Assembly (NCBI GenBank): GCA_030682575.1
Contig: JAUXNX010000026.1
Coordinates: forward strand, 186,001 to 250,000
Length of the DNA stretch: 64,000 nt
Direction of reading: 5' to 3'
Source of the DNA: Gammaproteobacteria bacterium
GTDB lineage: Bacteria > Pseudomonadota > Gammaproteobacteria > Pseudomonadales > Pseudohongiellaceae
Shown: piece after piece, positions 1-64,000 of the stretch
Layout: each line of letters starts with the position of its first letter
How positions within the stretch are numbered: position 1 is the stretch's first letter
Position numbers and translations under genes: made by a program
Notes under the pieces: generated by a model
What the model was told of the DNA's origin: nothing
The model's input: only the letters and a program-made list of their open reading frames with translations
Database searches by the model: none

Positions 1-313
1 AAAAGATATCCAACTCCCAGAGCATGCCTTCGTGCAGTATTTCATGGCGCACCTTGTCGATAGTGCCGCCGCTGCAGAACTGATCGATCATCTGTTGCGC
101 GTCCACCAATGGAATCGGATATTCAAACTCTGAACGGCTCACACCAATGCTTGGCCCTTTCAGCGCAATGAAAGCCTGTGAGCCGCTCAGTCTGATCCTC
201 ACCGTGGTGCGATTCAGCGTGGGAATGTAGGCCTGGCAGATGCGAGTGCCGACCGGAAGTGGCGGCAGCCTGTCCGTGCGCACAAGAAACTTGCGTTCGA
301 TTTCGATGGCCAT
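1..313 (-). CDS. CYTH-domain triphosphate tunnel enzyme (N-terminal part)
   Basis: The first 104 codons are visible; the C-terminal part lies beyond the window edge. The protein starts MAIEIERKFLV, the ExExK signature of CYTH enzymes, which fold as a tunnel and bind triphosphate with metal ions. Further typical strands are TVRIRL (about residues 37-42), ALKGP (51-55) and EFEYPI (63-68). Family members hydrolyse inorganic triphosphate, and some make cAMP or act on thiamine triphosphate; a single-domain start like this is common for bacterial triphosphatases. It is read away from the cbpM-cbpA pair on the same strand, 22 bases after cbpM, so it may be the last gene of that transcript. The exact substrate cannot be told from the fragment. 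Confidence 0.85.
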   Translation of the reverse strand, partial: MAIEIERKFLVRTDRLPPLPVGTRICQAYIPTLNRTTVRIRLSGSQAFIALKGPSIGVSRSEFEYPIPLVDAQQMIDQFCSGGTIDKVRHEILHEGMLWELDIF

Positions 314-335
314 GGGTGATCTGATCCGTTCTTCT

Positions 336-641
336 TCAGTCGCAGAGAAAGCGTTCCAGACGCTGTTGCAGCATCGCGTTTTCGCGGCGCAGTTGCTCGC
401 GTTCATCCAGCAACTCCAGCACCAGTGCAATGGCAGACCATTCCAGATGCAGATCGCGCTGTAGTCGCAATGCACGTTTCGCTGTGCTGATCATGTGCAG
501 ATCGAAGCGCCAGTCATCCGGTGAGTCGCCCTGGGGGGTGATGATGCCGTATTCGACAATTTCGAACAGGTGCCGGGATTCCAGTCCGGTTGCGTGACAG
601 GCATCAATGAGGGTCAGGCTTGTCGTGTACTCGATGTTCAT
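336..641 (-). CDS. cbpM: Chaperone modulator CbpM
   Basis: A 101-residue protein directly downstream of cbpA, starting one base after the cbpA stop. It has a MerR-like helical N-terminal region containing FEIVEYGIITPQ and DDWRFD (about residues 26-46). A helical C-terminal half, rich in Leu, Arg and Glu (LLDEREQLRRENAMLQQRLERF), probably forms a coiled coil. CbpM proteins bind the J domain of CbpA and stop it from stimulating DnaK. Length, order and sequence pattern fit the family, and the pairing with cbpA supports the call. Confidence 0.9.
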   Translation of the reverse strand: MNIEYTTSLTLIDACHATGLESRHLFEIVEYGIITPQGDSPDDWRFDLHMISTAKRALRLQRDLHLEWSAIALVLELLDEREQLRRENAMLQQRLERFLCD

Positions 642-642
642 C

Positions 643-1614
643 TCATGCCTCCCAGTCTTTTCGAGGATTGAAGCGGGCCTTTTCGGATAGTTCCTGCCAT
701 AGCTTGTTCATGTCATTGTCCGACTGCTGTGGCATGACAACCTTCAGCACCGCATAAAGGTCTCCCTGACCCGTTCGAGTCTTCAGTCCGCGGCCCTTGA
801 TGCGCAGTCGCTGACCGCTCTGACTGTTCGGTACCACGGTCAGGCTGATTTTTCCTGCAAGAGTTGGCACGTTGATTTTGGTGCCAAGCGCCGCCTCCCA
901 TGGAGCCAGGGGAACCGTGATGGTCAGATCGGAGCCAACGACGTCAAACAACGGATGCGGTACCAGGCGGATGCGCAGATAGAGATCACCTGCGGGGCCA
1001 TTCCCGAATCCCGGGCCACCCTGACCCTTGAGGCGGATGCGCTCACCATCGGTCACTCCGGCTGGAATCTTCACTTTCAATGTCTTGCGAATATCCGGAA
1101 GGCGGCCGGTCTCACCGTAATGCGGCAGGTTGTATTCAATGCTGCGTGCTTCCTCGCTTAGCGTATCCTCAAGAAACAGCGGCAGTTCAACTTCTACATC
1201 GCGGCCACGGCTGGATGTGAAGTCCTCGCTGCCGTCGAAGCCTGATGCACCGCGTCCGGTAGACTGGCGGAAGCGTCCGCTGCCAAAGATATTCTCAAAG
1301 AAATCGGAGAAATCCGCGTTGCTGTATTGCTGATTTTGATTGTCGGCACCTGCGGCACTCTGCCAGCCGGGAGGAGGTTCAAAGGATTGCCCGGCGCGAC
1401 CATACTTTCGTAACTGGTCGTATTCGGAACGCTTCTTGTCGTCAGAGAGTACTTCGTAAGCCTCGGCAACTTCCTTGAATTGCTTTTCAGCATTGTGTTC
1501 GGTGCTGACATCCGGATGGTATTTGCGGGCCAGCTTGCGGTAGGCGGTCTTGATGGTCTTGAGATCGGCGTCCGTCTCGACGCCCAGAATCTTGTAGTAA
1601 TCCTTGAAGTCCAT
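643..1614 (-). CDS. cbpA: Curved DNA-binding protein / DnaJ-class co-chaperone CbpA
   Basis: The 323-residue product begins [12 protein letters not shown], the standard start of CbpA. The frame stays open upstream for 37 more codons, but that part looks unlike a protein of this family. Residues 1-70 form a J domain with the HPD motif (KYHPDVS) that triggers DnaK ATP hydrolysis. A Gly/Phe/Ser-rich linker follows (about 75-140, NIFGSGRF). The rest is the DnaJ C-terminal substrate-binding region ([34 protein letters not shown]). There is no zinc-finger CxxCxGxG repeat, which separates it from DnaJ proper. It is followed by its inhibitor gene cbpM. The role is a DnaK co-chaperone with nucleoid-binding activity in slow growth or stress. 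Confidence 0.93.
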
Positions 1615-1712
1615 GATTGAGTCGGTTTTGAGGTTAAGTGGCGAATAGCAGTTGCCGCAGATACTACAGGATTCCAGTGGGAGGAGACAGCGTGAGGGAC
1701 GGGTCTGAAGAT

Positions 1713-1747
1713 GGGTTGTCGGCACGCACTGGTGGTGCCGACAACCC
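1713..1747 (-). terminator. Strong hairpin, probable terminator of the lectin-like gene
   Basis: A perfect 13-base inverted repeat (GGGTTGTCGGCAC at 1713-1725 and its complement at 1735-1747) with a 9-base loop begins 8 bases past the stop of the minus-strand gene at 1756. There is no clear U-run after the stem, so it may act as a 3' end stabiliser or a weak intrinsic terminator between that gene and cbpA. Confidence 0.6.
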
Positions 1748-1755
1748 GCAGGTCA

Positions 1756-2391
1756 TCAGTCGATCGCGAAGCAGTAGAAATAGCCGTTGCCGCCGGTAGC
1801 GATAAGGTCTTCCTGACTACAGCTGCGCGTGCCGTGAGCGCTGTTCCATGATGTTGGGTTGGCGCCGCCGCCTTGACGGTCATGGTGACCAGCCTGTGCA
1901 GAGCCCTCGCTGTTGCTTGTCCAGTTGTTGCAGGTCAGGTTGTCGCCGGAGAACGCAGTACCATCAACCTGTGAGCCGGTCAGGATGTCGTGCTGGTTTG
2001 GTGTGTCGCCACGGCCATTCACCATGTTCCCCGCTTCGGTCAGCGAGTTCTCTTTGCCAGTCATGGCATCTTCACTGTGCAGTTGTGCCACGTTCTGCGC
2101 GATCATCACTCCTCTGGCGTTGTACCACGGGCCAGTACCGATGCGGTCACGGGCGTTCACACCGCCTGCACCCTGGGTGCTGAGGTAGGCACGCCATGTC
2201 TTGCCACCAGCGCCAACAGCGGTTGCCAGCGCTGCGCAGTGTGCATCTGCTCCTGCCAGTCCACCGAGATTCGCCCCATCGCCAGAACCAACGCTGGTAA
2301 TGAAGAAGCTCATGCTGTTGTCCTGGGAACTGATGATCGTTGTGAAGCAGGCCAGCGCGAGGGCCGAGGCTGTCATAATGGTCTTTTTCAT
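1756..2391 (-). CDS. Secreted lectin/endostatin-like protein (DUF1554-like)
   Basis: A 211-residue protein with an N-terminal signal peptide (MKKTIMTASALALACFTT). The mature part has the pattern seen in a bacterial family often labelled lectin: FFITSVGSGDGANLGGLAGADAHC, WRAYLST, ARDRIGTGPWYN, NGRGDTPN, LTGSQVDGTAF, CNNWTS, GHHDR, SWNSAH, CSQ and FYCFA. Cysteines are spaced through the domain and probably form disulfides in the periplasm or outside the cell. The fold is likely C-type-lectin/endostatin-like. The ligand is unknown. A perfect hairpin follows the gene. The start is supported by a GGAG-type site about 10 bases upstream (AAGGAGACCC). Confidence 0.75.
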   Translation of the reverse strand: MKKTIMTASALALACFTTIISSQDNSMSFFITSVGSGDGANLGGLAGADAHCAALATAVGAGGKTWRAYLSTQGAGGVNARDRIGTGPWYNARGVMIAQNVAQLHSEDAMTGKENSLTEAGNMVNGRGDTPNQHDILTGSQVDGTAFSGDNLTCNNWTSNSEGSAQAGHHDRQGGGANPTSWNSAHGTRSCSQEDLIATGGNGYFYCFAID

Positions 2392-2577
2392 GGTGGGTCT
2401 CCTTGCTAAGTCCCCGGGTTGATGTTCTGATTATTCAGGGTTTTCCGCTGTTCTGGTTCACTTCTTGTTCAGGGGAGGCCTGTTAGTGTCGCCCGTACCT
2501 GCGATATGAGTCAATGTTGGTGGTCTGCCCAGGAGATTCCGCGCAAGGAATCCCCTGCAAGAGATTTAGTGATTGAT

Positions 2578-3756
2578 ATGAGAAAACTGCTGTTCCCAGG
2601 ACTGATCATCCCTCCGCGCTGGATCAAAGGCGTGGTGTCTCTATTCATACTGCTGACAGTACAGGGAGTGCTGGCTGCCGATGGCGATTCCTCTCGCGTT
2701 GGTGCGCCTACGGTCGGTGCCAGGGTTATTCTTGACGGTGCCCCGCTGTTTGACGACACAATCTATGATGGGGCGGTCCATGGCGCTGATGCTGCCGGAA
2801 GCGCACCAGAAGTGGATCAGAAGACCGCACTGGAGATCAGTCAACAACTGACCCGTTTCGAGGAAAACATAACAGCTCTCGAAGGCGAATCAGGGCCCTA
2901 TGATGCCAGCCTGATCGAGGCGCTCATGGATCAGGGGCGCTATCTCGCCGGGATCGGTCAGCACCAGTCAGCTGCGATAGTCTATGAGCGCGCACTCAAC
3001 ATCACCCGCATAAGCGATGGCTTGCTCAGTGAGCAACAGTTGCCGGTACTAGACGATTTGACCGAGGCCCACAAGGCCGCCGGAGACTGGCAGAAAGCCG
3101 ACGACAGAGAGCATCTGACCTATTATCTGCAGTCTCGTCTGCACGCACCGGGTTCGGTCGCCCACGCTGAAGCTTTGATCGAATATGGCAACTGGAAGAT
3201 GCAGGTAGTGCGCGGCAATTTGCTGGGCCGCTCCACGCGCGCGAATTATGAGGATCTCGAGTATTTACAGCAGGCCTATGGGGCCGCTGTCGAGCAGATT
3301 GCGATGGCTCCGGCTGCAGATTCGGAGGCCGCCCTGTCTGCAGCGTTGCAGTTCTCTCTCCTGCAGGGCAAAGCCCGGACCGAACATGTGCTGGCTGACT
3401 ATCTGATCAGATCACTGCCGTCAGCTGTGGATCGTTATGTGCCGCGCTTTGTTTCGGTGCAGGTTTGCGAGAACGTGCAGGGTCCCAATGGCGTGCTTTC
3501 CCGGGTCTGCCGTACAGATCGAGTGGAGAACCCCCGCTATCGTGAAGTCGAAATGCAGAAGCAACTTTACGAGGATCGTATCCGGACAGCCGTTCATGCG
3601 ATGCGCTCCTCCATTGACGGTATGCAGGCGATTCTTGACGTCAATCCGGAATTGCAACTGGCTGAAGGCATGGCCGCTCAGCAAACCCTGGATGAAGTGG
3701 CGGCGGGATATGGCAGATTGAATCAGGAGTATCGGCGCACGACCTTGTTCTGGTGA
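2578..3756 (+). CDS. Exported helical-repeat (TPR-like) protein of unknown function
   Basis: A 392-residue protein. The chosen start gives MRKLLFPG followed by a hydrophobic stretch (about residues 16-33, GVVSLFILLTVQGVLAA) that looks like a signal peptide; the frame is open 24 codons further upstream, without a better start. After about residue 75 the sequence is strongly helical with Ala/Leu periodicity. Segments such as LIEALMDQGRYLAGIGQHQSAAIVYERALNI resemble a tetratricopeptide repeat. Two cysteines near residues 300-315 (VCENV, RVCRTD) may pair. It is divergent from the lectin-like gene. No catalytic motif was recognised; a periplasmic scaffold role is only a guess. Confidence 0.65.
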   Translation: MRKLLFPGLIIPPRWIKGVVSLFILLTVQGVLAADGDSSRVGAPTVGARVILDGAPLFDDTIYDGAVHGADAAGSAPEVDQKTALEISQQLTRFEENITALEGESGPYDASLIEALMDQGRYLAGIGQHQSAAIVYERALNITRISDGLLSEQQLPVLDDLTEAHKAAGDWQKADDREHLTYYLQSRLHAPGSVAHAEALIEYGNWKMQVVRGNLLGRSTRANYEDLEYLQQAYGAAVEQIAMAPAADSEAALSAALQFSLLQGKARTEHVLADYLIRSLPSAVDRYVPRFVSVQVCENVQGPNGVLSRVCRTDRVENPRYREVEMQKQLYEDRIRTAVHAMRSSIDGMQAILDVNPELQLAEGMAAQQTLDEVAAGYGRLNQEYRRTTLFW

Positions 3757-3870
3757 TTGCAGACAAGCCCCTTGTATTTGCATTTGCCCGGCGGCCGATG
3801 ATGGACGCAGTTTGAGTGCTCTGCCTATAATTGCCGCCCCTTACAGCCATAACACTGGCCGGAGTACTGA

Positions 3871-4467
3871 TTGGAAGCATTCCTCATTTCCACCGGAGCG
3901 GTGGCGCTCGCCGAAATCGGTGACAAGACGCAGTTGCTTGCCTTCATTCTCGCAGCCAAATTTCGCAAACCAGTCCCCATCATTCTCGGTATTCTGGTGG
4001 CCACACTCGCCAATCACGGCCTTGCGGGTGTCATCGGGGCCTGGCTTACTGCACTGATTGCCCCAGATGCCATGCGCTGGATTCTTGGCCTGTCTTTCAT
4101 CGGCATGGCGATCTGGACGCTGATCCCTGACAAGTTTGATGAAGATGATGCGAAGCTGGCACGTCTGGGGGTTTTCGGCGCTACTTTGGTGGCATTCTTT
4201 CTGGCCGAGATGGGCGACAAGACTCAGGTAGCGACAGTGGCACTGGCAGCCCATTATGAGTCCATTGGTCAGTCCTTGTTCGCGGTGGTGCTTGGCACCA
4301 CATTGGGAATGATGATCGCCAATGTACCCGCCGTCATTCTGGGTGATCGCATAGCAGACAAGGTGCCGGTGCGCACAGTACACATGGTTGCAGCTTTGAT
4401 TTTTTCTGTTCTGGGCGTGGCGATCCTTCTCGGTGTGGGTGACAGTGTGGCCCTCGTGCTGGATTGA
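3871..4467 (+). CDS. GDT1/TMEM165 (UPF0016) family cation transporter, Mn2+ exporter-like
   Basis: A 198-residue inner-membrane protein with about six membrane segments. It is built as two homologous halves, each carrying the family signature E-x-G-D-K-T-Q: EIGDKTQ near residue 15 and EMGDKTQ near residue 112. These acidic motifs line the cation path. Bacterial members such as MneA export Mn2+, and eukaryotic members move Ca2+ or Mn2+ with H+. The start is a TTG at 3871, placed 7 bases after GGAG; no ATG exists before the first motif. It appears to be a single-gene unit. The ion specificity cannot be decided from sequence. Confidence 0.88.
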   Translation: MEAFLISTGAVALAEIGDKTQLLAFILAAKFRKPVPIILGILVATLANHGLAGVIGAWLTALIAPDAMRWILGLSFIGMAIWTLIPDKFDEDDAKLARLGVFGATLVAFFLAEMGDKTQVATVALAAHYESIGQSLFAVVLGTTLGMMIANVPAVILGDRIADKVPVRTVHMVAALIFSVLGVAILLGVGDSVALVLD

Positions 4468-4651
4468 ATTGGGCGTAGTGCGGACTGCGGCAACAATCTG
4501 TCACATGATTCTGTTGCAATCGTGGCGATAGCAGGCAACATGCTGATATCAAAGGCGTTGACTTGCCGCTCTACAGGGGCTGTGCAAAAATGGCGCCCGT
4601 TCGTTGTACACTTCGCGACTTCCTTATTTTGCTGAATATTCAGGGGTTCTT

Positions 4652-5503
4652 ATGGCAAACAAGAGTATGGCCATCATCGCTGCAATAGCTGTGATCGGAC
4701 TGCTGTTTCTGGTCTATCTGGCTGCCACGTTCGAGACACCCGATGGGACACGAACTGTCGAGCTTGAGCAGCCCGTTCCCCGTCCTGCCGAGCCAGTGCA
4801 GAGAGTGGTTGAACCTGCACCCGTGCTGCCAACAGTAACCGAACCACTGCCTGTCGAACGACCGCAGGTTGTCGAAGTGCCAACCCCGGCAGTCGTTGAA
4901 GAGGTGGTCGAGCTGCCCACACTCAACATGAGTGATGCCTTCGTGTTGGCACGTCTTGGCGCCCTCGAAACAGGGGCAACACTGATGAACATTGTTGCGT
5001 CCGAAGAATTGATCCGCAAGTTCGTGGTCTTTGTAGACAACGTGGCCGGAGGCAATCTGCCGCAACTGGAATACCCGGTGGATCGTCTCCCGCAGGCCAT
5101 GGCGATACGTGAACTGGATCAGAATCTGTTCGAGATGCAGACTGTGTCCTATCAGCGTTACAACCCTGTGGTTGATGCTCTGGTGGCGGTAAATCCCGAT
5201 CAGGCGATTGCGATCTATCGCATCCTGCGCCCATTGTTTCAGGAAGCTTATGCCGAGATTGGCTATCCCAATCGCAACTTCGACGACACCGTGGTGCGGG
5301 CGATCAATGAAGTGACCAGTGCCAGAACGGCCGAAGGGCCATTCCAACTGATCAGACCCAAGGAAATGTATGTGTACGCGAACTCGGACATTGAAAGCAT
5401 GAGCCCGGTGGAGAAACAACTCCTGCGCATGGGGCCGCAGAATGCAGAGAAACTGAAGGCAGCTTTGGCGCAGTATGGCGAGCGTCTGAACGCGGCACGC
5501 TGA
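4652..5503 (+). CDS. DUF3014 domain protein, membrane anchored
   Basis: A 283-residue protein starting MANKSMAIIAAIAVIGLLFLV, with AGGGG a few bases upstream. One N-terminal membrane segment (about residues 6-24) is followed by a Pro/Val/Glu-rich linker (about 30-87, repeats like VEPAPVLPTVTEPLPVERPQVVEVP). The C-terminal globular domain begins LPTLNMSDAFV and includes FVVFVDNVAGGNLP, matching the DUF3014 pattern. The topology suggests a periplasmic domain held away from the membrane by the linker. The function of the family is not known. A good hairpin follows, so the gene is probably transcribed alone. Confidence 0.75.
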   Translation: MANKSMAIIAAIAVIGLLFLVYLAATFETPDGTRTVELEQPVPRPAEPVQRVVEPAPVLPTVTEPLPVERPQVVEVPTPAVVEEVVELPTLNMSDAFVLARLGALETGATLMNIVASEELIRKFVVFVDNVAGGNLPQLEYPVDRLPQAMAIRELDQNLFEMQTVSYQRYNPVVDALVAVNPDQAIAIYRILRPLFQEAYAEIGYPNRNFDDTVVRAINEVTSARTAEGPFQLIRPKEMYVYANSDIESMSPVEKQLLRMGPQNAEKLKAALAQYGERLNAAR

Positions 5504-5524
5504 ACGACATTCAGAGCTGCACAG

Positions 5525-5560
5525 CGGCCCGTCCGGTCCATGCGATCGGGCGGGCCGTTT
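5525..5560 (+). terminator. Rho-independent terminator after the DUF3014 gene
   Basis: The left arm CGGCCCGTCCG pairs with CGGGCGGGCCG (one T-G pair) around an 11-base loop, followed by TTTGCATTTC. It lies 22 bases past the stop at 5503. Confidence 0.7.
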
Positions 5561-5682
5561 GCATTTCGAGAGCCATCGCGAAGCCTCCTCGGTCACGCTC
5601 GAAGAGCGAACCGTCAGGCCATTCCCGTATGGTCTACACTTGTTCCCATCTTCAACACCGAAACCTGTCATAATCGCCGCCG

Positions 5683-7491
5683 ATGAAATCGACCCCCGAA
5701 CAGATCCTCAAGGACATCTTCGGCTATGAGCATTTCCGTGGTCCGCAGAGCGAGATCATTCAGGAAGTCATGGCCGGGCGACACTGCCTCGTACTCATGC
5801 CCACCGGCGGCGGCAAGTCGCTGTGCTATCAGATTCCATCTCTCTTGCGTGACGGTGTCGGCATCGTCATCTCTCCTCTGATCGCATTGATGCAGGATCA
5901 AGTGGATGCGCTGCAACAGCTTGGTGTGCGTGCCAGTTTTCTCAACTCGTCTTTGACGCCAGACGCTCAGCGCGCAGTTGTGCATGATCTTCGCGATGGT
6001 AATCTCGATCTTTTGTATGTTGCGCCCGAGCGACTGAATCAGGATTCGACACTGCAATTGCTGCGAACCTTGAAGATTGCGCTCTTCGCGATAGACGAGG
6101 CTCATTGTGTGTCACAGTGGGGACACGACTTCCGCGCCGACTATCTGCAGCTCTCCCTGCTTGAGCAGTTTTTTCCCGAGGTGCCACGTATCGCCTTAAC
6201 GGCGACCGCTGATGCCAACACGCGTACGGAAATAGCGGAGAGGCTTGCTCTTGTCGAAGCCCGCCACTTTGTCAGCGGTTTCGACAGGCCCAACATTCAG
6301 TACCGCATCACGCAGAAACAGAATCCACGCCAGCAATTGCTGCGCTTTCTGCGCCGCGAGCATGAGAAGGACGCGGGCATCGTTTATTGTCTTTCGCGCA
6401 AGAAAGTGGATGACACCGCTGCATGGTTGGAGGAGCAGGGCTTTGCTGCCGTGCCGTATCACGCGGGTCTGAGTGCTGAGCAGCGCCAGCGTAATCAGCA
6501 ACGCTTCCTGCGTGAGGACGGTGTGATCGTCGTGGCAACCATTGCGTTCGGGATGGGCATCGACAAACCCGATGTGCGTTTCATAGTGCACCTCGATCTG
6601 CCCAAAAGTCTGGAAGCCTACTATCAGGAAACCGGACGTGCCGGGCGTGACGGCGAGCCCGCCACTGCGTGGATGGTCTATGGTCTGCAGGACGTCATCA
6701 TGCTGCGTCAGATGATGGATGCCTCCCAGGGCAACGACAAGTTCAAACGCATCGAGCGCGCGAAACTGGATGCCATGCTGGGATTGTGCGAGATCACTAC
6801 CTGCAGACGACAAGCGCTGTTGCATTACTTTGGCGAGACTGCGCCCGATTTCTGCGGCAATTGCGATGCCTGTCTGAATCCTGTGCCAACGTGGGACGGC
6901 ACCAAAGCGGCTCAGAAGGCACTCTCGTGTGTCTATCGCACCGGGCAGCGTTTCGGTGTGAACTATTTGATCGACGTACTGTTGGGTGCCGATTCCGACA
7001 AGATATTCCAGAATAACCACCATCACATTTCTACTTATGGGATTGGCAAGGAGTTGGAGGGTAATGCCTGGCGCTCGGTATTTCGGCAACTGGTGGCACG
7101 TGGCTATCTTAGTGTCGATCACTCCACCTATGGGGGGCTGCATCTGAGCGAAAAAGCACGCCCGCTGCTTAAAAGCGAGGAGACAATTGCCCTGCGCATT
7201 GACGTACAGGAAGTCGTGGTCAAGACCGTGAAGAAGGCGCGCAGCAGCAAGCAGGTGGTAGCCGATGCCGATCGCGCGCTGTGGGAAGCGCTGCGCACCT
7301 GTCGCAAGCAACTTGCGGATGAACACGATGTGCCGCCCTATGTAATCTTTCATGATGCCAGCCTGATGGACATGGTGCATTACCGCCCGCTGACCGAGCA
7401 GCAGTTCCTGACCATCAGTGGAGTGGGACAGAGCAAGCTGGAGAAGTACGGCGCGGTGTTCATGCAGGTGATCAGGGAGCATGAAGCCTAG
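5683..7491 (+). CDS. recQ: ATP-dependent DNA helicase RecQ
   Basis: A 602-residue superfamily 2 helicase that unwinds DNA 3'-5' in recombination and replication-fork repair. Walker A PTGGGKS spans residues 40-46, and DEAH is at 138-141 within [15 protein letters not shown], whose aromatic-rich loop is specific to RecQ. Later motifs are [40 protein letters not shown] and [10 protein letters not shown]. The zinc-binding region has the C...C...CGNCDAC pattern (about 365-395). A winged helix follows, then an HRDC domain at the C-terminus (about 520-600). All elements are intact and the length is normal. It ends just before trhO, with only a short gap. Confidence 0.97.
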
Positions 7492-7594
7492 AGGGTAATT
7501 GGAATATGCGCTAGAATTGCGCCCGCTCCGCCTGCCGGAGCACGTCATCAACTTTGCGCCGGATTTACGTTCCGGGCAGCAATGGAGAAACAAC

Positions 7595-8584
7595 ATGTCT
7601 ACCTTTGTCGTGGCGGCAATGTACAAATTCGCCCGTCTTCCTGATTTTGAATCCCTGCGCGGGCCCCTGCATGAGCTAATGAGTGACAATCAGGTGCGTG
7701 GCACAGTGCTGCTCGCTGCTGAAGGTGTGAATGGCACGATTGCCGGACCCCGCGACGGCATTGATCGCGTGCTTGCGTGGCTGCGCTCCGATCCGCGCCT
7801 CCAGACCCTGGAGGCCAAGGAATCGCTCGCCGACGAGAACCCGTTCTACCGCACCAAGGTAAAACTGAAGAAAGAGATCGTCACGATGGGTGTCGAAGAC
7901 ATTGATCCGAACGACATTGTTGGCACCTATGTGAAACCTGCCGAATGGAATAAATTGATCTCTGACCCCAATATTTTGTTGGTCGATACGCGCAACGACT
8001 ATGAAGTGCAGATCGGCACGTTCCGCAATGCGCTCAACCCCCGGACGGAAACCTTCCGGGAGTTTCCCGAATTCGCGAAGCAGAATCTGGATCCGCAGAA
8101 GCACAAGAAAGTCGCCATGTTCTGCACTGGCGGCATTCGCTGTGAGAAGTCCACGGCATTCATGAAGCAGCAGGGCTTCACTGAGGTCTATCATCTGGAA
8201 GGAGGCATTCTGAAGTATCTCGAAGAGGTGCCTGAGGATGAGTCACTGTGGGAGGGCGAGTGCTTCGTGTTCGACAATCGCGTGACGGTTAATCACCGGT
8301 TGGAGAAGGGCAACTACGACCAGTGCCATGCCTGCCGCATGCCCATCACTGCGGAAGAGAAGCAGGCATCAGAATATGTGCAGGGGGTGAGTTGTCCCTA
8401 CTGCTACGCTGAACATGACGAGGAACAGCGCCAGCGTTACGCCGAGCGCGAGCGGCAAGTGCAACTGGCGAAAGAGCGTGGTGAGAGTCATATCGGCGAG
8501 TCCATGGCCCAGACCATCGTGCGGCGCCGCCGTGAAAAACTGTTGGCCAAGGATGCTCAGAGAAAAGTGGAAGGACTCGAATAA
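7595..8584 (+). CDS. trhO: tRNA uridine(34) hydroxylase TrhO (YceA, rhodanese family)
   Basis: A 329-residue protein. TrhO makes 5-hydroxyuridine at tRNA position 34 using oxygen, the route to cmo5U/mo5U. The N-terminal ferredoxin-like part ([14 protein letters not shown]) is followed by a rhodanese domain ([16 protein letters not shown]) with catalytic Cys177 in [14 protein letters not shown]-terminal cysteine-rich region ([29 protein letters not shown]) is typical. The start at 7595 has a GGAG site 9-12 bases upstream; the frame is open back to a TTG at 7499, but that extension overlaps only spacer sequence. The gene may share a transcript with recQ. Confidence 0.95.
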
Positions 8585-8589
8585 TTCTT

Positions 8590-8805
8590 TCAGCCTTCTT
8601 CGACAAAGGCAAAACGCTTGACCTTGATGCCCTCGACTTCGATAGTCTCGTCAAACATCGACAGCGGACGAATCCACAGGCCGCTGTCGTTGTAGAGTGG
8701 CCGATAGACGACGTGCTCTTCCTCAGTTTCGCTGTGTCTCGCGACGCCAATGACCTTGTAGAGGTTATTCTTGTAGTGTTTGTAAATGCCTGCCTTCACT
8801 GTCAT
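8590..8805 (-). CDS. DUF1653 family small protein
   Basis: A 71-residue protein containing the family pattern GIYKHYKNNLYKVIGVARHSETEEEHVVYRPLY followed by LWIRPLSMFDETIE. DUF1653 proteins are small SH3-like beta-barrels of unknown function. The ATG at 8805 was chosen because GGGAAG lies upstream and because it gives the usual family length; ATG 8835 is an in-frame alternative. It converges with trhO with a gap of only 5 bases, so the two 3' ends may overlap in RNA. Confidence 0.85.
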   Translation of the reverse strand: MTVKAGIYKHYKNNLYKVIGVARHSETEEEHVVYRPLYNDSGLWIRPLSMFDETIEVEGIKVKRFAFVEEG

Positions 8806-8952
8806 GTTCGTCTTGTCTTCCCTTGTGTCTGTCATCTCGGCGCAATGCTGGTGCTCCGCCAAGCTTAGCAGTAGTATCAGCAGCCTGTTAAACGGAATCG
8901 CTATTCACAACCAATGTACTGATACAAAATGCACTCAGAGGGAGTCCCCGGA

Positions 8953-9276
8953 ATGAACTGTCTACGACCTATTGTTGCTGCTGCCGCTCTGTTTATTCTG
9001 GCGGCGTGCGCAGTGTCCATGCCATCCAAGCAGGAGATGATTCTTGGACGCTGGCAAGCCGACTTTCAAGGTCAGAGCATCGTGCTGAACTATTCCGCAA
9101 CGGAAGTTTCGGTGGATTCATTCGGTGTGAGTTTTCCCTACTCATGGTTGGATGATGATCGTATCAGACTCGATGCGATGGGTCAGGAAGTGATCAGCAC
9201 TGTGGAGTTTGTGTCACCCAATGAAATGGTACAGCGCAGCAATCAGGGGGTGCAGACTTTGCGCAGGGTTCAATAG
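8953..9276 (+). CDS. Small lipoprotein of unknown function
   Basis: A 107-residue protein with a lipoprotein signal peptide (MNCLRPIVAAAALFILAAC, lipobox LAAC, lipidated Cys19). The mature part contains ILGRWQADFQGQSIVLNYSATEVSVDSFG and YSWLDDDRIRLD, short alternating beta-strands as in small lipocalin-like or META-like domains. The purine-rich GAGGGAG about 8 bases before ATG 8953 supports this start. It stands alone between convergent and divergent neighbours. No partner or ligand can be inferred. Confidence 0.7.
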   Translation: MNCLRPIVAAAALFILAACAVSMPSKQEMILGRWQADFQGQSIVLNYSATEVSVDSFGVSFPYSWLDDDRIRLDAMGQEVISTVEFVSPNEMVQRSNQGVQTLRRVQ

Positions 9277-9307
9277 ACGGATCGCAACACGAGGGCGAGA
9301 GAGCAGG

Positions 9308-9802
9308 CTACCGGTCTCTGCTATTTGTATCCCGCTCAAGACTATCCCGGTCGCGTCGTGAATCCAGCGGATCGCGCCGCTCATCCATGAAGCTCAGCGC
9401 CAGCTTGCGCTGCTCTTCGGTCAGAAGCTCGAAGATCGCAATGGTCTGGGTGTGAGTGGTTTCCTGATACTCAAGACTGGCCTTGCGCAGTTCATCAAAG
9501 GCGAGTGCAATTGCCTCCTTGTTCATGGGCTCCTCCAGAATCAAATCATTGACCTGGCGCTGAGCACGGAAAACGGCTCCTCTCAGTGGTCGCACGACCT
9601 CACCGAATTCACGCAGGCGGGGGCGCAGCGTGGCACGGGTTTCTTCCTCCAGATTGTCCAGAATCCAAGAAAGGTTTGGGGGGATCGGGCGACCTTCAGA
9701 GCGACTCATCACGCGTGCAGTGATGCCGCCCACAACCAGCAGGTTGAAGCCGAGCGATACCACCAGCAGCCAGGTCATGAGTCGTCTTCGGTTGATCGTC
9801 AT
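9308..9802 (-). CDS. Periplasmic metal-sensor-like protein (CnrX/Spy-like fold)
   Basis: A 164-residue protein with one N-terminal membrane anchor (about residues 9-30, MTWLLVVSLGFNLLVVGGI) and a periplasmic helical domain. The domain has long amphipathic helices and the LTEEQRKLALSFMDERR pattern found near the end of Spy/CpxP/CnrX-type proteins. CnrX-like proteins sit in the periplasm, bind metal, and release an ECF sigma factor through the anti-sigma partner. Its start overlaps the previous gene's stop by 4 bases (ATGA), and the ECF sigma gene lies two genes upstream, which supports this role. His and Met residues are few (TTHTQT), so metal binding is not certain. Confidence 0.65.
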   Translation of the reverse strand: MTINRRRLMTWLLVVSLGFNLLVVGGITARVMSRSEGRPIPPNLSWILDNLEEETRATLRPRLREFGEVVRPLRGAVFRAQRQVNDLILEEPMNKEAIALAFDELRKASLEYQETTHTQTIAIFELLTEEQRKLALSFMDERRDPLDSRRDRDSLERDTNSRDR

Positions 9803-10248
9803 TCCAGCGTCTCCGCATAGTCATTCAAAGAGAGAAGATAGAGCTCTTCTTCCCAGGAATTCTGGGTGCCGTCGATACCGAAGGAAAAGTAGTCGGCAAG
9901 ATATATCCCGCATATCAGTGGCAGACAGGCCACCATTGTTGGTCGCCAAACCCAGGCCAGGACGCGACCTGAATGTGGCAACAGCCAGTCCATCAGGCGG
10001 TCGAAAGCATTGCCTGTCGATATGTTCTGAGCCTGATTGATGACATGCTGTTCCAGTGCCGGCAGTGAGACGATTCGGTAGTGATCCAACCACTCGTCAA
10101 GCACTTGATACTCGGCCACCAGAGCCTGGGCTTGGGCGCTTTGTGCCAGGTAGTCACTTGCTGCAGCGCGTTCGTCGGTTGGCCAACGCCCAGGCTGGCT
10201 GCCATAAGCTTCAATAATGGTTGCAAATCGTTCAGGTGAAATTTTCAT
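9799..10248 (-). CDS. Probable anti-sigma factor, single membrane span
   Basis: A 149-residue protein between the ECF sigma gene (2 bases upstream) and the periplasmic sensor gene (4-base overlap). The cytoplasmic N-terminus begins MKISPERFATIIEAYGSQPGRWPTDERAAA. A hydrophobic span at about residues 103-122 (PTMVACLPLICGIYLADYF) is followed by a short acidic tail. This start motif recurs in small proteins encoded next to ECF sigma factors. The layout sigma / single-span protein / periplasmic sensor matches CnrH-CnrY-CnrX-type modules, so it probably binds and inhibits the sigma factor. No zinc-finger HxxxCxxC anti-sigma motif is present. Confidence 0.6.
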   Translation of the reverse strand: MKISPERFATIIEAYGSQPGRWPTDERAAASDYLAQSAQAQALVAEYQVLDEWLDHYRIVSLPALEQHVINQAQNISTGNAFDRLMDWLLPHSGRVLAWVWRPTMVACLPLICGIYLADYFSFGIDGTQNSWEEELYLLSLNDYAETLE

Positions 10249-10250
10249 GG

Positions 10251-10829
10251 TTAGTCCTGAATCCTGTTTATCTCAAGGCTTCTCTCTGTGGAGGAGCTCG
10301 GTTTTGCCAGTAGTTGTGCCTTCAGTCCCCTTCTTGCCCTTGCCAGTATCGACTCCAGAGCATCCACTGAGATATCCATGATCTCGGCAATTTCACGGTT
10401 GGAGAACCCGTGATAATGGTTCAATACCAGAGCGCTGCGCTGACGTTCGGGCAACAATTCCAGCGCCTGCTTGAGTGCCGCAAGCTTGTTGACATTGTCT
10501 GGCATGTCCATGGGTTTATCATCCATGTCGAGTTCATCCATGTACTCACTGGTAACTGCTGATTTGTCTTTACGCAGATAGTCGATGCAAAGATTATGTG
10601 CTATGCGGTGTAACCACGTGGAAACACTCGCTTTTTCGCTCCGCCAACTGTCTGCATGCGTCCACAGTCGCAGGAAGGTCTCTTGGGTAATGTCTTCCGT
10701 GTCCTTGGTGTTACCCAGCATGCGGAACGCGTAGTGACTGATCGACTTCATATGCTTCTTGACGGCGGACTCGTACGCCTGTGCGTCTCCAGTCTGTATT
10801 GCCGTCATCAGCTCTTGGTCGTCTGTCAT
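10251..10829 (-). CDS. ECF (sigma-70 family) RNA polymerase sigma factor
   Basis: A 192-residue group 4 sigma factor. Region 2 covers about residues 20-90, with AFRMLGNTKDTEDITQETFLRLW for core binding and WLHRIAHNLCIDYLRK for -10 recognition. Region 4 covers about 125-185, with LPERQRSALVLNHYHGFSNREIAEIMDISVDALESILARARRGLK as the helix-turn-helix for the -35 element. It is the first gene of a three-gene minus-strand operon. It probably drives genes for envelope or metal stress under control of the two downstream membrane proteins. An autoregulated promoter would be expected upstream of 10829, but I could not define one. Confidence 0.92.
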   Translation of the reverse strand: MTDDQELMTAIQTGDAQAYESAVKKHMKSISHYAFRMLGNTKDTEDITQETFLRLWTHADSWRSEKASVSTWLHRIAHNLCIDYLRKDKSAVTSEYMDELDMDDKPMDMPDNVNKLAALKQALELLPERQRSALVLNHYHGFSNREIAEIMDISVDALESILARARRGLKAQLLAKPSSSTERSLEINRIQD

Positions 10830-11040
10830 TTTCAGATCGGTGCTCCGGAGATCTGTTGCCAGGGTATCGTTGCCAAAATATCAGTAAAGCGCTGGCATTC
10901 GTAGAGATCTCACCCGTTCTGCTTATTCTGCTGCATTCAGCATCTAAAGTAACCGTTCGATGATCTATACGCAGTCTGTGCTGAAATCCGTCGGGATTCG
11001 CAAAGGGAACGGCTGCAACAGGTCAGACAGGGGAAATGCA

Positions 11041-11072
11041 AAGCGCCCCGGCGATTACTCGACGAGGCGCTT
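11041..11072 (-). terminator. Probable terminator of the secreted PE-repeat protein gene
   Basis: AAGCGCC at 11041-11047 pairs with GGCGCTT at 11066-11072 around an 18-base loop. Read on the minus strand, the stem is followed by T-rich sequence (TTTGCATTT). It lies 34 bases past the stop at 11106. Confidence 0.5.
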
Positions 11073-11105
11073 GTAACCAGCAGTATTGCTGCTGTCAAAG
11101 CCGGA

Positions 11106-12119
11106 TCAGTTGACTACTCCGGCAGGGCAAACCACTGCGTGTGCCACAATATCCAGAATCGGATCGATTTGGTTATAAAGTGGCAGGACCACCACTGGTG
11201 CACCACCACCCTGCATCGAGGTGCCATACTGGAGAGGGGACACGTTCACGAAGCTGCCAACAGCTCCTGCATACGCATTAACGCTGTGGAATCCATTCAT
11301 CACACTGTCAAGTGAGTAGTAAAGCTCCAGGGTACCATTGCCTGGCAACCAGCCCGTGACGCGACCAACTACCTGATTGCTTCCATTGACCAAGGGCGCA
11401 ACGTAGCCGCGATATGCCGCGTGCAGCGTGTAGATCCAGCCAGTGCTGTTGTCAGTGACACCAACCGGGCTGAATGCAGTCTGTCCCTGACCGAATACGT
11501 TGTAGCAACCCGCCGGGTAGGTCACAACTGGGGGATTTTCCGGCTCTTCCGGCTCTTCTGGCTCTTCCGGATCAGGATCTTGTCCACCGCCGCAGAAATC
11601 GTTGTTGAACGAGAAAACACGGGCCCAACTACCACCTACGCTTAGCTGCGTTGCGCCAGCCCACGCTGACTCTGTGCCGCTGCCTTTCTTGCCACTGGAA
11701 GACGACGTTTGGGCTACGACGCCGTGCGCGGCAACGAAGATTTCTGCTTCACAGAAAGTATCGGCGTTGACATTAAGGGCGCTAACGGGAACGGTGAAGC
11801 TATAGTGAGTGAGGCTGCCAAGGCCTGAAGCGCTTTGTGGGAAACGGCCTATCTGCGGATTGCCCTTTTTGTTCTGGGGCATGCTGCTCATGCTGTCACC
11901 AATCCAGGCGTGTGCCTCGGATAAGGTCCACCCGCCTTCAAGCAGGTAGTCAATGATAACTTTGTCGGCGTCTACGGTGACACACACCTGGCCTGCCACA
12001 ATTGTCTGGCCTGCGTAGAACAGATCACATGATGGGTCATCAGACTGTGCAAACGCGGGGCTTCCCGAGAACAAGCTCAGGAGCAGGAACAGCGCTGCCA
12101 GCGGTTTCGCGAATTTCAT
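11106..12119 (-). CDS. Secreted two-domain protein with a Pro-Glu hinge, unknown function
   Basis: A 337-residue protein with a clear signal peptide (residues 1-24, cut after AFA). Domain one (about 28-172) contains CDLFYAGQTIVAGQVCVTVDAD and ends near FNNDFCGGG, with internal cysteines. A hinge at about 177-196 consists of repeated Pro-Glu units (DPDPEEPEEPEEPENPP). Domain two (about 200-337) contains PAGCYNVFGQGQTAF and ends VVCPAGVVN. The two parts look like beta-rich secreted domains, and the charged hinge is a typical flexible spacer. No enzyme motif was recognised. It is a single-gene unit with its own hairpin. Cell-surface or extracellular location is inferred from the signal peptide only. 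Confidence 0.65.
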   Translation of the reverse strand: MKFAKPLAALFLLLSLFSGSPAFAQSDDPSCDLFYAGQTIVAGQVCVTVDADKVIIDYLLEGGWTLSEAHAWIGDSMSSMPQNKKGNPQIGRFPQSASGLGSLTHYSFTVPVSALNVNADTFCEAEIFVAAHGVVAQTSSSSGKKGSGTESAWAGATQLSVGGSWARVFSFNNDFCGGGQDPDPEEPEEPEEPENPPVVTYPAGCYNVFGQGQTAFSPVGVTDNSTGWIYTLHAAYRGYVAPLVNGSNQVVGRVTGWLPGNGTLELYYSLDSVMNGFHSVNAYAGAVGSFVNVSPLQYGTSMQGGGAPVVVLPLYNQIDPILDIVAHAVVCPAGVVN

Positions 12120-12433
12120 ATACCTACCTCAATTCCAGAGAATTTGGTGTTGCTTGGTCAAACGCAAGTCCTCATGGTCCGTGCAAGGACTCGAAACGAC
12201 AGTTCATCCATGATCCGAGTTGAGTCATTCTACTCCTCGCGGCGGGGTGAACCATCACTAACTGTGGTAAAAACGGGGTAATTTAACCCTCATCGACAAG
12301 GTTTTCGCCCAGTTCTGTGAGGCCTGTCACAGATACTTCCATATCAATACTGGCCAGTGATTAACCAACCAGCATTCTGTGTTTCGCAGCACAGTCTATC
12401 GGCCTGAAAGGTCGATACTTGAGCCCTGATCTC
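12120..12433. other. Intergenic region, no gene seen
   Basis: 314 bases upstream of the secreted-protein gene and downstream of the peroxiredoxin gene, both minus strand. Stop codons interrupt all frames without a credible start plus ribosome site. It should hold the promoter and leader of the gene starting at 12119, but no convincing -35/-10 pair was found by eye. Confidence 0.5.
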
Positions 12434-13036
12434 CTAAAGTTTGTCTGCGTGCTGGCTCAAGTATGACGCCACGCCTGCAGGTGTCGCGTTCATACCCTTG
12501 TCGCCCCTGGTCCAGCCTGCAGGGCAGACTTCGCCGTGTTCTTCATGAAATTGCAGTGCATCGACAAGGCGGATCAGTTCGTCGATGTTGCGGCCCAGCG
12601 GCAGGTCGTTGACGATCTGTGAGCGCACCATGCCCGCCGTGTCGATCAGGAAGGCGCCACGGAACGCCATGCCACCTGCAGACTCGACGTCGTAGGCACG
12701 GCAGATAGCGTGATTCATGTCGGCAGCGAGCGTATAGCCCAGCTGCCCGATGCCACCCGCGTTTACAGGGGTGTTGCGCCAGGCGTTGTGGGTGAAGTGG
12801 GAGTCGATGGACACACCGATCACTTCCACATTGCGAGCCTTGAAGTCAGCGATGCGCTTGTCCAGCGCGATCAGCTCTGATGGGCAGACGAAGGTGAAAT
12901 CCAGCGGATAAAAGAACACCAGCCCGTACTTTCCTTTGATGGCCGAGGAGAGGCTGAAACTATCTACTATTTCGCCAGTTGCCAGTACAGCGGGAACATT
13001 GAAATCAGGGGCTTGCTTGCCTACCAGTACACTCAT
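12434..13036 (-). CDS. 2-Cys peroxiredoxin (AhpC/Prx1 type)
   Basis: A 200-residue thiol peroxidase that reduces H2O2 and organic peroxides. The peroxidatic Cys51 lies in FYPLDFTFVCPSE, the resolving Cys171 in GEVCPAGW, and conserved Arg126 in FRGAFLID. All three are present and the length is typical of the AhpC/Prx1 group. The tail ends SQHADKL without the YF motif that makes eukaryotic enzymes sensitive to over-oxidation, suggesting a robust enzyme. Two similar bacterial lineages (AhpC and the thioredoxin-dependent Prx) cannot be separated here because no ahpF is adjacent. The start ATG at 13036 follows AGGAAGT. Confidence 0.93.
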   Translation of the reverse strand: MSVLVGKQAPDFNVPAVLATGEIVDSFSLSSAIKGKYGLVFFYPLDFTFVCPSELIALDKRIADFKARNVEVIGVSIDSHFTHNAWRNTPVNAGGIGQLGYTLAADMNHAICRAYDVESAGGMAFRGAFLIDTAGMVRSQIVNDLPLGRNIDELIRLVDALQFHEEHGEVCPAGWTRGDKGMNATPAGVASYLSQHADKL

Positions 13037-13148
13037 GACTACTTCCTGTTACTTGGGGTTGTTGAATTGCCTTGTTGAAAAAACGCAACCCCGGTAGGTG
13101 GGGACTAAAACTCCCAGTGCAAGCCCTCATTGCAGATTATTTTCCGGA

Positions 13149-13772
13149 TTACAGATCCCTGGCGCGGCGACGAGCCTCGCGATAAGCATTATCCACTGCA
13201 CGTTCGTGACCACGCTCCAGTTCTGGATAAAGTGCCATCGCAGCCGCCAGCGCCTTTTCGTAGTCCGCTTCGCCATTGAACCGGGAATGCATATAGACGG
13301 ACAGGTCGGCAAGGCTGTCGAACGAGGTGTCAGTATTCTCGCGGATGAAATCCCAGCCACCGATAGCGATGACAGCGCCCGTTTCCTTCGCCTTGCTCTT
13401 CGCTGCGCCGGCGAGAAATCCGCCCAGCGGCACTCGACTGGCCAGTGAATTTATGGCGCCATCCGCTGCGCGTCCGCCCACTTCAGCACCCACCTGTGCG
13501 TTCAGGGCTTTGTCTGCCCAGGCGGTCAGGTAGCCACTCTGGTCATATGGGAAGAAGAACTCCCCGGTATTGCCTTCTATGGGTTCCGGGATTTCCAGTT
13601 CGATGGTGCCTGCGTTGAGCAGGTCCTGCACGTCTTGATACTTGTTGGCGATCTGAGTGATCTGGCCGAGGATAACCTGAGCCTTGATTATGCCGCCCAT
13701 GTCTGCGGCTTGTACTGTCACTGAGCCGAGCAGGCAGAATCCCGCCAGCAGGCCTATCGTTGTTTTTCTCAT
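13149..13772 (-). CDS. Secreted alanine-rich protein, unknown function
   Basis: A 207-residue protein with a signal peptide (MRKTTIGLLAGFCLLGSVTVQAA). The mature part is helical. One segment, VPLGGFLAGAAKSKAKETGAVIAIGGWDFIRENTD (about residues 113-147), is Gly/Ala rich. The C-terminal helix has tandem charged residues (ELERGHERAVDNAYREARRRARDL). It lies 112 bases upstream of the peroxiredoxin gene on the same strand and could be co-transcribed with it. No known family was recognised; the Gly-rich segment might insert in or lie on a membrane, but that is speculation. Confidence 0.6.
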   Translation of the reverse strand: MRKTTIGLLAGFCLLGSVTVQAADMGGIIKAQVILGQITQIANKYQDVQDLLNAGTIELEIPEPIEGNTGEFFFPYDQSGYLTAWADKALNAQVGAEVGGRAADGAINSLASRVPLGGFLAGAAKSKAKETGAVIAIGGWDFIRENTDTSFDSLADLSVYMHSRFNGEADYEKALAAAMALYPELERGHERAVDNAYREARRRARDL

Positions 13773-13857
13773 GGTGATATTTCCGTCAGAAGGTGAATGA
13801 TTGAATTGCCGGGTGCTGCTGACGGCAAGTCTAATCCTGATGGAATGGTGGAATCGT

Positions 13858-13873
13858 CCCCCTGAAAAGGGGG
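13858..13873. other. Short perfect hairpin with GAAA tetraloop between two minus-strand genes
   Basis: CCCCCT and AGGGGG pair exactly around GAAA. The element lies 40 bases beyond the mscS stop (13914) and upstream of the gene starting at 13772. It could end mscS transcription or protect the 3' end, but lacks a U-run. Confidence 0.4.
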
Positions 13874-13913
13874 AGCGGTTGTGGGGACGGACCCAGCCCG
13901 CGACGAACTGGAA

Positions 13914-14735
13914 TTACCCCTGCAGCATCCGCACCTCGCGCTGCGGGAAGGGAATCTCGATGCCGGCGAGCCGCAAAGCGTCGTGGATGGCCATATTGGC
14001 AATGTAATGGGTTTCATAACGCACTTCGGTCCTGGCCCAGAAGCGGATGCCGAGATTGATGCTGCTATCCCCAAACACTTCGATACCAACCTGTGGCTTG
14101 CGTCGTTTGCTGATGCCCGCAACACCTTCGAGCGCCTTGAGTATGGCTGTGATTGCCACTCTGGGATCGGATTTGTAGGCGATGCCAACGGTCAGCTCCA
14201 CGATGCTGTCGGCCTGCGAGTTATGAATGATCTCGCCCACGATATGCTTGTTGGGAACGGTGATGTTGACTTCGTCCTCGTCGGTGAGGATGGTGTAGGC
14301 AAGATGCACCTCTTTCACAACTCCGCTGACGCCCTGCACGGAAATGGTGTCACCTACCACGAAGGGTCTGGCCAGGATAATGTTCAGTCCGGCACCATAG
14401 TTGGACAGGAGCCCCTGCATGGCGAGACCTGCGCCGAGAGAAACGGCACCGATGGCGGCGACAAATGGAGTAATGCTGATCCCCAGATTGCTCAGCGCGA
14501 TGATCCCGATCATGACAATGATGATCAGGCGAACCGTATTGGCGATGAAACTGCTCAGCGTAACGTCGAGTTTTTTCTTCAGGCACAGGCGTAACACAAG
14601 ATTGCTGATTCGGCGTGCGACGACAATCCCGATAACGAAGATGATGATCGCGCCGATGATCTGAAAACTGTAATTCACCAGAAAGGTAATCACCAGGTTG
14701 TAAACCTCGGTGAATTGTTCGAGTTCTTGTTCCAT
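13914..14735 (-). CDS. mscS: Small-conductance mechanosensitive channel MscS
   Basis: A 273-residue inner-membrane channel that opens under membrane tension to release solutes in hypo-osmotic shock. Three membrane segments lie in the first 125 residues. The pore helix TM3 has the Gly/Ala packing pattern AAIGAVSLGAGLAMQGLLSNYGAGLNIILARPF (about 92-124). The beta domain carries GDTISVQGVSGVVKEVHL and NITVPNKHIVGEIIHN. The C-terminal alpha/beta domain has SSINLGIRFWA and ends PFPQREVRML, as in E. coli MscS. The frame stays open far upstream, but the family start is MEQELEQF at 14735. It is transcribed away from the first ABC operon. Confidence 0.92.
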   Translation of the reverse strand: MEQELEQFTEVYNLVITFLVNYSFQIIGAIIIFVIGIVVARRISNLVLRLCLKKKLDVTLSSFIANTVRLIIIVMIGIIALSNLGISITPFVAAIGAVSLGAGLAMQGLLSNYGAGLNIILARPFVVGDTISVQGVSGVVKEVHLAYTILTDEDEVNITVPNKHIVGEIIHNSQADSIVELTVGIAYKSDPRVAITAILKALEGVAGISKRRKPQVGIEVFGDSSINLGIRFWARTEVRYETHYIANMAIHDALRLAGIEIPFPQREVRMLQG

Positions 14736-14966
14736 GTAGCAGTTCCTTTTGTGCCGGACACCGATGACGCAGAGAGTTCTATGTTCTCTGACATTTGCAT
14801 TGATCGCAGGAAGAGAGATGCCTGCGAATTCCTGCAGTTCGGCATTGTGCCATCGAAAGCGAGGTACGGGGAGAGTGCGACAGCAGAGCAGCGATCTACT
14901 TCTATCGACTCCGTCCGTACCGCTGGGGTATTCTTCGGGCGACATCGGTCTCAAAGAACACTCACA

Positions 14967-16673
14967 ATGAAGTCTCCGATCACCACCGACGACCATTTCA
15001 CACGCTCTGCCGGACGGGAGTTGGCGCGCTATGCGTTGATCGCCGTGACAGTGCTGGTGATGCTGATGTATTTCCTCAACTTTGTTGCGGGCCTGACCAG
15101 CAGTGGAGCAGGGGGCGTTGCCGGGGCGGTGGATGTTGAGAACAACGAGATCAGTATCTATCTGCGCGAAGAGCCACCACAGATGAACAGTATGCTGTCC
15201 AGTGATGTGATCAGCGGGACAGTGCTGGGGCATGTCATGGAAGGTCTGCTGCGTTATGACGACAACAGTCAAATCGTTGCCGGTCTTGCCGAACGCTGGG
15301 AGATCCAAGGCACCCGCGCTACCTTCTGGATACGCGAGAATGCCCGCTGGAGCAATGGTGATCCCGTCACCGCCCATGATTTCGAGTTCGCCTGGAAGAC
15401 CGCGCTCGCTCCCATCACTGCCTCTCAGTACGCCTTCATCTTCTATCCAATCAAGAATGCCGAGGCGGCCAATACCGGCCAGATGCCGTTGGAGTCTGTT
15501 GGCGTTCGCGCCCTGAACGATCGGACACTGGAGGTGGAGCTTGAGCAGCCGGTTGCCTATTTCGACAAGTTGGTGGCTTTTCCTACTTATCTCCCTGTGC
15601 AGGAAGCCTTCTTCAATGCCACCAATGGCCGCTATGGTGCAGATGCAGATGAGATGCTGTATACCGGCCCGTTCTACATTTCCAGCTGGGTGCATGGCGC
15701 CAGCATGCGCATGGAGAAGAATCCTTACTACTGGGATGCCAACCGCATCCGCATCGATGCTCTCAACGTTGCCTACATCACCTCCGACTCGAATACTCTG
15801 CTCAATCTCTTCAAGGATGGCCGCATTGCTCAGGTGGATCTCACGGCCGAGATGCTGGAGGGGGCCATGCAGCAGAAGTGGCACCTGGATCGCTTCATGG
15901 ATGGCAGTGTATTTTTCATGGACTTCAACCATCGGGATAATCGACTGACCCGTAATCTGAATCTGCGCAAAGCCATGTTCCTCGCGCAAGACGGCAATGA
16001 GTTGGTGAACAGCGTTATCAAATTGCCTGGGTATTTGCCTGCCAAGAGTCTGTTTCCCGTTTGGTTGCAGGGAATGGAGAAAACCTTCAGGGAGGAGTAT
16101 CCAGCGCCTGAATCTCCTTACAATGTCGCTCTGGCCAAGGAGTATCTGGAGCAGGCGAAACGGGAGCTGGGGCTGAGTGAGATTCCACCTCTTGTCCTGC
16201 TTGCCGACACGTCCCCAGTGGCAACGATTTCAAGCCAGTACTATCAGGCAGTGTTCAGAAAGAATCTGGGGCTCAACATCATCATAGATGCGCAGACATT
16301 CCAACAACGCATTGCCAAAATGAATGCGGGGGACTTCGATATCGTGCTGGCAGGTTGGGGGCCGGACTATAACGATCCGCTGACCTTCGCTGATCTCTAC
16401 GCATCCTGGAATCTCAACAATCGTGGCAACTACAGGAGCACAGTATTGGACGAGCAGGTTCGCATCGCCCAGACATCCACCGACACGAAGACCCGCATGG
16501 ACGCCTTCGGTGAAATACAGCGTATCCTCCACGAGGACGTAGTCTACATAGGCAACTACGAGCGTGGCCGCGTCTACGCCACGCATCCGCAGGTCAAGGG
16601 TGTATTGCGTCGCGTGATTGGCGCGGAGTTTGATTACACCGGCGCGTATATCGACAACACGGGAACTCCATAA
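14967..16673 (+). CDS. Peptide ABC transporter substrate-binding protein, membrane anchored (operon 1)
   Basis: A 568-residue family 5 solute-binding protein (OppA/DppA type). Residues 22-42 form an uncleaved-looking membrane anchor (ALIAVTVLVMLMYFLNFVAGL) instead of a lipoprotein signal. Family features are ISIYLREEPPQMNSMLSSDVISG near the mature start, GLAERWEIQGTRATFWIRENARWSNGDPVTAHDFEFAWK (about 97-140) and FDIVLAGWGPDYNDPLTFADLY (about 455-476), which lines the peptide site. The ATG at 14967 was chosen because upstream frame sequence overlaps the mscS start region. It is the first gene of a five-gene operon (SBP, two permeases, two ATPases), with a 5-base gap to the next gene. The ligand is probably an oligopeptide; exact specificity is unknown. 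Confidence 0.9.
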   Translation: MKSPITTDDHFTRSAGRELARYALIAVTVLVMLMYFLNFVAGLTSSGAGGVAGAVDVENNEISIYLREEPPQMNSMLSSDVISGTVLGHVMEGLLRYDDNSQIVAGLAERWEIQGTRATFWIRENARWSNGDPVTAHDFEFAWKTALAPITASQYAFIFYPIKNAEAANTGQMPLESVGVRALNDRTLEVELEQPVAYFDKLVAFPTYLPVQEAFFNATNGRYGADADEMLYTGPFYISSWVHGASMRMEKNPYYWDANRIRIDALNVAYITSDSNTLLNLFKDGRIAQVDLTAEMLEGAMQQKWHLDRFMDGSVFFMDFNHRDNRLTRNLNLRKAMFLAQDGNELVNSVIKLPGYLPAKSLFPVWLQGMEKTFREEYPAPESPYNVALAKEYLEQAKRELGLSEIPPLVLLADTSPVATISSQYYQAVFRKNLGLNIIIDAQTFQQRIAKMNAGDFDIVLAGWGPDYNDPLTFADLYASWNLNNRGNYRSTVLDEQVRIAQTSTDTKTRMDAFGEIQRILHEDVVYIGNYERGRVYATHPQVKGVLRRVIGAEFDYTGAYIDNTGTP

Positions 16674-16678
16674 CTCCA

Positions 16679-17611
16679 ATGTGGCAGTACACACTCAAAC
16701 GTCTCTTGCAGGGAGTTATCACGGTCTGGTTCATCGCCACTGCGACCTTCCTGGCCATGCATAACGTGCCCGGTGATCCTCTTTCCGGGGAGCGTGCCAT
16801 GAGCGCGTCCATTCGCGCCAATCTGGAAGCGCGCTACGGTCTCGACAAATCGCTCACCCAGCAGTATTTCATTTATATCGGTAATTTCCTCAAGGGTGAC
16901 TTTGGCGTGTCATTCGCGCAGGAAAATCGCCAGGTCAATGACATCATTCGCGAACATTTTCCTGTCTCCGCAACGCTCGGTATCCTCGCGGTGATCTTCG
17001 CTGCCCTCGGTGGCGTGTTGTGGGGAGCGCTCACTGCGCTGTATCGCAATCGGCTGCCCGACACCATCATCATGTTCCTGGTCATTCTTGGTATATCTGT
17101 TCCGAGTTTTGTATTCGCTGCATTGGGGCAACTGACACTGGTGAATCTGAACGCGTTTTTCGGTGTCTCGTTTCTGCCTGTGGCGGGCTGGGGTACCGTG
17201 AGTCACATGTTATTGCCCGCACTGGTCCTGGGCATGGGGACGATGGCTTATCTCACCCGACTCATGCGTTCGTCGATGCTCGAGATCATTCACTCCGACT
17301 ACGTTCGTACCGCCAAGGCCAAGGGTCTGCCTCCGGCCAGAATCTTCACCCGCCACCAATTGCGCAACGCTATCCTCCCTGTCATTACCGTACTTGGCCC
17401 TGCGATAGCTGCGATTACCACGGGCGGTTTCGTGGTGGAGCTGGTGTTCGCGATCCCCGGACTGGGCCGCTACTTTGTGCAGGCGGTACAGCAGCTTGAC
17501 TACACCGTGATAATGGGCACGACGGTTTTCTATGGTGCATTTCTCGTGTTCATGGTGATCGTGGTGGATCTGCTGTACGGCTGGATTGATCCGAGGGTGC
17601 GGCTGCAATGA
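16679..17611 (+). CDS. Peptide ABC transporter permease, DppB/OppB type (operon 1)
   Basis: A 310-residue integral membrane permease with about six spans. It begins MWQYTLKRLLQGVITVWFIATATFLAMHNVPGDP, the typical OppB/DppB start. The EAA loop that docks the ATPase reads DYVRTAKAKGLPPARIFTRHQLRNAILPVIT (about residues 203-234). It ends in DLLYGWIDPRVRLQ, also standard. The stop overlaps the start of the next permease by four bases (ATGA), so the two are translationally coupled. It forms the pore with the DppC-type partner at 17608. Confidence 0.94.
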   Translation: MWQYTLKRLLQGVITVWFIATATFLAMHNVPGDPLSGERAMSASIRANLEARYGLDKSLTQQYFIYIGNFLKGDFGVSFAQENRQVNDIIREHFPVSATLGILAVIFAALGGVLWGALTALYRNRLPDTIIMFLVILGISVPSFVFAALGQLTLVNLNAFFGVSFLPVAGWGTVSHMLLPALVLGMGTMAYLTRLMRSSMLEIIHSDYVRTAKAKGLPPARIFTRHQLRNAILPVITVLGPAIAAITTGGFVVELVFAIPGLGRYFVQAVQQLDYTVIMGTTVFYGAFLVFMVIVVDLLYGWIDPRVRLQ

Positions 17612-19017
17612 CGAACCCTGTCCTGATTAGTTCCGGAGCGAATTCGGAAGCACTTGCAGTTGCGGACTTCGCGCCCATCGCACATCGTCCGGATATTCAC
17701 GGCATCAGTCGCCCTTCGCGCTCTTACTGGCAGGATGCGTGGATTCGGCTGAAGAAGAATCGACGGGCAATGGTGTCTCTGTGGCTTATCGTTGGACTGC
17801 TCGCCTTCGCGGTGATCGGGCCCTTGCTTTGGCAGGTTGACCCAGCTCGACAGGACATCGATCAGATCAGTCAGGCGCCTGGTGCAGATCGCAGTGCCAG
17901 AATTGTCGCGCCATATGAATTCTGGGGTGGTCAGGCGTTCTCGGGTTTTGGTGAGGGCAGTGGTCTGCGTACCGGGGCAGAGGCCAACTCCCAGGCGGTG
18001 CGCCTGATCTGGGATGCTGTTCCGGGAGCTGGTGGTTACCGCCTCTATCGCAACATCTTTCCGATTGATGACGAGATGGCATTCGGTCTGCCAATCGCCG
18101 AGTTTCCGAATGCCTCGGCGGGTTTCTACGAAGACCGGTTGAATCTGCGACCCGATACCTATTACTACTCTCTGGTGGTGCTTGATGCCAATGGCGGTTT
18201 GACCAGCGACTATCAGGTGCTGGAAGTGCCGGTGCATCGTGTGATTACCGTGGATGAGGTGCGTGAACGCAGTCTGGTGCCTGCTACTGTCGCGCTTGCC
18301 ACTGGCGATGAGGTATTCCTCGCCCTGCATCCATTGGGGACAGATTACCTCGGTCGCGACATGCTGGCGCGCCTTATGTCTGGTGCTCGAGTGTCCCTCT
18401 TCATAGGCATCGTGGCGCCGTTCCTGTACGTGTTGCTGGGAGTTGCCTACGGCGCAACTGCAGGATTTCTCGGCGGCAAGGTGGATCAGGTGATGATGCG
18501 CTTTGCCGACTTCGTTGTGGCATTGCCCTTCCTGCTGTTCATGATTCTGTTTCAGGTGGTGTTCGGCATCGGGCCTGGGGAGAGTGGCATCCTGCCCATG
18601 CTTGTCGCTCTCGTAGTGCTCGCATGGCCGGCGACAGCGCGTCTGGTACGGGGGCAGATACTGCAGATCCGTCAGGAAGCCTATGTCAGCGCTTCAAGAT
18701 TACTCGGAGCAAAGAGTGGCTATCTCGTGTGGCGCCACATGATCCCCAACACCATGGGCGTGATTCTGGTGACGCTGACTTTCGCGGTGCCAAGTGCCAT
18801 CTTTACCGAAGCGTTTCTCTCCTTCATTGGCATGGGTGTGGCGCCGCCCACTGCATCGTGGGGCAGCATGAGCAACGAAGGTCTCGCCACGATGCTGACG
18901 CATCCTCATGAGCTGATTTTTCCCTCGCTGTTCATCAGCATCACTGTGCTTGCCTTCAACCTGCTGGGTGATGGTTTGCGTGACGCGCTCGATGCCCGCA
19001 TGAGGAGTTTCGAATGA
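17608..19017 (+). CDS. Peptide ABC transporter permease, DppC type, with inserted fibronectin-III-like domain (operon 1)
   Basis: A 469-residue permease, about 170 residues longer than ordinary DppC/OppC. The N-terminal cytoplasmic part and TM1 (about residues 55-75, VSLWLIVGLLAFAVIGPLLW) are normal. The expected HPLGTDYLGRD motif comes only at 241-251. Between them lies an extra periplasmic region, and residues about 125-208 look like a fibronectin type III domain: VRLIWDAVPGAGGYRLYRN, then YEDRLNLRPDTYYYSLVVLDANG. The rest is standard, with five further spans and the EAA loop AYVSASRLLGAKSGYLVWRHMIPNT. The frame is continuous, so this is a real insertion and not an assembly join within the gene. 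It probably contacts the anchored binding protein or a substrate outside the membrane. Confidence 0.92.
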   Translation: MTNPVLISSGANSEALAVADFAPIAHRPDIHGISRPSRSYWQDAWIRLKKNRRAMVSLWLIVGLLAFAVIGPLLWQVDPARQDIDQISQAPGADRSARIVAPYEFWGGQAFSGFGEGSGLRTGAEANSQAVRLIWDAVPGAGGYRLYRNIFPIDDEMAFGLPIAEFPNASAGFYEDRLNLRPDTYYYSLVVLDANGGLTSDYQVLEVPVHRVITVDEVRERSLVPATVALATGDEVFLALHPLGTDYLGRDMLARLMSGARVSLFIGIVAPFLYVLLGVAYGATAGFLGGKVDQVMMRFADFVVALPFLLFMILFQVVFGIGPGESGILPMLVALVVLAWPATARLVRGQILQIRQEAYVSASRLLGAKSGYLVWRHMIPNTMGVILVTLTFAVPSAIFTEAFLSFIGMGVAPPTASWGSMSNEGLATMLTHPHELIFPSLFISITVLAFNLLGDGLRDALDARMRSFE

Positions 19018-19027
19018 GGGCAGGGGA

Positions 19028-20050
19028 ATGACGACGAAATTGCTGGAAGTGAAAGATCTGCAGGTCGAGTTTGATACTTATGGGGGCATCGTCAAGGCTG
19101 TGCGTGGCGTCGATTTCGCTGTGCAGGCAGGCAAGACGCTGGCAATTGTAGGGGAGTCCGGCTGCGGCAAGTCGGTAACCGTGCAGGCGATGATGGGACT
19201 GATCCCGATGCCGCCCGGTCGCATCATGGGCGGTTCTGCAAGACTGCGCGGCACCGACATTCTCGGCCGCAAGATGATTGAAGGCAGGGAGGTGCGAGGT
19301 GCCGAGATTGGCATGATCTTTCAGGACCCGATGTCGTCACTCAATCCCACCATGACCATTGGCGATCAGATTGCTGAACCGCTGCAGGTGCATCGTGGCT
19401 ATGGCCAGAAAAAAGCTTACGCCCGCGCCATTGAGTTGCTCGGACTGGTGCGCATTCCCGAGGCTGCGCGCCGTGCGACACAGTATCCCTTCGAGTTCTC
19501 CGGTGGCATGCTGCAGCGCGCGATGATTGCCATGGCGATTTCCTGTAACCCTACCATTCTCATTGCCGACGAACCCACCACAGCCTTGGACGTGACGATA
19601 CAGGCGCAGATTCTCGACTTGCTCAAGAGCCTGCAGGCTGAAACCGGCATGGCCATCATCCTGATCACCCATGATCTGGGCGTCGTGGCACGCATGGCGG
19701 ATGAAGTAGCTGTGATGTACGCAGGCAAGATCGTGGAGTTCGGAACGACGGACGATGTGTTCTACCGCCCCTCGCATCCGTACACGCTGGGATTGAAGCA
19801 GGCCATGCCGACCAATCATCGGGATGCGGTGCAGAAACTCATGCCCATCGAGGGTAGTCCTCCGGATATGTTTTCACCTCCCGTTGGTTGTGCCTATGCG
19901 GCGCGCTGCCCGCACGCGATGACGGTCTGTGAGGCTCGCCAGCCTCCCGCATTCGCTGTGACGGTGCAGCATTACTCCTGTTGCTGGCTGCAGCATTCCC
20001 AGGTGCCACACAAAGCCGCCGGAATTTTCTACGGAGGCGGACATGACTGA
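19028..20050 (+). CDS. Peptide ABC transporter ATP-binding protein, DppD type (operon 1)
   Basis: A 340-residue ATPase. Walker A GESGCGKS spans residues 42-49, Q-loop IFQDPMSSLNP follows, the signature is FSGGMLQRAMIA, Walker B is ILIADEPTTALD and the switch His is in LITHDLGVV. The C-terminal oligopeptide-transporter extension has the four-cysteine motif CAYAARCPHAMTVC plus a later SCCW. It pairs with the DppF-type ATPase encoded next, whose start overlaps the end of this gene by 8 bases. Together they power import of peptides by operon 1. Confidence 0.94.
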   Translation: MTTKLLEVKDLQVEFDTYGGIVKAVRGVDFAVQAGKTLAIVGESGCGKSVTVQAMMGLIPMPPGRIMGGSARLRGTDILGRKMIEGREVRGAEIGMIFQDPMSSLNPTMTIGDQIAEPLQVHRGYGQKKAYARAIELLGLVRIPEAARRATQYPFEFSGGMLQRAMIAMAISCNPTILIADEPTTALDVTIQAQILDLLKSLQAETGMAIILITHDLGVVARMADEVAVMYAGKIVEFGTTDDVFYRPSHPYTLGLKQAMPTNHRDAVQKLMPIEGSPPDMFSPPVGCAYAARCPHAMTVCEARQPPAFAVTVQHYSCCWLQHSQVPHKAAGIFYGGGHD

Positions 20051-21002
20051 TCTGGTTCGCATCAACGAACTGACCCGTTATTTCGAGATGGGTAAAGGAA
20101 AACGCGTCCATGCCGTGGACAAGGTGAGCTTCGCGATTGGCGAGCGCGAAATTGTCGGGCTGGTAGGTGAGAGCGGCTCCGGCAAGTCCACGCTGGGAAA
20201 GACCATGCTTGGATTGCATGACAAGACATCGGGAACTGTAAGCTATCGTGGCGAGACCTTGCCGGCTCATTACTCATCAAGAGACTTCCAGCGCTTCTCC
20301 CGAAAGATGCAGATGATCTTCCAGGACCCGTATTCCTCATTGAATCCGCGCATGACGGTAGGTGAAATCATCGCCGAGGGTCTGTTGCTGCATGGTCTGG
20401 CGACTCAGAGCGCGGCGCGCGACAAGGCTGCACACTGGCTGGAGCGCGTCGGGCTGAATGCGGACCACATGTCCCGTTATCCCCACGAATTTTCCGGTGG
20501 GCAGCGCCAGCGCATCGGCATTGCGCGCGCCCTGATTCTCGATCCTGAGTTTGTGGTCTGCGACGAACCCATCTCGGCGTTGGATGTTTCAGTACAGGCG
20601 CAGGTAGTGAACCTGCTCAACGAGTTGAAGCAGTCACTCGGTTTGACCATGCTCTTCATCGCCCACGACTTGTCGATGGTGCGTTATGTGAGCGATCGCA
20701 TGGCGGTGATGTATCTGGGTTCTCTGGTCGAGATCGGCCCGGTTAACGATGTTTATTTCAACCCGTTGCATCCCTACACGCAGATTCTCATTGCATCCAA
20801 TCCCGAGCCTGATCCGGATACCGAGCGCGCAAGACTGTCCACACCCATCACGGGCGAGATACCGTCGCCGGTGAACGTGCCGGAAGGCTGTCGTTTCGCC
20901 AGCCGCTGTCCGAAGGTGATGGATGTGTGCAGGCAGAAGACGCCGTTGCTGCTGCAGCCAGTGCAGTCCGAGGGGCGTCTGGTCGCCTGTCATCTATACT
21001 GA
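20043..21002 (+). CDS. Peptide ABC transporter ATP-binding protein, DppF type (operon 1)
   Basis: A 319-residue ATPase with Walker A GESGSGKST (about residues 40-48), Q-loop IFQDPYSSLNP, signature FSGGQRQRIGIAR, Walker B FVVCDEPISALD and switch His in FIAHDLSMV. The C-terminus has the oligopeptide cysteine motif CRFASRCPKVMDVC. It starts inside the end of the DppD gene and is the last gene of operon 1. A hairpin begins 12 bases past its stop. Confidence 0.94.
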   Translation: MTDLVRINELTRYFEMGKGKRVHAVDKVSFAIGEREIVGLVGESGSGKSTLGKTMLGLHDKTSGTVSYRGETLPAHYSSRDFQRFSRKMQMIFQDPYSSLNPRMTVGEIIAEGLLLHGLATQSAARDKAAHWLERVGLNADHMSRYPHEFSGGQRQRIGIARALILDPEFVVCDEPISALDVSVQAQVVNLLNELKQSLGLTMLFIAHDLSMVRYVSDRMAVMYLGSLVEIGPVNDVYFNPLHPYTQILIASNPEPDPDTERARLSTPITGEIPSPVNVPEGCRFASRCPKVMDVCRQKTPLLLQPVQSEGRLVACHLY

Positions 21003-21430
21003 TCACGAAAAAAAACGGCAGACCTCGCGGCCTGCCGTATAAAGTAGAGAGAGTTGACCTCTTTCGCACATCTGGTCTGGCGCGGCAACGAGGAGAGCAT
21101 TGTGCAGCCGCGTGACTGACATGCGTGCATTCTGCTCCTCGTCCATGACATACCAAGGACAATCCAGTGACACTTCTGTGACAACTTCTCCCGCAGATTG
21201 CTGCGGGAAGAAAAGCTAATATTCTTCGCTCTACAGTTAAAACCGGGTATGCTCACGGCTGCCACGGCCCTTGAGAATAGACAAAGCCGTTGAAAGATAA
21301 TAAATTTTCGCACCAATTTGAGCCCTCTTTTGTGGCATGAGCTTGACGGGCTGCCCAGGCAGCGAGCATATCGGGCTTGTTGACAATAGATTGACATAAA
21401 CAGTTCTGGACAAGACACAAGAAGAACCCG
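21003..21430. other. Intergenic region between the two ABC operons
   Basis: 428 bases. The first 40 hold a hairpin (see 21015-21038). The remainder has no credible gene. Two TTGACA boxes occur at 21380-21385 and 21391-21396, shortly before the first gene of operon 2, but neither has a good -10 partner at 16-18 bases. The promoter of operon 2 is therefore likely here but not pinned down. Confidence 0.45.
21015..21038. terminator. Hairpin at the end of ABC operon 1
   Basis: ACGGCAG at 21015-21021 pairs with CTGCCGT at 21032-21038, with further CC/GG pairing inside the loop. An A-run precedes it and AT-rich sequence follows. Placement 12 bases after the operon stop supports a terminator, though the U-run on the plus strand is poor. 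Confidence 0.5.
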
Positions 21431-22447
21431 ATGCGTGATTATTTTCTCCGCCGTCTGCTGCTGATTCCGCCAACGCTGATTGGTATCACGATAATTGTTT
21501 TCATCATTACCCGGTTGGTTCCGGGTGGTCCTATCGAGCGCGCCATCATGGAAGCGCAGCTCGGCGCGGGCAATACACGCGGCGCGGTGGCTGGACAGAA
21601 CATGGCACTTTCCGAGGCACAGTTGCAGCGTCTTCGTGAGTACTACGGTTTCGACAAGCCGGTTTTGCAAAGTTATGTCGAGTGGGTGGGAAAAGTAGCC
21701 ACCGGCGATCTGGGCACCTCCTACCGCTACAACATGCCCGTGTGGGACGTAATGGCAAGCCGGTTCCCGGTCTCACTCTATTACGGATTGGTGACACTCA
21801 TACTCACCTACATGATCTGTATCCCCTTGGGCATTCTCAAGGCAATCAAGCATCGGACCGCCGTCGATAACGTCAGCTCAATTCTCATCTTCATTGGTTA
21901 TGCCGTGCCGGGTTATGCGCTCGGCTCGCTCCTGCTATTGTATTTTTCCGTGCGTCTGGAATGGTTTCCGATGGGAGGCTTCACAAGTCTGCAATTCAAC
22001 GACTTGAGCATGTGGGGCAAGTTCAAGGACCTGGTGTCCCATTCAGTGTTGCCATTAATCTGTTATCTGATGGGCAGCTTCGCGCTTGTCACTCTGCTGC
22101 TCAAGAACCATCTGATGGACAATCTTGCATCTGACTACATTCGTACTGCGATTGCGAAGGGCGTTTCGTTCCGCAAGGCGGTGACCAACCATGCGCTGCG
22201 CAACTCGATGATCCCTATTGCTACCACCTTTGGTCAAAACATCACGCTGCTGGTATCAGGCTCCTTCCTGATTGAAACCATTTTCGACATCAACGGGTTT
22301 GGTCTGCTCGGGCTGACTTCGATCGTGGATCGTGACTACCCGGTAGTGATGGGGGTGGTGTTCCTGGCCAGTGTGCTGCTGCTGATCGGCAACATACTCT
22401 CCGACATTCTGGTTGCGCTGGTTGATCCGCGCATACGATTCAACTAG
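21431..22447 (+). CDS. ABC transporter permease, YejB/DppB type (operon 2)
   Basis: A 338-residue permease starting MRDYFLRRLLLIPPTLIGITIIVFIITRLVPGGPIERA; the PGGP motif and length are closer to YejB (microcin C/peptide importer) than to DppB. The EAA loop reads DYIRTAIAKGVSFRKAVTNHALRNSMIPIATTFG (about residues 235-268). It ends DILVALVDPRIRFN. It is the first gene of a six-gene operon whose order is B, C, two binding proteins, then two ATPases. In E. coli the Yej ATPase is one fused protein; here it is two separate genes. Confidence 0.93.
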   Translation: MRDYFLRRLLLIPPTLIGITIIVFIITRLVPGGPIERAIMEAQLGAGNTRGAVAGQNMALSEAQLQRLREYYGFDKPVLQSYVEWVGKVATGDLGTSYRYNMPVWDVMASRFPVSLYYGLVTLILTYMICIPLGILKAIKHRTAVDNVSSILIFIGYAVPGYALGSLLLLYFSVRLEWFPMGGFTSLQFNDLSMWGKFKDLVSHSVLPLICYLMGSFALVTLLLKNHLMDNLASDYIRTAIAKGVSFRKAVTNHALRNSMIPIATTFGQNITLLVSGSFLIETIFDINGFGLLGLTSIVDRDYPVVMGVVFLASVLLLIGNILSDILVALVDPRIRFN

Positions 22448-22453
22448 GGCAGA

Positions 22454-23527
22454 ATGATGGGCATCAAATTCAATCCACAGACCATCAAGAAACTGCGCCG
22501 CTTCCGCGAGATCAAGCGTGGTTATTACAGCTTCATCATTCTTGCCACCTTCCTCTTGCTGAGTCTGTTTGGTGAATTGCTCATCAATAATCGCGCGTTG
22601 ATCGTCAGTTATGAAGGCAGCCTGTATTTCCCGACGTATTCCGCATTTCATCCTGGCACGGATTTCGGACTCGACTATCCATATGAGACGAACTATCGAC
22701 AGTTGCAACAGCTCTGGCGCGACACCGGGTCGCAAAACTGGGTGCTGATGCCAATCATCCCCTATAGCGCATTCGAGAACGATGCCTCCAGCGGAATCTT
22801 CCGGCCTGAGGCGCCGAACCTGGAGAAAGAACACTATCTCGGTACCGATACCACAAGCAGGGACATTCTGGCGCGTCTATTCTACGGCACGCGCATTGCG
22901 TTGGTATTTGCCATCGGTTTCATGCTGGCGGTTTACCTGATTGGCGTTGCAGTAGGATGTGCCATGGGCTATATCGGTGGCACATTCGATATTCTCAGTC
23001 AGCGCGTGATCGAGATATGGAGCAACATTCCTTTTCTATACATGGTCATCATCGTGTTCTCGGTGATACCGGACGCCTTCACCATCTTCACAAGAATACT
23101 CATCCTGCTCTCGGTGATGGTGCTGTTCTCGTGGACATCGATGACGTACTACATGCGGACGGAAACCTATAAAGAAAAATCGCGGGACTACGTGTCCGCA
23201 GCACGCGTGCTGGGTGCGTCCAATACCCGCATCGTGTTCCGGCATATTCTGCCAAATGTACTGTCCACGCTTGTGACCTTCATGCCCTTCACTATAGTCG
23301 CCGCCATCTCCGCCATTACTGCACTCGATTTTCTGGGCTTTGGTTTGCCACCTCCCACGCCGAGTCTTGGCGAACTTCTCAAACAGGGCACCAGCACGTT
23401 GCGGACTGCGCCTTGGATCGTGATGTCTGCATTTGGTACGCTCGTGATTCTGCTGACGCTGGTGACATTCGTGGGTGAGGCCATTCGCGAATCGTTTGAT
23501 CCGAAAAAATTTACTGTTTACAAATAA
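22454..23527 (+). CDS. ABC transporter permease, YejE/DppC type (operon 2)
   Basis: A 357-residue permease starting 6 bases after the previous stop. The start ...TIKKLRRFREIKRGYYSFIILATFLLLSLFGELLINNRALIVSYEG and the long first periplasmic loop (about residues 55-130, with NWVLMPIIPYSAFENDASSG) are typical of YejE. HYLGTDTTSRDILARLFYGTRI follows. The EAA loop is DYVSAARVLGASNTRIVFRHILPN. Unlike the C permease of operon 1, it has no fibronectin-like insertion. It forms the pore with the protein encoded at 21431. Confidence 0.93.
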   Translation: MMGIKFNPQTIKKLRRFREIKRGYYSFIILATFLLLSLFGELLINNRALIVSYEGSLYFPTYSAFHPGTDFGLDYPYETNYRQLQQLWRDTGSQNWVLMPIIPYSAFENDASSGIFRPEAPNLEKEHYLGTDTTSRDILARLFYGTRIALVFAIGFMLAVYLIGVAVGCAMGYIGGTFDILSQRVIEIWSNIPFLYMVIIVFSVIPDAFTIFTRILILLSVMVLFSWTSMTYYMRTETYKEKSRDYVSAARVLGASNTRIVFRHILPNVLSTLVTFMPFTIVAAISAITALDFLGFGLPPPTPSLGELLKQGTSTLRTAPWIVMSAFGTLVILLTLVTFVGEAIRESFDPKKFTVYK

Positions 23528-23562
23528 AATTCCTGAACGAGAACTGCCGGGAGATTGCTGTC

Positions 23563-25512
23563 ATGATGAAAATACACGGTTGGAAGTTGTTGCTGTTGGT
23601 GGCAGTGACACTGCTTGTGGCGTGTGGTGGATCTGATCAGGACGATGGGGAAGCACGAGATAACACCCAGGAAGTACTCGACTTTTATGCAGCCAATCCG
23701 GAGCTGTTCACGTTCGCAACTCCCGCGGATATTCCTGCTGATCTGGTGTGGGAAGACGGGATGGATTTGCCTGAGATAGGCTCGCCTGAGGCAAAAAAAG
23801 GAGGGACATTCTTTCAGCCGATCGAAGACTTCCCACCTACGCTGAGATTTGTTGGGCCGGATTCCAACTTCTCCTCCCGCTCATGGATCAGCGGTTTTTA
23901 CAAGATGACCTGGGCGCTGCCGCATCCTGACGGTGGTGGCTATATTCCGGGTATCGCCCAGAGCTGGGCGATATCCCCGGATACGAAAACCGTTTACATC
24001 AAGATCAATCCTAACGCCCGATGGACAGATGACGAGCCGATCACAGCCGATGACCAGATGTTCGCGCTGTTTTTTTATCTTTCCGAATACATTCAAGCTC
24101 CTTTCTACAATAACCACTATGGAAACGAGTACACGAATATCACCAAGTACGACGATCATACTTTCTCCATGACTGTGACGAACGCCAAGCCGGATATGGC
24201 CGAGTTCGTGTTGTTCCTCAATCCGGTACCGCAGCATTTCTACAAGGAGCTCGGAACCGATTTTCCAGAACGCTATCAGTGGCGTTACGAGCCTCATGCG
24301 GGACCATACTTCATCGACGATAGAAACATCGACATGGGTGTGCGGATTGTCCTTGAGCGCAAGCGGGACTGGTGGGCGAAAGACAACAAGTATTGGCGTT
24401 ATCTCTTCAATCCGGATCGCATCAATCTGACAGTCATCAGAGATGCCTCGAATCGATATGAGGCCTTCAGAGCGGGCAATGTCGATATCATGACGATCGC
24501 CACAGCTGAAATGTGGTACGACAACCTGCCGGAAACTGATCGTGATGTGGCCAACGGCTACATTCACAAGACGACATTTTACAACGATGGTCCGCGCAGT
24601 AATTGGGGGCTGTGGATGAACTCTTCGCGCCCACTTCTGGATAATGTGGAGATCAGGCAGGGTATTCAATATGCCGCCAACTGGGATCTCGTTATCAGCA
24701 ATTATTTCCGAGGCGACATGGATCGCTTGAACGGTCAGAATCAGGGGTACCCTGATTTCACTCATCCCACTCTTACGGCCAGACCCTTTGATATTCCAAA
24801 AGCACTGGAGCACTTCGCAAACGCTGGATTTGTGAACAGAGGGCCGGATGGCATTCTTGTCAACGAACAGGGTCAGAGACTCGCGTTCACATTGACCAGC
24901 AACTACGATCGCTTTTCCGATGTGTTTACAATCCTCAAGCAGGAAGCGATCAAGGCCGGTCTGGATCTGCGCATTGAAATACTGGATGGTGCGGCGGGAT
25001 TCCGCAAGCTCCAGGAAAAGCAGCACGATATCTACTTCGTGAGTTTCTCTCCCGTATTGTCCATGTATCCCGATTACTGGCAGTACTTCCACTCTGACAA
25101 TGCCTACGACGATGCCTTTCTGGACGATGGCAGCGTGAATCCCGATCGCAAACTCAAGCCGCAGACCAACAATGTGCAGGTGGTCGCCGATTTCGAACTG
25201 GATCAGTGGATTGAAGAGTACGATCGCTCAGAGGACAAGGAGCGAATGATCGAGCTGTCGCACATGATCCAGCAGCGTCACTATGAATATGCGTCATTCT
25301 CGCCGGGTTTTGTCGAAACCTCTTATCGCACAGCATATTGGCGCTGGGTACGTTGGCCGGAAGGTTTCAACTACCGGTACACAACCTATCCTTATGAACT
25401 CTTTGTGCACTGGATAGATACGGACATGAAGACGGAAACACTGCAAGCACGGGCAGCAGGACGGGCGTTTGAACCGCATATTAAAGTTTACGATCAGTTC
25501 CGTAAGCCGTAA
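23563..25512 (+). CDS. ABC transporter substrate-binding lipoprotein A (operon 2)
   Basis: A 649-residue family 5 solute-binding protein. The lipoprotein signal ends LLVAC with lipidated Cys21. The mature N-terminus has EVLDFYAANPELFTFATPADIPADLVWEDGMDLPEIGSPEAKKGGT, a segment repeated almost word for word in the next gene. Later marks of the family are INPNARWTDDEPITADDQMFALFFY and GPRSNWGLWMNSSRPLLDNVEIRQGIQYAANWDLVI. The length is near that of YejA-type proteins. The two binding proteins of this operon look like products of tandem duplication and may widen the substrate range of one transporter. ATG 23566 is an alternative start. Confidence 0.9.
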   Translation: MMKIHGWKLLLLVAVTLLVACGGSDQDDGEARDNTQEVLDFYAANPELFTFATPADIPADLVWEDGMDLPEIGSPEAKKGGTFFQPIEDFPPTLRFVGPDSNFSSRSWISGFYKMTWALPHPDGGGYIPGIAQSWAISPDTKTVYIKINPNARWTDDEPITADDQMFALFFYLSEYIQAPFYNNHYGNEYTNITKYDDHTFSMTVTNAKPDMAEFVLFLNPVPQHFYKELGTDFPERYQWRYEPHAGPYFIDDRNIDMGVRIVLERKRDWWAKDNKYWRYLFNPDRINLTVIRDASNRYEAFRAGNVDIMTIATAEMWYDNLPETDRDVANGYIHKTTFYNDGPRSNWGLWMNSSRPLLDNVEIRQGIQYAANWDLVISNYFRGDMDRLNGQNQGYPDFTHPTLTARPFDIPKALEHFANAGFVNRGPDGILVNEQGQRLAFTLTSNYDRFSDVFTILKQEAIKAGLDLRIEILDGAAGFRKLQEKQHDIYFVSFSPVLSMYPDYWQYFHSDNAYDDAFLDDGSVNPDRKLKPQTNNVQVVADFELDQWIEEYDRSEDKERMIELSHMIQQRHYEYASFSPGFVETSYRTAYWRWVRWPEGFNYRYTTYPYELFVHWIDTDMKTETLQARAAGRAFEPHIKVYDQFRKP

Positions 25513-25541
25513 TGCATAATGCTGATTCAGCAGGGGCCAGG

Positions 25542-27497
25542 ATGAATATTTACGCGATGCGATTTGTGCAGGGATGCTGCCTCGCCGTTTTGCTGACCGC
25601 ATGCGGTGATGGCGGCACACCCTCTGGAGGCCGGATGCAGGCAGACATCAGCGCGGATGTCCAGGCATTCTATGCCGCAGATCCCGAGATGTATTCATTC
25701 AAGACGCCTGCGGACATTCCCGATGATCTTGTGTGGGAGAACGGCATGGATCTGCCCGACATCGGTTCTCCGGCGGCGACGAAGGGCGGTACTCAGTATG
25801 AATACATGCCGGACTTTCCTGCCACACTGCGCGTGAATGGGCCGGACGCCAATGGTGAGTTTCGGCGCTGGATTCTGGATTACGTGGCATTGACATTGGC
25901 CCATCGACATCCAAACGAATTTGAGTTTTATCCAGCAATTGCTTCTGAATGGGCTGTGGACTTTCCAGGCAAGACTGTCTACGCCCGGCTCAATCCAAAG
26001 GCACGATTCACAGATGGTGAGCCGATCACTGCTGATGATTTCCTTTTCATGTTTTACTTTTTCCTGTCAGAAGATATCAACGATCCCTGGTCTGCCAACT
26101 GGTATTCCACCCAATACACCAATATCACCAAATACGATGACCATACCATCTCCATCAGCATGACCGAGGCGAAACCGGACATGGCTGCATTGGCGCTTGG
26201 TCTTGCACCGGTGCCGGAACACTTTTTCCAAGAGCTTGGGCCTGATTTTGCAGAACGTTATCAGTGGCGCTTTGTTCCTCACGCCGGTGCCTACGAGATT
26301 CGACCTGAGAACGTCAACATGGGCATCAACATCGTGATGACTCGTGTACAAGACTGGTGGGCAAAGGATCTGAAATTCTTCCGTAATCGCTACAACATGG
26401 ACCGCATCAATTTCAATGTGATACGTGACACTGCCAATCAGTTCGAAGCCTTCCGGCGCGGAGATCTGGATCAGTTCAAGATTCGCACGGCCGACTATTG
26501 GTACGAAAATCTGCCGGATTCAGATCCTGATGTAGCGAACGGGTATATTCACAAATCACAGTTCTACAACGATGGCCCACGTTCACCCTGGGGGTTGTGG
26601 ATCAACTCCGCCAGGCCCCATCTGGATAATCTGGATGTACGCCTCGGGATGCAGTACGCATCGAATTGGGACTTGGTGCTGCAGCGATATTTCAGAGGTG
26701 ACTTTACTCGACTCGATTCAGCCCAGGTTGGGTATGGTGATTTCTCGAACCCTGCTGTGACCGCAAGACCATTTGATATTACGCTTGCGCGTGAATATTT
26801 TGCGCGTGCTGGTTTTGATCGCAGTGGACCCGACGGGATATTGATGAACGCCAACGGAGAGCGACTCTCCTTTACTTTGTCCACTCACTACGAGCGATAT
26901 CGCGACGTTTTTACCATTCTCCGTGAGGAGGCTACCAAGGCTGGACTCGAGTATCGATTGGAGATGCTGGATGTGGCGGCAGGTTCTCGAAAGGTCAGTG
27001 AGAAGCAGCACGATATTTACTTCATTGGACTCAACTATGGTTTGGAGATGTATCCGCGTTACTGGGATGGCTATCACTCCGATAACGCCTACGACGATGC
27101 CTTTCTGGAAGATGGCAGCGTGAACCCCGCACGACAGATCAAGACGCAAACCAATAATCTGGAAAGTTTCGCCAACTTCGAAATGGATCAATTGATTGGT
27201 CACTACAATGCGTCCTCTTCCCGGAACGAAATGATTGCGCTGGCCCATCAGATGACGCAGATTCATCACGACAACGCATCCTTCGTGCCTGGGTTCGTGG
27301 AACCCTTCTACTGGCATGCTTCATGGCGCTGGGTGCGCTGGCCAGACGATTTCAATGTCCGGTATTCCAGCTACGCTGAAGACGCCTTCGTCCACTGGAT
27401 CGACATGGATATGAAAGAACAGACGCTCGCCGCACGCCGATCAGGGCAGACTTTCGAGCCACAAATCAACGTGTACGATCAGTACTTTCAGCAGTAG
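25542..27497 (+). CDS. ABC transporter substrate-binding lipoprotein B (operon 2)
   Basis: A 651-residue paralogue of the preceding protein. With the ATG at 25542 the signal reads MNIYAMRFVQGCCLAVLLTAC, giving a lipobox LTAC and lipidated Cys21; the frame is open to 25512 but that start would spoil the signal length. The similarity to protein A covers the whole length (DVQAFYAADPEMYSFKTPADIPDDLVWENGMDLPDIGSP, YHSDNAYDDAFLEDGSVNPAR, WRWVRWPDDFNVRY). Differences cluster in the middle, which suggests distinct ligands. It lies 29 bases after gene A and 6 before the first ATPase gene. Confidence 0.9.
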   Translation: MNIYAMRFVQGCCLAVLLTACGDGGTPSGGRMQADISADVQAFYAADPEMYSFKTPADIPDDLVWENGMDLPDIGSPAATKGGTQYEYMPDFPATLRVNGPDANGEFRRWILDYVALTLAHRHPNEFEFYPAIASEWAVDFPGKTVYARLNPKARFTDGEPITADDFLFMFYFFLSEDINDPWSANWYSTQYTNITKYDDHTISISMTEAKPDMAALALGLAPVPEHFFQELGPDFAERYQWRFVPHAGAYEIRPENVNMGINIVMTRVQDWWAKDLKFFRNRYNMDRINFNVIRDTANQFEAFRRGDLDQFKIRTADYWYENLPDSDPDVANGYIHKSQFYNDGPRSPWGLWINSARPHLDNLDVRLGMQYASNWDLVLQRYFRGDFTRLDSAQVGYGDFSNPAVTARPFDITLAREYFARAGFDRSGPDGILMNANGERLSFTLSTHYERYRDVFTILREEATKAGLEYRLEMLDVAAGSRKVSEKQHDIYFIGLNYGLEMYPRYWDGYHSDNAYDDAFLEDGSVNPARQIKTQTNNLESFANFEMDQLIGHYNASSSRNEMIALAHQMTQIHHDNASFVPGFVEPFYWHASWRWVRWPDDFNVRYSSYAEDAFVHWIDMDMKEQTLAARRSGQTFEPQINVYDQYFQQ

Positions 27498-27503
27498 AGC
27501 CCT

Positions 27504-28556
27504 ATGTCACAAGCAATGTTGTCAGTCAGAAATCTGATCACCGAGTTCGAAACCGATGAAGGTCGGGTGCGCGCGGTGGATAACATCAGTTTTGAAGTGA
27601 ATGCGGGAGAAACGCTTGGCATAGTCGGTGAGTCCGGTTGCGGGAAGAGCGTTACGGCACAGTCCATCATGCGTCTTTTGCCCCAGCCGATGGGACAGAT
27701 TGTTGGTGGTGAGATACTCTTTCAGGGGCGAGATCTTGTCAGTTTGAGTGTGGCGGAGATGCAGAAAGTTCGTGGCGCCCGCATCGGCATGGTCTTTCAG
27801 GAGCCCATGACTGCTCTGAATCCCGTGCATACCATTGGACGTCAACTTACCGAAGTCCTGTTGATACACAAACCCATCACCAAGGATCAGGCGATACGCG
27901 AAGCGATCGTGATGCTCGACAAGGTTGGCATTCCGTCGCCTGATATCCGCATGACCGAGTATCCGCACCAACTCTCCGGTGGTATGCGTCAGCGTGTTGT
28001 GATTGCGATGGCGCTCGCTTGTCAGCCGAGTCTGCTGATTGCTGATGAGCCAACGACAGCGCTTGATGTGACGATTCAAGCGCAAATTCTCGAGCTCATT
28101 AAAGAATTGCAAACGCATATGGGTATGGCAGTGATGTTGATCACTCACGACCTGGGGGTGATCGCGGAGACTTGTTCGTCGGTTGTCGTGATGTACGCAG
28201 GCAAGGTGGCGGAGAAGGGCAGTGTCTATGATGTCTTTGATCGCCCCACGCATCCCTACACGCGCGGCCTGCTTGAATCCATTCCCCGGCTCGATACTCC
28301 CCCGAAATCGAAACTCACGATCATTCCCGGCATGGTGCCAGGTCTGCTTGATCTTCCGCAGGGTTGCCGTTTCGAGAACCGCTGCAGATATCGCAAGGAT
28401 TCCTGTACGGTCGCATCACCACCGATTGAAACTGTGGAACCAGGACATGAGGTCAGTTGCTACGAGTGGCGTGATCTGAAAGCCAATGAATCCAAAATCG
28501 ATGTCGTTACCGGCGGTGGCGATAGCATTACTTTCAAGATGAGTGCTGTCGCATGA
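27504..28556 (+). CDS. ABC transporter ATP-binding protein, DppD type (operon 2)
   Basis: A 350-residue ATPase: Walker A GESGCGKS (about residues 41-48), Q-loop VFQEPMTALNP, signature LSGGMRQRVVIA, Walker B LLIADEPTTALD and switch His in LITHDLGVI. The C-terminal cysteine motif is CRFENRCRYRKDSC. It ends with a short extra tail (ESKIDVVTGGGDSITFKM). Its stop overlaps the start of the next gene (ATGA). It is the partner of the DppF-type ATPase in operon 2. Confidence 0.94.
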   Translation: MSQAMLSVRNLITEFETDEGRVRAVDNISFEVNAGETLGIVGESGCGKSVTAQSIMRLLPQPMGQIVGGEILFQGRDLVSLSVAEMQKVRGARIGMVFQEPMTALNPVHTIGRQLTEVLLIHKPITKDQAIREAIVMLDKVGIPSPDIRMTEYPHQLSGGMRQRVVIAMALACQPSLLIADEPTTALDVTIQAQILELIKELQTHMGMAVMLITHDLGVIAETCSSVVVMYAGKVAEKGSVYDVFDRPTHPYTRGLLESIPRLDTPPKSKLTIIPGMVPGLLDLPQGCRFENRCRYRKDSCTVASPPIETVEPGHEVSCYEWRDLKANESKIDVVTGGGDSITFKMSAVA

Positions 28557-29545
28557 GTGTGATTCCATTGGATACTTCATCTGTTTCTCCACTATTGCAG
28601 GTGCGCGATCTGAAGATGCATTTCCCCGTGAAGGAAGGCGTCTTCATGCGTACTGGAAAATTCAACAAGGCCGTCGATGGTGTGAGCATCAATATCATGC
28701 CGGGGGAGACGTTGGGATTGGTTGGCGAGTCGGGTTGTGGCAAGTCCACCCTGGGGCGCTGCATCGCGCGGCTGTATCAACCGACCAGTGGCACCGTCGA
28801 GTTTGGCGGTACTGATATCAGTCGTCTCGGGCGCAGGGCCCTGATGCCATTTCGCCGTGACATTCAAATGATTTTTCAGGATCCAATGGAGTCCCTCAAC
28901 TCGCGCCACACCGTAGGGCAGATTCTGGAAGAACCCTTCATCGTCCAGAATATCGGCGACAAGCAGTTCCGGCAGACGCGCGTGAAGGAATTGCTCAATG
29001 TTGTGGGTTTGCCGGCACGATCAGTGACACGGTACCCCTTCGAGTTTTCCGGGGGTCAGCGTCAGCGCATCGGCATTGCCCGCTCCATTGCGTTGAATCC
29101 GAAACTGATCATCTGTGATGAACCTGTGTCGGCACTTGATGTGTCGATCCAGAGTCAAATTCTGAATCTGCTGATCGAGCTACAGAAGGAGTTCAACCTC
29201 TCGTATTTGTTCATCGCTCATGACCTGGCGGTAGTGAAACATATCTCTGATCGGATCGCGATCATGTATCTGGGAAAGATCGTCGAGACGGGTGATGGTG
29301 AGAGCATTTATCGCACCGCGCGGCATCCTTATACGCAATCATTGATCTCCGCGATTCCGGTGCCGGATCCGCATCACAAGTCGCATCGCCAGGTGTTGGT
29401 GGGTGATGTGCCTTCGCCTATCAATCCTCCTTCAGGTTGTGCGTTCCATACCCGCTGCCCGAAAGTCATGGACGTGTGCCGCACTGTCACGCCAGTGCTC
29501 AGTGATGATCGGCAGCCGGTGTCGTGTCACCTCTATCCTTCCTGA
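28553..29545 (+). CDS. ABC transporter ATP-binding protein, DppF type (operon 2)
   Basis: A 330-residue ATPase: Walker A GESGCGKSTLG (about residues 60-70), Q-loop IFQDPMESLN, signature FSGGQRQRIGIAR, Walker B LIICDEPVSALD and switch His in FIAHDLAVV. The N-terminus contains the typical MHFPVKEGVFMRTGKFNKAVDGV. The C-terminal motif is CAFHTRCPKVMDVC. It is the last gene of operon 2. A weak 6-base stem (TCCTTC/GAAGGA around 29536-29562) overlaps the stop, and a long repeat-rich non-coding stretch follows. Confidence 0.94.
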   Translation: MSVIPLDTSSVSPLLQVRDLKMHFPVKEGVFMRTGKFNKAVDGVSINIMPGETLGLVGESGCGKSTLGRCIARLYQPTSGTVEFGGTDISRLGRRALMPFRRDIQMIFQDPMESLNSRHTVGQILEEPFIVQNIGDKQFRQTRVKELLNVVGLPARSVTRYPFEFSGGQRQRIGIARSIALNPKLIICDEPVSALDVSIQSQILNLLIELQKEFNLSYLFIAHDLAVVKHISDRIAIMYLGKIVETGDGESIYRTARHPYTQSLISAIPVPDPHHKSHRQVLVGDVPSPINPPSGCAFHTRCPKVMDVCRTVTPVLSDDRQPVSCHLYPS

Positions 29546-29582
29546 GTCTCACTCGTGAAGGAAAGCTGTTTCCAGTCGAGAT

Positions 29583-29638
29583 CCCGGTCTGTTGTCTGTG
29601 TACCACTCCCTGATGGAGTCCCCGGTCTGCTGCCTGTG
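29583..29638 (+). repeat. Two direct repeats of about 18 bases
   Basis: CCCGGTCTGTTGTCTGTG at 29583-29600 recurs as CCCGGTCTGCTGCCTGTG at 29621-29638 with two C/T differences and a 38-base period. It lies in the gene-free stretch 29546-30239 just before the first hairpin repeat. Confidence 0.7.
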
Positions 29639-29660
29639 CCCACTTGCGACGAGTCGGCGC

Positions 29661-29735
29661 CCCTCCGGGGTGCCCTCTCTCCGCAAAAAGCCAAGGTCTT
29701 TTTGCTGCACTCGGCGCTCGCCTTTAATTGTCGCC
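29661..29735 (+). repeat. Hairpin repeat, copy A (inverted relative to copy B)
   Basis: About 75 bases that match, by eye at roughly four-fifths identity, the reverse complement of 29931-30003. Shared blocks are CCCTCCGGG, TGCCCT, CCAAGGTC and CTCGGCGCT. The centre folds as a hairpin: GCAAAAAG at 29683-29690 pairs with CTTTTTGC at 29698-29705 around CCAAGGT. The gene-free stretch containing both copies runs from 29546 to 30239. Open frames over it seem to be by-products of the repeat. Confidence 0.75.
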
Positions 29736-29930
29736 AGCGGGCACAGGCAACAGCCCTTGCATGCTGCTGGCGCAATGCTTCTTTCGGGAAACCGTCACAC
29801 AGGCCAGAACTTAAATGTGCTCAGAACTCCATAGTTTCCGCTGATGCAAATACTCAGGTTGAGCACAGAATCTGTTGAACTTGGAGTCAGCACATTCCAA
29901 GGTGATGGGTGGCAGGGTCCGGTTCAGCGG

Positions 29931-30003
29931 CATAAAAGACCAGCGCCGAGCGCAGTAAAATGACCTTGGGCATTTTATGTAGCGAGGGCATCCCGGAGGG
30001 ACG
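29931..30003 (-). repeat. Hairpin repeat, copy B
   Basis: The inverted counterpart of 29661-29735. Its centre is again a hairpin (TAAAATG 29956-29962 with CATTTTA 29971-29977). Where the stems differ between copies, the pairing partner has changed too (an A-T pair becomes T-A, a C-G becomes T-A), so the fold seems to be kept rather than just the sequence. Confidence 0.75.
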
Positions 30004-30035
30004 CGGTCAGCCGCAGAACCGGCCCCTGTCACCCG

Positions 30036-30080
30036 CCACCGCTCGAAGCTGTCCAAACAAGAACACCACCGCTCGAAGCT
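30036..30080 (+). repeat. Two identical 15-base direct repeats
   Basis: CCACCGCTCGAAGCT occurs at 30036-30050 and again at 30066-30080, exactly 30 bases apart. It lies next to hairpin copy B and about 160 bases before the start of the next gene. Confidence 0.8.
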
Positions 30081-30186
30081 ACTCAGCATCAACGATGTTT
30101 GAACACACTAAATTCCCTTTCGCATCTCCATGTGATTCCCGTCACTTAGCCAGTTCCATACTTTCACTATAGTGCGCCTCACATGT

Positions 30187-30203
30187 GTGGGAAAGAATCC
30201 CAC
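30187..30203 (+). other. Leader hairpin upstream of the secreted-protein gene
   Basis: GTGGGA pairs with TCCCAC around AAGAA, 37 bases before the ATG at 30240. It could be a 5' leader stem affecting mRNA stability or translation, or a remnant of a REP-like palindrome (GTGGGA core). Confidence 0.4.
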
Positions 30204-30239
30204 GAAACTATGTGTCATCAGTTCTTACAGGAGTTCGCT

Positions 30240-30953
30240 ATGGATAAGCGCATTAAATCACTGTTTTTCATTATGTCTTTTGCAACTGCCCCAGCATGGG
30301 CGCAATGGGCTGAGATCGTCGACGTCGAGGTTTCACCTGCCGTGTTGACGGATCGCAGCCAGATTGAAATCACCATCAGCGGCCAGAAGGGCGATCCCTG
30401 CCACATCATCGAGCACAGCTACACGATCGATGACAATCAGATCGCGATCGATGTGACAGTCACCGGCAATCCGGTGGCGATTTGCCCCGCAGTAGTGGTG
30501 CCTTACGAGTTCACCACAATTGTAGGTAGTCTCAGTGCTGGTGATTACACCTTAACGGTGACGATCAACGACACGCTGGACCGCGGCGAAGCGGAATTCA
30601 CCGTGGCACCACACACACAATCCCTGACGTTGTCGCCGGTGACCGGCACTTACGCGTCAATGCAACAGTTTGATTTCGGCATGGTGCTGGAGCACGAAGC
30701 CGAAGTGGTCTCGGGAGAGGCCTACATTTTCGGGCAGAACACAGGACGTGAAGATTGGGTCGATATTTCAGCCCCGCTGGCTCAATGCCTGCGGTCAGGA
30801 GTGCTGGAGCCGCAAGGCAAGACCTATCGCTGCCCGTCCTTATCGGAGCACCTTGGCGAGGGAACGCACACCATTCTGGTGAAGCTCAGGCTGAGCGATG
30901 CAACAGAGGTGACTGGCGCGGTAACGTGGACGATTTTGGGTGGAATCGAGTAG
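30240..30953 (+). CDS. Secreted beta-sandwich protein of unknown function
   Basis: A 237-residue protein. ATG 30240 follows AGGAG by 6 bases and gives a good signal peptide (MDKRIKSLFFIMSFATAPAWAQ). The mature part appears to be two beta-rich domains. The first (about residues 23-120) contains VDVEVSPAVLTDRSQIEITISGQKGDPC and AGDYTLTVTINDTLDRGEAEFTV, like an immunoglobulin-type fold. The second is about 125-237. Cysteines (PCHII, AICPA, QCLR, YRCPS) may form disulfides. It converges with rimK, and a REP palindrome pair fills the 111-base gap. No function could be assigned. Confidence 0.65.
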   Translation: MDKRIKSLFFIMSFATAPAWAQWAEIVDVEVSPAVLTDRSQIEITISGQKGDPCHIIEHSYTIDDNQIAIDVTVTGNPVAICPAVVVPYEFTTIVGSLSAGDYTLTVTINDTLDRGEAEFTVAPHTQSLTLSPVTGTYASMQQFDFGMVLEHEAEVVSGEAYIFGQNTGREDWVDISAPLAQCLRSGVLEPQGKTYRCPSLSEHLGEGTHTILVKLRLSDATEVTGAVTWTILGGIE

Positions 30954-30968
30954 GAAGGTAACCCGTTG

Positions 30969-31059
30969 TTGTGGGAGCGAGTCCTGCTCGCGATGAAGAA
31001 GCTTCGACCTGGCTGCGTGCCTGACATTAGCTGATCGCGAGCAGGACTCGCTCCCACAA
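30969..31059. repeat. Inverted pair of REP elements (BIME-like)
   Basis: Two 26-base arms (30969-30994 and 31034-31059) are exact reverse complements separated by 39 bases. Each contains GTGGGAGCGAGTCCTGCTCG, the core of Pseudomonas-type REP sequences, and each can itself fold (CGAG/CTCG). The pair lies between two convergent genes with ATTTTTTCAG after the second arm, so it can serve as a bidirectional terminator. Confidence 0.85.
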
Positions 31060-31064
31060 TTTTT

Positions 31065-31985
31065 TCAGCCCTTGCCTTTCATCTTGTTCGGCCCTTTCAG
31101 GCTGTCTTTCTCGATGTACTGAATGATCGCGCTGGCGATGTCCTTGCCGGTAGCCTTTTCAATCCCCTCCAATCCCGGCGAGGAGTTGACCTCCAGCACC
31201 AGCGGGCCATGATTCGAACGAATGATATCCACACCCGCCACGTCCAGTCCCATCACCTGTGCAGCCTTTACCGCCAGCTTGCGCTCGTCGGGGCGCAGCC
31301 GTACCACCGATGCCGTACCGCCGCGGTGCAGATTGGAGCGGAACTCTCCGGGTTGTGCTGTACGTTGCATGGCAGCAATGACCTTGTCACCGATCACGAA
31401 GCAGCGAATGTCGGCGCCACCGGATTCCTTGATGAACTCCTGCACCAGAAAGTCGGCTTCCAGCCCGCGGAAGGCATTGATCAATGCTTCTGCTGCCTTG
31501 TCGGTTTCGGCGAGCACGACGCCGTTGCCATGGGTGCTCTCCATGATCTTCACGACCAGTGGCGCACCGCCAACTGAAGCAATGAGATCACTGGTGGCAT
31601 CAGCGGAGTGAGCGTAACTGGTGATCGGTTGACCGATGCCTTTGCGGGCAAGCAACTGATGGGCGCGCAGCTTGTCGCGGGAACGGGTAATGGCGATGGA
31701 TTCGTTGACCGAGTAGGTGCCGCAGACTTCGAACTGTCGCAGCACGGCGCAGCCGTAGCCGGTCACGCTGGCGCCAATGCGCGGAATCACTGCATCGAAC
31801 TCAAGCGCCTCGGGAGCTGCCGATCCCGGCCCCTTGTAATACACCAGAGGGTTATTGGCGGTGATATTCATGTAGCATTTGAGGACGTCGACCACCCGCA
31901 CGTCGTGGCCTCGCGCCTTGGCTGCCTCCACCATTCGCGTCGTTGAGTACAGTTTGCTGTTCCTGGATAAAACGCCGATCTTCAT
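31065..31985 (-). CDS. rimK: Ribosomal protein S6 glutamate ligase family RimK (ATP-grasp)
   Basis: A 306-residue ATP-grasp ligase that adds Glu residues to the C-terminus of ribosomal protein S6. It starts [29 protein letters not shown], the usual RimK start. ATP-grasp features are [19 protein letters not shown] (glycine-rich loop), [28 protein letters not shown] and [29 protein letters not shown] with metal-binding Glu and Asn. The length is normal. It is the only gene on its strand here; its 3' end faces the REP pair. Confidence 0.94.
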
Positions 31986-32086
31986 GCTGGTGGATCCTTG
32001 ATAATGAGCTTCAGTGCGGTCTTCAAACGGCTGGGTAAGTTATCACAACGCCCTGACAAAAGAGACGGGGCGCCTCAAAAAGAATG

Positions 32087-32105
32087 ACCCGGATTGGTAC
32101 CGGGT
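32087..32105. other. Small hairpin in the rimK-SURF1 intergenic region
   Basis: ACCCGG and CCGGGT pair around ATTGGTA, followed by TTGAAAAAAAC. It lies between divergent genes, upstream of the SURF1 start at 32187. Its role is uncertain. Confidence 0.35.
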
Positions 32106-32121
32106 TTGAAAAAAACACAGG

Positions 32122-32153
32122 TTTACTCTGGCCCGGTTGCGCTTTACTCTGGC
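32122..32153 (+). promoter_or_regulatory. Two 11-base direct repeats upstream of the SURF1 gene
   Basis: TTTACTCTGGC occurs at 32122-32132 and 32143-32153. The 21-base period is two helical turns, a spacing that suits two regulator subunits on one DNA face. It ends 33 bases before the ATG at 32187. No known box was recognised. Confidence 0.4.
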
Positions 32154-32186
32154 AATCTCTGTACCATAACCCGCGACAAGAAAAAC

Positions 32187-32954
32187 ATGAAAGGTACCCG
32201 CGTGCTAAAGGAAGTTTCTCTCGGAAGACTGCGAATCCGTATCAATCCGCTGATTGCTGTCAGTGTCATATTGACGCTGGGCCTGCTCATCAATCTGGGT
32301 TTCTGGCAGCTCGGCAGAGCTGAGGAAAAACGGCAGTTGCAGCGCGAGATGCAAGCGCGGCAACTGGAATCCGCCGTGCCCATTGCTCAGATACCACAGG
32401 GCTCCATCAGCGAGGAGCAAGCGCAGGCTCTGGAAAACCAGAACGTCATCGCCACTGGCACCTACTGGAATGAGGCATCCTTCGTTGTGGCATTTCAGTT
32501 CTTTCAGGGCGCGCCGGGTTTCGAGCTGGTGACGCCGTTCGAACTGAGTGATACGGGGGAATTTGTGCTGGTCAGCCGTGGTTGGATTGCGCCAGGTCCG
32601 GGGGATGATGGCATGCCTTTCATAGTGCCTGTTGATGGCGAGCAAACACTTACAGGTCAATTACATATTCCCCCCGCAGCAGTTGGCACCACTCAGGTCG
32701 AGGGTGAAGCCTGGCCGCTGCGGTTCCGCAGACTTGATATTGCTCGTGTCGCTGCGGTGATTGATCGTGAATTGCAGCCCTGGGTTGTGCGGCTTGCAGC
32801 AGGAGGGCCGGGAGTCCTCGCACGGCACTGGCCGACTGTCACCGTCAGCACGCGCTCCAACATACAGTACGCCCTGCAGTGGTTCGGCATGGCGTTGTTG
32901 GTGTTGGTGATTACTGTGCTGATGAGCACCAATGTGTTGGCATTGAAGGAATAA
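32187..32954 (+). CDS. SURF1 family cytochrome oxidase assembly protein
   Basis: A 255-residue protein with two membrane spans, one near the N-terminus (about residues 20-40, LIAVSVILTLGLLINLGFWQLGRA) and one near the C-terminus (about 230-250, WFGMALLVLVITVLMS). Family motifs are GFWQLGRAEEKR, FVLVSRGWIAPG and SNIQYALQWFGMA. SURF1 helps insert haem a into cytochrome c oxidase. The ATG at 32187 was chosen over an upstream TTG because it gives the usual distance to the first span. No cox or cta genes are adjacent, so the gene is detached from the usual cluster here. Confidence 0.88.
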   Translation: MKGTRVLKEVSLGRLRIRINPLIAVSVILTLGLLINLGFWQLGRAEEKRQLQREMQARQLESAVPIAQIPQGSISEEQAQALENQNVIATGTYWNEASFVVAFQFFQGAPGFELVTPFELSDTGEFVLVSRGWIAPGPGDDGMPFIVPVDGEQTLTGQLHIPPAAVGTTQVEGEAWPLRFRRLDIARVAAVIDRELQPWVVRLAAGGPGVLARHWPTVTVSTRSNIQYALQWFGMALLVLVITVLMSTNVLALKE

Positions 32955-33231
32955 AGCTGCGAGCCAAGAGGGTTAAACCGTTGCGGCCACACTGATCCTC
33001 GGTGCGATTCGCTCTTCAGAAGACGGATCGATTCGCTTTTATGTGGTCATGGGAATATTGTTGCTTCTCTCCATCTTTCCTGCGCGGTATCTAAAGAGCG
33101 CCTGACCGTTGCCGATAAATTGAACATCAACGGACGCTCCTGTCAGGGTCGTGCCTGAAGTCTTGCCGAGTCTGGGTTCGGCAGACTCTCGGCCAGGGGC
33201 AGCACTCCAGAAAAATTCACGGACCCCACGC

Positions 33232-34074
33232 ATGAGCCGCACCCACCAGCAAATCACCGAGCACCTGCTTGATCTGATCGACACGGATGAGCTGATATTG
33301 CCGACTCTGCCGGAAGTGGCGCTGCGAATTCGCGAGGTGGCCAATGACCCCAACGTCAGTACCCGCGAACTGAGCGAGTTGTTGGGCAGTGATCCTGCGA
33401 TCTCTGCGCGGCTGATCCGTATCGCCAACAGCCCGTTGATGCGCAGCATGCAGCGCATCGATAGCTTGCCTGCCGCCATCAATCGTCTGGGGATGTCCTA
33501 CAGTTGCAACCTGGTCATGGGGTTGGCAATGGAGCAGCTTTTCCAGGCCACCAGCGATGTGGTTGATGATCGTTTGCGCCAGGTCTGGCAACACAGCACA
33601 GAGTTGGCCGCTGTGGCATCCGTGCTGGCACAGCACTACACCCGACTGAAGCCGGATCAAGCCACGCTGGCAGCGCTTGTGCACGAGATCGGCGTGTTGC
33701 CGGTGCTGGCCTACGTGGAGGAGCACGATCTCTACACCCGCTGGGAAGAGAGTGCCGAACTGGATCAGCTCATTGCCGTCGCTCACCCGGTGCTTGGAGA
33801 ACGCATCCTTTCTGCCTGGCGTTTCCCGGACAACTTGTTGATGGTTCCACTGGAGCACGTCAATCAGCAGCGTGTAGTGGACAAAGTGGACTACGTGGAC
33901 ATCGTCATCGTGGCCAAGCTGCAATGCCAGAGCGATGGTTATGCGTCGCTGCCGGAAGAAGACTGGCATACAGTGTCCGCCTTCAGTCGGCTGGGACTGA
34001 ATGCCAACCGCGATGTGCTGGAAGCCACAGGGCTGAGCGAAGAGATGCAGGCCAACTTGTCAGCATGGCAATAG
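33232..34074 (+). CDS. HDOD-domain signalling protein
   Basis: A 280-residue protein consisting mainly of an HDOD domain (about residues 20-215): ILPTLPEVALRIREVANDPNVSTRELSELLGSDPAISARLIRIANSP, then INRLGMSYSCNLVMGLAMEQLF and LAALVHEIGVLPVLAY. HDOD domains are HD-related but usually lack the metal-binding His/Asp residues and act as protein-protein signalling modules, often in chemotaxis, motility or second-messenger pathways. ATG 33232 was chosen because it starts right before the domain; a GTG at 33151 is possible. There is no attached GGDEF, EAL or kinase domain. Confidence 0.88.
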   Translation: MSRTHQQITEHLLDLIDTDELILPTLPEVALRIREVANDPNVSTRELSELLGSDPAISARLIRIANSPLMRSMQRIDSLPAAINRLGMSYSCNLVMGLAMEQLFQATSDVVDDRLRQVWQHSTELAAVASVLAQHYTRLKPDQATLAALVHEIGVLPVLAYVEEHDLYTRWEESAELDQLIAVAHPVLGERILSAWRFPDNLLMVPLEHVNQQRVVDKVDYVDIVIVAKLQCQSDGYASLPEEDWHTVSAFSRLGLNANRDVLEATGLSEEMQANLSAWQ

Positions 34075-34093
34075 CCACGCCGCAGCAGGGCTT

Positions 34094-34237
34094 TTACTTC
34101 TTTTCAACCTTGGTCATTTGCTTTCCGCAGCAGATCTCGGAATGTGGCATCGTGCTGGGACAGGGGCAGCCCTTCTCGTACACCAGCTCGGCTTTGCATG
34201 AATCACAGCGGTAGCGATCACCAGTTGCCCTAGACAT
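34094..34237 (-). CDS. Desulforedoxin-like 47-residue iron/zinc protein
   Basis: A 47-residue protein starting MSRATGDRYRCDSCKAELVY and ending CCGKQMTKVEKK. The pattern Y-x-C-x-x-C near the N-terminus and C-C-G-x-x-M near the C-terminus is that of desulforedoxin and the N-terminal domain of desulfoferrodoxin, where four cysteines (here Cys11, Cys14, Cys36, Cys37) bind one iron. An extra C-P-C (Cys24, Cys26) lies between, in a slightly longer loop. It could bind Fe or Zn. It converges with the HDOD gene, 19 bases past its stop. The purine-rich AGTCTGAAAA before the ATG is a weak ribosome site. Function is unknown; a redox or metal-storage role is inferred. Confidence 0.7.
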   Translation of the reverse strand: MSRATGDRYRCDSCKAELVYEKGCPCPSTMPHSEICCGKQMTKVEKK

Positions 34238-34539
34238 TTTTCAGACTCCTTTGCGACAAGTATCAGGTATGTGTTGCCACTCCTTTCCGAGAGGGGCGAG
34301 CCCATCATGTCACTCGCTACACAAGCTCGCAACGCATCTGCCTCACCGCTCCCGTGTAATCGGAGTTTCTCTGCGCTGCGTCAATTTATTCAGAGACGAG
34401 TTGCTCTCTAATGGGGAGGATCAACAAGGGGAGCCGTTCATGGGCAGCAGGCAATCCTTTGCGCCTGACTGCAACAGGGATGTCTCCAGTCGATGCCCGG
34501 GGTATACTCCTGCTGTACCCGGTTCTGGAGGCTCCGCCC

Positions 34540-35196
34540 ATGACGACATCCGATGCACTTCGCCGCGTTCCTTTTCACGCGCTGCTGCACTCACTTCGAC
34601 ATTTCAGCCGCATCAGCGCGCTGGTGGCGATACTGTGCTGGCCGCTGCTTGGAGAAGCTCAGGATGCGTCTGAAGAGTCTGCTGCGGTACATCCCATAGT
34701 CGGTACGTGGACAATCAATGAACAACTCAGTGATGATCCCGATGAGCAGGTGGAAGCAGCGATAATTGCGGCTGGTGGTCGCGTCGAGCGCCGCTGGTTT
34801 GGTCGCAAGGAGAAGGGCCGTTACCGTGGTGGTCCTGAGGAGCATGAACTTTATGACCGCATCTCCTACGACGAAGTGCTGCGTATCGACTATGACGAAC
34901 CCGAGTTCTGGTTCGGTTACGCAGATGGCTACCAGCGGGTCTTCCATATGGATGGACGCACCCAGGTCATTGGTGCCAATGATCACTACAGCAATGGCGC
35001 TCAGGATTTTTCCTTCGGGGACTGGGAAGAAGACACCCTGATTGTAGAGGCCCGTCCCCGTGATGGTGGCTTTACGATGGAAACCTATACTCTGGAAGCC
35101 AACAACACCCGGCTGCGGGTGGAGCTTAGAATCAAGCCCGGTAACTTCGGCGCCCCCATTAGAATGACCCGCGTTTACGACCGTCAGCCCGACTGA
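34540..35196 (+). CDS. Exported lipocalin-like protein, unknown function
   Basis: A 218-residue protein. The ATG at 34540 follows TGGAGG by 8 bases; the frame is open upstream to 34411. The N-terminus is long before a hydrophobic signal-like segment (about residues 25-40, ISALVAILCWPLLGEAQ). The mature part begins VHPIVGTWTINEQLSDDP and continues with beta-rich segments (EFWFGYADGYQRVFHMDGR, DFSFGDWEEDTLIVEARPRDGGFTMETYTLEANNTRLRVELRIKPG). This pattern of paired strands is common in small periplasmic lipocalin-like proteins. A 5-base stem follows the stop. No ligand can be inferred. Confidence 0.65.
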   Translation: MTTSDALRRVPFHALLHSLRHFSRISALVAILCWPLLGEAQDASEESAAVHPIVGTWTINEQLSDDPDEQVEAAIIAAGGRVERRWFGRKEKGRYRGGPEEHELYDRISYDEVLRIDYDEPEFWFGYADGYQRVFHMDGRTQVIGANDHYSNGAQDFSFGDWEEDTLIVEARPRDGGFTMETYTLEANNTRLRVELRIKPGNFGAPIRMTRVYDRQPD

Positions 35197-35375
35197 ATCA
35201 GGCTGCCACTTTCCCTGCATGCCTTTTCCTGAGAACTGCCTCGCAAAGTCTCATCTGCTTTCTCTCCCTGCTATTTAATACTGGTATGGTTCCGTCGTGT
35301 GAGCTAGACTTATTTGCGGGATAGTTTCCCACATGAGAAATATTATCATTCTGCCATGGAGCGCGGAGACGGAGT

Positions 35376-36599
35376 ATGAGGGATCAGAGCGGAGCACTTT
35401 CCGTCACTTGTGGCCAGATTCAAAGTCGTCCGTCTGTCCGGATGTTGATTCAGGAGAACTACGGGCTGTTGCTGTTGGCGCTGCTGGTGTTTCTGCTGAA
35501 CCAGGGACTCGAGTACGTGCTGCTGCGCCATGCAGGTGCCGACTATCGCGTACTTTGTGGTTGGGACTGCGGCTGGTATACGGGCGTGGTCGAAAGCGGT
35601 TATGACCTGCAGCCTCACGCACATCCACGTGGCGATGCTGCGAACTGGGCATTTTTCCCGGCCTTTCCCCTGGCAGCAGAGGCGATCGGAGCGGTCGCGA
35701 ATGTCTCTGCAGGGGCGGCGCTCCTGATGACAGCCAAGCTGTTCTTTCTGTTTTCCATCTTCGCGTTTGTGAAGTTTGCGCAGGTCTGGGCACCCGGGGT
35801 ACCCGCCTGGCTTGCCGCTGCAGTGGTCGGATTTCAACCCTATGCAATTTACGGAAACGTCGGTTACACCGAATCCATGTTCTTGTTGTTCACGTGTCTG
35901 GCGTTCCTCGCCCTTGGAAAGGGACGCTTCGTCGCGGCGGGACTGTTCGGGGCAGTGCTCAGCGCCGTGCGCCCGGTCGGAGTGTTGTTCGTGGTGCCCT
36001 TGTTGATCGCTGGCCTGCGTCGCCTCCCCACCTCAGACCTGGATGAACGCGGTCGCATCCTGCTTGGCGCGATGCTGGTGCCTGTGGGACTGTCCATGTT
36101 CATGATCTTTCTCTATCAGCATACCGGCGATGCGCTGGCTTTCTCCCATGTCCAGATCGCCTGGGACAGGATTCCGGCCAGTCCCGTTGAGCATCTGTGG
36201 CAGGGGCTGTGGGGGGGCGACCCGATGCCGCAGTTATGGGCGGTCATGAGCCTCGTGGCACTGGCAATGGTGGCAGTTCTCTTCTTCAAGCGCGAATACG
36301 AGCTTGCCTCCTTCTCTCTGGTTGCCACACTGGTGCCGCTTTCTACCGGCCTGCTGGCGATGCCGCGCTATCTGTGGTGGCAGGCGCCATTGCTGTTGTT
36401 GATTGCGCAGTTGCTGAACGTGCACTTCGCTTCTTTGCGCTGGCATGGACGTAACGGTGATTGGAGCAGGCATGAGCAGCATGGGACTGAAGCACACGGA
36501 GTTGAGCTGAGAGTCTGGATGCTGCTGTTGCCGCTGAGTCTGTGGGGCAGCGTTGTCATGACGATGGCCTGGATCAATGGGGAGTGGTTTGTTGTATGA
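35376..36599 (+). CDS. Membrane glycosyltransferase, PIG-V/mannosyltransferase-like
   Basis: A 407-residue protein with about ten membrane spans. Its first periplasmic loop has LCGWDCGWYTGVVESGYD followed by ANWAFFPAFPL, the pattern seen in PIG-V-type mannosyltransferases (GT-C fold, polyprenyl-phosphate-mannose donors), where an Asp in the first loop is catalytic. A second conserved stretch is YGNVGYTESMFLLFTCLAFLAL. The next gene overlaps its stop by 4 bases. The likely role is to add a sugar to a lipid or protein on the outer face of the inner membrane. The acceptor is unknown. Confidence 0.78.
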   Translation: MRDQSGALSVTCGQIQSRPSVRMLIQENYGLLLLALLVFLLNQGLEYVLLRHAGADYRVLCGWDCGWYTGVVESGYDLQPHAHPRGDAANWAFFPAFPLAAEAIGAVANVSAGAALLMTAKLFFLFSIFAFVKFAQVWAPGVPAWLAAAVVGFQPYAIYGNVGYTESMFLLFTCLAFLALGKGRFVAAGLFGAVLSAVRPVGVLFVVPLLIAGLRRLPTSDLDERGRILLGAMLVPVGLSMFMIFLYQHTGDALAFSHVQIAWDRIPASPVEHLWQGLWGGDPMPQLWAVMSLVALAMVAVLFFKREYELASFSLVATLVPLSTGLLAMPRYLWWQAPLLLLIAQLLNVHFASLRWHGRNGDWSRHEQHGTEAHGVELRVWMLLLPLSLWGSVVMTMAWINGEWFVV

Positions 36600-37153
36600 A
36601 AGGGATGCATTGGTATTACACCGCGATGGCTGCATTGGGGCTGTTGCATGTGTTTGTCTTCAGTCTCATGCTGAGGCCGAGCGTCAGTGACGAATACAGG
36701 GACTACTACATTACACGCGAGACAACGCTGAGTCCGATGCAGCGCAGAAATCTCACGCCGATCGAGCCGGGAGAGTATTTCGATCATCATTCCACCGCCG
36801 TCGGCTTTGATGGCTGGTCCTTCGCAGAACGCGATCACCGCTGGTCACTCGGCAGCAGTGCGAAATTGATATTCCTGCTTGAAGAGATACAAGGCTCTGA
36901 AGTTGCGCAGCACCTGGTGCTGCGATTCGCCACGCTGGGCGAGCAGACCGTGCAGATATTCCTGAACGATGAACCGCTTCTCGAGCGCAGATTCGATGGT
37001 GCAGGGGAGGTAGAGCTGCGCATCCCCGTACCGGATTCGCTGCTGCAGGAAGGCGAGAACATCGTGCGTTTCGATCTGCCGGATGCACGTCAACCTGGCA
37101 ATGGCGACGCACGCATACTGGCCGTTGCACTAAGGTCTTTCTCTCTGAGCTGA
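36596..37153 (+). CDS. Membrane-anchored beta-sandwich companion of the mannosyltransferase-like protein
   Basis: A 185-residue protein translationally coupled to the glycosyltransferase gene (ATGA overlap; GGGGAG about 12 bases upstream). One N-terminal membrane span (about residues 9-24, MAALGLLHVFVFSLML) is followed by a periplasmic domain that looks like a carbohydrate-binding-type beta-sandwich: AKLIFLLEEI, HLVLRFATLGEQTVQIFLNDEPL and NIVRFDLPDARQPGNGDARILAVALRSFSL. The last segment resembles the end of accessory domains fused to bacterial GT-C or phosphoglycerol transferases. It probably helps bind the glycan or position the enzyme; this is inference from coupling and fold pattern. Confidence 0.65.
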   Translation: MKGMHWYYTAMAALGLLHVFVFSLMLRPSVSDEYRDYYITRETTLSPMQRRNLTPIEPGEYFDHHSTAVGFDGWSFAERDHRWSLGSSAKLIFLLEEIQGSEVAQHLVLRFATLGEQTVQIFLNDEPLLERRFDGAGEVELRIPVPDSLLQEGENIVRFDLPDARQPGNGDARILAVALRSFSLS

Positions 37154-37165
37154 TTGTTGGTGGGA

Positions 37166-37180
37166 GAAAACCTGGTTTTC
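37166..37180. promoter_or_regulatory. Palindrome upstream of the pyruvate carboxylase genes
   Basis: GAAAACC, T, GGTTTTC forms a 15-base palindrome 67 bases before the GTG start at 37248. It could be an operator for the carboxylase operon or a small terminator of the preceding gene (stop at 37153). Confidence 0.4.
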
Positions 37181-37247
37181 AAGGTTGACGTGTCAAAACG
37201 GCCTCAGTAAGCTGCACTGGCTGTTACCAGTCGCCAGGATCTCTCCA

Positions 37248-38666
37248 GTGTTAAAAAAAGTCCTCATTGCCAACCGCGGCGAAATCGCCGTCCGGATTGC
37301 CCGCGCCTGTCGCGAATTGAGCGTGCGCTCCGTTGCCATCTATACGGAAGCCGATCGCTATGCGCTGCACGTCAAGAAGGCTGACGAAGCCTACTTTGTG
37401 GGACTTGACCCTCTGCAGGGATACCTCAATCCTCACCAACTGGTGAACCTTGCCGTGGAAACCGGTTGCGATGGTCTGCATCCCGGCTATGGATTTCTTT
37501 CGGAGAATCCGGAGTTGGCAGAGATATGCGCCAAGCGCGGGGTGAAGTTCATCGGGCCGGATGCGCGAGTGATTCAGGCCATGGGCGACAAGACCGAAGC
37601 ACGACGTTCTGCCGAACGCGCGGGAGTGCCGGTGACGCCCGGCACGGACGGCAATCTTGCCGATGTCCAGGAAGCTCTCAAGGTTGCCAAAGAGATCGGC
37701 TATCCGATCATGTTGAAGGCGACTTCCGGTGGCGGAGGTCGCGGCATTCGTCGCTGTAACGACCCGAAGGATTTGCAACAGAATTATCAGCGCGTGATCT
37801 CCGAGGCCACCAAGGCTTTCGGCCGCGCAGATGTGTTTCTTGAAAAATGCATCGTCAATCCGCGCCATATAGAAGTGCAGATACTGGCCGATTCCTTCGG
37901 AAACACCGTTCACCTGTTTGAGCGTGACTGCTCCATTCAGCGTCGCAACCAGAAACTGATTGAGCTGGCACCTTCTCCGCAGCTCAATGACGAACAGCGT
38001 CAGTATATCGGTGAATTGGCAGTAAAGGTGGCGCGTGAAGTAGGTTACGAAAATGCCGGTACCGTGGAATTTCTGCTCGACAGCGATGGCAGTTTCTACT
38101 TCATGGAAATGAATACGCGCGTGCAGGTTGAGCACACGATCACCGAAGAGATTACCGGCATTGATATCGTGCGTGAACAGATTCGCATTGCATCGGGTCT
38201 GCCCCTTTCCGTGCAGCAGGAGACCATTACTTACACAGGATTCTCCGCGCAGTTCCGTATCAATGCTGAAGATCCCAAGAACGGCTTTCTGCCCAGCTTC
38301 GGACGCATCAGTCGTTACTATTCTCCGGGCGGACCAGGTGTGCGCACCGACGCGGCCATCTACACCGGCTACACTATTCCCCCGTACTACGATTCCATGT
38401 GCGCGAAGCTGGTCGTGTGGGCGCGCAACTGGGATGAGTTGCTGGAACGTTCATTGCGTGCACTGGATGACATGCAGATCTATGGCATCCAGACTACGCG
38501 CTCCTATTACAAGGAAATTCTGAAACACCCCGAGTTTCGCTCGGGCAACTTCAACACCGGCTTTGTGGAAGCACATCCGGAGTTGACACAATATTCGACC
38601 AAGCGCCGCCCCGAATTTCTGGCGGCGGCGATTGCGGCGGCCATCGCCGCGCAGTCAGGCATGTAG
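37248..38666 (+). CDS. pycA: Pyruvate carboxylase subunit A (biotin carboxylase)
   Basis: A 472-residue ATP-grasp biotin carboxylase. The GTG at 37248 gives the family start MLKKVLIANRGEIAVRIARACREL and has AGGA about 9 bases upstream. Motifs include GCDGLHPGYGFLSENPELAE, IMLKATSGGGGRGIRR (ATP-binding glycine loop), ERDCSIQRRNQKLIELAPSP and FYFMEMNTRVQVEHTITEEITGIDIVREQI. It carboxylates biotin on the partner subunit with ATP and bicarbonate. The partner encoded 12 bases downstream is a carboxyltransferase plus biotin domain, so together they form a two-subunit pyruvate carboxylase as in Pseudomonas. A biotin carboxylase for acetyl-CoA carboxylase is less likely given this partner. Confidence 0.93.
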   Translation: MLKKVLIANRGEIAVRIARACRELSVRSVAIYTEADRYALHVKKADEAYFVGLDPLQGYLNPHQLVNLAVETGCDGLHPGYGFLSENPELAEICAKRGVKFIGPDARVIQAMGDKTEARRSAERAGVPVTPGTDGNLADVQEALKVAKEIGYPIMLKATSGGGGRGIRRCNDPKDLQQNYQRVISEATKAFGRADVFLEKCIVNPRHIEVQILADSFGNTVHLFERDCSIQRRNQKLIELAPSPQLNDEQRQYIGELAVKVAREVGYENAGTVEFLLDSDGSFYFMEMNTRVQVEHTITEEITGIDIVREQIRIASGLPLSVQQETITYTGFSAQFRINAEDPKNGFLPSFGRISRYYSPGGPGVRTDAAIYTGYTIPPYYDSMCAKLVVWARNWDELLERSLRALDDMQIYGIQTTRSYYKEILKHPEFRSGNFNTGFVEAHPELTQYSTKRRPEFLAAAIAAAIAAQSGM

Positions 38667-38678
38667 GAGATCCATCGC

Positions 38679-40475
38679 ATGAGCAGAAAGATACACATCA
38701 CCGATGTCGTGCTGCGAGACGGCAATCAATCGTTGATCGCCACCCGTCTGCGCATGGAAGACATGCTGCCCGTGTGCGATGCGCTGGACAAGGCGGGCTA
38801 CTGGTCGCTGGAAGTGTGGGGCGGTGCCACGTTCGATGCCTGCGTGCGCTTTCTGAAGGAAGATCCGTGGGAGCGTCTGCGTACCTTCCGCAAGGCGTTG
38901 CCGAACACGCGTCTGCAGATGCTGCTGCGCGGCCAGAACCTGCTCGGCTATCGCCACTATCCTGATGATGTCGTCGAAGCCTTTGTGGCCAAGTCCTCCG
39001 AGAATGGCATCGACGTGTTTCGCATCTTTGACGCGCTCAACGATGTGCGCAATCTCAAGACTGCCATCGCTGCCACCATTGCTGCCGGCAAGCACGCCCA
39101 GGGCACGCTGTGTTACACCGCGAGCCCGGTGCATACGGTGAAGGGTTTCGTGAAACAGGCGAAACAGATGGCGAAGATGGGCTGTCACAGCATCGCGATC
39201 AAGGACATGGCGGGACTCCTGACGCCCGAGATCACGTTCCAGCTGGTCAGCAGCTTGAAGAAGGAAATCGACCTGCCGCTGTTTCTGCATTCGCACTATA
39301 CCTCTGGCATGGCGTCAATGTGCCAGCTCAAGGCAGTGGAGGCAGGCATCGATCATCTGGATACCGCAATTTCTGCGTTTGCCGGTGGCACGAGTCATCC
39401 GCCCACGGAGACCATGAAGGCAGTGCTGGAAGCAGCGGGTTATGACACGGGCCTCGATTCCGTGCTGCTGGAGCAGGTTGCCTCACACCTTCGCGAAGTG
39501 CGCCGCAAATACCATCAGTTCGAGAGCGAGTACAACGGCGTCGATACTCAGGTTCTGCTTAGCCAGGTGCCAGGTGGCATGATGTCGAATCTTGCCAACC
39601 AGTTGAAGGAGCAAGGCGCGCTGGATCGCATTCAGGAAGTGTTCGCCGAGATTCCCCGTGTTCGGCAGGATCTGGGGTATCCGCCGCTGGTGACACCGAG
39701 CTCGCAAATTGTCGGCACGCAGGCCGTGCTGAACGTGTTGAGTGGCAAGCGCTATGACACTATTACCAATGAAGTGAAGCGTTATCTCCAGGGGCTGTAC
39801 GGTGCTGCACCGGCGCCGGTGGACGAACAACTGCGCAAGCGCGCCATCGGTAACGAGGAAGTGGTGGAGTGTCGTCCTGCAGATCTGCTTGCCCCTGAGC
39901 TGAATGCGCTGCGCGAGAAGATTGGTGCCGATGCGAAATGTGAAGAGGACGTTCTTACTTACGCGATGTTTCCGGATGTCGGCATGAGCTATCTGCAGCA
40001 GCGCAACAAGGGCACGCTCAAACCCGAGGCGTTGTTGCCTGCGGTCTCTGGCGCGGTGGCAGGCGGTGTTGCTCATGAATTCAAGATCACTGTGCACGGC
40101 GAGACCTATGATATTCACGTCACGGGCGTGAGTCCCTCCAGTGATTCGGAGCGGCGTTTCTACATGACGGTGGATGGTGAGCCGGAGGAAATTACACTGG
40201 AAACAGCCGGATCAGCCGCGCCGACGGAGGGGCGTGCAGGACGTCGTACTCGCGCAACGGCCCCGGGCCATGTTACGTCCACCATGCCGGGCAATGTAGT
40301 CGAGGTATTGGTCAAGGAAGGACAGAGTGTCAATGCAGGAGACGCGGTGCTGGTGATCGAAGCCATGAAGATGGAAACGGAGATCAAGGCGCCTGTCAGT
40401 GGCACTGTGGCAGGGGTTTTCGTCAAGAAGGGTGATCGCGTCACACCATCGGAAACGCTGGTGGATATCGGCTGA
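38679..40475 (+). CDS. pycB: Pyruvate carboxylase subunit B (carboxyltransferase and biotin carrier)
   Basis: A 598-residue protein. The N-terminal TIM-barrel carboxyltransferase (about residues 1-300) begins ITDVVLRDGNQSLIATRLRMEDMLP and has the metal-binding HSHYTSGM. A helical conserved region follows (about 300-460). After a Ala/Arg-rich linker comes the biotinyl domain with EAMKMETEIKAP near the C-terminus, where the Lys is biotinylated. The architecture is shared with the oxaloacetate decarboxylase alpha chain, but no oadB/oadG genes are near and a biotin carboxylase gene precedes it. The pathway role is refilling oxaloacetate from pyruvate. A ribosome site AGGAGAT lies before the ATG. 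Confidence 0.92.
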   Translation: MSRKIHITDVVLRDGNQSLIATRLRMEDMLPVCDALDKAGYWSLEVWGGATFDACVRFLKEDPWERLRTFRKALPNTRLQMLLRGQNLLGYRHYPDDVVEAFVAKSSENGIDVFRIFDALNDVRNLKTAIAATIAAGKHAQGTLCYTASPVHTVKGFVKQAKQMAKMGCHSIAIKDMAGLLTPEITFQLVSSLKKEIDLPLFLHSHYTSGMASMCQLKAVEAGIDHLDTAISAFAGGTSHPPTETMKAVLEAAGYDTGLDSVLLEQVASHLREVRRKYHQFESEYNGVDTQVLLSQVPGGMMSNLANQLKEQGALDRIQEVFAEIPRVRQDLGYPPLVTPSSQIVGTQAVLNVLSGKRYDTITNEVKRYLQGLYGAAPAPVDEQLRKRAIGNEEVVECRPADLLAPELNALREKIGADAKCEEDVLTYAMFPDVGMSYLQQRNKGTLKPEALLPAVSGAVAGGVAHEFKITVHGETYDIHVTGVSPSSDSERRFYMTVDGEPEEITLETAGSAAPTEGRAGRRTRATAPGHVTSTMPGNVVEVLVKEGQSVNAGDAVLVIEAMKMETEIKAPVSGTVAGVFVKKGDRVTPSETLVDIG

Positions 40476-40504
40476 ATTCGTACGTGATCCGTGCCCGAAT
40501 CCGC

Positions 40505-40521
40505 ACAGCCGGGCCGGCTGT
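40505..40521 (+). terminator. Possible terminator after pycB
   Basis: ACAGCC and GGCTGT pair around GGGCC, with TACTTTGACGG after it, 29 bases past the pycB stop. The stem is short but GC-rich; the U-run is weak. Confidence 0.4.
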
Positions 40522-40613
40522 ACTTTGACGGCATACTCTGGTTAGATTGGCGGGCATTTTCAGGACGAGGATGCCCATTCCAGTTATCAGAACATGAACA
40601 TTAGGGGGGCCTT

Positions 40614-41912
40614 ATGTCATTCAATGTCTTGTCGTCACTCATTCGCCAATCTCTGGCACTGTCCGTTGCAATTCTCTGTTCAGCTACCACTGTCCCTGCT
40701 CATGCAGACAATCTTTCCTACTCGTCGCCCGAATCGGTTGGCATGTCTGCCGAGGCACTGGCGCGCATAGCGCCGGTCATGCAGAGCTATGTCGATAGTG
40801 GTGAACTGGTGGGCGTCGTCACCATGGTCGCCCGCCGCGGCGAGATCGTGCACTTCGAAGAGATTGGGGTCCTGAACAAGGACACCGGGCAGGCGATGGA
40901 GACAGACAGCCTGTTCCGGATTTACTCGATGACCAAACCCATCACTACGGTCGCGGCGATGATGCTGTACGAGGAAGGCCAGTTCCTTCTCAACGATCCT
41001 GTGTCGAAGTACCTGCCCGAGTTCGCTAATCTGCGCGTGGCGGAGCAGGGCGGCAGCCTGGTGGCATCAACCCGTCCGATGACTATTCAGATGCTGATGA
41101 CTCATAGCTCGGGACTGACTTACGGTGTCTTTGGCGACACCCTGGTAGATCGACAGTACCGGGACGCACAGATTCTCGCGAACACAGATCTGGCGGAAAT
41201 GATCACGCGCCTTGGCGAGATTCCGTTGCAGTATCAACCAGGCACGCGCTTTCACTACGGTGTCTCCACTGATGTGCTTGGTCGTGTGGTGGAAGTGATC
41301 TCGGGTATGACGCTTGCCGAATTCTTCGAGCAAAGAATTTTCAAACCTCTGGCAATGACAGACACGTTCTTTGAGGTGCCCGCAGACAAGAAACCCCGCT
41401 TCGGTACCAACCACACCTACGATCCTCGTTCACAGACGCTGGTCGTGAGTGATGCTCCTGAGACCAGTCAGTTCGCCAACCCGGTGACGTTCTATTCCGG
41501 TGGTGGTGGTCTCGTCTCCACAGCCGAGGATTACATGCGTTTCACACAGATGATGCTCAACGGTGGTGAACTGAACGGCGTGCGTATTCTTGGCAGCAAG
41601 ACCATTGAGTACATGACGCAGAATCACCTGCCGGGAATATTCGGACCGGATGCCGAGTTCTCGGGGATGGATCTGGGGACGATGGCGAAGGGTACCGGTT
41701 TTGGTCTTGGTTTTGCGGTGGTGGAGGATCCAACTGCGGTGGGCACCATTGGCTCTGTTGGTGAATATTACTGGGGAGGTGCCGCAGGTACCGTGTTCTG
41801 GATCGATCCCCAGGAGGAAGTGATTGGTATTGCCATGATCCAGCACATGAATGTACGTGTGCCACTGCGCGCCACCTTCAAGGCGCTGGTCAATGGGGCC
41901 ATCATTGACTGA
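40614..41912 (+). CDS. Exported serine hydrolase, class C beta-lactamase family
   Basis: A 432-residue protein with a signal peptide (about residues 1-31, cut near AHA). The catalytic S-x-x-K is S105-M-T-K108 in FRIYSMTKPIT. The second motif is probably the Tyr of FHYGVSTDVLG. Other family segments are LMTHSSGLTYGVFG and GGGGLVSTAEDYMRFTQMMLNGGELNG. This group contains esterases, D-aminopeptidases and beta-lactamase-like enzymes; the sequence does not show which. AGGGGGG lies 5-11 bases before the ATG. It appears to be a single-gene unit, followed by a REP element. Confidence 0.88.
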   Translation: MSFNVLSSLIRQSLALSVAILCSATTVPAHADNLSYSSPESVGMSAEALARIAPVMQSYVDSGELVGVVTMVARRGEIVHFEEIGVLNKDTGQAMETDSLFRIYSMTKPITTVAAMMLYEEGQFLLNDPVSKYLPEFANLRVAEQGGSLVASTRPMTIQMLMTHSSGLTYGVFGDTLVDRQYRDAQILANTDLAEMITRLGEIPLQYQPGTRFHYGVSTDVLGRVVEVISGMTLAEFFEQRIFKPLAMTDTFFEVPADKKPRFGTNHTYDPRSQTLVVSDAPETSQFANPVTFYSGGGGLVSTAEDYMRFTQMMLNGGELNGVRILGSKTIEYMTQNHLPGIFGPDAEFSGMDLGTMAKGTGFGLGFAVVEDPTAVGTIGSVGEYYWGGAAGTVFWIDPQEEVIGIAMIQHMNVRVPLRATFKALVNGAIID

Positions 41913-41926
41913 TTGTAGTTTGATAC

Positions 41927-41951
41927 TGTGGGAGCGGGCCCTGTCCGCGAT
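41927..41951 (+). repeat. REP element (single)
   Basis: A 25-base sequence containing GTGGGAGCGGGCCCTGTCCG followed by CGAT. It matches the core of the REP pair at 30969-31059 and lies 15 bases past the stop of the hydrolase gene, between convergent genes. Confidence 0.75.
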
Positions 41952-42012
41952 GGTTTTAATGTGCTGTTTGAAGCTCGGGACTGCGCAAGCGTCCATCGCT
42001 GGCAGGCTGCAA

Positions 42013-42435
42013 TCATTTCCAGATCAATGGCTCCACCTTGATTGCGATGAATTGACCCGCGACCATCGCGGCCACGAACAGAAAGATCGCTGGAGAGAGC
42101 GATGCCAACCCGGCCAGTGCCGGCCCCGGGCACAATCCAGCCAATCCCCAGCCCACACCAAAAAGAATTGCACCACTGAGTAGTGGTGAATCAATCTTCG
42201 TCTTGGTGGGCAGAACAAAACGCTCTTCAAGCACCGGTTTGGCACGGCGCGTAATCAGCGGAAAAGCGACGATGGTGACAATCAGCGCACTTCCCATCAC
42301 CAGCAACAGGGTCAGATCCCACTCTCCAGTAACATCGAGAAAACCAATCACCCGCGCCGGGTTGATCATTTCTGAAACCGAGAGACCCAGGCCGAACAGA
42401 ATTCCGCACAACAGAGAAGCAATGGTATTTTTCAT
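42013..42435 (-). CDS. YeeE/YedE family transporter, C-terminal half-type (DUF6691)
   Basis: A 140-residue inner-membrane protein with four likely spans. It starts MKNTIASLLCGILFGLGLSVSEMINPARVIGFLDVTGEWDLTL, the usual start of this half-size YedE type, and has GVGWGLAGLCPGPALAGLAS (about residues 98-117) with a conserved Cys. The gene overlaps the partner gene at 42432 by 4 bases. Full-length YeeE imports thiosulfate through a chain of cysteines; paired half-size proteins are thought to do the same or to move related sulfur species. The partner is encoded first in the operon. Confidence 0.85.
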   Translation of the reverse strand: MKNTIASLLCGILFGLGLSVSEMINPARVIGFLDVTGEWDLTLLLVMGSALIVTIVAFPLITRRAKPVLEERFVLPTKTKIDSPLLSGAILFGVGWGLAGLCPGPALAGLASLSPAIFLFVAAMVAGQFIAIKVEPLIWK

Positions 42436-42854
42436 GACAGAAGATGCCTCGTGATATAGACCGTGATAACGGCAACGACCATGAAGGTGATGGTTGCTGT
42501 AAGTGATCGTGGTGAGCGTCGCGCGATACCGCAGACACCATGCCCGGAAGTACAGCCGGAACCCAGACGTGTCCCGATCCCTACCAGCAGTCCGGCGATA
42601 ATCAGCAGCGGCCCGCTGGCCTGCATTTCGATCGGCAAGGGACCGATGAAGATTTGATACAACACTGCGCCGAGGATGAGTCCGCCGATGAATGCAGTGC
42701 GCCAGGGAAGCCCATCGCCAGTGTTCCAGGTGATTATTCCGGTCAGAATGCCGGAGATGCCGGTAATACGGCCGAGCAGTAACAACATCAACACGCTGGC
42801 CAAGCCAATCATGCCGCCGCCGATCAGTCCGCCTGCCACATTGGGTTCAATCAT
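42432..42854 (-). CDS. YeeE/YedE family transporter, N-terminal half-type
   Basis: A 140-residue inner-membrane protein with four likely spans. The signature RLGSGCTSGHGVCGIARRS (about residues 96-114) holds two cysteines used for sulfur relay in YeeE-type transporters. NTGDGLPWRTAFIGGLILGAVLY is also typical. It is the first gene of a two-gene minus-strand operon and diverges from the Zur-like gene; the 183-base gap between them includes AT-rich palindromic DNA. No sulfur dioxygenase or rhodanese gene is adjacent, unlike many such operons. Confidence 0.87.
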   Translation of the reverse strand: MIEPNVAGGLIGGGMIGLASVLMLLLLGRITGISGILTGIITWNTGDGLPWRTAFIGGLILGAVLYQIFIGPLPIEMQASGPLLIIAGLLVGIGTRLGSGCTSGHGVCGIARRSPRSLTATITFMVVAVITVYITRHLLS

Positions 42855-42968
42855 TTCGGTATCCCCTCGGTAAACTCAGATGAAACGTTGCGGGGCCATC
42901 ATGGCACTGCTCCCCGATGACGGCAATATTACCCACGGGAAACAGGCTTGGCCCTATCCCTCTGAGAC

Positions 42969-43014
42969 TATAGTTTGTTACTCTTGCAAGAATGTTATCT
43001 TATATCAAACTATA
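42969..43014. promoter_or_regulatory. AT-rich operator region, probable Zur-type site
   Basis: TATAGTTTG at 42969-42977 and CAAACTATA at 43006-43014 form a 9-base inverted repeat. Inside, AATGTTATCTTATATCAAAC at 42991-43010 has one half (AATGTTAT) like the gammaproteobacterial Zur box; the other half is degenerate. The region sits 24 bases before the ATG of the Zur-like gene and may give autoregulation. Confidence 0.5.
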
Positions 43015-43037
43015 CCGTGAGCCCGGGACCGATAATC

Positions 43038-43529
43038 ATGCCTGACAATATGGTGATTCAGGGTTTTGAGTCTGCAGAACATGATCATGGCGACTGTGTC
43101 GCAGATGCTCTGCGCGAAGCGGAACGGGTCTGTACTGAGCGTGGTGAGCGCTTTACCCCGTTGCGGCGCACTGTGTTCGAGTTGCTCTGGTCAAGCCACA
43201 AACCGGTGAAGGCTTATGACCTGCTTGCCCAACTGGCATTGACGCACGACAGGCCTGCACCACCGACAGTCTATCGTGCGCTGGATTTTCTGCAGGAAGC
43301 AGGATTGGTACACAAGCTCGAGTCTCTCAATGCGTATATTGGCTGTGGTGAACCGGGGCGGCGTCATCAGGGTCAGTTCATGATCTGCGAAGAGTGTGGT
43401 GTGGTGGCGGAGCTTGACGACGAGACGCTGACCTCCCGCATTGATACCAATGCCAGGAAAATCGGCTTCAAGGTCAACGATGAGACCATCGAGATCAGTG
43501 GTCTGTGCAGACAATGCCAACAGCCATAA
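43038..43529 (+). CDS. zur: Fur family regulator, Zur-like
   Basis: A 163-residue regulator. The winged helix covers about residues 20-100 (ERGERFTPLRRTVFELLWSSHKPVKAYDLLAQL, PPTVYRALDFLQEAGLVHKLESLNAYIGC). The structural zinc site uses two CxxC pairs (CEECG about 121 and CRQCQQ near the C-terminus). The spacing, the early GC in IGCGEPG and the HQGQFMICEECG segment fit Zur better than Fur. Zur represses zinc-uptake genes when zinc is plentiful. No znu genes lie nearby. ATG 43038 was chosen; ATG 43050 is possible. A good hairpin follows. Confidence 0.85.
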   Translation: MPDNMVIQGFESAEHDHGDCVADALREAERVCTERGERFTPLRRTVFELLWSSHKPVKAYDLLAQLALTHDRPAPPTVYRALDFLQEAGLVHKLESLNAYIGCGEPGRRHQGQFMICEECGVVAELDDETLTSRIDTNARKIGFKVNDETIEISGLCRQCQQP

Positions 43530-43539
43530 TGCCCCTTCG

Positions 43540-43590
43540 CGCTCTGGGTGTATTGCGGTAGACACCCATAGAAAGAGCGTTTATTCTTCC
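43540..43590 (+). terminator. Terminator after the Zur-like gene
   Basis: CGCTCT-GGGTGT pairs with ACACCC and AGAGCG (6-base bulge between the two right arms) around a 10-base loop, followed by TTTATTCTTCC. It starts 11 bases past the stop at 43529. Confidence 0.6.
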
Positions 43591-43626
43591 CGACCATCAA
43601 ATCAGAACCTGGATGAGTGAGCCACC

Positions 43627-44487
43627 ATGAGCCTTTACAACAATCTGTTTGTCGTCATTGACCCCACCAGCAAAGCCCAGCCAGCGATGGAGCGGGCTGC
43701 GGCCATTGCCAAAAAAAGCAAGGGGCGCGTGACGGCATTCTCGGCTATCCATAAAGCAATCGAAGATATGGGTGCGGCAAGTTCACGCAAGTCTGGCAAA
43801 CATGCCGAATTGAAGGCCTGGGACGCGCAAGTGAAGGACATGATTGCGCCTTACAAGGACAAGGGCCTGAAGGTCAAGAGTGATCGTTACTGGACTGCCG
43901 ACTGGTATGCAGCGGTCAGTCGTGCCGCTCTGCGTGATGGTGCCGACCTCGTCATCAAGTCCACGTTCCGTCATGGCAAGTTGCAGCGCCTGCTGCATAG
44001 CACATCAGACTTCACCATCATGCGTCACAGCCCGGCACCGGTGTTGCTGGTGCGCGAGCGCAAGAGTTTCAGTGGCAAGGTCATTCTGGCCGCGCTCGAT
44101 CTGCAGTCGAAGGATGAGGGGCATCTGGCACTTAACAATGCCGTGATGAGACACGCTCATCAGCTTGCTGAATTTACCGGCATGCCGTTGCACGTGGTTT
44201 CCGCCACTGCAGCAAAGCCTGACTTCAGCCACCTGCTGGCCGGTGCCGAAGAGCAGGAAGGCGGAGTGATTCCAACGCTGGCGCATGCGTTCGGTGTGAA
44301 GCCACAGAATTTCCACGTTGTGCGCGGCGACGCCCGCAACGTGATTCCCAGGAAAGCGGAAGAGCTGAAGGCCGATATGGTCGTTATCGGTGTCTCTGCG
44401 CGCAGTGGTGTCAAGGGAGTGCTGGTTGGTACGACCGTGCAGAAAGTACTCGACAAGCTTGACTGCGATGTCATGGCAGTCAACTGA
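43627..44487 (+). CDS. Universal stress protein, tandem-domain (UspE-like)
   Basis: A 286-residue protein made of two Usp domains (about residues 1-140 and 150-286). Domain 1 ends in a segment with IMRHSPAPVLLVRERKSF. Domain 2 contains VLVGTTVQKVLDKLDCDVMAVN and VIGVSARSGVKGVLVGTT, the G-x2-G-x9-G(S/T)-type ATP-binding pattern. UspE-like proteins act in the cytoplasm in stress survival, adhesion and motility. It starts at the ATG 43627 after a weak GAGTGAG site. It is flanked by hairpins on both sides, so it is probably transcribed alone. Confidence 0.88.
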   Translation: MSLYNNLFVVIDPTSKAQPAMERAAAIAKKSKGRVTAFSAIHKAIEDMGAASSRKSGKHAELKAWDAQVKDMIAPYKDKGLKVKSDRYWTADWYAAVSRAALRDGADLVIKSTFRHGKLQRLLHSTSDFTIMRHSPAPVLLVRERKSFSGKVILAALDLQSKDEGHLALNNAVMRHAHQLAEFTGMPLHVVSATAAKPDFSHLLAGAEEQEGGVIPTLAHAFGVKPQNFHVVRGDARNVIPRKAEELKADMVVIGVSARSGVKGVLVGTTVQKVLDKLDCDVMAVN

Positions 44488-44554
44488 TCAGCCATATTTC
44501 CCGCAGGCCACTCCAGGCCTGTATCCGCAATAGTTGATCCATGTCAGTACCCTG

Positions 44555-44589
44555 AACACCCTGCCACCTAGAATGGGCGGCAGGGTGTT
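44555..44589 (+). terminator. Terminator after the UspE-like gene
   Basis: AACACCCTGCC at 44555-44565 pairs exactly with GGCAGGGTGTT at 44579-44589 around a 13-base loop, followed by TGCGTG. It lies 67 bases past the stop at 44487. The stem is strong but the U-run is short. Confidence 0.6.
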
Positions 44590-44658
44590 TGCGTGTACGC
44601 TGCAATGGCCTGAAATCGCGTAAAGCGCCAATAGTGATTGATTGAGTGGAGCGTAAGC

Positions 44659-46239
44659 ATGGCGATTGATCGACGCAAGTTTGTGTTGGGCCTGGGGTCG
44701 GGAGGTCTTCTGCTGGCAGGTTCGCGACATTTGCTGGCGGCGGACCACCGGATGTTGCTCCCGGCAACCGCCACGCCTGGATTTGATCCTGATATCGAAT
44801 TGGAACTCGTGGCCGAACCTGGAGTTGCAGAAATGCTGCAGGGGCAACGAACCAGCATCTGGCGATATTCTGGCTCCGTTCTCAAGGGCAATGACAGCTC
44901 GCTCACCTGGCTTGATGGTTCCGGTTATCTGCCCGTTATCCGTGTGCACCGTGGTCAGAAGCTGCGCATTCATTTCACCAACAACTTGCCCGAAGCTTCG
45001 ATCGTCCATTGGCATGGATTGCATATGCCCCAGCCCATGGATGGCCATCCCATGTACGCGATCGATCCCGGCAGCAGTTTTGTCTACGAGTTCACGGTGG
45101 ACACCCGCGCTGGCACCTACTGGTTCCATCCCCACCCCCATCAACGCACCGGGTTTCAGGTCTATCAAGGTCTGGCAGGGCTTTTCCTCGTTCACGATGA
45201 TGAGGAAGATGCGGCACATCTCCCTCCGGTGGAGCGGGAGTTGCCTCTCGTGCTTCAGGATCGCAGCTTTGATGCACAAGGACAGCTTGTGTATCTGGGT
45301 GGAATGCGCCACGACTACATGATGGGCTTCAGCGGACAGCGTGTGTTGGTGAATGGCGTGGCTGACTATCAACGCGAAGTGGCACGGACTGCTCACCGGG
45401 TACGATTGTTCAATGGTTCCAACGCCACGCTTTATCACCTCAGATGGAGCGACAACCGCCCCCTCGTGGTGATTGGCACTGATGGCGGGCTATTGGAACA
45501 CTCCATCAGCCGGAACACGCTGACATTGGGAGTCGGAGAGCGTGCTGATGTCTGGGTGGATTTCTCTGACCGGGAGCCCGGTGCGTCAGTCTCACTGCTG
45601 GCTGAGAGTTACTCTCCATCCCTTGTCAACTTCACGGCGCAGCAGCGTGGTGCACCCCTTCAGGATGATGCCAGGGCAGTCGCTACTTTCACCATCAGCT
45701 CAGGCGCTGCCACTCCAGTTGAAGCGCCGCAAATGTTGTCGCGATTCCCCGCACTTGTGCTGGAAGAGGCGGTAAATGGCAATAACCCGCGCAGCATTCG
45801 CATATCGATGGGAATGGGCAGTGCCATGCTCAACAACCGGACATTCGGCGCGATGGATGAAGTGGCCGATGATGATAGAGTGCGGCTTGGCACCACAGAA
45901 GTCTGGGAATTTGCCAACGACGCCAGTATGGGGATGGGCATGGGTGGACGTGGCGGAGGTATGGGCGGCATGATGAGCATGGCGCATCCCATGCACGTGC
46001 ACAACGTGCAATTCCGGGTGCTGTCGAGGACGCGCAATGATCGCGCCGACAGCACTCAACAGAGATTGAGCGAAGGGTTTACTGACTTTGGTCTCAAGGA
46101 TGTGGTACTGGTGCTGCCGGGTGAGAGGGTGAGGGTGCTGATGAGTTTTCAGACGCACACTGGCATCTATCTCTATCATTGTCATATCCTCGAGCACGAA
46201 GATCTGGGCATGATGCGCAACTTCTTGATCGAGGCTTGA
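44659..46239 (+). CDS. Tat-exported multicopper oxidase with Met-rich segment (CueO-like)
   Basis: A 526-residue three-domain cupredoxin oxidase. The twin-arginine signal is MAIDRRKFVLGLGSGGLLLAG. Copper ligands are all present: HWHG at 117-120, FHPHPHQ (about 160), HPMHVHN and HCHILEHEDLGMM near the C-terminus, which gives the T1 site (His, Cys, His, Met) and the trinuclear cluster. A Met/Gly-rich stretch (MGMGMGGRGGGMGGMMSM, about residues 424-441) just before HPMH recalls the Met-rich Cu(I) region of CueO. It probably oxidises Cu(I) or other metals or phenols in the periplasm. ATG 44659 follows GGAG by 8 bases. The next gene, 78 bases on, may be co-transcribed. Confidence 0.93.
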   Translation: MAIDRRKFVLGLGSGGLLLAGSRHLLAADHRMLLPATATPGFDPDIELELVAEPGVAEMLQGQRTSIWRYSGSVLKGNDSSLTWLDGSGYLPVIRVHRGQKLRIHFTNNLPEASIVHWHGLHMPQPMDGHPMYAIDPGSSFVYEFTVDTRAGTYWFHPHPHQRTGFQVYQGLAGLFLVHDDEEDAAHLPPVERELPLVLQDRSFDAQGQLVYLGGMRHDYMMGFSGQRVLVNGVADYQREVARTAHRVRLFNGSNATLYHLRWSDNRPLVVIGTDGGLLEHSISRNTLTLGVGERADVWVDFSDREPGASVSLLAESYSPSLVNFTAQQRGAPLQDDARAVATFTISSGAATPVEAPQMLSRFPALVLEEAVNGNNPRSIRISMGMGSAMLNNRTFGAMDEVADDDRVRLGTTEVWEFANDASMGMGMGGRGGGMGGMMSMAHPMHVHNVQFRVLSRTRNDRADSTQQRLSEGFTDFGLKDVVLVLPGERVRVLMSFQTHTGIYLYHCHILEHEDLGMMRNFLIEA

Positions 46240-46317
46240 GTACCCAATATTGATCACTGCGCTGCATCGTATCGTCACAATGCGTTCTGACAACAATTAG
46301 AAGAGGATGAAACAGCC

Positions 46318-46953
46318 ATGAAAAGACGAGTATTCACGAAAGGGTTGTTGAGTGCGCTGGCAACTGCGCCAGTATTGGGTGGAGTGAGTTCGCTGGTGTC
46401 GGCTCAAGGACAGCGCTGGTCGCTGGTTGCCGACCTGGCGGAGTGCTGCAGCTGCGAGATCCCCTGTCCCTGCAACTTCGGGCGCCCTACGGAACTGCGC
46501 TGCGATGGCAATCGCCTGATCCAGATTCGCGAGGGGCAGTTCGAGGGCGAGAATCTGGCGGGCATCAGTTTCGTGGTGACCTTCCTGATGGGCAACTGGA
46601 CTCGCATTCACATCGACGACAGCATGAGCGATGCGCAGTTCGCCACCTTTGAAAAGATGTTTCCTGTCGCCTTTGCCGGGTTTGATCGTCTGGCTCGCAC
46701 GAAGGCGCGGGTGCCGCTCAATATCGTGCGCACCGATTCCACCATCAACTTCACTGTGCCGGAGTCTTCCGTGGAGATGAAGCTGATACCAGGACTCGGG
46801 GGAGAACCCATAGTCATCAATGGTCTGCCCAACCCGGCCTATCATGAGTACGTGCAGTATGAATCGGTCAATCACCGACACGAGAGCACGGATGCGACGT
46901 GGACTTATTCCGGCACCAATGGTTTCACTTCGGTGATGCGCGTCAGCGGCTAA
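46318..46953 (+). CDS. Exported DUF1326 protein
   Basis: A 211-residue protein with a signal sequence (MKRRVFTKGLLSALATAPVLGGVSSLVSAQ; RR-x-F suggests Tat export). The start of the mature domain has the family signature ECCSCEIPCPCNFG with Cys43, 44, 46, 50 and 52, a likely metal- or redox-active cluster. The rest matches DUF1326 in length and in segments such as FVVTFLMGNWTRIHIDDSMSDAQF. The function of DUF1326 is unknown. Its place just downstream of a multicopper oxidase gene, also Tat-exported, suggests a shared role with copper in the periplasm, but this is inference. AGAGGATGAAACAGCC precedes the ATG. Confidence 0.82.
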   Translation: MKRRVFTKGLLSALATAPVLGGVSSLVSAQGQRWSLVADLAECCSCEIPCPCNFGRPTELRCDGNRLIQIREGQFEGENLAGISFVVTFLMGNWTRIHIDDSMSDAQFATFEKMFPVAFAGFDRLARTKARVPLNIVRTDSTINFTVPESSVEMKLIPGLGGEPIVINGLPNPAYHEYVQYESVNHRHESTDATWTYSGTNGFTSVMRVSG

Positions 46954-46957
46954 GTCA

Positions 46958-46986
46958 TGTGGGAGCGGGCAGGGCCTGCTCTCACA
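46958..46986 (+). repeat. REP element folding as a terminator hairpin
   Basis: TGTGGGAGCGGGC and the facing GCCTGCTCTCACA fold into a nearly perfect stem, followed by GTTATTTTTTC. The core matches the REP elements at 30969 and 41927. It starts 4 bases after the DUF1326 stop and lies between convergent genes, so it can end both transcripts. Confidence 0.75.
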
Positions 46987-46987
46987 G

Positions 46988-47872
46988 TTATTTTTTCAAG
47001 AGTTGCTGCAGCGCTTCAGGCAGCGTTTCATGCTGCCAGACGAATCCCATTTCCTGAAGTCGTTGCGGCAGTGCCCTGGTGCTGCCGAGCATCAGGCTTG
47101 CGCGCTCTCCGAGCAGCAATCGCAGCACCCATGCCGGAGGTGTCAACCATACCGGGCACTGAAGTACAGAGCCAAGCACTTCGGCAAATTCCCGATAGCG
47201 CACCGGGTTCGGCGCAGTGAGATTGAAGGGCCCTGTTGCGTCTGCGGAATCCAGCAGAAACAGAGTCGCATTGACCCAATCCTGAACATGAATCCAGCTG
47301 TACCAGAACTGTCCTCGCCCCAGCGAACCGCCGAGGCGCAGACGGAACATTGGGAGCAGCGGTTTCAGCAGGCCGCCATCGCCAAGCACAAGCCCGGTGC
47401 GCAACAGCACCGTACGCACGCCGATGGAACTGGCCGGTGCGGTCGCCTTTTCCCAATCGCCGACCAGTGCTGAGGCCCAATCCGTTCCGGGTGGGCTATC
47501 CTCAGTAAGCGCCAGTTCGCCCCCATCACCATAGAAGCCGATAGCAGAGCCGGACAAAAGTATGCCTGGTGGTTCGGCTTGCGAGCAGATCCAGCTCACC
47601 AGTTTCCAGGTAAATGCGATGCGGCTGTCACGCAGCACTTCCTTGCGTGCTGCCGACCAGGAGTGTGTGAATAGATTTTCACCGGTGAGGTTGATGACGG
47701 CATCGACCTGACCCTGTATCTGGTTCAGATCGGAGACCCATGTAGAGGCAGCCTTGCCGACCTGCTTTTGCGGACGGCGACTCGCTCCGATGACCTCATC
47801 ACCGCGCGACAGCAGCGCCTTGGTCAGAGCCTGGCCCAGAAAACCGCTGCCACCGGTGATGAGAATTCGCAT
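46988..47872 (-). CDS. TIGR01777 family epimerase-like protein (YfcH type)
   Basis: A 294-residue extended short-chain dehydrogenase/reductase. The NAD(P)-binding Rossmann motif is MRILITGGSGFLGQALTKAL with G-G-x-G-F-L-G (residues 7-13). Other family signatures are VDAVINLTGENLF, LLSGSAIGFYGDGGE, YSWIHVQDWV and FNLTAPNPVRYREFAEVLG. The C-terminal DUF1731 segment ends RLQEMGFVWQHETLPEALQ. The substrate of this family is not established. It follows the TPR protein gene by 6 bases on the same strand and is likely in its operon. Confidence 0.92.
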   Translation of the reverse strand: MRILITGGSGFLGQALTKALLSRGDEVIGASRRPQKQVGKAASTWVSDLNQIQGQVDAVINLTGENLFTHSWSAARKEVLRDSRIAFTWKLVSWICSQAEPPGILLSGSAIGFYGDGGELALTEDSPPGTDWASALVGDWEKATAPASSIGVRTVLLRTGLVLGDGGLLKPLLPMFRLRLGGSLGRGQFWYSWIHVQDWVNATLFLLDSADATGPFNLTAPNPVRYREFAEVLGSVLQCPVWLTPPAWVLRLLLGERASLMLGSTRALPQRLQEMGFVWQHETLPEALQQLLKK

Positions 47873-47878
47873 GAGGTT

Positions 47879-49600
47879 CTAGAAATGTGCCTTGGTCAGT
47901 TCGACATCGGCATCTTCCCAGGCTTCGTCGAAGCGTTCGCGCGCCACGGCAGCCTCCGCCGTCTTGCCCTGTGCTTCCAGCGCGTCGGTCAGACCGTGTA
48001 GTGCCCAACCATTGTCCTGCAACAGTACCAGGTCTTCCAGAAACACGGCTTCCGCTTCGGCAGGTTGTCCGGCGTTCAGGTAAGCCTGGCCCAGGAACAG
48101 GCGCATGGATTGAATCCAGTCAGGCGGTTCCATGTAACGCAGTTGATCCTGCAGAGCGACGGCCTGAGAAAATTCGGTGATCGCAGTGGTGAAATCACCC
48201 TTGGCATTGGCGATCTCGCCAGCCAGCGAGTGGCGGGCAACGGCCAGAATCCTGTCGGCCGAATTGACTGACGCGCGCTGGGATTGCAGCGCCGGGTTCT
48301 GCAGTACAACGTCCAGTGCGGCAAGTTCTGCTTCGGCACCGGCGACGTCACCGGTTGCCGCCAGGGCAGCGCCACGAATGTGATTCATTGTGCCCTGCAG
48401 GAACGGACGTGTGTCCGGTTGTGCGGGCAGTGCGAGAATCCGATCCCACTGGCCGAAGGCTTTCAGAGTCATCCATTCAACCGAAACGTTACGCAGCGAG
48501 GCGCCGCGGTCCAGCGCTTCGGGGGTCACTGATGCAGATAGCGGCGAGGCAATTTCCAGAGCGAGTGCCAGGTTGCCCTGCAATACGCCCGCCCAGTGGA
48601 TGAATGCACGGGCATGACCGCGATGGTTCGTGGCGGACAGGAAGTAGGTACCATAATCGGGCAGTGATCGGTCGCCCCACTGCTCGACGAAGTATTCGTC
48701 CGCGAGCACGGAGCGTCGATTGGAGGCAATGGCATCGTTGTAACGACCGAGCCGCATGAAGATGTGGGCTGGCATGTGCGCCATGTGTCCTACTTGTGGC
48801 GTCAGCGGCTCCAGCGCATCGGCCGAAGTCTCGGCACGTACCGGTTCGCGTGAGGCTTCCATCAGGTGAATATGCAGGTGTGTCAGTCCGGGGTGGTAGG
48901 GGTTCTCCTGCATACCCTTTTCCTGTACCTGCATTGCCAGCTCGGTGTTCGGGCGTGGTGTGCCGTCCCACTCGAAGTAGAACCAGGGCGATGCCATCAT
49001 GATCGCGTGCGTGAGCAGGAATGCAATTTCGTGATCTTCCGGGTACTTGTCATACGCTGCCTTGGCTGCTTCGATCACTGCCTGGCTCCGTGCTGCCTGA
49101 TCGGGATAGTTCTCCGTGTCGAACATCGGTGCCAGAGCTTGAATCATGTCCTTCCAGATTTCCGGCTGATTGGCGGACAATGCAATCGCACGGTCCATGG
49201 ATTTCTTGCCTTCGCCAAAGGGGTCATCCGGTTGAGCGCCATTGCGACTGTTGGCATTGGGGCCGAGTGCCTGAGCGCGCGCCCAGTGGATACGGGCATT
49301 GTCAGGATCGAAGCAGAGAGCTGCGTTGAACGAGCCAATCGCTTCCGGGAAGTAGTAGCCGTAGGAGAGTCGCAGGCCCTGATCGAAATATAGCTGTGCT
49401 TCGGGCGATGGTGAGTCGATATCGCGACTGTAATTGCCGCTGCCTTCGACCAGTACGGCGTGAGTGTCGGCACAAGCGAGCATTTCCGGTGTGGCGGCCC
49501 AGGGGCCTGCAACTGTCTGCTGTTCGTTGGCGGGAGTGCAGGCAACCTGCAACAGGACTACTGCCAGTGCTGTTGCACTCAAGCGGGAATATGGGGTCAT
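47879..49600 (-). CDS. TPR-containing exported protein
   Basis: A 573-residue protein. ATG 49600 has AGAGG 5 bases upstream; a GTG two codons earlier is possible. The N-terminus (MTPYSRLSATALAVVLLQVAC) is a signal peptide that ends in a near-lipobox (QVAC). Tetratricopeptide repeats appear at about 73-115 (LYFDQGLRLSYGYYFPEAIGSFNAALCFDPDNARIHWARA) and in the C-terminal 200 residues. The middle has conserved His-rich segments (GLTHLHIHLMEAS, GHMAHMPAHIFMRLGRYNDAIASNRR) typical of a family of large TPR proteins without known function. It is the first gene of a two-gene unit with the TIGR01777 gene. Confidence 0.8.
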   Translation of the reverse strand: MTPYSRLSATALAVVLLQVACTPANEQQTVAGPWAATPEMLACADTHAVLVEGSGNYSRDIDSPSPEAQLYFDQGLRLSYGYYFPEAIGSFNAALCFDPDNARIHWARAQALGPNANSRNGAQPDDPFGEGKKSMDRAIALSANQPEIWKDMIQALAPMFDTENYPDQAARSQAVIEAAKAAYDKYPEDHEIAFLLTHAIMMASPWFYFEWDGTPRPNTELAMQVQEKGMQENPYHPGLTHLHIHLMEASREPVRAETSADALEPLTPQVGHMAHMPAHIFMRLGRYNDAIASNRRSVLADEYFVEQWGDRSLPDYGTYFLSATNHRGHARAFIHWAGVLQGNLALALEIASPLSASVTPEALDRGASLRNVSVEWMTLKAFGQWDRILALPAQPDTRPFLQGTMNHIRGAALAATGDVAGAEAELAALDVVLQNPALQSQRASVNSADRILAVARHSLAGEIANAKGDFTTAITEFSQAVALQDQLRYMEPPDWIQSMRLFLGQAYLNAGQPAEAEAVFLEDLVLLQDNGWALHGLTDALEAQGKTAEAAVARERFDEAWEDADVELTKAHF

Positions 49601-49729
49601 TGGCACCTCTGCTATTTGATTGAGCGGGTCCGCGCTCTGGATTTTATTCTCGAGCGCAGACTTTAGCAGAGGGTCGAACGATGGTCATCAGTTGATTGAA
49701 TTGACTGTCATCGCAGGTTGGCTGATGCG

Positions 49730-50284
49730 TTACTGATTCGACGACAGCGGTGCGGCCATGGCGTCGCTCCCCGTCAAAAATGTCCAACTATGTGGCCTCG
49801 TCATGGCAATGCCGGCCATATCCGTAGCGCCAGTGCCAATTGTCACCACACAGGTGCTGCCAGGTGGCAGGCTGTCAGGCAATGTCAGAGTGGCAATATT
49901 GCCACGGGCAGCATAGGTAACCGTGCCCGCTTGCTGGATTCCGGCCGGACAGGCGAGCGAAAAATTGGCGGTTGTGATCGTCATCGGATCCATTGCCTTG
50001 CTGAAGGTAGCCGTGATTTCGCCCGTACTCGTCATGACCATGTCGTCATTGTCAGCAGGGGTGGAAGAGATGACGGCAGGCGGTTCCGTGTCCGGTGCAC
50101 GTTGCGTGGTGACTTGCGGAGACGAAGGATTCTGCACGCCGGGATTTTCGACAACAACTGCTTCACGTTCACTACAGGCGACGATGGAAGTGGCGAGCGC
50201 GATCGGCGTCAACCATCGCAGTGATATGGAGGGCTGAGTAGATTTAGATGCGGTCCTGGTAGGGCGTATGGAGGGTATAGTCAT
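49730..50284 (-). CDS. Lipoprotein with bacterial Ig-like (SbsA-type) domain
   Basis: A 184-residue protein with a long N-terminus before a lipobox-like IVAC (lipidated Cys37). After a low-complexity linker (about 40-66), one Ig-like domain covers about residues 68-172: DTEPPAVISSTPADNDDMVMTSTGEITATFSKAMDPMTITTANFSL and GTGATDMAGIAM. This is the Big_5/SbsA pattern used as a spacer or binding domain in surface proteins. Most such proteins carry further domains; this one is short. The gene stands alone on its strand. No partner is evident. Confidence 0.72.
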   Translation of the reverse strand: MTIPSIRPTRTASKSTQPSISLRWLTPIALATSIVACSEREAVVVENPGVQNPSSPQVTTQRAPDTEPPAVISSTPADNDDMVMTSTGEITATFSKAMDPMTITTANFSLACPAGIQQAGTVTYAARGNIATLTLPDSLPPGSTCVVTIGTGATDMAGIAMTRPHSWTFLTGSDAMAAPLSSNQ

Positions 50285-50399
50285 GATCTCTCTCTTTTGA
50301 GTGTATGAGCGGGTCGTGAGAGAGGAGCCTACAGAGTGAGGTGGAGAGCGTATATGCGCGGAACCACATAGGCACGAAGATCAGGTCATTTATATCAAG

Positions 50400-51047
50400 T
50401 CATAAACCCAGCTCACGTCTGAGCTCGTCCACCGATCCCACAATACTGCGTGGAGCAAAGCGCCCGAGAGATTCATCGTCGTGAGAACCCCAGCGCACAC
50501 CGATCGAGGGCATGCCGATGCGTTGCGCCATTTCCAGATCAAACGTGGTATCGCCGATCATGACGGCCTCTGCTGGGCTGATGTGGTAGAAGCGCAGTAT
50601 CTCCTCAAGCATCGCCGGATGTGGTTTGGAGCGTGTCTCATCAGCGCATCGCGTCACGTCGAAATGACTGTGCAGACCGCTGGATTGCAACGCCCGGTCC
50701 AGCCCCCGGCGGCTCTTGCCAGTGGCAACGGCGCGTCCCTTGCCCGCCGTGCGCAGATCGATGATGACGTCGGTCATGCCGCTGAATATCTGCTGCGGTG
50801 TTGCTTCCTTTGCAAAGAAGTAGTGGCTGTATGCGTCGCGGATTCTGTCGATGTCGAGATCGGTGGCAGCAGGGTAGAGAGTCTTGAGCGCGTCGACCAT
50901 GCCCAGCCCGATGATGTTGCGATAGGCTGCCTTCTCCAGTGTGGGGAATCCGAGTTCAGCCGCTGCCTGATGCAGACTGCTGGCGATGTGTTCGATGGAA
51001 TCGACAATGGTGCCGTCCCAGTCGAAGATGACGACCTTGATATTCAT
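50400..51047 (-). CDS. HAD phosphatase, phosphoglycolate phosphatase-like
   Basis: A 215-residue HAD-superfamily hydrolase. Motif I is FDWDGTIVDS (nucleophile Asp at about residue 9), followed by the helical cap domain (about 15-85). Motif II is near AVATGKSRRGL, motif III is KPHPAMLEEILRFY, and motif IV is AVMIGDTTFDLEMAQRIG. The layout and length fit Gph-type phosphatases that clear 2-phosphoglycolate, but related pyrophosphatases and sugar phosphatases share it. The ATG 51047 starts the usual N-terminus NIKVVIFDWDGT. It diverges from the Na/Pi transporter gene. Confidence 0.87.
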   Translation of the reverse strand: MNIKVVIFDWDGTIVDSIEHIASSLHQAAAELGFPTLEKAAYRNIIGLGMVDALKTLYPAATDLDIDRIRDAYSHYFFAKEATPQQIFSGMTDVIIDLRTAGKGRAVATGKSRRGLDRALQSSGLHSHFDVTRCADETRSKPHPAMLEEILRFYHISPAEAVMIGDTTFDLEMAQRIGMPSIGVRWGSHDDESLGRFAPRSIVGSVDELRRELGL

Positions 51048-51134
51048 GCAGCCCAATCTCCCGCGTCTACTTGTGCATTATTCACTGACGTTGGATGATA
51101 CCGCGCAACAACTAATTTCGTCAGAGGGTAAAGT

Positions 51135-52880
51135 GTGAGCATCGCCGCTGTATTGACGTTTCTCGGAGGAATTGGTCTCTTTCTGTTGGGTATGCGGCTC
51201 ATGACCGAGGGCTTGACAACGGCCACCGGTGACGCATTGCGCAACTCTCTGGCCACTGCCACCCGTAGTCGAGGCCGAGCGCTGGCTTCCGGAGTGCTGA
51301 TCACTACCTTGGTGCAATCCTCCAGTGCTGTGATTTTCACCACGGTCGGGTTCGTCAATGCAGGACTGCTCTCTCTCACTCAGTCTGTAGGTGTTGTTTA
51401 CGGTGCCAACCTGGGAACCACATTGACCTCCTGGGTTGTTGCCCTGCTCGGTTTCAATGTCGACTTGCAGGCCATGTCGCTGCCTTTCGTCGGCATTGGT
51501 ATGTTCATGTCTGTGATTTATCGCAGCGGCCGGTATGGCGCGATCGGGCAGGCGCTGGCTGGCTTCGGCCTCTTCTTTCTTGGTGTCGATGTGCTCAAAG
51601 GTGCCTTCGATACGCTTGGGCAAACGGTGTCGCTGGAGGATTTTGCAGCGCACGGCATACAGTCATTGCTCTTGTTTGTTCTGATCGGGACTATCATGAC
51701 TCTGTTCATGCAGTCCTCCACTGCTGCCATGACGGTGACGCTCACTGCCACCGCAGGTGGCCTGATCCCGCTGGAAGCTGCTGCAGCCATTGCGATCGGA
51801 GCCAACATGGGGACAACCTCCACGGGCCTGTTCGCCTCCATCGGAGCCACCGCTCCGGCGAAACGGGCCGCCTTCATACATGTGCTGTTCAGTGTGGTTA
51901 CGGCGATTGTCTGCTTTCTGTTGCTTTCACCTCTCATGTGGCTTGTGAAGGCGATTGCCGATCTGATCGGTTCGCAGGACCAGCCTGCGTTGATGCTGGC
52001 GATCTTCCATACGCTGATGAAGCTGATGGGCCTCGCCATCATGTGGCCACTCACGGACACTCTGGTGACCTGGCTGGAGAAGTTCATCAAGTCCGAAGAA
52101 GAGAACGATGCTCGTCCACAATTTCTTGATCGCAGCGTGCAGACAAGTGTCAGTCTCGCCATGAACGCGCTGGAGCTTGAACTGCATCGTATGAGCAGAA
52201 TGGCGCGGCGTTTGGCCCGTGAGGCCATCAGTGCAGAAGAGGTCAACAGTCGGCAACTGGCAGGTGGTCATCGCGCGCTCGAATCCTTGAATGTCGCGCT
52301 GGGAGAATTTGCCAGCGGCATTCCCCGTCAGGGGGTCCCCAGTGCTATCCTCAACTCGTTACCTGATGCGCAGCGCGTCGGTCAGTATCTGGTGAACGTC
52401 GCAGAGCATGCGCTGGAAATGGCAGTCGAGCATCCATCCGCGCAGATTGCCCACCCTGCGTTGAGTCAGGCCCGGGATCAACTGCTGGCACATGCAGTGG
52501 CGCTGCTTGATGCCGCCACGGTAGACAGCCCGGATTGGAGCGCTGATGCTCTGGCAGAACAGCGCCGCGAATTCGAGTCCGGGTATCAGGCATTCAAGAG
52601 ACAACTGCTGCATGCCGGCACAGCGGGCGACCTGGCACCCAAACGCATGGCGGAAAGTCTGGAGCGTTTCAGTGAATTGCACAGGATCGTTGATCAGGCG
52701 GCCAAGGCGGCGATCTATCTGGATCGCTTCATGGCGCAAAATGGCGTTGTTTCGGTGTCTCTGGATGACGCACTGCATGTGCAGGCGCCGTCGTTGGAGT
52801 CTGATCAGGAATCGAATCCGGAGACGCCACCTGTATCAGAATCAGAATTGCGTATCGAACCGGAACAGGCCCCTCGATGA
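51135..52880 (+). CDS. Na/Pi cotransporter family protein with PhoU-like C-terminus
   Basis: A 581-residue protein. The start is GTG 51135 (MSIAAVLTFLGGIGLFLLGMRLMTEGL). The membrane part (about residues 1-310) holds two inverted Na_Pi_cotrans repeats with the signature QSSS/T: LVQSSSAVIFTT and FMQSSTAAMTVT. The cytoplasmic C-terminal part (about 330-560) is helical and PhoU-like (LELELHRMSRMARRLAREAIS). The family imports phosphate with sodium, and bacterial NptA/YjbB-type members can also export phosphate. The next gene starts 4 bases before its stop (ATGA), so the two are coupled. Confidence 0.92.
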   Translation: MSIAAVLTFLGGIGLFLLGMRLMTEGLTTATGDALRNSLATATRSRGRALASGVLITTLVQSSSAVIFTTVGFVNAGLLSLTQSVGVVYGANLGTTLTSWVVALLGFNVDLQAMSLPFVGIGMFMSVIYRSGRYGAIGQALAGFGLFFLGVDVLKGAFDTLGQTVSLEDFAAHGIQSLLLFVLIGTIMTLFMQSSTAAMTVTLTATAGGLIPLEAAAAIAIGANMGTTSTGLFASIGATAPAKRAAFIHVLFSVVTAIVCFLLLSPLMWLVKAIADLIGSQDQPALMLAIFHTLMKLMGLAIMWPLTDTLVTWLEKFIKSEEENDARPQFLDRSVQTSVSLAMNALELELHRMSRMARRLAREAISAEEVNSRQLAGGHRALESLNVALGEFASGIPRQGVPSAILNSLPDAQRVGQYLVNVAEHALEMAVEHPSAQIAHPALSQARDQLLAHAVALLDAATVDSPDWSADALAEQRREFESGYQAFKRQLLHAGTAGDLAPKRMAESLERFSELHRIVDQAAKAAIYLDRFMAQNGVVSVSLDDALHVQAPSLESDQESNPETPPVSESELRIEPEQAPR

Positions 52881-53560
52881 ACACATCAATGCAGAAAGGG
52901 TTTTTCCTGGCACCTTTGGTTTTTGTATTGATGTTGAAAGTCTCGATTGTGCACGCACAGACAGAGCCGCCGGAGACTCCTGTCCTTCCTGCTACACAGG
53001 CCTATCTGGATGGTGATTTCCTCACAGCCCACTCTCTCTGGCAACCGCTGGCGCTGGCTGGTGATGCCGACGCTCAGACCAATCTCGGCATTCTTTTTCG
53101 CCATGGGCTCGGTGTAGTGCAGGATCAATCGGCTGCACTGCACTGGTTCCAGCAGGCGGCAGGACAGAGTTATCCGCGTGGCAAGTTCCAGCTTGGTCAG
53201 CTCTACGATTATGGGCTGGGTGTTCAGCAAAACCACACCGAAGCCCTGCGCTGGTATCGCGCGTCGGCAGATCAGGGGTATGTGCGGGCGCAGTTCATTC
53301 TGGGGGCAATGTATGGCGAAGGACGCGGCGTGCCCCGGAGTGCGAGCGAGGCTGCCCGTTGGTACAGACTTGCGGCAGAGCAGGGCGATGCCAATGCACA
53401 GAATATTCTGGGACGCATGCTGATGGATGCAGATGGCGTGGAGCGCGATGACGCTGACGCCCTGAAGTGGTTTGTTGCTGCTGCGCTGCAGGGACATGCC
53501 GATGCGCAGGAGAATCTGCGCCGTGTCTGCGAAACTCAAGTCAGCGACGACTGTCCGTAA
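52877..53560 (+). CDS. Sel1-repeat exported protein
   Basis: A 227-residue protein with a signal peptide (MNTSMQKGFFLAPLVFVLMLKVSIVHAQ). At least four Sel1-like repeats of about 36 residues follow (for example DADAQTNLGILFRHGLGVVQDQSAALHWFQQAA, YPRGKFQLGQLYDYGLGVQQNHTEALRWYRASA, YVRAQFILGAMYGEGRGVPRSASEAARWYRLAA). Sel1 repeats form alpha-solenoids for protein binding. Translational coupling with the phosphate transporter gene suggests a shared context, though a direct link is not shown by sequence. The last cysteines (VCETQVSDDC) may pair. Confidence 0.87.
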   Translation: MNTSMQKGFFLAPLVFVLMLKVSIVHAQTEPPETPVLPATQAYLDGDFLTAHSLWQPLALAGDADAQTNLGILFRHGLGVVQDQSAALHWFQQAAGQSYPRGKFQLGQLYDYGLGVQQNHTEALRWYRASADQGYVRAQFILGAMYGEGRGVPRSASEAARWYRLAAEQGDANAQNILGRMLMDADGVERDDADALKWFVAAALQGHADAQENLRRVCETQVSDDCP

Positions 53561-53569
53561 CACGTTGAG

Positions 53570-55378
53570 TTATTCAGAGGTTCCTTGACTCTGCGCTGCA
53601 TCTCTTTCCTGCACTCGCGCACCTGTTTCCTTCTCCCTTTGTGCGTCGCCGGGTGTCCACTCTTCAATGCCTTTGTAGTATTCCTGCATCAGCGGGTAAC
53701 GCTCAGTCCGTTGCGCTCCAATGCGGCGTATGACACGAGACAGAGGCACATCCAGCAACAGCAGCGCCTGCGATGCAATCATCAGCCCGGCTTCCAGCGT
53801 TTCTGGAATCACCTGCGATGCACCCGCTTTCTGCAGCTCCAGCACGTGTTTTTCGTCCCGTGTGCGCACCATGACAGGTAACTCCGGTCGGGCGCGCCGC
53901 AGGCATCCAAGAATCTTCAACGCCGCTTCGTAGTCGTTGTGTGCAATGACGAGCAGTCGGGCACGATCCAGTCCGAGTTGGTCGAGGATGTCCTTCTCAC
54001 TGGCGTCTCCGTAGAACACCGGCTCTCCTGCACTGTGCGCTTCCTTGACCCGGGTGGAATCAAGGTCGAGTGCAATGAAGGGAATATGTTCTTCGTTGAG
54101 GAAGTGCCCAACGCTCTGACCGATTCGCCCGAAGCCGCAGATGATCACGTGCCCTTGCAACTCACTGGTGAGTTCGGCATTCACTTTTGGTATATGGTCA
54201 TCCGTTGGTTCGGTGCGATGCATGAGTTTGCAGGCAATGGCGTGGTTGAAGCGAATCAGGAACGGCCCGGCGATCATCGCCAGCAATACGGAGGAGAGCA
54301 CGATCTGCCCGAGAGTGGCGTCGATTACGTTGGCGCTCAGTGCGATGGCCAGTAGTGCGAAGCCGAACTCGCCGCCCACTGCCAGCAGCAGACCGGTGCG
54401 CCAGGCGGTCATGAGGTCCACACCGGAGCGACGGACAATCACGGTCACCAAAAGCGTCTTGCTGATGATCAGTATCAGCGCGCCCAGCAGCGTCCAGTAC
54501 CAGGTCTGCACGAGCGACGCAGGATCGAACAGCATGCCGATGCCTACAAAGAACAGACCAAGAAGGACATCGCGAAACGGTCGAATGGTCGACTCGATCT
54601 GGTGCCGAAACTCGGTCTCACCCAGCATCATGCCTGCCAGAAACGCACCGAAAGCCAGCGACAGCCCCAGACTGTTGGTCACCCAGGCAGATAGCAGTGC
54701 CACCAGCAACACTGTCAGAGTGAATATTTCCTGGGAGCGGCGCTGTGTCACTACATGAAAGAGCGGGCGCAGCAACCATCTGCCCACGACAAATACAATC
54801 ACCAATGCCAGCGCTGCCTTGGCTATTGCCCACACCAGCGCGCTGGTCACCTCGTTGGCGCTGGCAGCAATCCCCAGTACAGGAATGACCACCACAAAAG
54901 GCACTGCAGTCACATCCTGGAAGACTGACATTGCCAGCCCCAGTCGGCCGTGTTGACTCGTGTCTTCGCCCTGTTCGCTGAGTTGCTTGCTGATGATGGT
55001 GGTCGAGGACTGCGCGAACACGGCGCCAATGACAAATGCGGCGGCAGCGGGAATGCCGACCGCCCATCCTCCCAGAGCGACGACCGCAGTGGTGAGCGCA
55101 ACCTGTCCCGTACCAAGGCCGAGCACCTGATGGCGCATGGCATTCAACTGTGGCAGCGAAAAGTTGAGGCCGATGGTGAACAACAGAAACACCACGCCGA
55201 ATTCGGCAATCGCGCCGATTTGTGGCAGATCAATAATGGGGCCGACGGTGAACGGTCCGAGAATCATCCCCACCAGCAGATAACCAAGGCTGGAAGGTAT
55301 ATGCAGGCGCTGAAACGCGACCACGATTGATACGGTCACTCCCAGCAGCAACAGGACTTGAGCAAATGGGTCCGGCAA
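53570..55378 (-). CDS. CPA2 family K+/H+ antiporter, KefB type
   Basis: A 602-residue antiporter. No ATG is near the family start; TTG 55378 with GGAGA 6 bases upstream gives MPDPFAQVLLLLGVTVSIVVAF and the usual length. Twelve or thirteen spans cover about residues 5-385, with the ion-binding region AFVIGAVFAQSSTTIISKQLSEQGE. A TrkA-N domain follows (about 415-535) with VIICGFGRIGQSVGHFL, the G-x-G-x2-G NAD(H) fold that gates the channel. The C-terminus (HVLELQKAGASQVIPETLEAGLMIASQALLLL) is typical of KefB. No kefG/kefF ancillary gene is adjacent. It converges with the Sel1 gene. Confidence 0.9.
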   Translation of the reverse strand: MPDPFAQVLLLLGVTVSIVVAFQRLHIPSSLGYLLVGMILGPFTVGPIIDLPQIGAIAEFGVVFLLFTIGLNFSLPQLNAMRHQVLGLGTGQVALTTAVVALGGWAVGIPAAAAFVIGAVFAQSSTTIISKQLSEQGEDTSQHGRLGLAMSVFQDVTAVPFVVVIPVLGIAASANEVTSALVWAIAKAALALVIVFVVGRWLLRPLFHVVTQRRSQEIFTLTVLLVALLSAWVTNSLGLSLAFGAFLAGMMLGETEFRHQIESTIRPFRDVLLGLFFVGIGMLFDPASLVQTWYWTLLGALILIISKTLLVTVIVRRSGVDLMTAWRTGLLLAVGGEFGFALLAIALSANVIDATLGQIVLSSVLLAMIAGPFLIRFNHAIACKLMHRTEPTDDHIPKVNAELTSELQGHVIICGFGRIGQSVGHFLNEEHIPFIALDLDSTRVKEAHSAGEPVFYGDASEKDILDQLGLDRARLLVIAHNDYEAALKILGCLRRARPELPVMVRTRDEKHVLELQKAGASQVIPETLEAGLMIASQALLLLDVPLSRVIRRIGAQRTERYPLMQEYYKGIEEWTPGDAQREKETGARVQERDAAQSQGTSE

Positions 55379-55589
55379 GGGAAATCTCCGCACAGAGGTG
55401 TAAACAAGGAACTGTGAACCAACAGCCTTGAACCAAAGGCCTGGACAACCGCTCCAAGTTAACCGCTCTTCGATCTCCCGGCAACCTGTATGCTTGTCAC
55501 TGCGACAGGCGCCCGGCATGATGGCACCCGGCGCCATCGGAGTCGAAAGAAGTCCGGGGCTATTGAACACTTGCCAATGAGGGATTGCC

Positions 55590-56711
55590 ATGTCGCACAG
55601 TCGTCGACAGTTTCTGAAAACGCTGGTGCTGTTTTCTTCAGCACTGATGCTGCCGTTCAAAACACTCGCCCAGCAAATCGTGACCCGGGTGCTGACAGTG
55701 GCAGGCACCGGTGTCGCCGGATACGAGTTCGAGGGCGAAACGGGACTGCCCGCAGTGGCTACGCTTATCAATAATCCCTACGGAGTGGTGGTCGGGCCGG
55801 ACGGTGCGCTGTATTTTTGTGAAGTTGATACTGGCAGAACGCGGCGGATGGGGCTCGATGACGGGTTGCTGACCACAGTTGCAGGCAATGGTGAGAAATC
55901 CTACACAGGTAATGGTGGTCCGGCGCTGGCCGCTGCATTCTCTGCACCTCACGAAATCCGTTTCGATGCGGGAGGCAGTCTCTATGTGGTGGAACGCGAT
56001 TCTCATGTGGTGCGGCGTGTGGACGCCGTGACTGGCATTGTTTCCACTGTGGCGGGCACTGGCGAGCCCGGTTTCTCCGGCGATGGTGGTCCAGCCGTAT
56101 CTGCACAGTTGCGCCAGCCCCACAGCATTGCCTTCGATGCCGATGGCAATCTGCTGATATGTGACATCGGCAACCATCGTGTACGTCTGGTGGATATGAC
56201 CAGTGGCACCATCAGCACACTGTCGGGAACGGGAGAGCGCGAGCAGACACCGGACTCCGCGCCACTGGCAGGTACCCACCTGCGCGGCCCACGCTCCATC
56301 GACACCGACAATGACGGTAATGCTTATCTCGTGCTGCGCGAGGGCAACGCGGTGTTCAAACTTGATCTGCGAGCGCAGCGTTTGCAGCGCATTGCGGGTA
56401 CCGGCCAGAGTGGTTACGCGGGCGATGGTGGCCCGGCAATTGACTGCACGTTCAATGGTCCCAAGGGAATTGCCTACTCTGCAGAAGATCACAGCCTCTA
56501 TATTGTGGACACGGAGAACCACGTCATTCGTCGTATGGATCTGACCAGTGGCATCATCACGACAGTGCTTGGCACAGGCTCAGTGGCTGATGGCCCCGAT
56601 GGCGATCCGCTGCAGTGTGCATTGGCGAGGCCGCACGGTGTGTTCGTGCATCAGGGTGTGGTGTACGTGACCGATAGCGAGAACCATCGCATCCGGGCTG
56701 TTACTGCATGA
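55590..56711 (+). CDS. Tat-exported NHL-repeat beta-propeller protein
   Basis: A 373-residue protein with a twin-arginine signal (MSHSRRQFLKTLVLFSSALMLPFKTLAQ). The mature part is a row of about six NHL-type repeats, each with a motif like VAGTG, GxxGDGGPA, LxxPxxIAFDADGNLLICDIGNHRVRLVD. This predicts a six-bladed beta-propeller, as in NHL or SMP-30-like proteins. Tat export suggests it folds in the cytoplasm, perhaps with a cofactor or metal. No catalytic residues could be named. TGAGGGAT precedes the ATG. It converges with the LuxR-type regulator. Confidence 0.85.
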   Translation: MSHSRRQFLKTLVLFSSALMLPFKTLAQQIVTRVLTVAGTGVAGYEFEGETGLPAVATLINNPYGVVVGPDGALYFCEVDTGRTRRMGLDDGLLTTVAGNGEKSYTGNGGPALAAAFSAPHEIRFDAGGSLYVVERDSHVVRRVDAVTGIVSTVAGTGEPGFSGDGGPAVSAQLRQPHSIAFDADGNLLICDIGNHRVRLVDMTSGTISTLSGTGEREQTPDSAPLAGTHLRGPRSIDTDNDGNAYLVLREGNAVFKLDLRAQRLQRIAGTGQSGYAGDGGPAIDCTFNGPKGIAYSAEDHSLYIVDTENHVIRRMDLTSGIITTVLGTGSVADGPDGDPLQCALARPHGVFVHQGVVYVTDSENHRIRAVTA

Positions 56712-56722
56712 TTGCAGGAGCA

Positions 56723-57397
56723 TTAAGGCTTGATGTCATTCCGATTGGCAAAGGCATACAGCTCCACGCGATTGCTGAGCGCCAATTTGGCGTATATCGA
56801 GGTCAGATGGTTGCGTAGTGTGTGATCACTGATGTGCAATCGTGCCGCAATCTCTGGAGTACTGGCCGAAGCATCGCGTCCGATTTCCACGACGGTCAGC
56901 CGCTCCTTGCGAGTCAGGGTTGCAATCCTGGTCTGTTCGCTGCTTTGTTTCGGATCTGGCTTCTTGCGCAACATTTGTTGGAAAACCCTGCCAGTCGTGA
57001 CCCGGTCCAGCCACAACTCTCCGTGCGCCACCCGTTCCAGCGCCTTGTAATAGACATCTACTGGATCAGTCTTCTTGACGATACCGCTGGCTCCCAGCGC
57101 TACCGCGCCATCGATCACCTCCGTGTCATTGGAATCGGTCATGACCAGCACCCGCCCGGGCAAGGCCGCCAGCAATTCGGCTATGATTTCCAGACCCGCT
57201 GTCGTACTGATCTCGATCAGCACCACGTCCGGGGTTTGCTTGGTCAGCGCCGCAATGGCCGCTTCGCGATCAGTGGCCGCCCCCACAACTTTGATTGCAG
57301 GGCGGTGGTTTTCCAACAGGCGTTCAAGACCATAGATCACGATAGGGAACCTGCTCAGCAGCAGCACTTTTATGGGAGGTGTCTGGAGGACGGACAT
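56723..57397 (-). CDS. LuxR/NarL-type regulator with degenerate receiver domain
   Basis: A 224-residue protein. The receiver-like domain (about residues 9-125) lacks the phosphorylation site: the usual paired acidic residues after the first strand are S15-R16 (VLLLSRFP), and the phospho-accepting Asp is replaced by Glu62 (PDVVLIEIS). The conserved Lys appears in GIVKKTDP. The C-terminal helix-turn-helix (about 160-220) is STPEIAARLHISDHTLRNHLTSIYAKLALSNRVELYAFA. The ATG at 57397 has a GAGAGA site upstream; the frame stays open upstream with no family match. It is divergent from the VCBS-type protein gene, which it may regulate. Confidence 0.85.
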   Translation of the reverse strand: MSVLQTPPIKVLLLSRFPIVIYGLERLLENHRPAIKVVGAATDREAAIAALTKQTPDVVLIEISTTAGLEIIAELLAALPGRVLVMTDSNDTEVIDGAVALGASGIVKKTDPVDVYYKALERVAHGELWLDRVTTGRVFQQMLRKKPDPKQSSEQTRIATLTRKERLTVVEIGRDASASTPEIAARLHISDHTLRNHLTSIYAKLALSNRVELYAFANRNDIKP

Positions 57398-57659
57398 GGT
57401 GATTCTCTCTGATCGATGGGTTGTGACTTTTATCTTGGATTCGACCAGGAGTTTTCTCCTGATTTGGCACTTGTGGGCATAGGATAAGTTACTGAGAAAA
57501 AAGTAGAAAGCTCCTTTGCTGCATAAATCGCGAGTCCCTAGAATGTGCATCACGTTAAGCACTGGCTGATGCCGCAGTTTGTACAATGCGCAGTTCGGCT
57601 TGCCCAGGCTTCAACATTATTTTTTTTTGCAGTTTTGATTGTATCCCAGGAGATAGCGC

Positions 57660-59282
57660 ATGGCCCGTTCGATGAGTTTTTTGATCAATAAAGCATCAAC
57701 CGAAAGCACCATCCCGCAAGTCCGCATCACCATTACCGAGTCTGCCACTGGCAACCTGTCGTTCAGTATCACTCAGGAAGACGGCATTGTGGGAGACCTG
57801 CGGGGTCTGTTCTTTGACCTGGCCGACAAATCTCTGGTAGGCAGTCTCAGCACCAGTACGGCGAACACAGGTTTTCGTCAGGGTACTGATGCGGTGAAGG
57901 ATCTGGGGGAAGGCGTGAACATGAATGGCCTGACCGGTTCGGGTAAAGGTTTTGATGCCGGAATCAAAATCGGCACCGCCGGTGTTGGCAAGGACGACAT
58001 CCGCAGCTATGACTTTACTCTGTCCAGCAGCGTGCGAGCTCTGAGCATAGATGATTTTGCGAATGTTGATTTCGGTGTGCGTTTGACCTCGGTCGGTGTA
58101 TTGGGTGGCAGTCGCAATGATTCGTCCAAGATCATTGAAACCACGTCAACCGGTGTGAATGCAATTGACGATAACTCTGGCGTTGTCGTTGAGAACAATA
58201 CCGCCAGCGGCAATCTGTTTGCTAATGATTACAGTGCTGCTGGAAGCATCAACACACTGACTTCCTGGAGTGGTGGAGCCATCGGTGCCACTGTGGCGCT
58301 GAGTAGCGATGATGCGGACGCGTTAGCTATCGGATCAGTCACGCTGGGCAGTGACGGTCAGTGGGTAGTGTCTGCGGACGGTGCTCAGGCCGACCAGCTT
58401 TCAGCCAATGAATCGATCACCAAAACTTTCACCTACACAGTGAAGAATGCATTAAGCGATGCATCAGACGATTGGAGTTCAGATACTGCCACATTCACTA
58501 TCGTGATCAATGGCGAGAACGACGGTCCTGTAGCACTGGATGACGTGGAAGCTGCGATTCAGGAAGGGCAGGCAATAGTGAATGCCAGTGTCACCGCCAA
58601 CGATTCGGATGTAGACCGTCTGGATACTCACATCTGGAGTTTGCAGGACGGCACCTTCGTGGATGCTCAGGGCAGTCAGGCCAAGGGCACACTGGTGTTC
58701 AATGCTGACGGCACCTGGTCATATGATTCCGGTGATGCTTACAACTACCTGAACGATGGCGAGTCTGTGACGCTGTCATTTCAGTATGCAATGACCGACA
58801 ACCACGGAGCGTTCTCCATTGCCACTGTCAGTTTCGCCATCGAAGGCAAGGGCAGTGCGCCAATAGTGGTGCCGCCGCTTCCTGCCAACGATTTTGCCAG
58901 CTGGGCTCAGGAAATTTCTCACTTCACGCTGGTATTTGACACAGCGGCCGGCGACAAGACAGACCAGGGAAGTGACGGCTTCTACACGGTCAAGTTTAAC
59001 TTTGACCCGGGTGTGCGTGATCTGGACCTGATCATTAAAGACGTTCTGGCAGGATTGGTGGCAAATGACCCCTACGTCGACAGCAACACCGATTTGCTGG
59101 GAGTGGTGATCAAGGGTGGTCAGCAGACGACTTCGTTCTTCTCGTATGGTGTACACAACACCAATGGTGAAGCAGCTGATGTATTGCCAGTGGGTGTTGG
59201 ATTCTGGCTTGATGGCACCCAAGCGGGTGAGCAGAGCGCTCCTGCGATTGATGTCAGTTATGCAGCAGGCTTCATTTACTGA
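57660..59282 (+). CDS. VCBS/cadherin-repeat surface protein
   Basis: A 540-residue acidic protein without an N-terminal signal peptide, as is usual for type I secretion substrates. Domain 1 (about residues 18-165) has GNLSFSITQEDGIVGDLRGLFFDLADKSLVGSLS. Residues about 170-290 and 290-410 are VCBS-like repeats, each ending in the marker TFTIVINGENDGPVALDD or its equivalent, with Asp-rich calcium-binding loops. The C-terminal domain (about 420-540) has FTLVFDTAAGDKTDQGSDGFYTVKFNF. A good AGGAG site lies before the ATG. No secretion genes are adjacent. The neighbouring LuxR regulator suggests a regulated surface or biofilm protein. Confidence 0.8.
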   Translation: MARSMSFLINKASTESTIPQVRITITESATGNLSFSITQEDGIVGDLRGLFFDLADKSLVGSLSTSTANTGFRQGTDAVKDLGEGVNMNGLTGSGKGFDAGIKIGTAGVGKDDIRSYDFTLSSSVRALSIDDFANVDFGVRLTSVGVLGGSRNDSSKIIETTSTGVNAIDDNSGVVVENNTASGNLFANDYSAAGSINTLTSWSGGAIGATVALSSDDADALAIGSVTLGSDGQWVVSADGAQADQLSANESITKTFTYTVKNALSDASDDWSSDTATFTIVINGENDGPVALDDVEAAIQEGQAIVNASVTANDSDVDRLDTHIWSLQDGTFVDAQGSQAKGTLVFNADGTWSYDSGDAYNYLNDGESVTLSFQYAMTDNHGAFSIATVSFAIEGKGSAPIVVPPLPANDFASWAQEISHFTLVFDTAAGDKTDQGSDGFYTVKFNFDPGVRDLDLIIKDVLAGLVANDPYVDSNTDLLGVVIKGGQQTTSFFSYGVHNTNGEAADVLPVGVGFWLDGTQAGEQSAPAIDVSYAAGFIY

Positions 59283-59309
59283 TCCTGACAACTGCGATCA
59301 GAAGTGCGG

Positions 59310-59347
59310 CAACGCCCGGCAGGATTCACTTGTCCTGCCGGGCGTTG
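59310..59347. terminator. Bidirectional terminator overlapping the fabH stop
   Basis: A perfect 15-base stem (CAACGCCCGGCAGGA at 59310-59324 and its complement at 59333-59347) with an 8-base loop. The minus-strand fabH stop codon (59326-59328) lies in the loop, so one arm encodes the last residues of FabH. It starts 28 bases past the VCBS gene stop and can end both convergent transcripts. Confidence 0.8.
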
Positions 59348-60408
59348 TACCTTTGAATGTGCGGCGCCAGAATCTCCAGCGCGGTCTGATGGCAGGGTGG
59401 CAACTCGGCATCACTGATGGAGAGTGGAGTGATCCGCTCCCCCCATTTGACGAGACCTGCCCCCCAGGTGAGACCCGCGCCGAAAGTCGCCATCAACACA
59501 TGATCCCCCGCTTTGATACGGCTTTCTTCAAGCGCCTCGGTCAGCGCAACAGGAATCGTGCCCGCAGAGGTATTGCCGTACTTGTGCACGTTCACCATGA
59601 TCTTTTCTTCAGGAATTCCCAGGCGTTTCGCCAGCGCATCGAGAATACGCCGATTGGCCTGGTGAGGCACCATGATGTTCACATCTTCGACAGTCAAGCC
59701 GCTTTGCTGCAGTACATCTTCGCAGGCGAAGGCCATCGACTTGATCGCGCGCTTGAACACTTCCTGGCCTTCGAAATTCCAGTCCGGATACAGAAAGTCA
59801 TCACTCAGGCGGCTGTAGCCACTGCCGAGATTGGTGATCTGAATGGCCGAGCCCGTGTCCAGTTCGCAACCGATCTTCGCGGCGAGCAGGCCAGTGGCTT
59901 CGTCACTTGCCTCCAGCACAACCGCTCCGCAGGCATCGCCAAACAACACAGCCACATCGCGGCGTGACCAGTTCATGTAATGGCTGATGAACTCACCACC
60001 AATCACCAGCACTTTGCGGTGGGCGCCAGTTCTGATCAGATTGGTGCCGATGTGCAGACCATAGAGAAAGCCGGTGCAGGCTGAGTTGATGTCGATGGCG
60101 GCTGCATCGCGCGCGCCGATGGCGTTCTGCACGATGGAAGCAGTGTTGGGACACAGTGAGTCCATGGTGAGACTGCCTAGCAGGATGAGATCGATCTCGG
60201 CGGCATCCAGATTGGCAGCAGCGAGAGCACGCCTGGCGGCGACGATGGCCATATCAGAGAAGTTGCAGTGGCAGATACGCCGTTCCTGTATTCCGGTACG
60301 GGAGGTTATCCACTCGTCCGAGGTTTCCATGAACGTTGCCAGATCATCATTGCTGAGTACAGCAGGCGGCAGGCATTTTCCCCATCCTGTTATCTGAGCA
60401 AAGTGCAT
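59326..60408 (-). CDS. fabH: 3-oxoacyl-ACP synthase III family protein
   Basis: A 360-residue ketoacyl synthase. The catalytic triad is complete: Cys111 in DINSACTGFLYGL, His249 in PHQANRRI and Asn279 in KYGNTSAGT. The N-terminus (SDEWITSRTGIQERR) is also typical. The protein is about 40 residues longer than E. coli FabH because of an added tail (LSISDAELPPCHQTALEILAPHIQRYNARQ). It stands alone, away from fabD/fabG/acpP, so it may be a second FabH used for branched or special fatty acids or another condensation instead of the main initiator. Its stop lies inside a terminator hairpin. Confidence 0.87.
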   Translation of the reverse strand: MHFAQITGWGKCLPPAVLSNDDLATFMETSDEWITSRTGIQERRICHCNFSDMAIVAARRALAAANLDAAEIDLILLGSLTMDSLCPNTASIVQNAIGARDAAAIDINSACTGFLYGLHIGTNLIRTGAHRKVLVIGGEFISHYMNWSRRDVAVLFGDACGAVVLEASDEATGLLAAKIGCELDTGSAIQITNLGSGYSRLSDDFLYPDWNFEGQEVFKRAIKSMAFACEDVLQQSGLTVEDVNIMVPHQANRRILDALAKRLGIPEEKIMVNVHKYGNTSAGTIPVALTEALEESRIKAGDHVLMATFGAGLTWGAGLVKWGERITPLSISDAELPPCHQTALEILAPHIQRYNARQDK

Positions 60409-60535
60409 GCACGTCTCCTGAATCGGAAGTGACTGATGGGTTCAGAACAGTCTGCCGGATGTTGTGTTGGCGTGACTGATCGGAAAAATTGCAGCGAGTG
60501 TAACGCAATGTTGAGCTTTGCTCACTAACTTGCTT

Positions 60536-62098
60536 TCATCGCACTTCGAGATTGATTTCACTCATGATGAGCCACTGTGAGTCTTCTCTTACCAGATTCA
60601 GTTTCTTCAGTGTGTCATCGCTGTAGTCCGGGGACGAGTATTTGAGCCAGAACTGCAATTCAGTGTAGGAGTCGGAAGTAGTGAGAACCTCCATGTCGGT
60701 AATGTCGATCTCGATCCAGGCCTTGGTGGTGATGCTGCGACGCCTGTCCTGACGCCATGCATCGACAGTGGGATGATTGCGTGGCACGAAGTTGCCGTGG
60801 TAGCTGGCAAAGTAGCCGTCCATGTCTCTGGCCTCCCACGCGCTGACCCAAGCTTCGACGGCTTGCTCTGGCGCGACCTCAGTGCCGGTCACGGTTTCCG
60901 CAATTGCTACTGGTTCAGTCGCAGGTGTGACGTCTGGCACCACCACCTCCACTTCGGGGAGCGGCACCGGAGTGAGCACGGTGCTTTCGACAGCAGAGGC
61001 AATGTTGGAATCTGCCGGGATCTCGGCAGTGGATTCTGGCTCAATTGCAGGAGTAACCTCGGGAGCGGCAACAATTTCAGGCTCGGTGATAGTGGGTTCA
61101 ATGCGAGCAGTTTCCACGGTTGAAGGTTCCACGGTTGAAGATTCGACAATCAGTGGCACTATAGTGGGAGGGGCAACTGCTGTGGAAGCTGGACTGGCAG
61201 CGACTTCGCTCACCACGGGAGTACTGGGCGCCTCTCGCAAATTCTGATATGCCAGACCAAAGACCAGCAGCGCCAGTACCGCAAATACAGGGGCGGCCAC
61301 TGCTATCCCGTTGTAAGAGAAATAGTATGTCCTGCCACCATCTCCGGTGTTGGCGGAAGGGTGTTTCAGTGCGGCCAACACTTCGAGCCGGCCGATCGAA
61401 TCAAGTTCGGTGCTATCGGCGCGCGACTCTGCTATCAGTTTGCAGACATTCAGCACAGTGCCCGGTCTTCCACCGGTGGCCTTGTACAACATGCTCAATG
61501 CAGCAGGATCGAACTGCACACCAGGTTGGTCGATGGACTGGTAGTATTGGGACACGAACTCGGCAAGTGCTTTCTTGTTGGGAAGCCCAAGGCTCACGGT
61601 GTAGGAAATTCGTTGCCGCAGTGGCTGCAGTTGTTTCGAATTGGCAATGTGCCTGGCCATTGCCGGAGTACCACACATGATGATGTTCATCATGCGGCTG
61701 TCGTCGATCTGGATGTCTGTGAGTCTGCACATTTCCAGAAGTGTCTTGTCCGACATGAACTGGCAGTCATCAAAGATCAGCACGACGCCCTTGCAGGATT
61801 CGTTTTCGTGAATCAACTGCTCCTGCAGTCTACGTGAAAAATTGTAGGAGCTTGGCAATTCAAAAAACTCTCCGACGAGTTTGCGCAGTTCCTCTGGTGA
61901 ATCCGGACAAACGGGGAAAAAACCTGTGCGAAAGCCGTTATCTTCGAATCGATTTTGCAGTTGATGAAGCAGTGCAGTCTTGCCACCACCTTCTTCACCG
62001 ACCAACAGCGAGAAGAATTGCGGGTCGTGCAGCGACGCTTCAAAACGTGCGAGAACGCTATGGTAAGGTTCGATACTGAAGTACATGGCTAGTCCCAT
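60536..62098 (-). CDS. ExeA-like AAA ATPase with periplasmic NTF2/Cds6_C-like domain
   Basis: A 520-residue protein. The cytoplasmic N-terminal ATPase (about residues 1-250) has MYFSIEPYHSVLARFEASLHDPQFFSLLVGEEGGGKTALL with Walker A at 33-41 and Walker B VVLIFDD at 105-111, as in ExeA/GspA. One membrane span (264-285) is followed by a Pro/Thr/Val/Glu-rich linker (about 290-405) and a C-terminal NTF2/SnoaL-like domain (about 410-520: AWVSAWEARDMDGYFASYHGNF). The usual ExeA peptidoglycan-binding domain is missing. The same C-terminal domain ends the divergently encoded L,D-transpeptidase. The start may be ATG 62086. It probably couples ATP use to cell-wall contact. Confidence 0.85.
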   Translation of the reverse strand: MGLAMYFSIEPYHSVLARFEASLHDPQFFSLLVGEEGGGKTALLHQLQNRFEDNGFRTGFFPVCPDSPEELRKLVGEFFELPSSYNFSRRLQEQLIHENESCKGVVLIFDDCQFMSDKTLLEMCRLTDIQIDDSRMMNIIMCGTPAMARHIANSKQLQPLRQRISYTVSLGLPNKKALAEFVSQYYQSIDQPGVQFDPAALSMLYKATGGRPGTVLNVCKLIAESRADSTELDSIGRLEVLAALKHPSANTGDGGRTYYFSYNGIAVAAPVFAVLALLVFGLAYQNLREAPSTPVVSEVAASPASTAVAPPTIVPLIVESSTVEPSTVETARIEPTITEPEIVAAPEVTPAIEPESTAEIPADSNIASAVESTVLTPVPLPEVEVVVPDVTPATEPVAIAETVTGTEVAPEQAVEAWVSAWEARDMDGYFASYHGNFVPRNHPTVDAWRQDRRRSITTKAWIEIDITDMEVLTTSDSYTELQFWLKYSSPDYSDDTLKKLNLVREDSQWLIMSEINLEVR

Positions 62099-62313
62099 TA
62101 GCGCTGCGGCGATGTGAATAGAGGACGAAAATTCCGGGAGTTTTTAGTCTGGTGGTCATTGTAGACCAAGTTTTTAGCACTGCCGAGGGGGCAGGTCGAC
62201 TGTGATCATCTGGCAACTCCTTACCTTTTTGTGAAACAAGTTCCTCTAAGTGCTTGCATTCAAAAGACTTGTTGGATATTCTCCCTCGGCATAAAACTTC
62301 GAGGATACCTCTG

Positions 62314-63360
62314 GTGAAGAAGAAGGTCTTGAAAATCTCCTCCCGCCGTAATTTTTCTCTCTGGATTTTTTTTCTGGCAGCCTTGGCCCCCCCTGAATTA
62401 TTGGCCCAGGCCGGAGCATTTCCTGCCATCTCTCTGGAGTCCGGCAACAGCAGCAGTCTCCACAATCTGATCGAATCCGGTGAAGGCGGTTCGGGCAGAC
62501 TTGAAGCCATCGCAGAACCGCAAAGACCGGAAGGCATCCTGAAACTGGCTGACGGTCAGCGCTACCTTATATGGGTGGAATTGCAGCGCGGTCGTCTGAA
62601 CGTCATGGAAAAGCAGGACAACGGCGGCCTGGTCACGCGCAAGATCATCCCCATCTCCATTGGCAAGAACGGCTACGGCAAGGAAGTCGAAGGCGACAAG
62701 CTGACCCCGGTCGGCGTCTACAGGCTGACCAGTTACCTTGACGACAATACATTGGATGATTTCTATGGTCGCGGCGCTTATCCGCTGAACTATCCCAATG
62801 CACATGACCGTTTGCTGAAACGCACTGGTCACGGCATCTGGCTGCATGGTCTGCCCAAAGATCAAAAGCAACGCCCGCTACTCGACAGCGACGGTTGTGT
62901 GGTAGTCGATAACGCGACACTGCAGGAGCTTGCCAACTACATCCAGACTGGCGCTACGCACATCGTTCTATCCGAAGGCGATATCAAATGGTCTCCGGTG
63001 CAGAATTTCAAAGAGCGAGAGGCGGCACTTGCCAGTGCATTCGAGGACTGGCGGTTGTCATGGCAGGAAATCGACAACACCGGGTATCTATCCCACTATG
63101 CCGATGATTTCCACGATCTCATCAATTTCGACAAGGCGGCCTGGTCGCGCTACAAGTCCCGCGTCAACAACGCCAAGTCCTATATCAAGGTTGATATTTC
63201 GCAGGCCAGTTTCATCGCCGATCCGCGCGATGAGGCCCTCGTGACAGTACGTTTCTATCAGAACTACCAGAGCAGCAATCACAACTGGACAGGTTGGAAG
63301 GAACAGCTTTGGCAGGAAACCGACGACGGCTGGAAAATTCTGTACGAAGGCAACGGGTAA
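62314..63360 (+). CDS. L,D-transpeptidase-fold enzyme, Csd6/Pgp2 type, with C-terminal NTF2-like domain
   Basis: A 348-residue protein. The GTG at 62314 has GAGGA 8 bases upstream and gives a signal peptide (residues 1-32, ending LLAQ). The YkuD catalytic domain (about 80-222) contains GKNGYGKEVEGDKLTPVGVYRLTS, catalytic His178 in GHGIWLHGLP and Cys195 in SDGCVVVDN. The C-terminal domain (about 235-347: SWQEIDNTGYLSHYADDFHDL ... DDGWKILYEG) is of the NTF2/Cds6_C type found in H. pylori Csd6 and C. jejuni Pgp2, which trim tetrapeptides as L,D-carboxypeptidases. Other relatives cross-link peptidoglycan. The M14 peptidase gene follows 5 bases on. Confidence 0.88.
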   Translation: MKKKVLKISSRRNFSLWIFFLAALAPPELLAQAGAFPAISLESGNSSSLHNLIESGEGGSGRLEAIAEPQRPEGILKLADGQRYLIWVELQRGRLNVMEKQDNGGLVTRKIIPISIGKNGYGKEVEGDKLTPVGVYRLTSYLDDNTLDDFYGRGAYPLNYPNAHDRLLKRTGHGIWLHGLPKDQKQRPLLDSDGCVVVDNATLQELANYIQTGATHIVLSEGDIKWSPVQNFKEREAALASAFEDWRLSWQEIDNTGYLSHYADDFHDLINFDKAAWSRYKSRVNNAKSYIKVDISQASFIADPRDEALVTVRFYQNYQSSNHNWTGWKEQLWQETDDGWKILYEGNG

Positions 63361-63365
63361 GTCTG

Positions 63366-64000
63366 ATGAGTTGGAAGCACCCTCTGATCCTGGTGTGTAT
63401 CGCTCTTGCAGCGTGCCAGGTGCCTGTACGTGATTCTGCGCAAGTATCCGAGAATGTATCGGAGTCGGCTCTGCCCGCGATTGCTGCCGACACGACTGCA
63501 CCTGCCGCCGAGATTGTCGCGCCTGATATAGATTTCCCGACTCCCATCGCCGAGACTGCTACGACTGCTGCTGCATCTGATGCAATTCAAACTCCCCCAC
63601 AAGACCAGGCTCTGCCCGCGATTGCCGCAGAGAATGCGTCCACGCCATCAGCATCTGAACCTCCGTCAGTAGTCGTGAGCGAAGCCCGCTCTGACAAAAC
63701 TCCAGCAATGTCCACCGCTTCCGCCCGGCACCCACTGATCGATTCTCTGTGCAGGGAAATTGGTGGCAAGCTCGGCAGTGTCACCATTGAAGATTGTAAG
63801 GCGCAGGACCTGCAGTTCTCCGGCAGCCTGTCCGTGAACGAAAGAGCGCTGGCCTTCAAGGATGTGCTGCCACCTGCAAATCAGCCTGTTTCCCGCGTGA
63901 TGATCATCGGTGGCATCCACGGCGACGAATACTCGTCCATCTCCATCATGTTTCGTTGGATGGAAATTCTGCAAAGGACGCCGAGCGACTTCTTCCACTG
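63366..64000 (+). CDS. M14-family zinc peptidase lipoprotein (N-terminal part)
   Basis: The first 211 codons are visible; the rest lies beyond the window. The lipoprotein signal is MSWKHPLILVCIALAAC with Cys17. A long Ala/Pro/Ser/Glu-rich linker (about 20-120) has the unit ALPAIAA(D/E) twice and probably spans part of the periplasm. The catalytic domain starts near VSRVMIIGGIHGDEYSSISIMFRWMEIL; H-G-D-E is the first zinc-ligand motif (HxxE) of M14 carboxypeptidases and related amidases such as MpaA and Csd4. The ATG is 5 bases past the L,D-transpeptidase stop, so the genes form an operon. Peptidoglycan trimming is the likely job; the second zinc His is not in view. Confidence 0.82.
   Translation, partial: MSWKHPLILVCIALAACQVPVRDSAQVSENVSESALPAIAADTTAPAAEIVAPDIDFPTPIAETATTAAASDAIQTPPQDQALPAIAAENASTPSASEPPSVVVSEARSDKTPAMSTASARHPLIDSLCREIGGKLGSVTIEDCKAQDLQFSGSLSVNERALAFKDVLPPANQPVSRVMIIGGIHGDEYSSISIMFRWMEILQRTPSDFFH

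Follow-up and report, generated by a model that had tools for sequence, protein, structure and literature searches.

The locus analysed here raises the question of why a permease of a bacterial peptide importer carries a folded domain of the fibronectin type III (FN3) class in one of its loops. The window (the whole stretch of DNA that was analysed, 64,000 nucleotides) encodes a permease of 469 residues in which the H of the HPLGTDYLGRD motif stands at residue 241; the open reading frame, the Pfam domains and the position of the motif are in agreement on the length and the displaced motif described in the original prediction. Pfam recognises OppC_N at residues 39-91 (63.7 bits vs. a cut-off of 23.9) and BPD_transp_1 at residues 278-466 (117.3 vs. 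26.4 bits), with nothing between the two. Both domains, together with an operon encoding a family 5 binding protein (SBP_bac_5, hereafter SBP), OppB, OppD and OppF, identify the protein from its sequence as the OppC subunit of a predicted type I ABC oligopeptide importer. The named NCBIfam equivalogs (Opp3C, Opp4C, OppC PRK15406, DppC, GsiD and the like) were also tried for the permease and rejected, the best of them, Opp3C, reaching 306 bits against a cut-off of 450. The ATG of the permease gene and the stop codon of oppB share the four nucleotides ATGA (17608-17611), and the gene order SBP-OppB-OppC(FN3)-OppD-OppF is found both in the window and in the relatives whose neighbours were readable (Table 1). 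Directly downstream of this operon lies a second peptide importer set, which is YejB/YejE/YejA-like (21431-25512), and the tandem of both importers is retained in several relatives (e.g., L053, L056, L058, L062, L072, and L102).

Table 1. Features of the opp-type operon and of the insert-bearing permease (positions in the window)
Feature	Position	Strand	Basis
Family 5 oligopeptide binding protein (OppA-like) with N-terminal hydrophobic segment	14967..16673	+	SBP_bac_5, E 2.7e-66
OppB-type permease; TM1-TM2 scoop-like region with PGDP...ER retained	16679..17611	+	BPD_transp_1, E 3.2e-40
OppC-type permease with predicted FN3 insert, 469 aa	17608..19017	+	OppC_N, E 1.4e-17; BPD_transp_1, E 8.5e-34
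N-terminal linker, TM1 to FN3, residues 78-117, conserved	17839..17958	+	invariant Q5, D6, P14, R18, A20 and W29 (insert-alignment numbering)
Predicted fibronectin type III domain, residues 118-211	17959..18240	+	AlphaFold insert-model residues 41-134 match FN3 domains, Z 9-9.7
C-terminal linker, short helix and strand, residues 212-240, before HPLGTDYLGRD	18241..18327	+	model secondary structure; alignment
OppD-type ATPase	19028..20050	+	NCBIfam OppD subfamily, E 4e-112
OppF-type ATPase	20043..21002	+	NCBIfam OppF, E 1e-106

The extra stretch between the first transmembrane helix (TM1) and HPLGTDYLGRD comprises about 147 residues, about 94 of which make up the FN3 domain and the remainder conserved linkers. 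It is bounded on one side by the post-TM1 loop (DPARQDIDQISQAPG, residues 78-92), whose counterpart in the alignment is the ordinary short loop with PP at its end, and on the other by the motif at residue 241; the whole insert-bearing loop is presumably periplasmic, judging from the known topology of OppC. The original prediction had located an FN3-like domain in this first periplasmic loop, at 17980-18231, which is close to the domain proper as delimited in Table 1. Its sequence pattern includes a W in strand B, Y-x-V-Y-R in strand C and YYY in strand F.

The assignment of the domain to the FN3 class is based on the fold and on intermediate sequences, since the sequence alone gives a weak signal and the Pfam cut-off is not reached. 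Indeed, a Pfam scan of the window insert returned nothing significant, with no match to fn3 (PF00041) above the gathering score, and one orthologue gave an E-value of 0.14. The best sequence-profile match of the insert in the PDB is the 'Fn3-like protein' 3mpc (E 0.033). In addition, the insert profile matches two proteins that are not permeases (L210 and L211, with per-genome E-values of 8.8e-4 and 6.6e-5) at places where Pfam fn3 matches overlap; these E-values are modest, and the link to FN3 drawn through such intermediates is supporting rather than decisive. For the search against FN3 that had been proposed as a check, Pfam fn3 is not matched directly, but the insert profile does match the intermediates and 3mpc. 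The insert alone was modelled by AlphaFold2 from 69 sequences with a pLDDT of 88.5, a pTM of 0.82 and the strand pattern of a beta-sandwich. When the full-length permease was modelled from 58 orthologues, the transmembrane part was poor (mean pLDDT 65.6) and the insert was confident, its ten-residue blocks from 121 to 230 scoring 81-91. With the insert model as a query, the top rows of Foldseek were mostly FN3 domains (fibronectin EDB 5n48, E 1.3e-3; 3mpc, E 3.3e-3), and nearly all of the top 50 rows of VIA-align were FN3 domains or FN3-derived binders, fibronectin module 11 being aligned over 85 residues with Z 9.7 and an rmsd of 2.1. AlphaFold, Foldseek and VIA-align therefore agree with the earlier reading, and residues 118-211 are predicted to form an FN3 domain.

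Such a domain is not an ordinary feature of OppC or DppC proteins. In a survey of OppC-type proteins drawn from the phylum by OppC_N, in which 28 distances were listed (26 other permeases, the window's own row, L162, and one more short value), TM1 and the GTD of the motif are separated by 168 residues in the window permease vs. 21-28 residues in 24 of the 26 others that were measurable. The original prediction, which considered the insertion uncommon, is borne out in this respect. The two exceptions, L177 and L179, have 103 residues between TM1 and GTD, and a second set, picked for long frames, added L201 with 105 residues and L193, L202, and L205 with 90-92. These proteins from other Pseudomonadota represent two further insert types (L177/L179/L201 and L193/L202/L205) at the same TM1-TM2 site. 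Although they lie between the same landmarks as the insert of the window permease, they are shorter and, as far as sequence comparison indicates, apparently unrelated to FN3; the L177 insert, the one that was scanned, has no Pfam match. The survey of homologues thus confirmed that FN3 is exceptional, but it also revealed that some permeases carry other inserts in its place. It follows that the site has accepted inserts repeatedly, FN3 being one of at least three types, which suggests that the TM1-TM2 position generally tolerates insertions.

The FN3-bearing permease is found in every searched genome of the genus (in pieces in G011) and in much of the family. Within the order, the insert profile has matches in 68 of 390 sampled genomes (29 of 143 genera); approximately 63 of these are permeases, and five weak matches (E 1e-5 to 9e-4, E-values being per genome throughout) are other proteins. 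When 398 genomes were drawn across the phylum, the permease turned up, apart from the window itself, in four members of a single family that lies outside the class, and two further weak matches were other proteins. Named carriers are Pseudohongiella, OM182, and Candidatus Azophilus, alongside many Pseudomonadales MAGs. No FN3 insert was detected on plasmids (tblastn) or in viral contigs, and PADLOC reported nothing. Because many independent genomes preserve the insert, at identities of 23-86%, it is neither a chance occurrence nor an assembly error. Two records, titled as a Klebsiella pneumoniae MAG (L055) and a Rhodoferax sp. OV413 MAG (L108), contain an operon highly identical to that of Pseudohongiella-type relatives, and the organism names of these records are probably wrong.

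OppC homologues that lack the insert occur in the same family (L028-L033 and others), and their operons differ, with a long, apparently fused ATPase and an SBP that is mostly a lipoprotein. In a quick tree of the permease core, of which only the branch separating the insertless L028-L040 and YejE was used, every FN3 row falls on one side of that branch (support 100). The tree is compatible with one gain of FN3, and the domain was probably acquired once, in the ancestor of a mainly gammaproteobacterial permease clade. The domain evolves much faster than the transmembrane core; nonetheless, it is under purifying selection, with dN/dS values of 0.03-0.30, well under 1, in closely related pairs. 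At one locus (L027; G028:C12, about 210271-211578), the gene for the FN3-bearing OppC is broken by several stops (approx. a dozen), and the adjoining SBP and OppB frames are open.

The SBP of the same operon had been considered membrane-anchored. Its N-terminus in the window (ATG at 14967; MKSPITTDDHFTRSAGRELARYALIAVTVLVMLMYFLNFVAGLTSS) consists of a hydrophilic, partly acidic start of about 24 residues, followed by a hydrophobic segment and then by a Gly/Ser-rich stretch, and no lipobox is present there; this first segment is probably an uncleaved membrane anchor. Approximately 70 SBPs of the close clade share such an N-terminus, as do L151, L152, L155, and L156. Region 14967-15110 thus represents a Gram-negative family 5 SBP in which a probable uncleaved anchor replaces the signal peptide or lipobox. 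Anchoring is therefore a reasonable reading of the N-terminus, but its co-occurrence with FN3 holds in the nearer clade only. Judged by eye, the SBPs of L022, L023, L025, L137-L140, L144-L146, L148-L150, L153, and L154 have ordinary signal peptides, that of L024 has a lipobox and that of L026 is ambiguous. Since FN3-OppC is accompanied by a secreted or lipoprotein SBP in 16 operons that are more distant, the insertion was not caused by the anchor, and a causal tie between the two is not supported. Moreover, the non-anchored FN3 operons lie outside the anchored clade in the tree, which indicates that FN3 probably predates the anchor. The pairing of FN3 with an anchored SBP is a property of one clade and not the reason for the domain.

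What, then, might the domain do? FN3 domains are typical protein-binding modules, and this one keeps a fixed place within an SBP-OppBCDF operon. The reading that we prefer, with a confidence that stops a little short of an even chance, is that the domain provides an extra docking surface for the SBP, analogous to the P2 region of MalF. FN3 would stand on the periplasmic face beside the substrate entrance and would offer the cognate SBP an additional lateral docking surface, as MalF-P2 does for MalE; this might prolong the residence of the SBP on OppBC or set its orientation. The OppB scoop would still serve the SBP cleft: the scoop-like PGxP..[ED][RK] is present in OppB of 82 of 87 operons, and because it has been kept, FN3 would be an addition. 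In the nearer clade, the SBP anchor, gained later, would further confine the SBP near the permease.

Correlated divergence of FN3 and SBP was analysed in 87 operons, with OppB, the OppC core, OppD, and OppF as controls. The partial r between FN3 and SBP is 0.47 (linear) or 0.32 (cubic), similar in magnitude to the 0.36 for OppB-SBP within the same operons, and it is 0.05-0.15 for the N-terminal linker and SBP. Across these operons, the test favours the pairing of FN3 with the SBP over its other pairings, in line with docking. In a small subset of 15 operons, for which the second transporter served as a control, the FN3-SBP value is 0.07 and the FN3-YejB value is 0.36. Since the correlation vanished in these 15 operons, it may reflect shared fast evolution.

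Other explanations of the domain have to be weighed against docking. It is possible, though unlikely, that FN3 acts as a spacer or assembly module, which stabilises the OppB-OppC pair or contacts some other component of the envelope rather than the SBP; peptidoglycan, an outer-membrane peptide channel or a periplasmic peptidase would be candidates, each within the same low expectation. FN3 domains are general adhesion modules, and invariant residues are as numerous in the linkers as in the domain, as would suit packing against the transmembrane part. However, no additional partner gene recurs beside the operon in the loci read, where neighbours were recognised by their resemblance to the transporter genes of the window.

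The presence of at least two other insert types at the same site could also mean that FN3 is an insertion which a permissive loop tolerates and which contributes little by itself. This sits uneasily with a domain that has been kept across many families with invariant residues and a dN/dS well under 1, and whose decay was seen only in G028, where the whole permease gene is broken; a passive insertion is thus rather improbable. It is far harder to argue that FN3 itself holds or threads the peptide substrate before entry: the SBP already does this, FN3 as a putative holder has no demonstrated pocket or cleft, and the ligands more usually associated with FN3 domains are proteins. The position near the entrance and the C-C' loop (LG[LIVM]P), in which G-x-P is invariant in the insert alignment, would suit such a role, which nonetheless seems very improbable.

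A mechanistic question on which this clade bears is what advantage a type I importer draws from keeping its binding protein close. The clade supplies natural comparisons through which that question could be tested directly, since FN3 occurs with secreted, lipoprotein or anchored SBPs and insertless permeases exist in the same bacterial family. No published description of an FN3 domain in an Opp or Dpp permease was found in the open-access PMC literature searched. A bolder and rather doubtful proposal is that this importer clade built a P2-like dock for its SBP from FN3 independently of MalF, and that, in one branch, a membrane tether for the SBP followed. If so, the clade would document how a binding protein that once diffused came, step by step, to be held permanently.

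Comparison with known systems helps to define the likeness. P2 of MalF lies between TM3 and TM4, a position taken as equivalent to TM1-TM2 of six-helix permeases. Like P2, the insert is predicted to fold as a domain, and it too occupies an extracytoplasmic (periplasmic) loop in the permease of a type I importer. MalF belongs to a different permease family from the window OppC, and no MalF rows matching the FN3 part were seen in the structure and fold searches; the two are likened by position and role rather than by demonstrated homology or structural similarity of P2 and FN3. Among solved structures, the best relatives of the window permease are E. coli OppC and DppC (PDB 8z21, 8z1v-8z1z), which are homologous to it (phmmer E 1.5e-57 and 1.5e-44; structure alignment Z 19-20, 32-39% identity) but have an ordinary short TM1-GTD loop without a folded domain. 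The bacterial FN3 domains 3mpc and 2w1n share the fold and the sequence pattern of the insert, whereas they are modules of other proteins (a glycoside hydrolase in the case of 2w1n) and not a loop of a membrane transporter. The P2 region of MalF contacts MalE in the maltose transporter (PMC3150292). DppB of the E. coli dipeptide importer has, in its TM1-TM2 region, a scoop motif that enters the DppA cleft and seals the cavity (PMC12136057); here too a periplasmic segment between TM1 and TM2 of a peptide permease docks in the binding protein, but it consists of two short helices in the B subunit, whereas the FN3 of the window is a domain in the C subunit. Because FN3 occupies the C-subunit loop that matches the scoop region of DppB, because MalF-P2 contacts MalE, and because OppB has kept its own scoop, the FN3 domain is tentatively read as an additional surface facing the SBP.

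Follow-up and report, generated by a model that had tools for sequence, protein, structure and literature searches.

Csd6 of Helicobacter pylori, Pgp2 of Campylobacter jejuni and Bd1075 of Bdellovibrio are L,D-carboxypeptidases that combine a YkuD catalytic domain with an NTF2-like Cds6_C domain, and the curved cells of these three genera owe their form to such enzymes. In Csd6, mutation of each of E110, Y133, H155, W158, H160 and C176 abolishes activity (PMC4599014), and in Pgp2, for which peptidoglycan binding has been demonstrated, mutating any of five pocket positions abolishes helical shape (PMC8038945). Csd6 and Pgp2 are paired with the D,L-carboxypeptidases Csd4 and Pgp1 (Peptidase_M99); Pgp1 and the Escherichia coli murein tripeptide amidase MpaA both leave dipeptides (PMC3310789). 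How bacteria direct such peptide-trimming enzymes to one region of the wall is an open question, as stated for Bd1075 (PMC8938487). Among envelope ATPases, ExeA joins a cytoplasmic ATPase, through one membrane helix, to a periplasmic wall-binding domain and forms multimers that are induced by the wall (PMC4098917).

The stretch of DNA analyzed here (the window; 64,000 nucleotides) encodes a gammaproteobacterial enzyme with the same YkuD and Cds6_C architecture, whose gene adjoins both an M14 zinc-peptidase gene and a gene for a second Cds6_C protein, an ExeA-like membrane ATPase:

60536..62098, minus strand: ExeA-like membrane ATPase gene, 520 aa (ORF, Pfam AAA_22 and Cds6_C, AlphaFold model)
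61661..62014, minus strand: AAA_22 ATPase domain (profile match, Walker motifs, fold)
61238..61306, minus strand: predicted single transmembrane helix of the ATPase, residues ~265-287 (hydropathy, AlphaFold helix 270-287)
60557..60865, minus strand: Cds6_C NTF2-like domain of the ATPase (profile, fold, pocket residues)
62099..62313, no strand: intergenic region between the divergent ATPase and carboxypeptidase genes, 215 bases
62314..63360, plus strand: Csd6/Pgp2/Bd1075-type L,D-carboxypeptidase gene (signal peptide, YkuD domain, Cds6_C)
62563..62964, plus strand: YkuD catalytic domain of the enzyme (profile, catalytic residues)
63028..63348, plus strand: Cds6_C NTF2-like domain of the enzyme (profile, pocket residues)
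63366..64000, plus strand: N-terminal part of the M14 zinc-peptidase lipoprotein gene (ORF, profile, zinc ligands)

We hypothesize, with a probability of roughly 0.55, that the locus is a periplasmic cassette trimming tetrapeptides to tripeptides and then to dipeptides, in which an ExeA-like ATPase docked on the wall positions or gates these steps.

The predicted trimming enzymes

The enzyme ORF (62311-63360, plus strand) probably starts at a GTG at 62314, judging from the GAGGA upstream. Its YkuD (residues 85-218, 62.5 bits) and Cds6_C (residues 240-346, 81.4 bits) domains both score above the Pfam cut-off, and the closest solved relatives returned by a PDB profile search are Bd1075 (7o21, E 8e-65), Csd6 (4xzz) and Pgp2 (6xj6). 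All six Csd6-essential residues are retained (E127, Y152, H174, W177, H179 and C196, numbered from 62311), and C196 is not followed by the Arg characteristic of transpeptidases (CVVVDN). This evidence bears out the Csd6-type assignment made in the preliminary description and supports membership of the Csd6/Pgp2/Bd1075 group of L,D-carboxypeptidases, a class that sequence parts from DpaA-like amidases without certainty. Carboxypeptidases and DpaA both lack the transpeptidase Arg, and DpaA is close to the Csd6-type enzymes (PMC8263019); the YkuD enzyme could on these grounds be a DpaA-like amidase that releases outer-membrane proteins from their wall attachment, in which case the M14 peptidase would clean up afterwards. 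We regard this as very improbable, as the three closest solved relatives are L,D-carboxypeptidases, every residue that Csd6 requires for carboxypeptidase activity is present, Cds6_C is common to the enzyme and the L,D-carboxypeptidase group, and the adjoining M14 peptidase is expected to need a tripeptide substrate.

The M14 gene, whose ATG at 63366 lies 5 bases after the enzyme stop at 63360 as originally described, continues past the end of the window to ~64535. Recovered whole from the genome (L002:5367-6536), it encodes a 389-aa predicted lipoprotein (lipobox LAAC) that passes Peptidase_M14 in Pfam (49.4 bits, cut-off 21.6). Its zinc site is intact (H185xxE188 and H296, with E345 as the catalytic Glu), and the zinc ligand encoded beyond the window is therefore present; as far as sequence can tell, the profile match and complete site rule out a broken or non-catalytic protein. 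The nearest solved structures are those of MpaA (5hxd/4axv), and the best NCBIfam model is also that of MpaA (NF007897), at 81.1 bits, below its cut-off of 157. MpaA is cytoplasmic, whereas the window protein carries its lipobox. As with Csd4 and Pgp1, an M14-type zinc peptidase here accompanies a Csd6-like enzyme, and by analogy it would be expected to cut the same bond; however, it matches only Peptidase_M14 and not Peptidase_M99, and its zinc motif contains the canonical His ligand (GGIHGDE), in contrast to the Gln (GGIQGDE) of a true M99 neighbor found in another genome (G137, L066). Being MpaA-like with a His ligand, it therefore lies outside Csd4's own family. The Csd6/Csd4-like pair proposed in the preliminary description thus survives as a Csd6-type enzyme beside an intact M14 peptidase, but not in the identity of the latter with Csd4 or Pgp1.

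Cds6_C domains of the enzyme and the ATPase

The C-terminal domains of the enzyme and ATPase, initially noticed as related by shared motifs, both pass the Pfam Cds6_C model (PF24125; residues 412-514 of the ATPase, 53.7 bits against a cut-off of 27) and are the only two domains above this cut-off in the whole genome. The AlphaFold model of the ATPase C-terminus superposes (Foldseek) on the NTF2 domain of Bd1075 (7o21) with an rmsd of 1.5 Å over 106 residues (E 5e-7), and the assignment of both domains to one family is hence supported by profile and by fold. We considered whether one C-terminal domain had recently been copied from the other inside the locus and reject this on the tree, in which the enzyme domains form one starred clade (67 rows) and the ATPase domain of the window groups with other ATPase domains, albeit on few alignment columns. 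On this phylogeny, the two domains are probably two old subtypes rather than products of local duplication. A literature search found no paper that names PF24125 or joins these terms with an AAA ATPase.

The five pocket positions of Pgp2 are near-invariant across the enzyme, ATPase and other partner domains. They correspond to Y259, F267, K282, K330 and E346 in the enzyme and to Y429, F437, R452, K498 and E514 in the ATPase, where all five positions are kept with Arg in place of Pgp2 Lys257. By analogy with the solved relatives, both window proteins may bind the wall through Cds6_C. A cassette without a role in shape, serving instead to edit or recycle peptides of the wall (tetrapeptide donors might be removed, for instance) and with an incidental ATPase beside it, would accommodate an Aeromonas Csd6-like gene that has only a subtle effect on length and no muropeptide change, and whose protein is shorter than Csd6 (PMC4398505). 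We consider such a cassette unlikely, given that both the enzyme and the ATPase retain the pocket residues on which helical shape depends in Pgp2 and that the ATPase belongs to the inserted unit described below.

Distribution and linkage of the cassette

Besides the window genome, four other genomes of its family carry the three genes as one cassette (one copy is cut by a contig end), with the same order and orientation in G016, G695, G698 and G699; in G701, the ATPase and enzyme are present and only the M14 gene is missing. Siblings of the window genus lack the cassette: in two of them (G006 and G012) the two flanking genes adjoin, and genome-wide searches of seven siblings recovered neither the enzyme nor the M14 peptidase. 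The cassette hence appears to have been gained or lost as one unit, and to be one insert in the window genome. Its base composition does not stand out (0.54-0.58 versus 0.555), no tRNA was found within the window, and no motif obvious by eye is common to the regions between the divergent genes in the window and other cassette genomes.

Across 33 genomes of the family, 11 encode both the enzyme and the M14 peptidase, 1 only the enzyme, 3 only the M14 peptidase and 18 neither (Fisher p 2e-5, uncorrected for relatedness). The ATPase is more loosely attached. In the genus g5, its family is common in genomes that lack the enzyme (21 searched) or the M14 peptidase (10 searched), and among the ATPase loci examined, 32 (in ~30 genomes) have neither gene nearby, indicating that the ATPase is used independently of the trimming pair. 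Other enzyme/M14 pairs likewise occur without an ATPase next door. An obligate three-gene module is thereby ruled out; the linkage first described holds for the cassette genomes, but the ATPase is not a fixed part of it. Because an overlap filter dropped the enzyme ORF in 12 of 80 loci, the counts of linked genes given here are minimum values. When the whole class was searched for the ATPase (369 genomes, E 1e-24), only the window genome was returned.

The membrane ATPase and its possible role

The ATPase consists of an AAA+ domain (AAA_22, residues 29-146) with a Walker A motif at residue 34 (GEEGGGKT) and a Walker B motif at residue 106 (VLIFDD), one hydrophobic helix, a low-complexity linker predicted to be periplasmic, and Cds6_C; the single helix (~265-287 by hydropathy, 270-287 in the AlphaFold model) predicts a periplasmic C-terminus. 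The AAA domain matches Cdc6/ORC, TnsC and RuvB in fold and is nearest, below threshold, to the ExeA-type ATPases (TIGR03015). With ExeA/GspA and MshM it shares an AAA_22-type ATPase, one membrane helix and a periplasmic wall-binding domain, here predicted, although Cds6_C takes the place of ExeA's own type of wall-binding domain.

This resemblance raises the alternative that the ATPase, like ExeA or MshM, helps to assemble a trans-envelope machine (a secretin or pilus), adjoining the enzymes only since local wall thinning aids insertion and taking no part in their regulation. The occurrence of the ATPase without the enzymes in g5 would fit such a role, as would weaker relatives in the order whose neighborhoods, as read from the sequences, contain secretin or MSHA-like genes. 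However, no secretin or pilus gene was recognized among the ORFs flanking the window ATPase or among its recurrent g5 neighbors, which look like housekeeping genes by eye, and the ATPase shares one cassette with the enzymes; we therefore find this alternative doubtful.

Under the trimming hypothesis, the Csd6-type enzyme would, as in its solved relatives, remove D-Ala from tetrapeptide stems, and the M14 lipoprotein would then cleave the D-Glu/mDAP bond of the tripeptides to leave dipeptides, by analogy with Pgp2 and Pgp1 in Campylobacter. The ATPase would sit in the inner membrane in the manner of ExeA and MshM, its AAA+ domain cytoplasmic and its helix followed by a flexible periplasmic linker, and its Cds6_C would dock on the same peptidoglycan that the enzyme recognizes through its own copy. 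Wall binding and ATP-dependent oligomerization could, as for ExeA, bring the ATPase to sites on the wall, where it would position or gate trimming. What the present analysis establishes is the identity of the domains, the completeness of active sites and pocket residues, the fold, the linkage, and gain or loss as a unit; the two enzymatic steps and wall binding by Cds6_C are extrapolated from solved relatives, and the role of the ATPase is a proposal. As originally suggested, a cytoplasmic ATPase may plausibly report or drive contact with the wall. A second protein that bears the same wall-reading domain, is encoded beside the enzyme and is joined to a cytoplasmic ATPase constitutes a concrete targeting candidate, and suggests a previously undescribed route by which wall trimming is coupled to an intracellular machine that consumes energy.

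More tentatively, Cds6_C may be a general periplasmic wall-recognition module that co-localizes envelope proteins with a trimming enzyme, with a Lys-type pocket in enzymes and an Arg-type pocket in partners (ATPase, TPR, coiled-coil) reading a different wall state; the partner here would be the ATPase, so that a machine in the cytoplasm, driven by ATP, would control trimming directly. Targeting through a second wall-reading protein predicts similar behavior for the Cds6_C domains of TolC-type channels, of ushers and of TPR proteins, and the difference between Lys and Arg at a single position of the pocket offers a simple, testable prediction. Other L,D-carboxypeptidases often adjoin a different Cds6_C partner, a TPR or coiled-coil protein, and the ATPase family stands alone in many genomes, which together point to Cds6_C as the shared wall-binding module and to the ATPase as a lineage-specific partner.

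Predicted trimming enzymes of the locus

Three elements make up the locus: a Csd6-group enzyme in a gammaproteobacterium, an M14 partner outside the Csd4 family, and a membrane ATPase that carries the same predicted wall-binding domain as the enzyme, namely the NTF2-like Cds6_C (Pfam PF24125). Within the window (G000:C28:186001-250000), the three genes (herein the cassette) are arranged as follows:

60536-62098, reverse strand: ExeA-like ATPase, 520 residues (AAA_22 29-146; Cds6_C 412-514)
62311-63360, divergent to the ATPase gene: Csd6/Pgp2/Bd1075-type enzyme (YkuD 85-218; Cds6_C 240-346), with GTG at 62314 the likelier start
ATG 5 bases past the enzyme stop: M14 zinc-peptidase lipoprotein, its gene extending beyond the window

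The enzyme scores 62.5 bits for YkuD and 81.4 bits for Cds6_C, and the ATPase 53.7 bits for Cds6_C (cut-off 27); the genome has no further Cds6_C domain above the cut-off, which makes it unlikely that the two lie together by chance.

A profile from twelve enzyme relatives (A1) retrieves Bd1075 (7o21, E 8e-65), Csd6 (4xzz, 1.5e-51) and Pgp2 (6xj6, 8e-45). Mutating E110, Y133, H155, W158, H160 or C176 abolishes Csd6 activity (PMC4599014), and all six residues are kept in the window enzyme (E127, Y152, H174, W177, H179 and C196), with Y152, W177, H179 and C196 invariant across 12/12 relatives in the profile; the kinship to Csd6 and Pgp2 first proposed for this enzyme is upheld. On sequence grounds the protein counts as a Csd6-group L,D-carboxypeptidase. 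It is without the L,D-transpeptidase arginine, which is absent from L,D-carboxypeptidases and equally from DpaA (PMC8263019); a DpaA-like activity is a less probable alternative.

Completed from the genome, the M14 protein has 389 aa and an N-terminal lipobox (LAAC), passes Peptidase_M14, and contains the zinc ligand that lay beyond the window: HGDE at 185-188 is followed by a second His (296) and by Glu 345, with matching residues in MpaA by alignment. The preliminary description cast this protein as a Csd4/Pgp1 type, which does not hold. Csd4 and Pgp1 belong to the M99 family, and Csd4 uses a Gln zinc ligand that Chan et al. reportedly described in 2015, whereas the window protein has His and gives no Peptidase_M99 match. 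Its nearest solved relative is MpaA, although the MpaA equivalog model scores 81 bits, under its cut-off of 157. Since dipeptides are the product of both Pgp1 and MpaA (PMC3310789), the same step is expected of the window M14.

Elsewhere in the order, genome G137 has a genuine pairing of Csd6 and Csd4 types (L066:5758-8564), in which a YkuD enzyme with two Cds6_C domains precedes a Peptidase_M99 protein bearing the Gln-ligand motif GGIQGDE; the pair adjoins a gene for a TolC-type OEP protein that has Cds6_C at its C-terminus (L066:4012-5694). In another genome, a TGA interrupts the enzyme gene beside an apparently intact M14 gene (G034, L186:3867-4631).

An ATPase with the enzyme's predicted wall-binding domain

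The ATPase consists of an N-terminal AAA+ domain with intact Walker A (GEEGGGKT) and Walker B (VLIFDD) motifs, one hydrophobic helix (~265-287), a low-complexity linker and Cds6_C. An AlphaFold model from 35 sequences (mean pLDDT 77.8) is confident within the AAA blocks (mostly 85-95) and Cds6_C (89-98) and falls mostly below 50 in the linker; at a pTM of 0.53, it does not predict how the AAA and Cds6_C parts are placed relative to one another. In structure searches the AAA part matches Cdc6/ORC, TnsC and RuvB, and the model superposes on Bd1075 across a stretch as long as an NTF2 domain (E 5e-7, rmsd 1.5 over 106 residues, 17% identity). Both C-terminal domains pass Cds6_C and, as originally suggested, form one family.

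The architecture is shared with ExeA, though with a different wall domain; the periplasmic part of ExeA binds peptidoglycan and multimerises on it (PMC4098917). Weaker relatives of ExeA type elsewhere in the order have secretin or MSHA-like genes as neighbours, judging by the protein sequences. A search of open-access text found no paper describing the AAA plus Cds6_C architecture. Four loci (L037, L038, L039 and L179) encode same-family ATPases with a tandem pair of Cds6_C domains. In G208, a 345-aa membrane-helix and Cds6_C protein lies directly behind a YkuD-Cds6_C enzyme (L065:7072-8109); its N-terminal part resembles the ATPase domain without the P-loop and may represent a pseudo-ATPase.

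The Pgp2 NTF2 domain binds peptidoglycan, and its pocket residues Y233, F242, K257, K307 and E324 are required for helical shape (PMC8038945). In the window enzyme, alignment gives Y259, F267, K282, K330 and E346 as the equivalents; in the ATPase it gives Y429, F437, R452, K498 and E514. These five positions are near-invariant over 156 domains from enzymes, ATPases and other partners, and one of them splits the set, being Lys in 66/67 enzymes and Arg in 23/23 ATPases and 65/66 other proteins. In a weakly resolved domain tree (109 columns), one starred clade of 67 rows holds the enzyme domains and the window ATPase domain falls among other ATPase domains, which argues that the window's two domains are old subtypes rather than the product of local copying.

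We hypothesize, beyond the observed domains, intact sites, predicted fold, pocket and linkage, that the enzyme would trim tetra- to tripeptides and the M14 protein tri- to dipeptides, and that Cds6_C would bind the wall, all by analogy with relatives. The ATPase may dock on the wall, where its ATP-dependent assembly could position or gate trimming; alternatively, it may ready the wall for another machine. In Bd1075 the NTF2 domain targets its enzyme to a single face of the cell (PMC8938487), so that helping to place the enzyme would be an appealing task for another protein with Cds6_C.

Distribution and linkage of the cassette

The enzyme was found in 13/295 genomes of the order; in nine of these its immediate neighbour is the M14 gene, and in one more it is a Peptidase_M99 gene. 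At E 1e-24, 41/137 genomes from the window's family carry the ATPase family; of 369 genomes from the class, the window genome alone does. The three-gene linkage anticipated in relatives stands in part: the ATPase is divergent to the enzyme in six genomes (the window genome, G016, G695, G698, G699 and G701), with the M14 gene following in all except G701 (a contig end cuts the G695 copy), but the remaining 32 fetched ATPase loci, nearly all from genus g5, have neither neighbour. Searches of g5 recovered no intact enzyme gene in 21 genomes (one weak YkuD-type match with a stop, G711) and no window-type M14 in 10.

Among 80 loci from named genomes, several of which duplicate genomes already searched (L067 is G695, L068 is G701), the enzyme ORF was called in 68. 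As lower bounds, a Cds6_C protein lies directly upstream on the same strand in 41 (a TPR protein in the majority inspected, a coiled-coil-like one once), the M14 gene is no more than 150 bases away in 28, the divergent ATPase occurs in 2 and another divergent Cds6_C protein in 1. The contig of L068 bears the title Rhodoferax sp. OV413 (CALQJO020000016.1), yet its gene content is that of G701:C16, and G701 is grouped in the window's family; the public label may be wrong.

Within the window's genus, the window-type ATPase is absent from the 13 siblings, and the enzyme and M14 from the seven siblings tested. The cassette's flanks, a FabH-like gene and a glyoxalase gene, adjoin one another in G006 and G012; the simplest reading is therefore that all three genes arrived as a group, or disappeared from the other genomes as one. 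In G010 a GGDEF/Cache gene (L187:8304-9971) occupies the cassette's place between these flanks, and the site is possibly insertion-prone.

Cds6_C is also a wider envelope accessory, as its carriers in G022 indicate: a MORN-repeat protein (L053:6220-7470) and a CS1-pilus usher-like protein (TcfC/CooC_C; L054:5461-8424). An OEP-Cds6_C fusion in G016 (L055:7915-10011) carries an enzyme-subtype domain that shares 53% identity with that of the window enzyme; here a TolC-like channel has apparently captured the domain.
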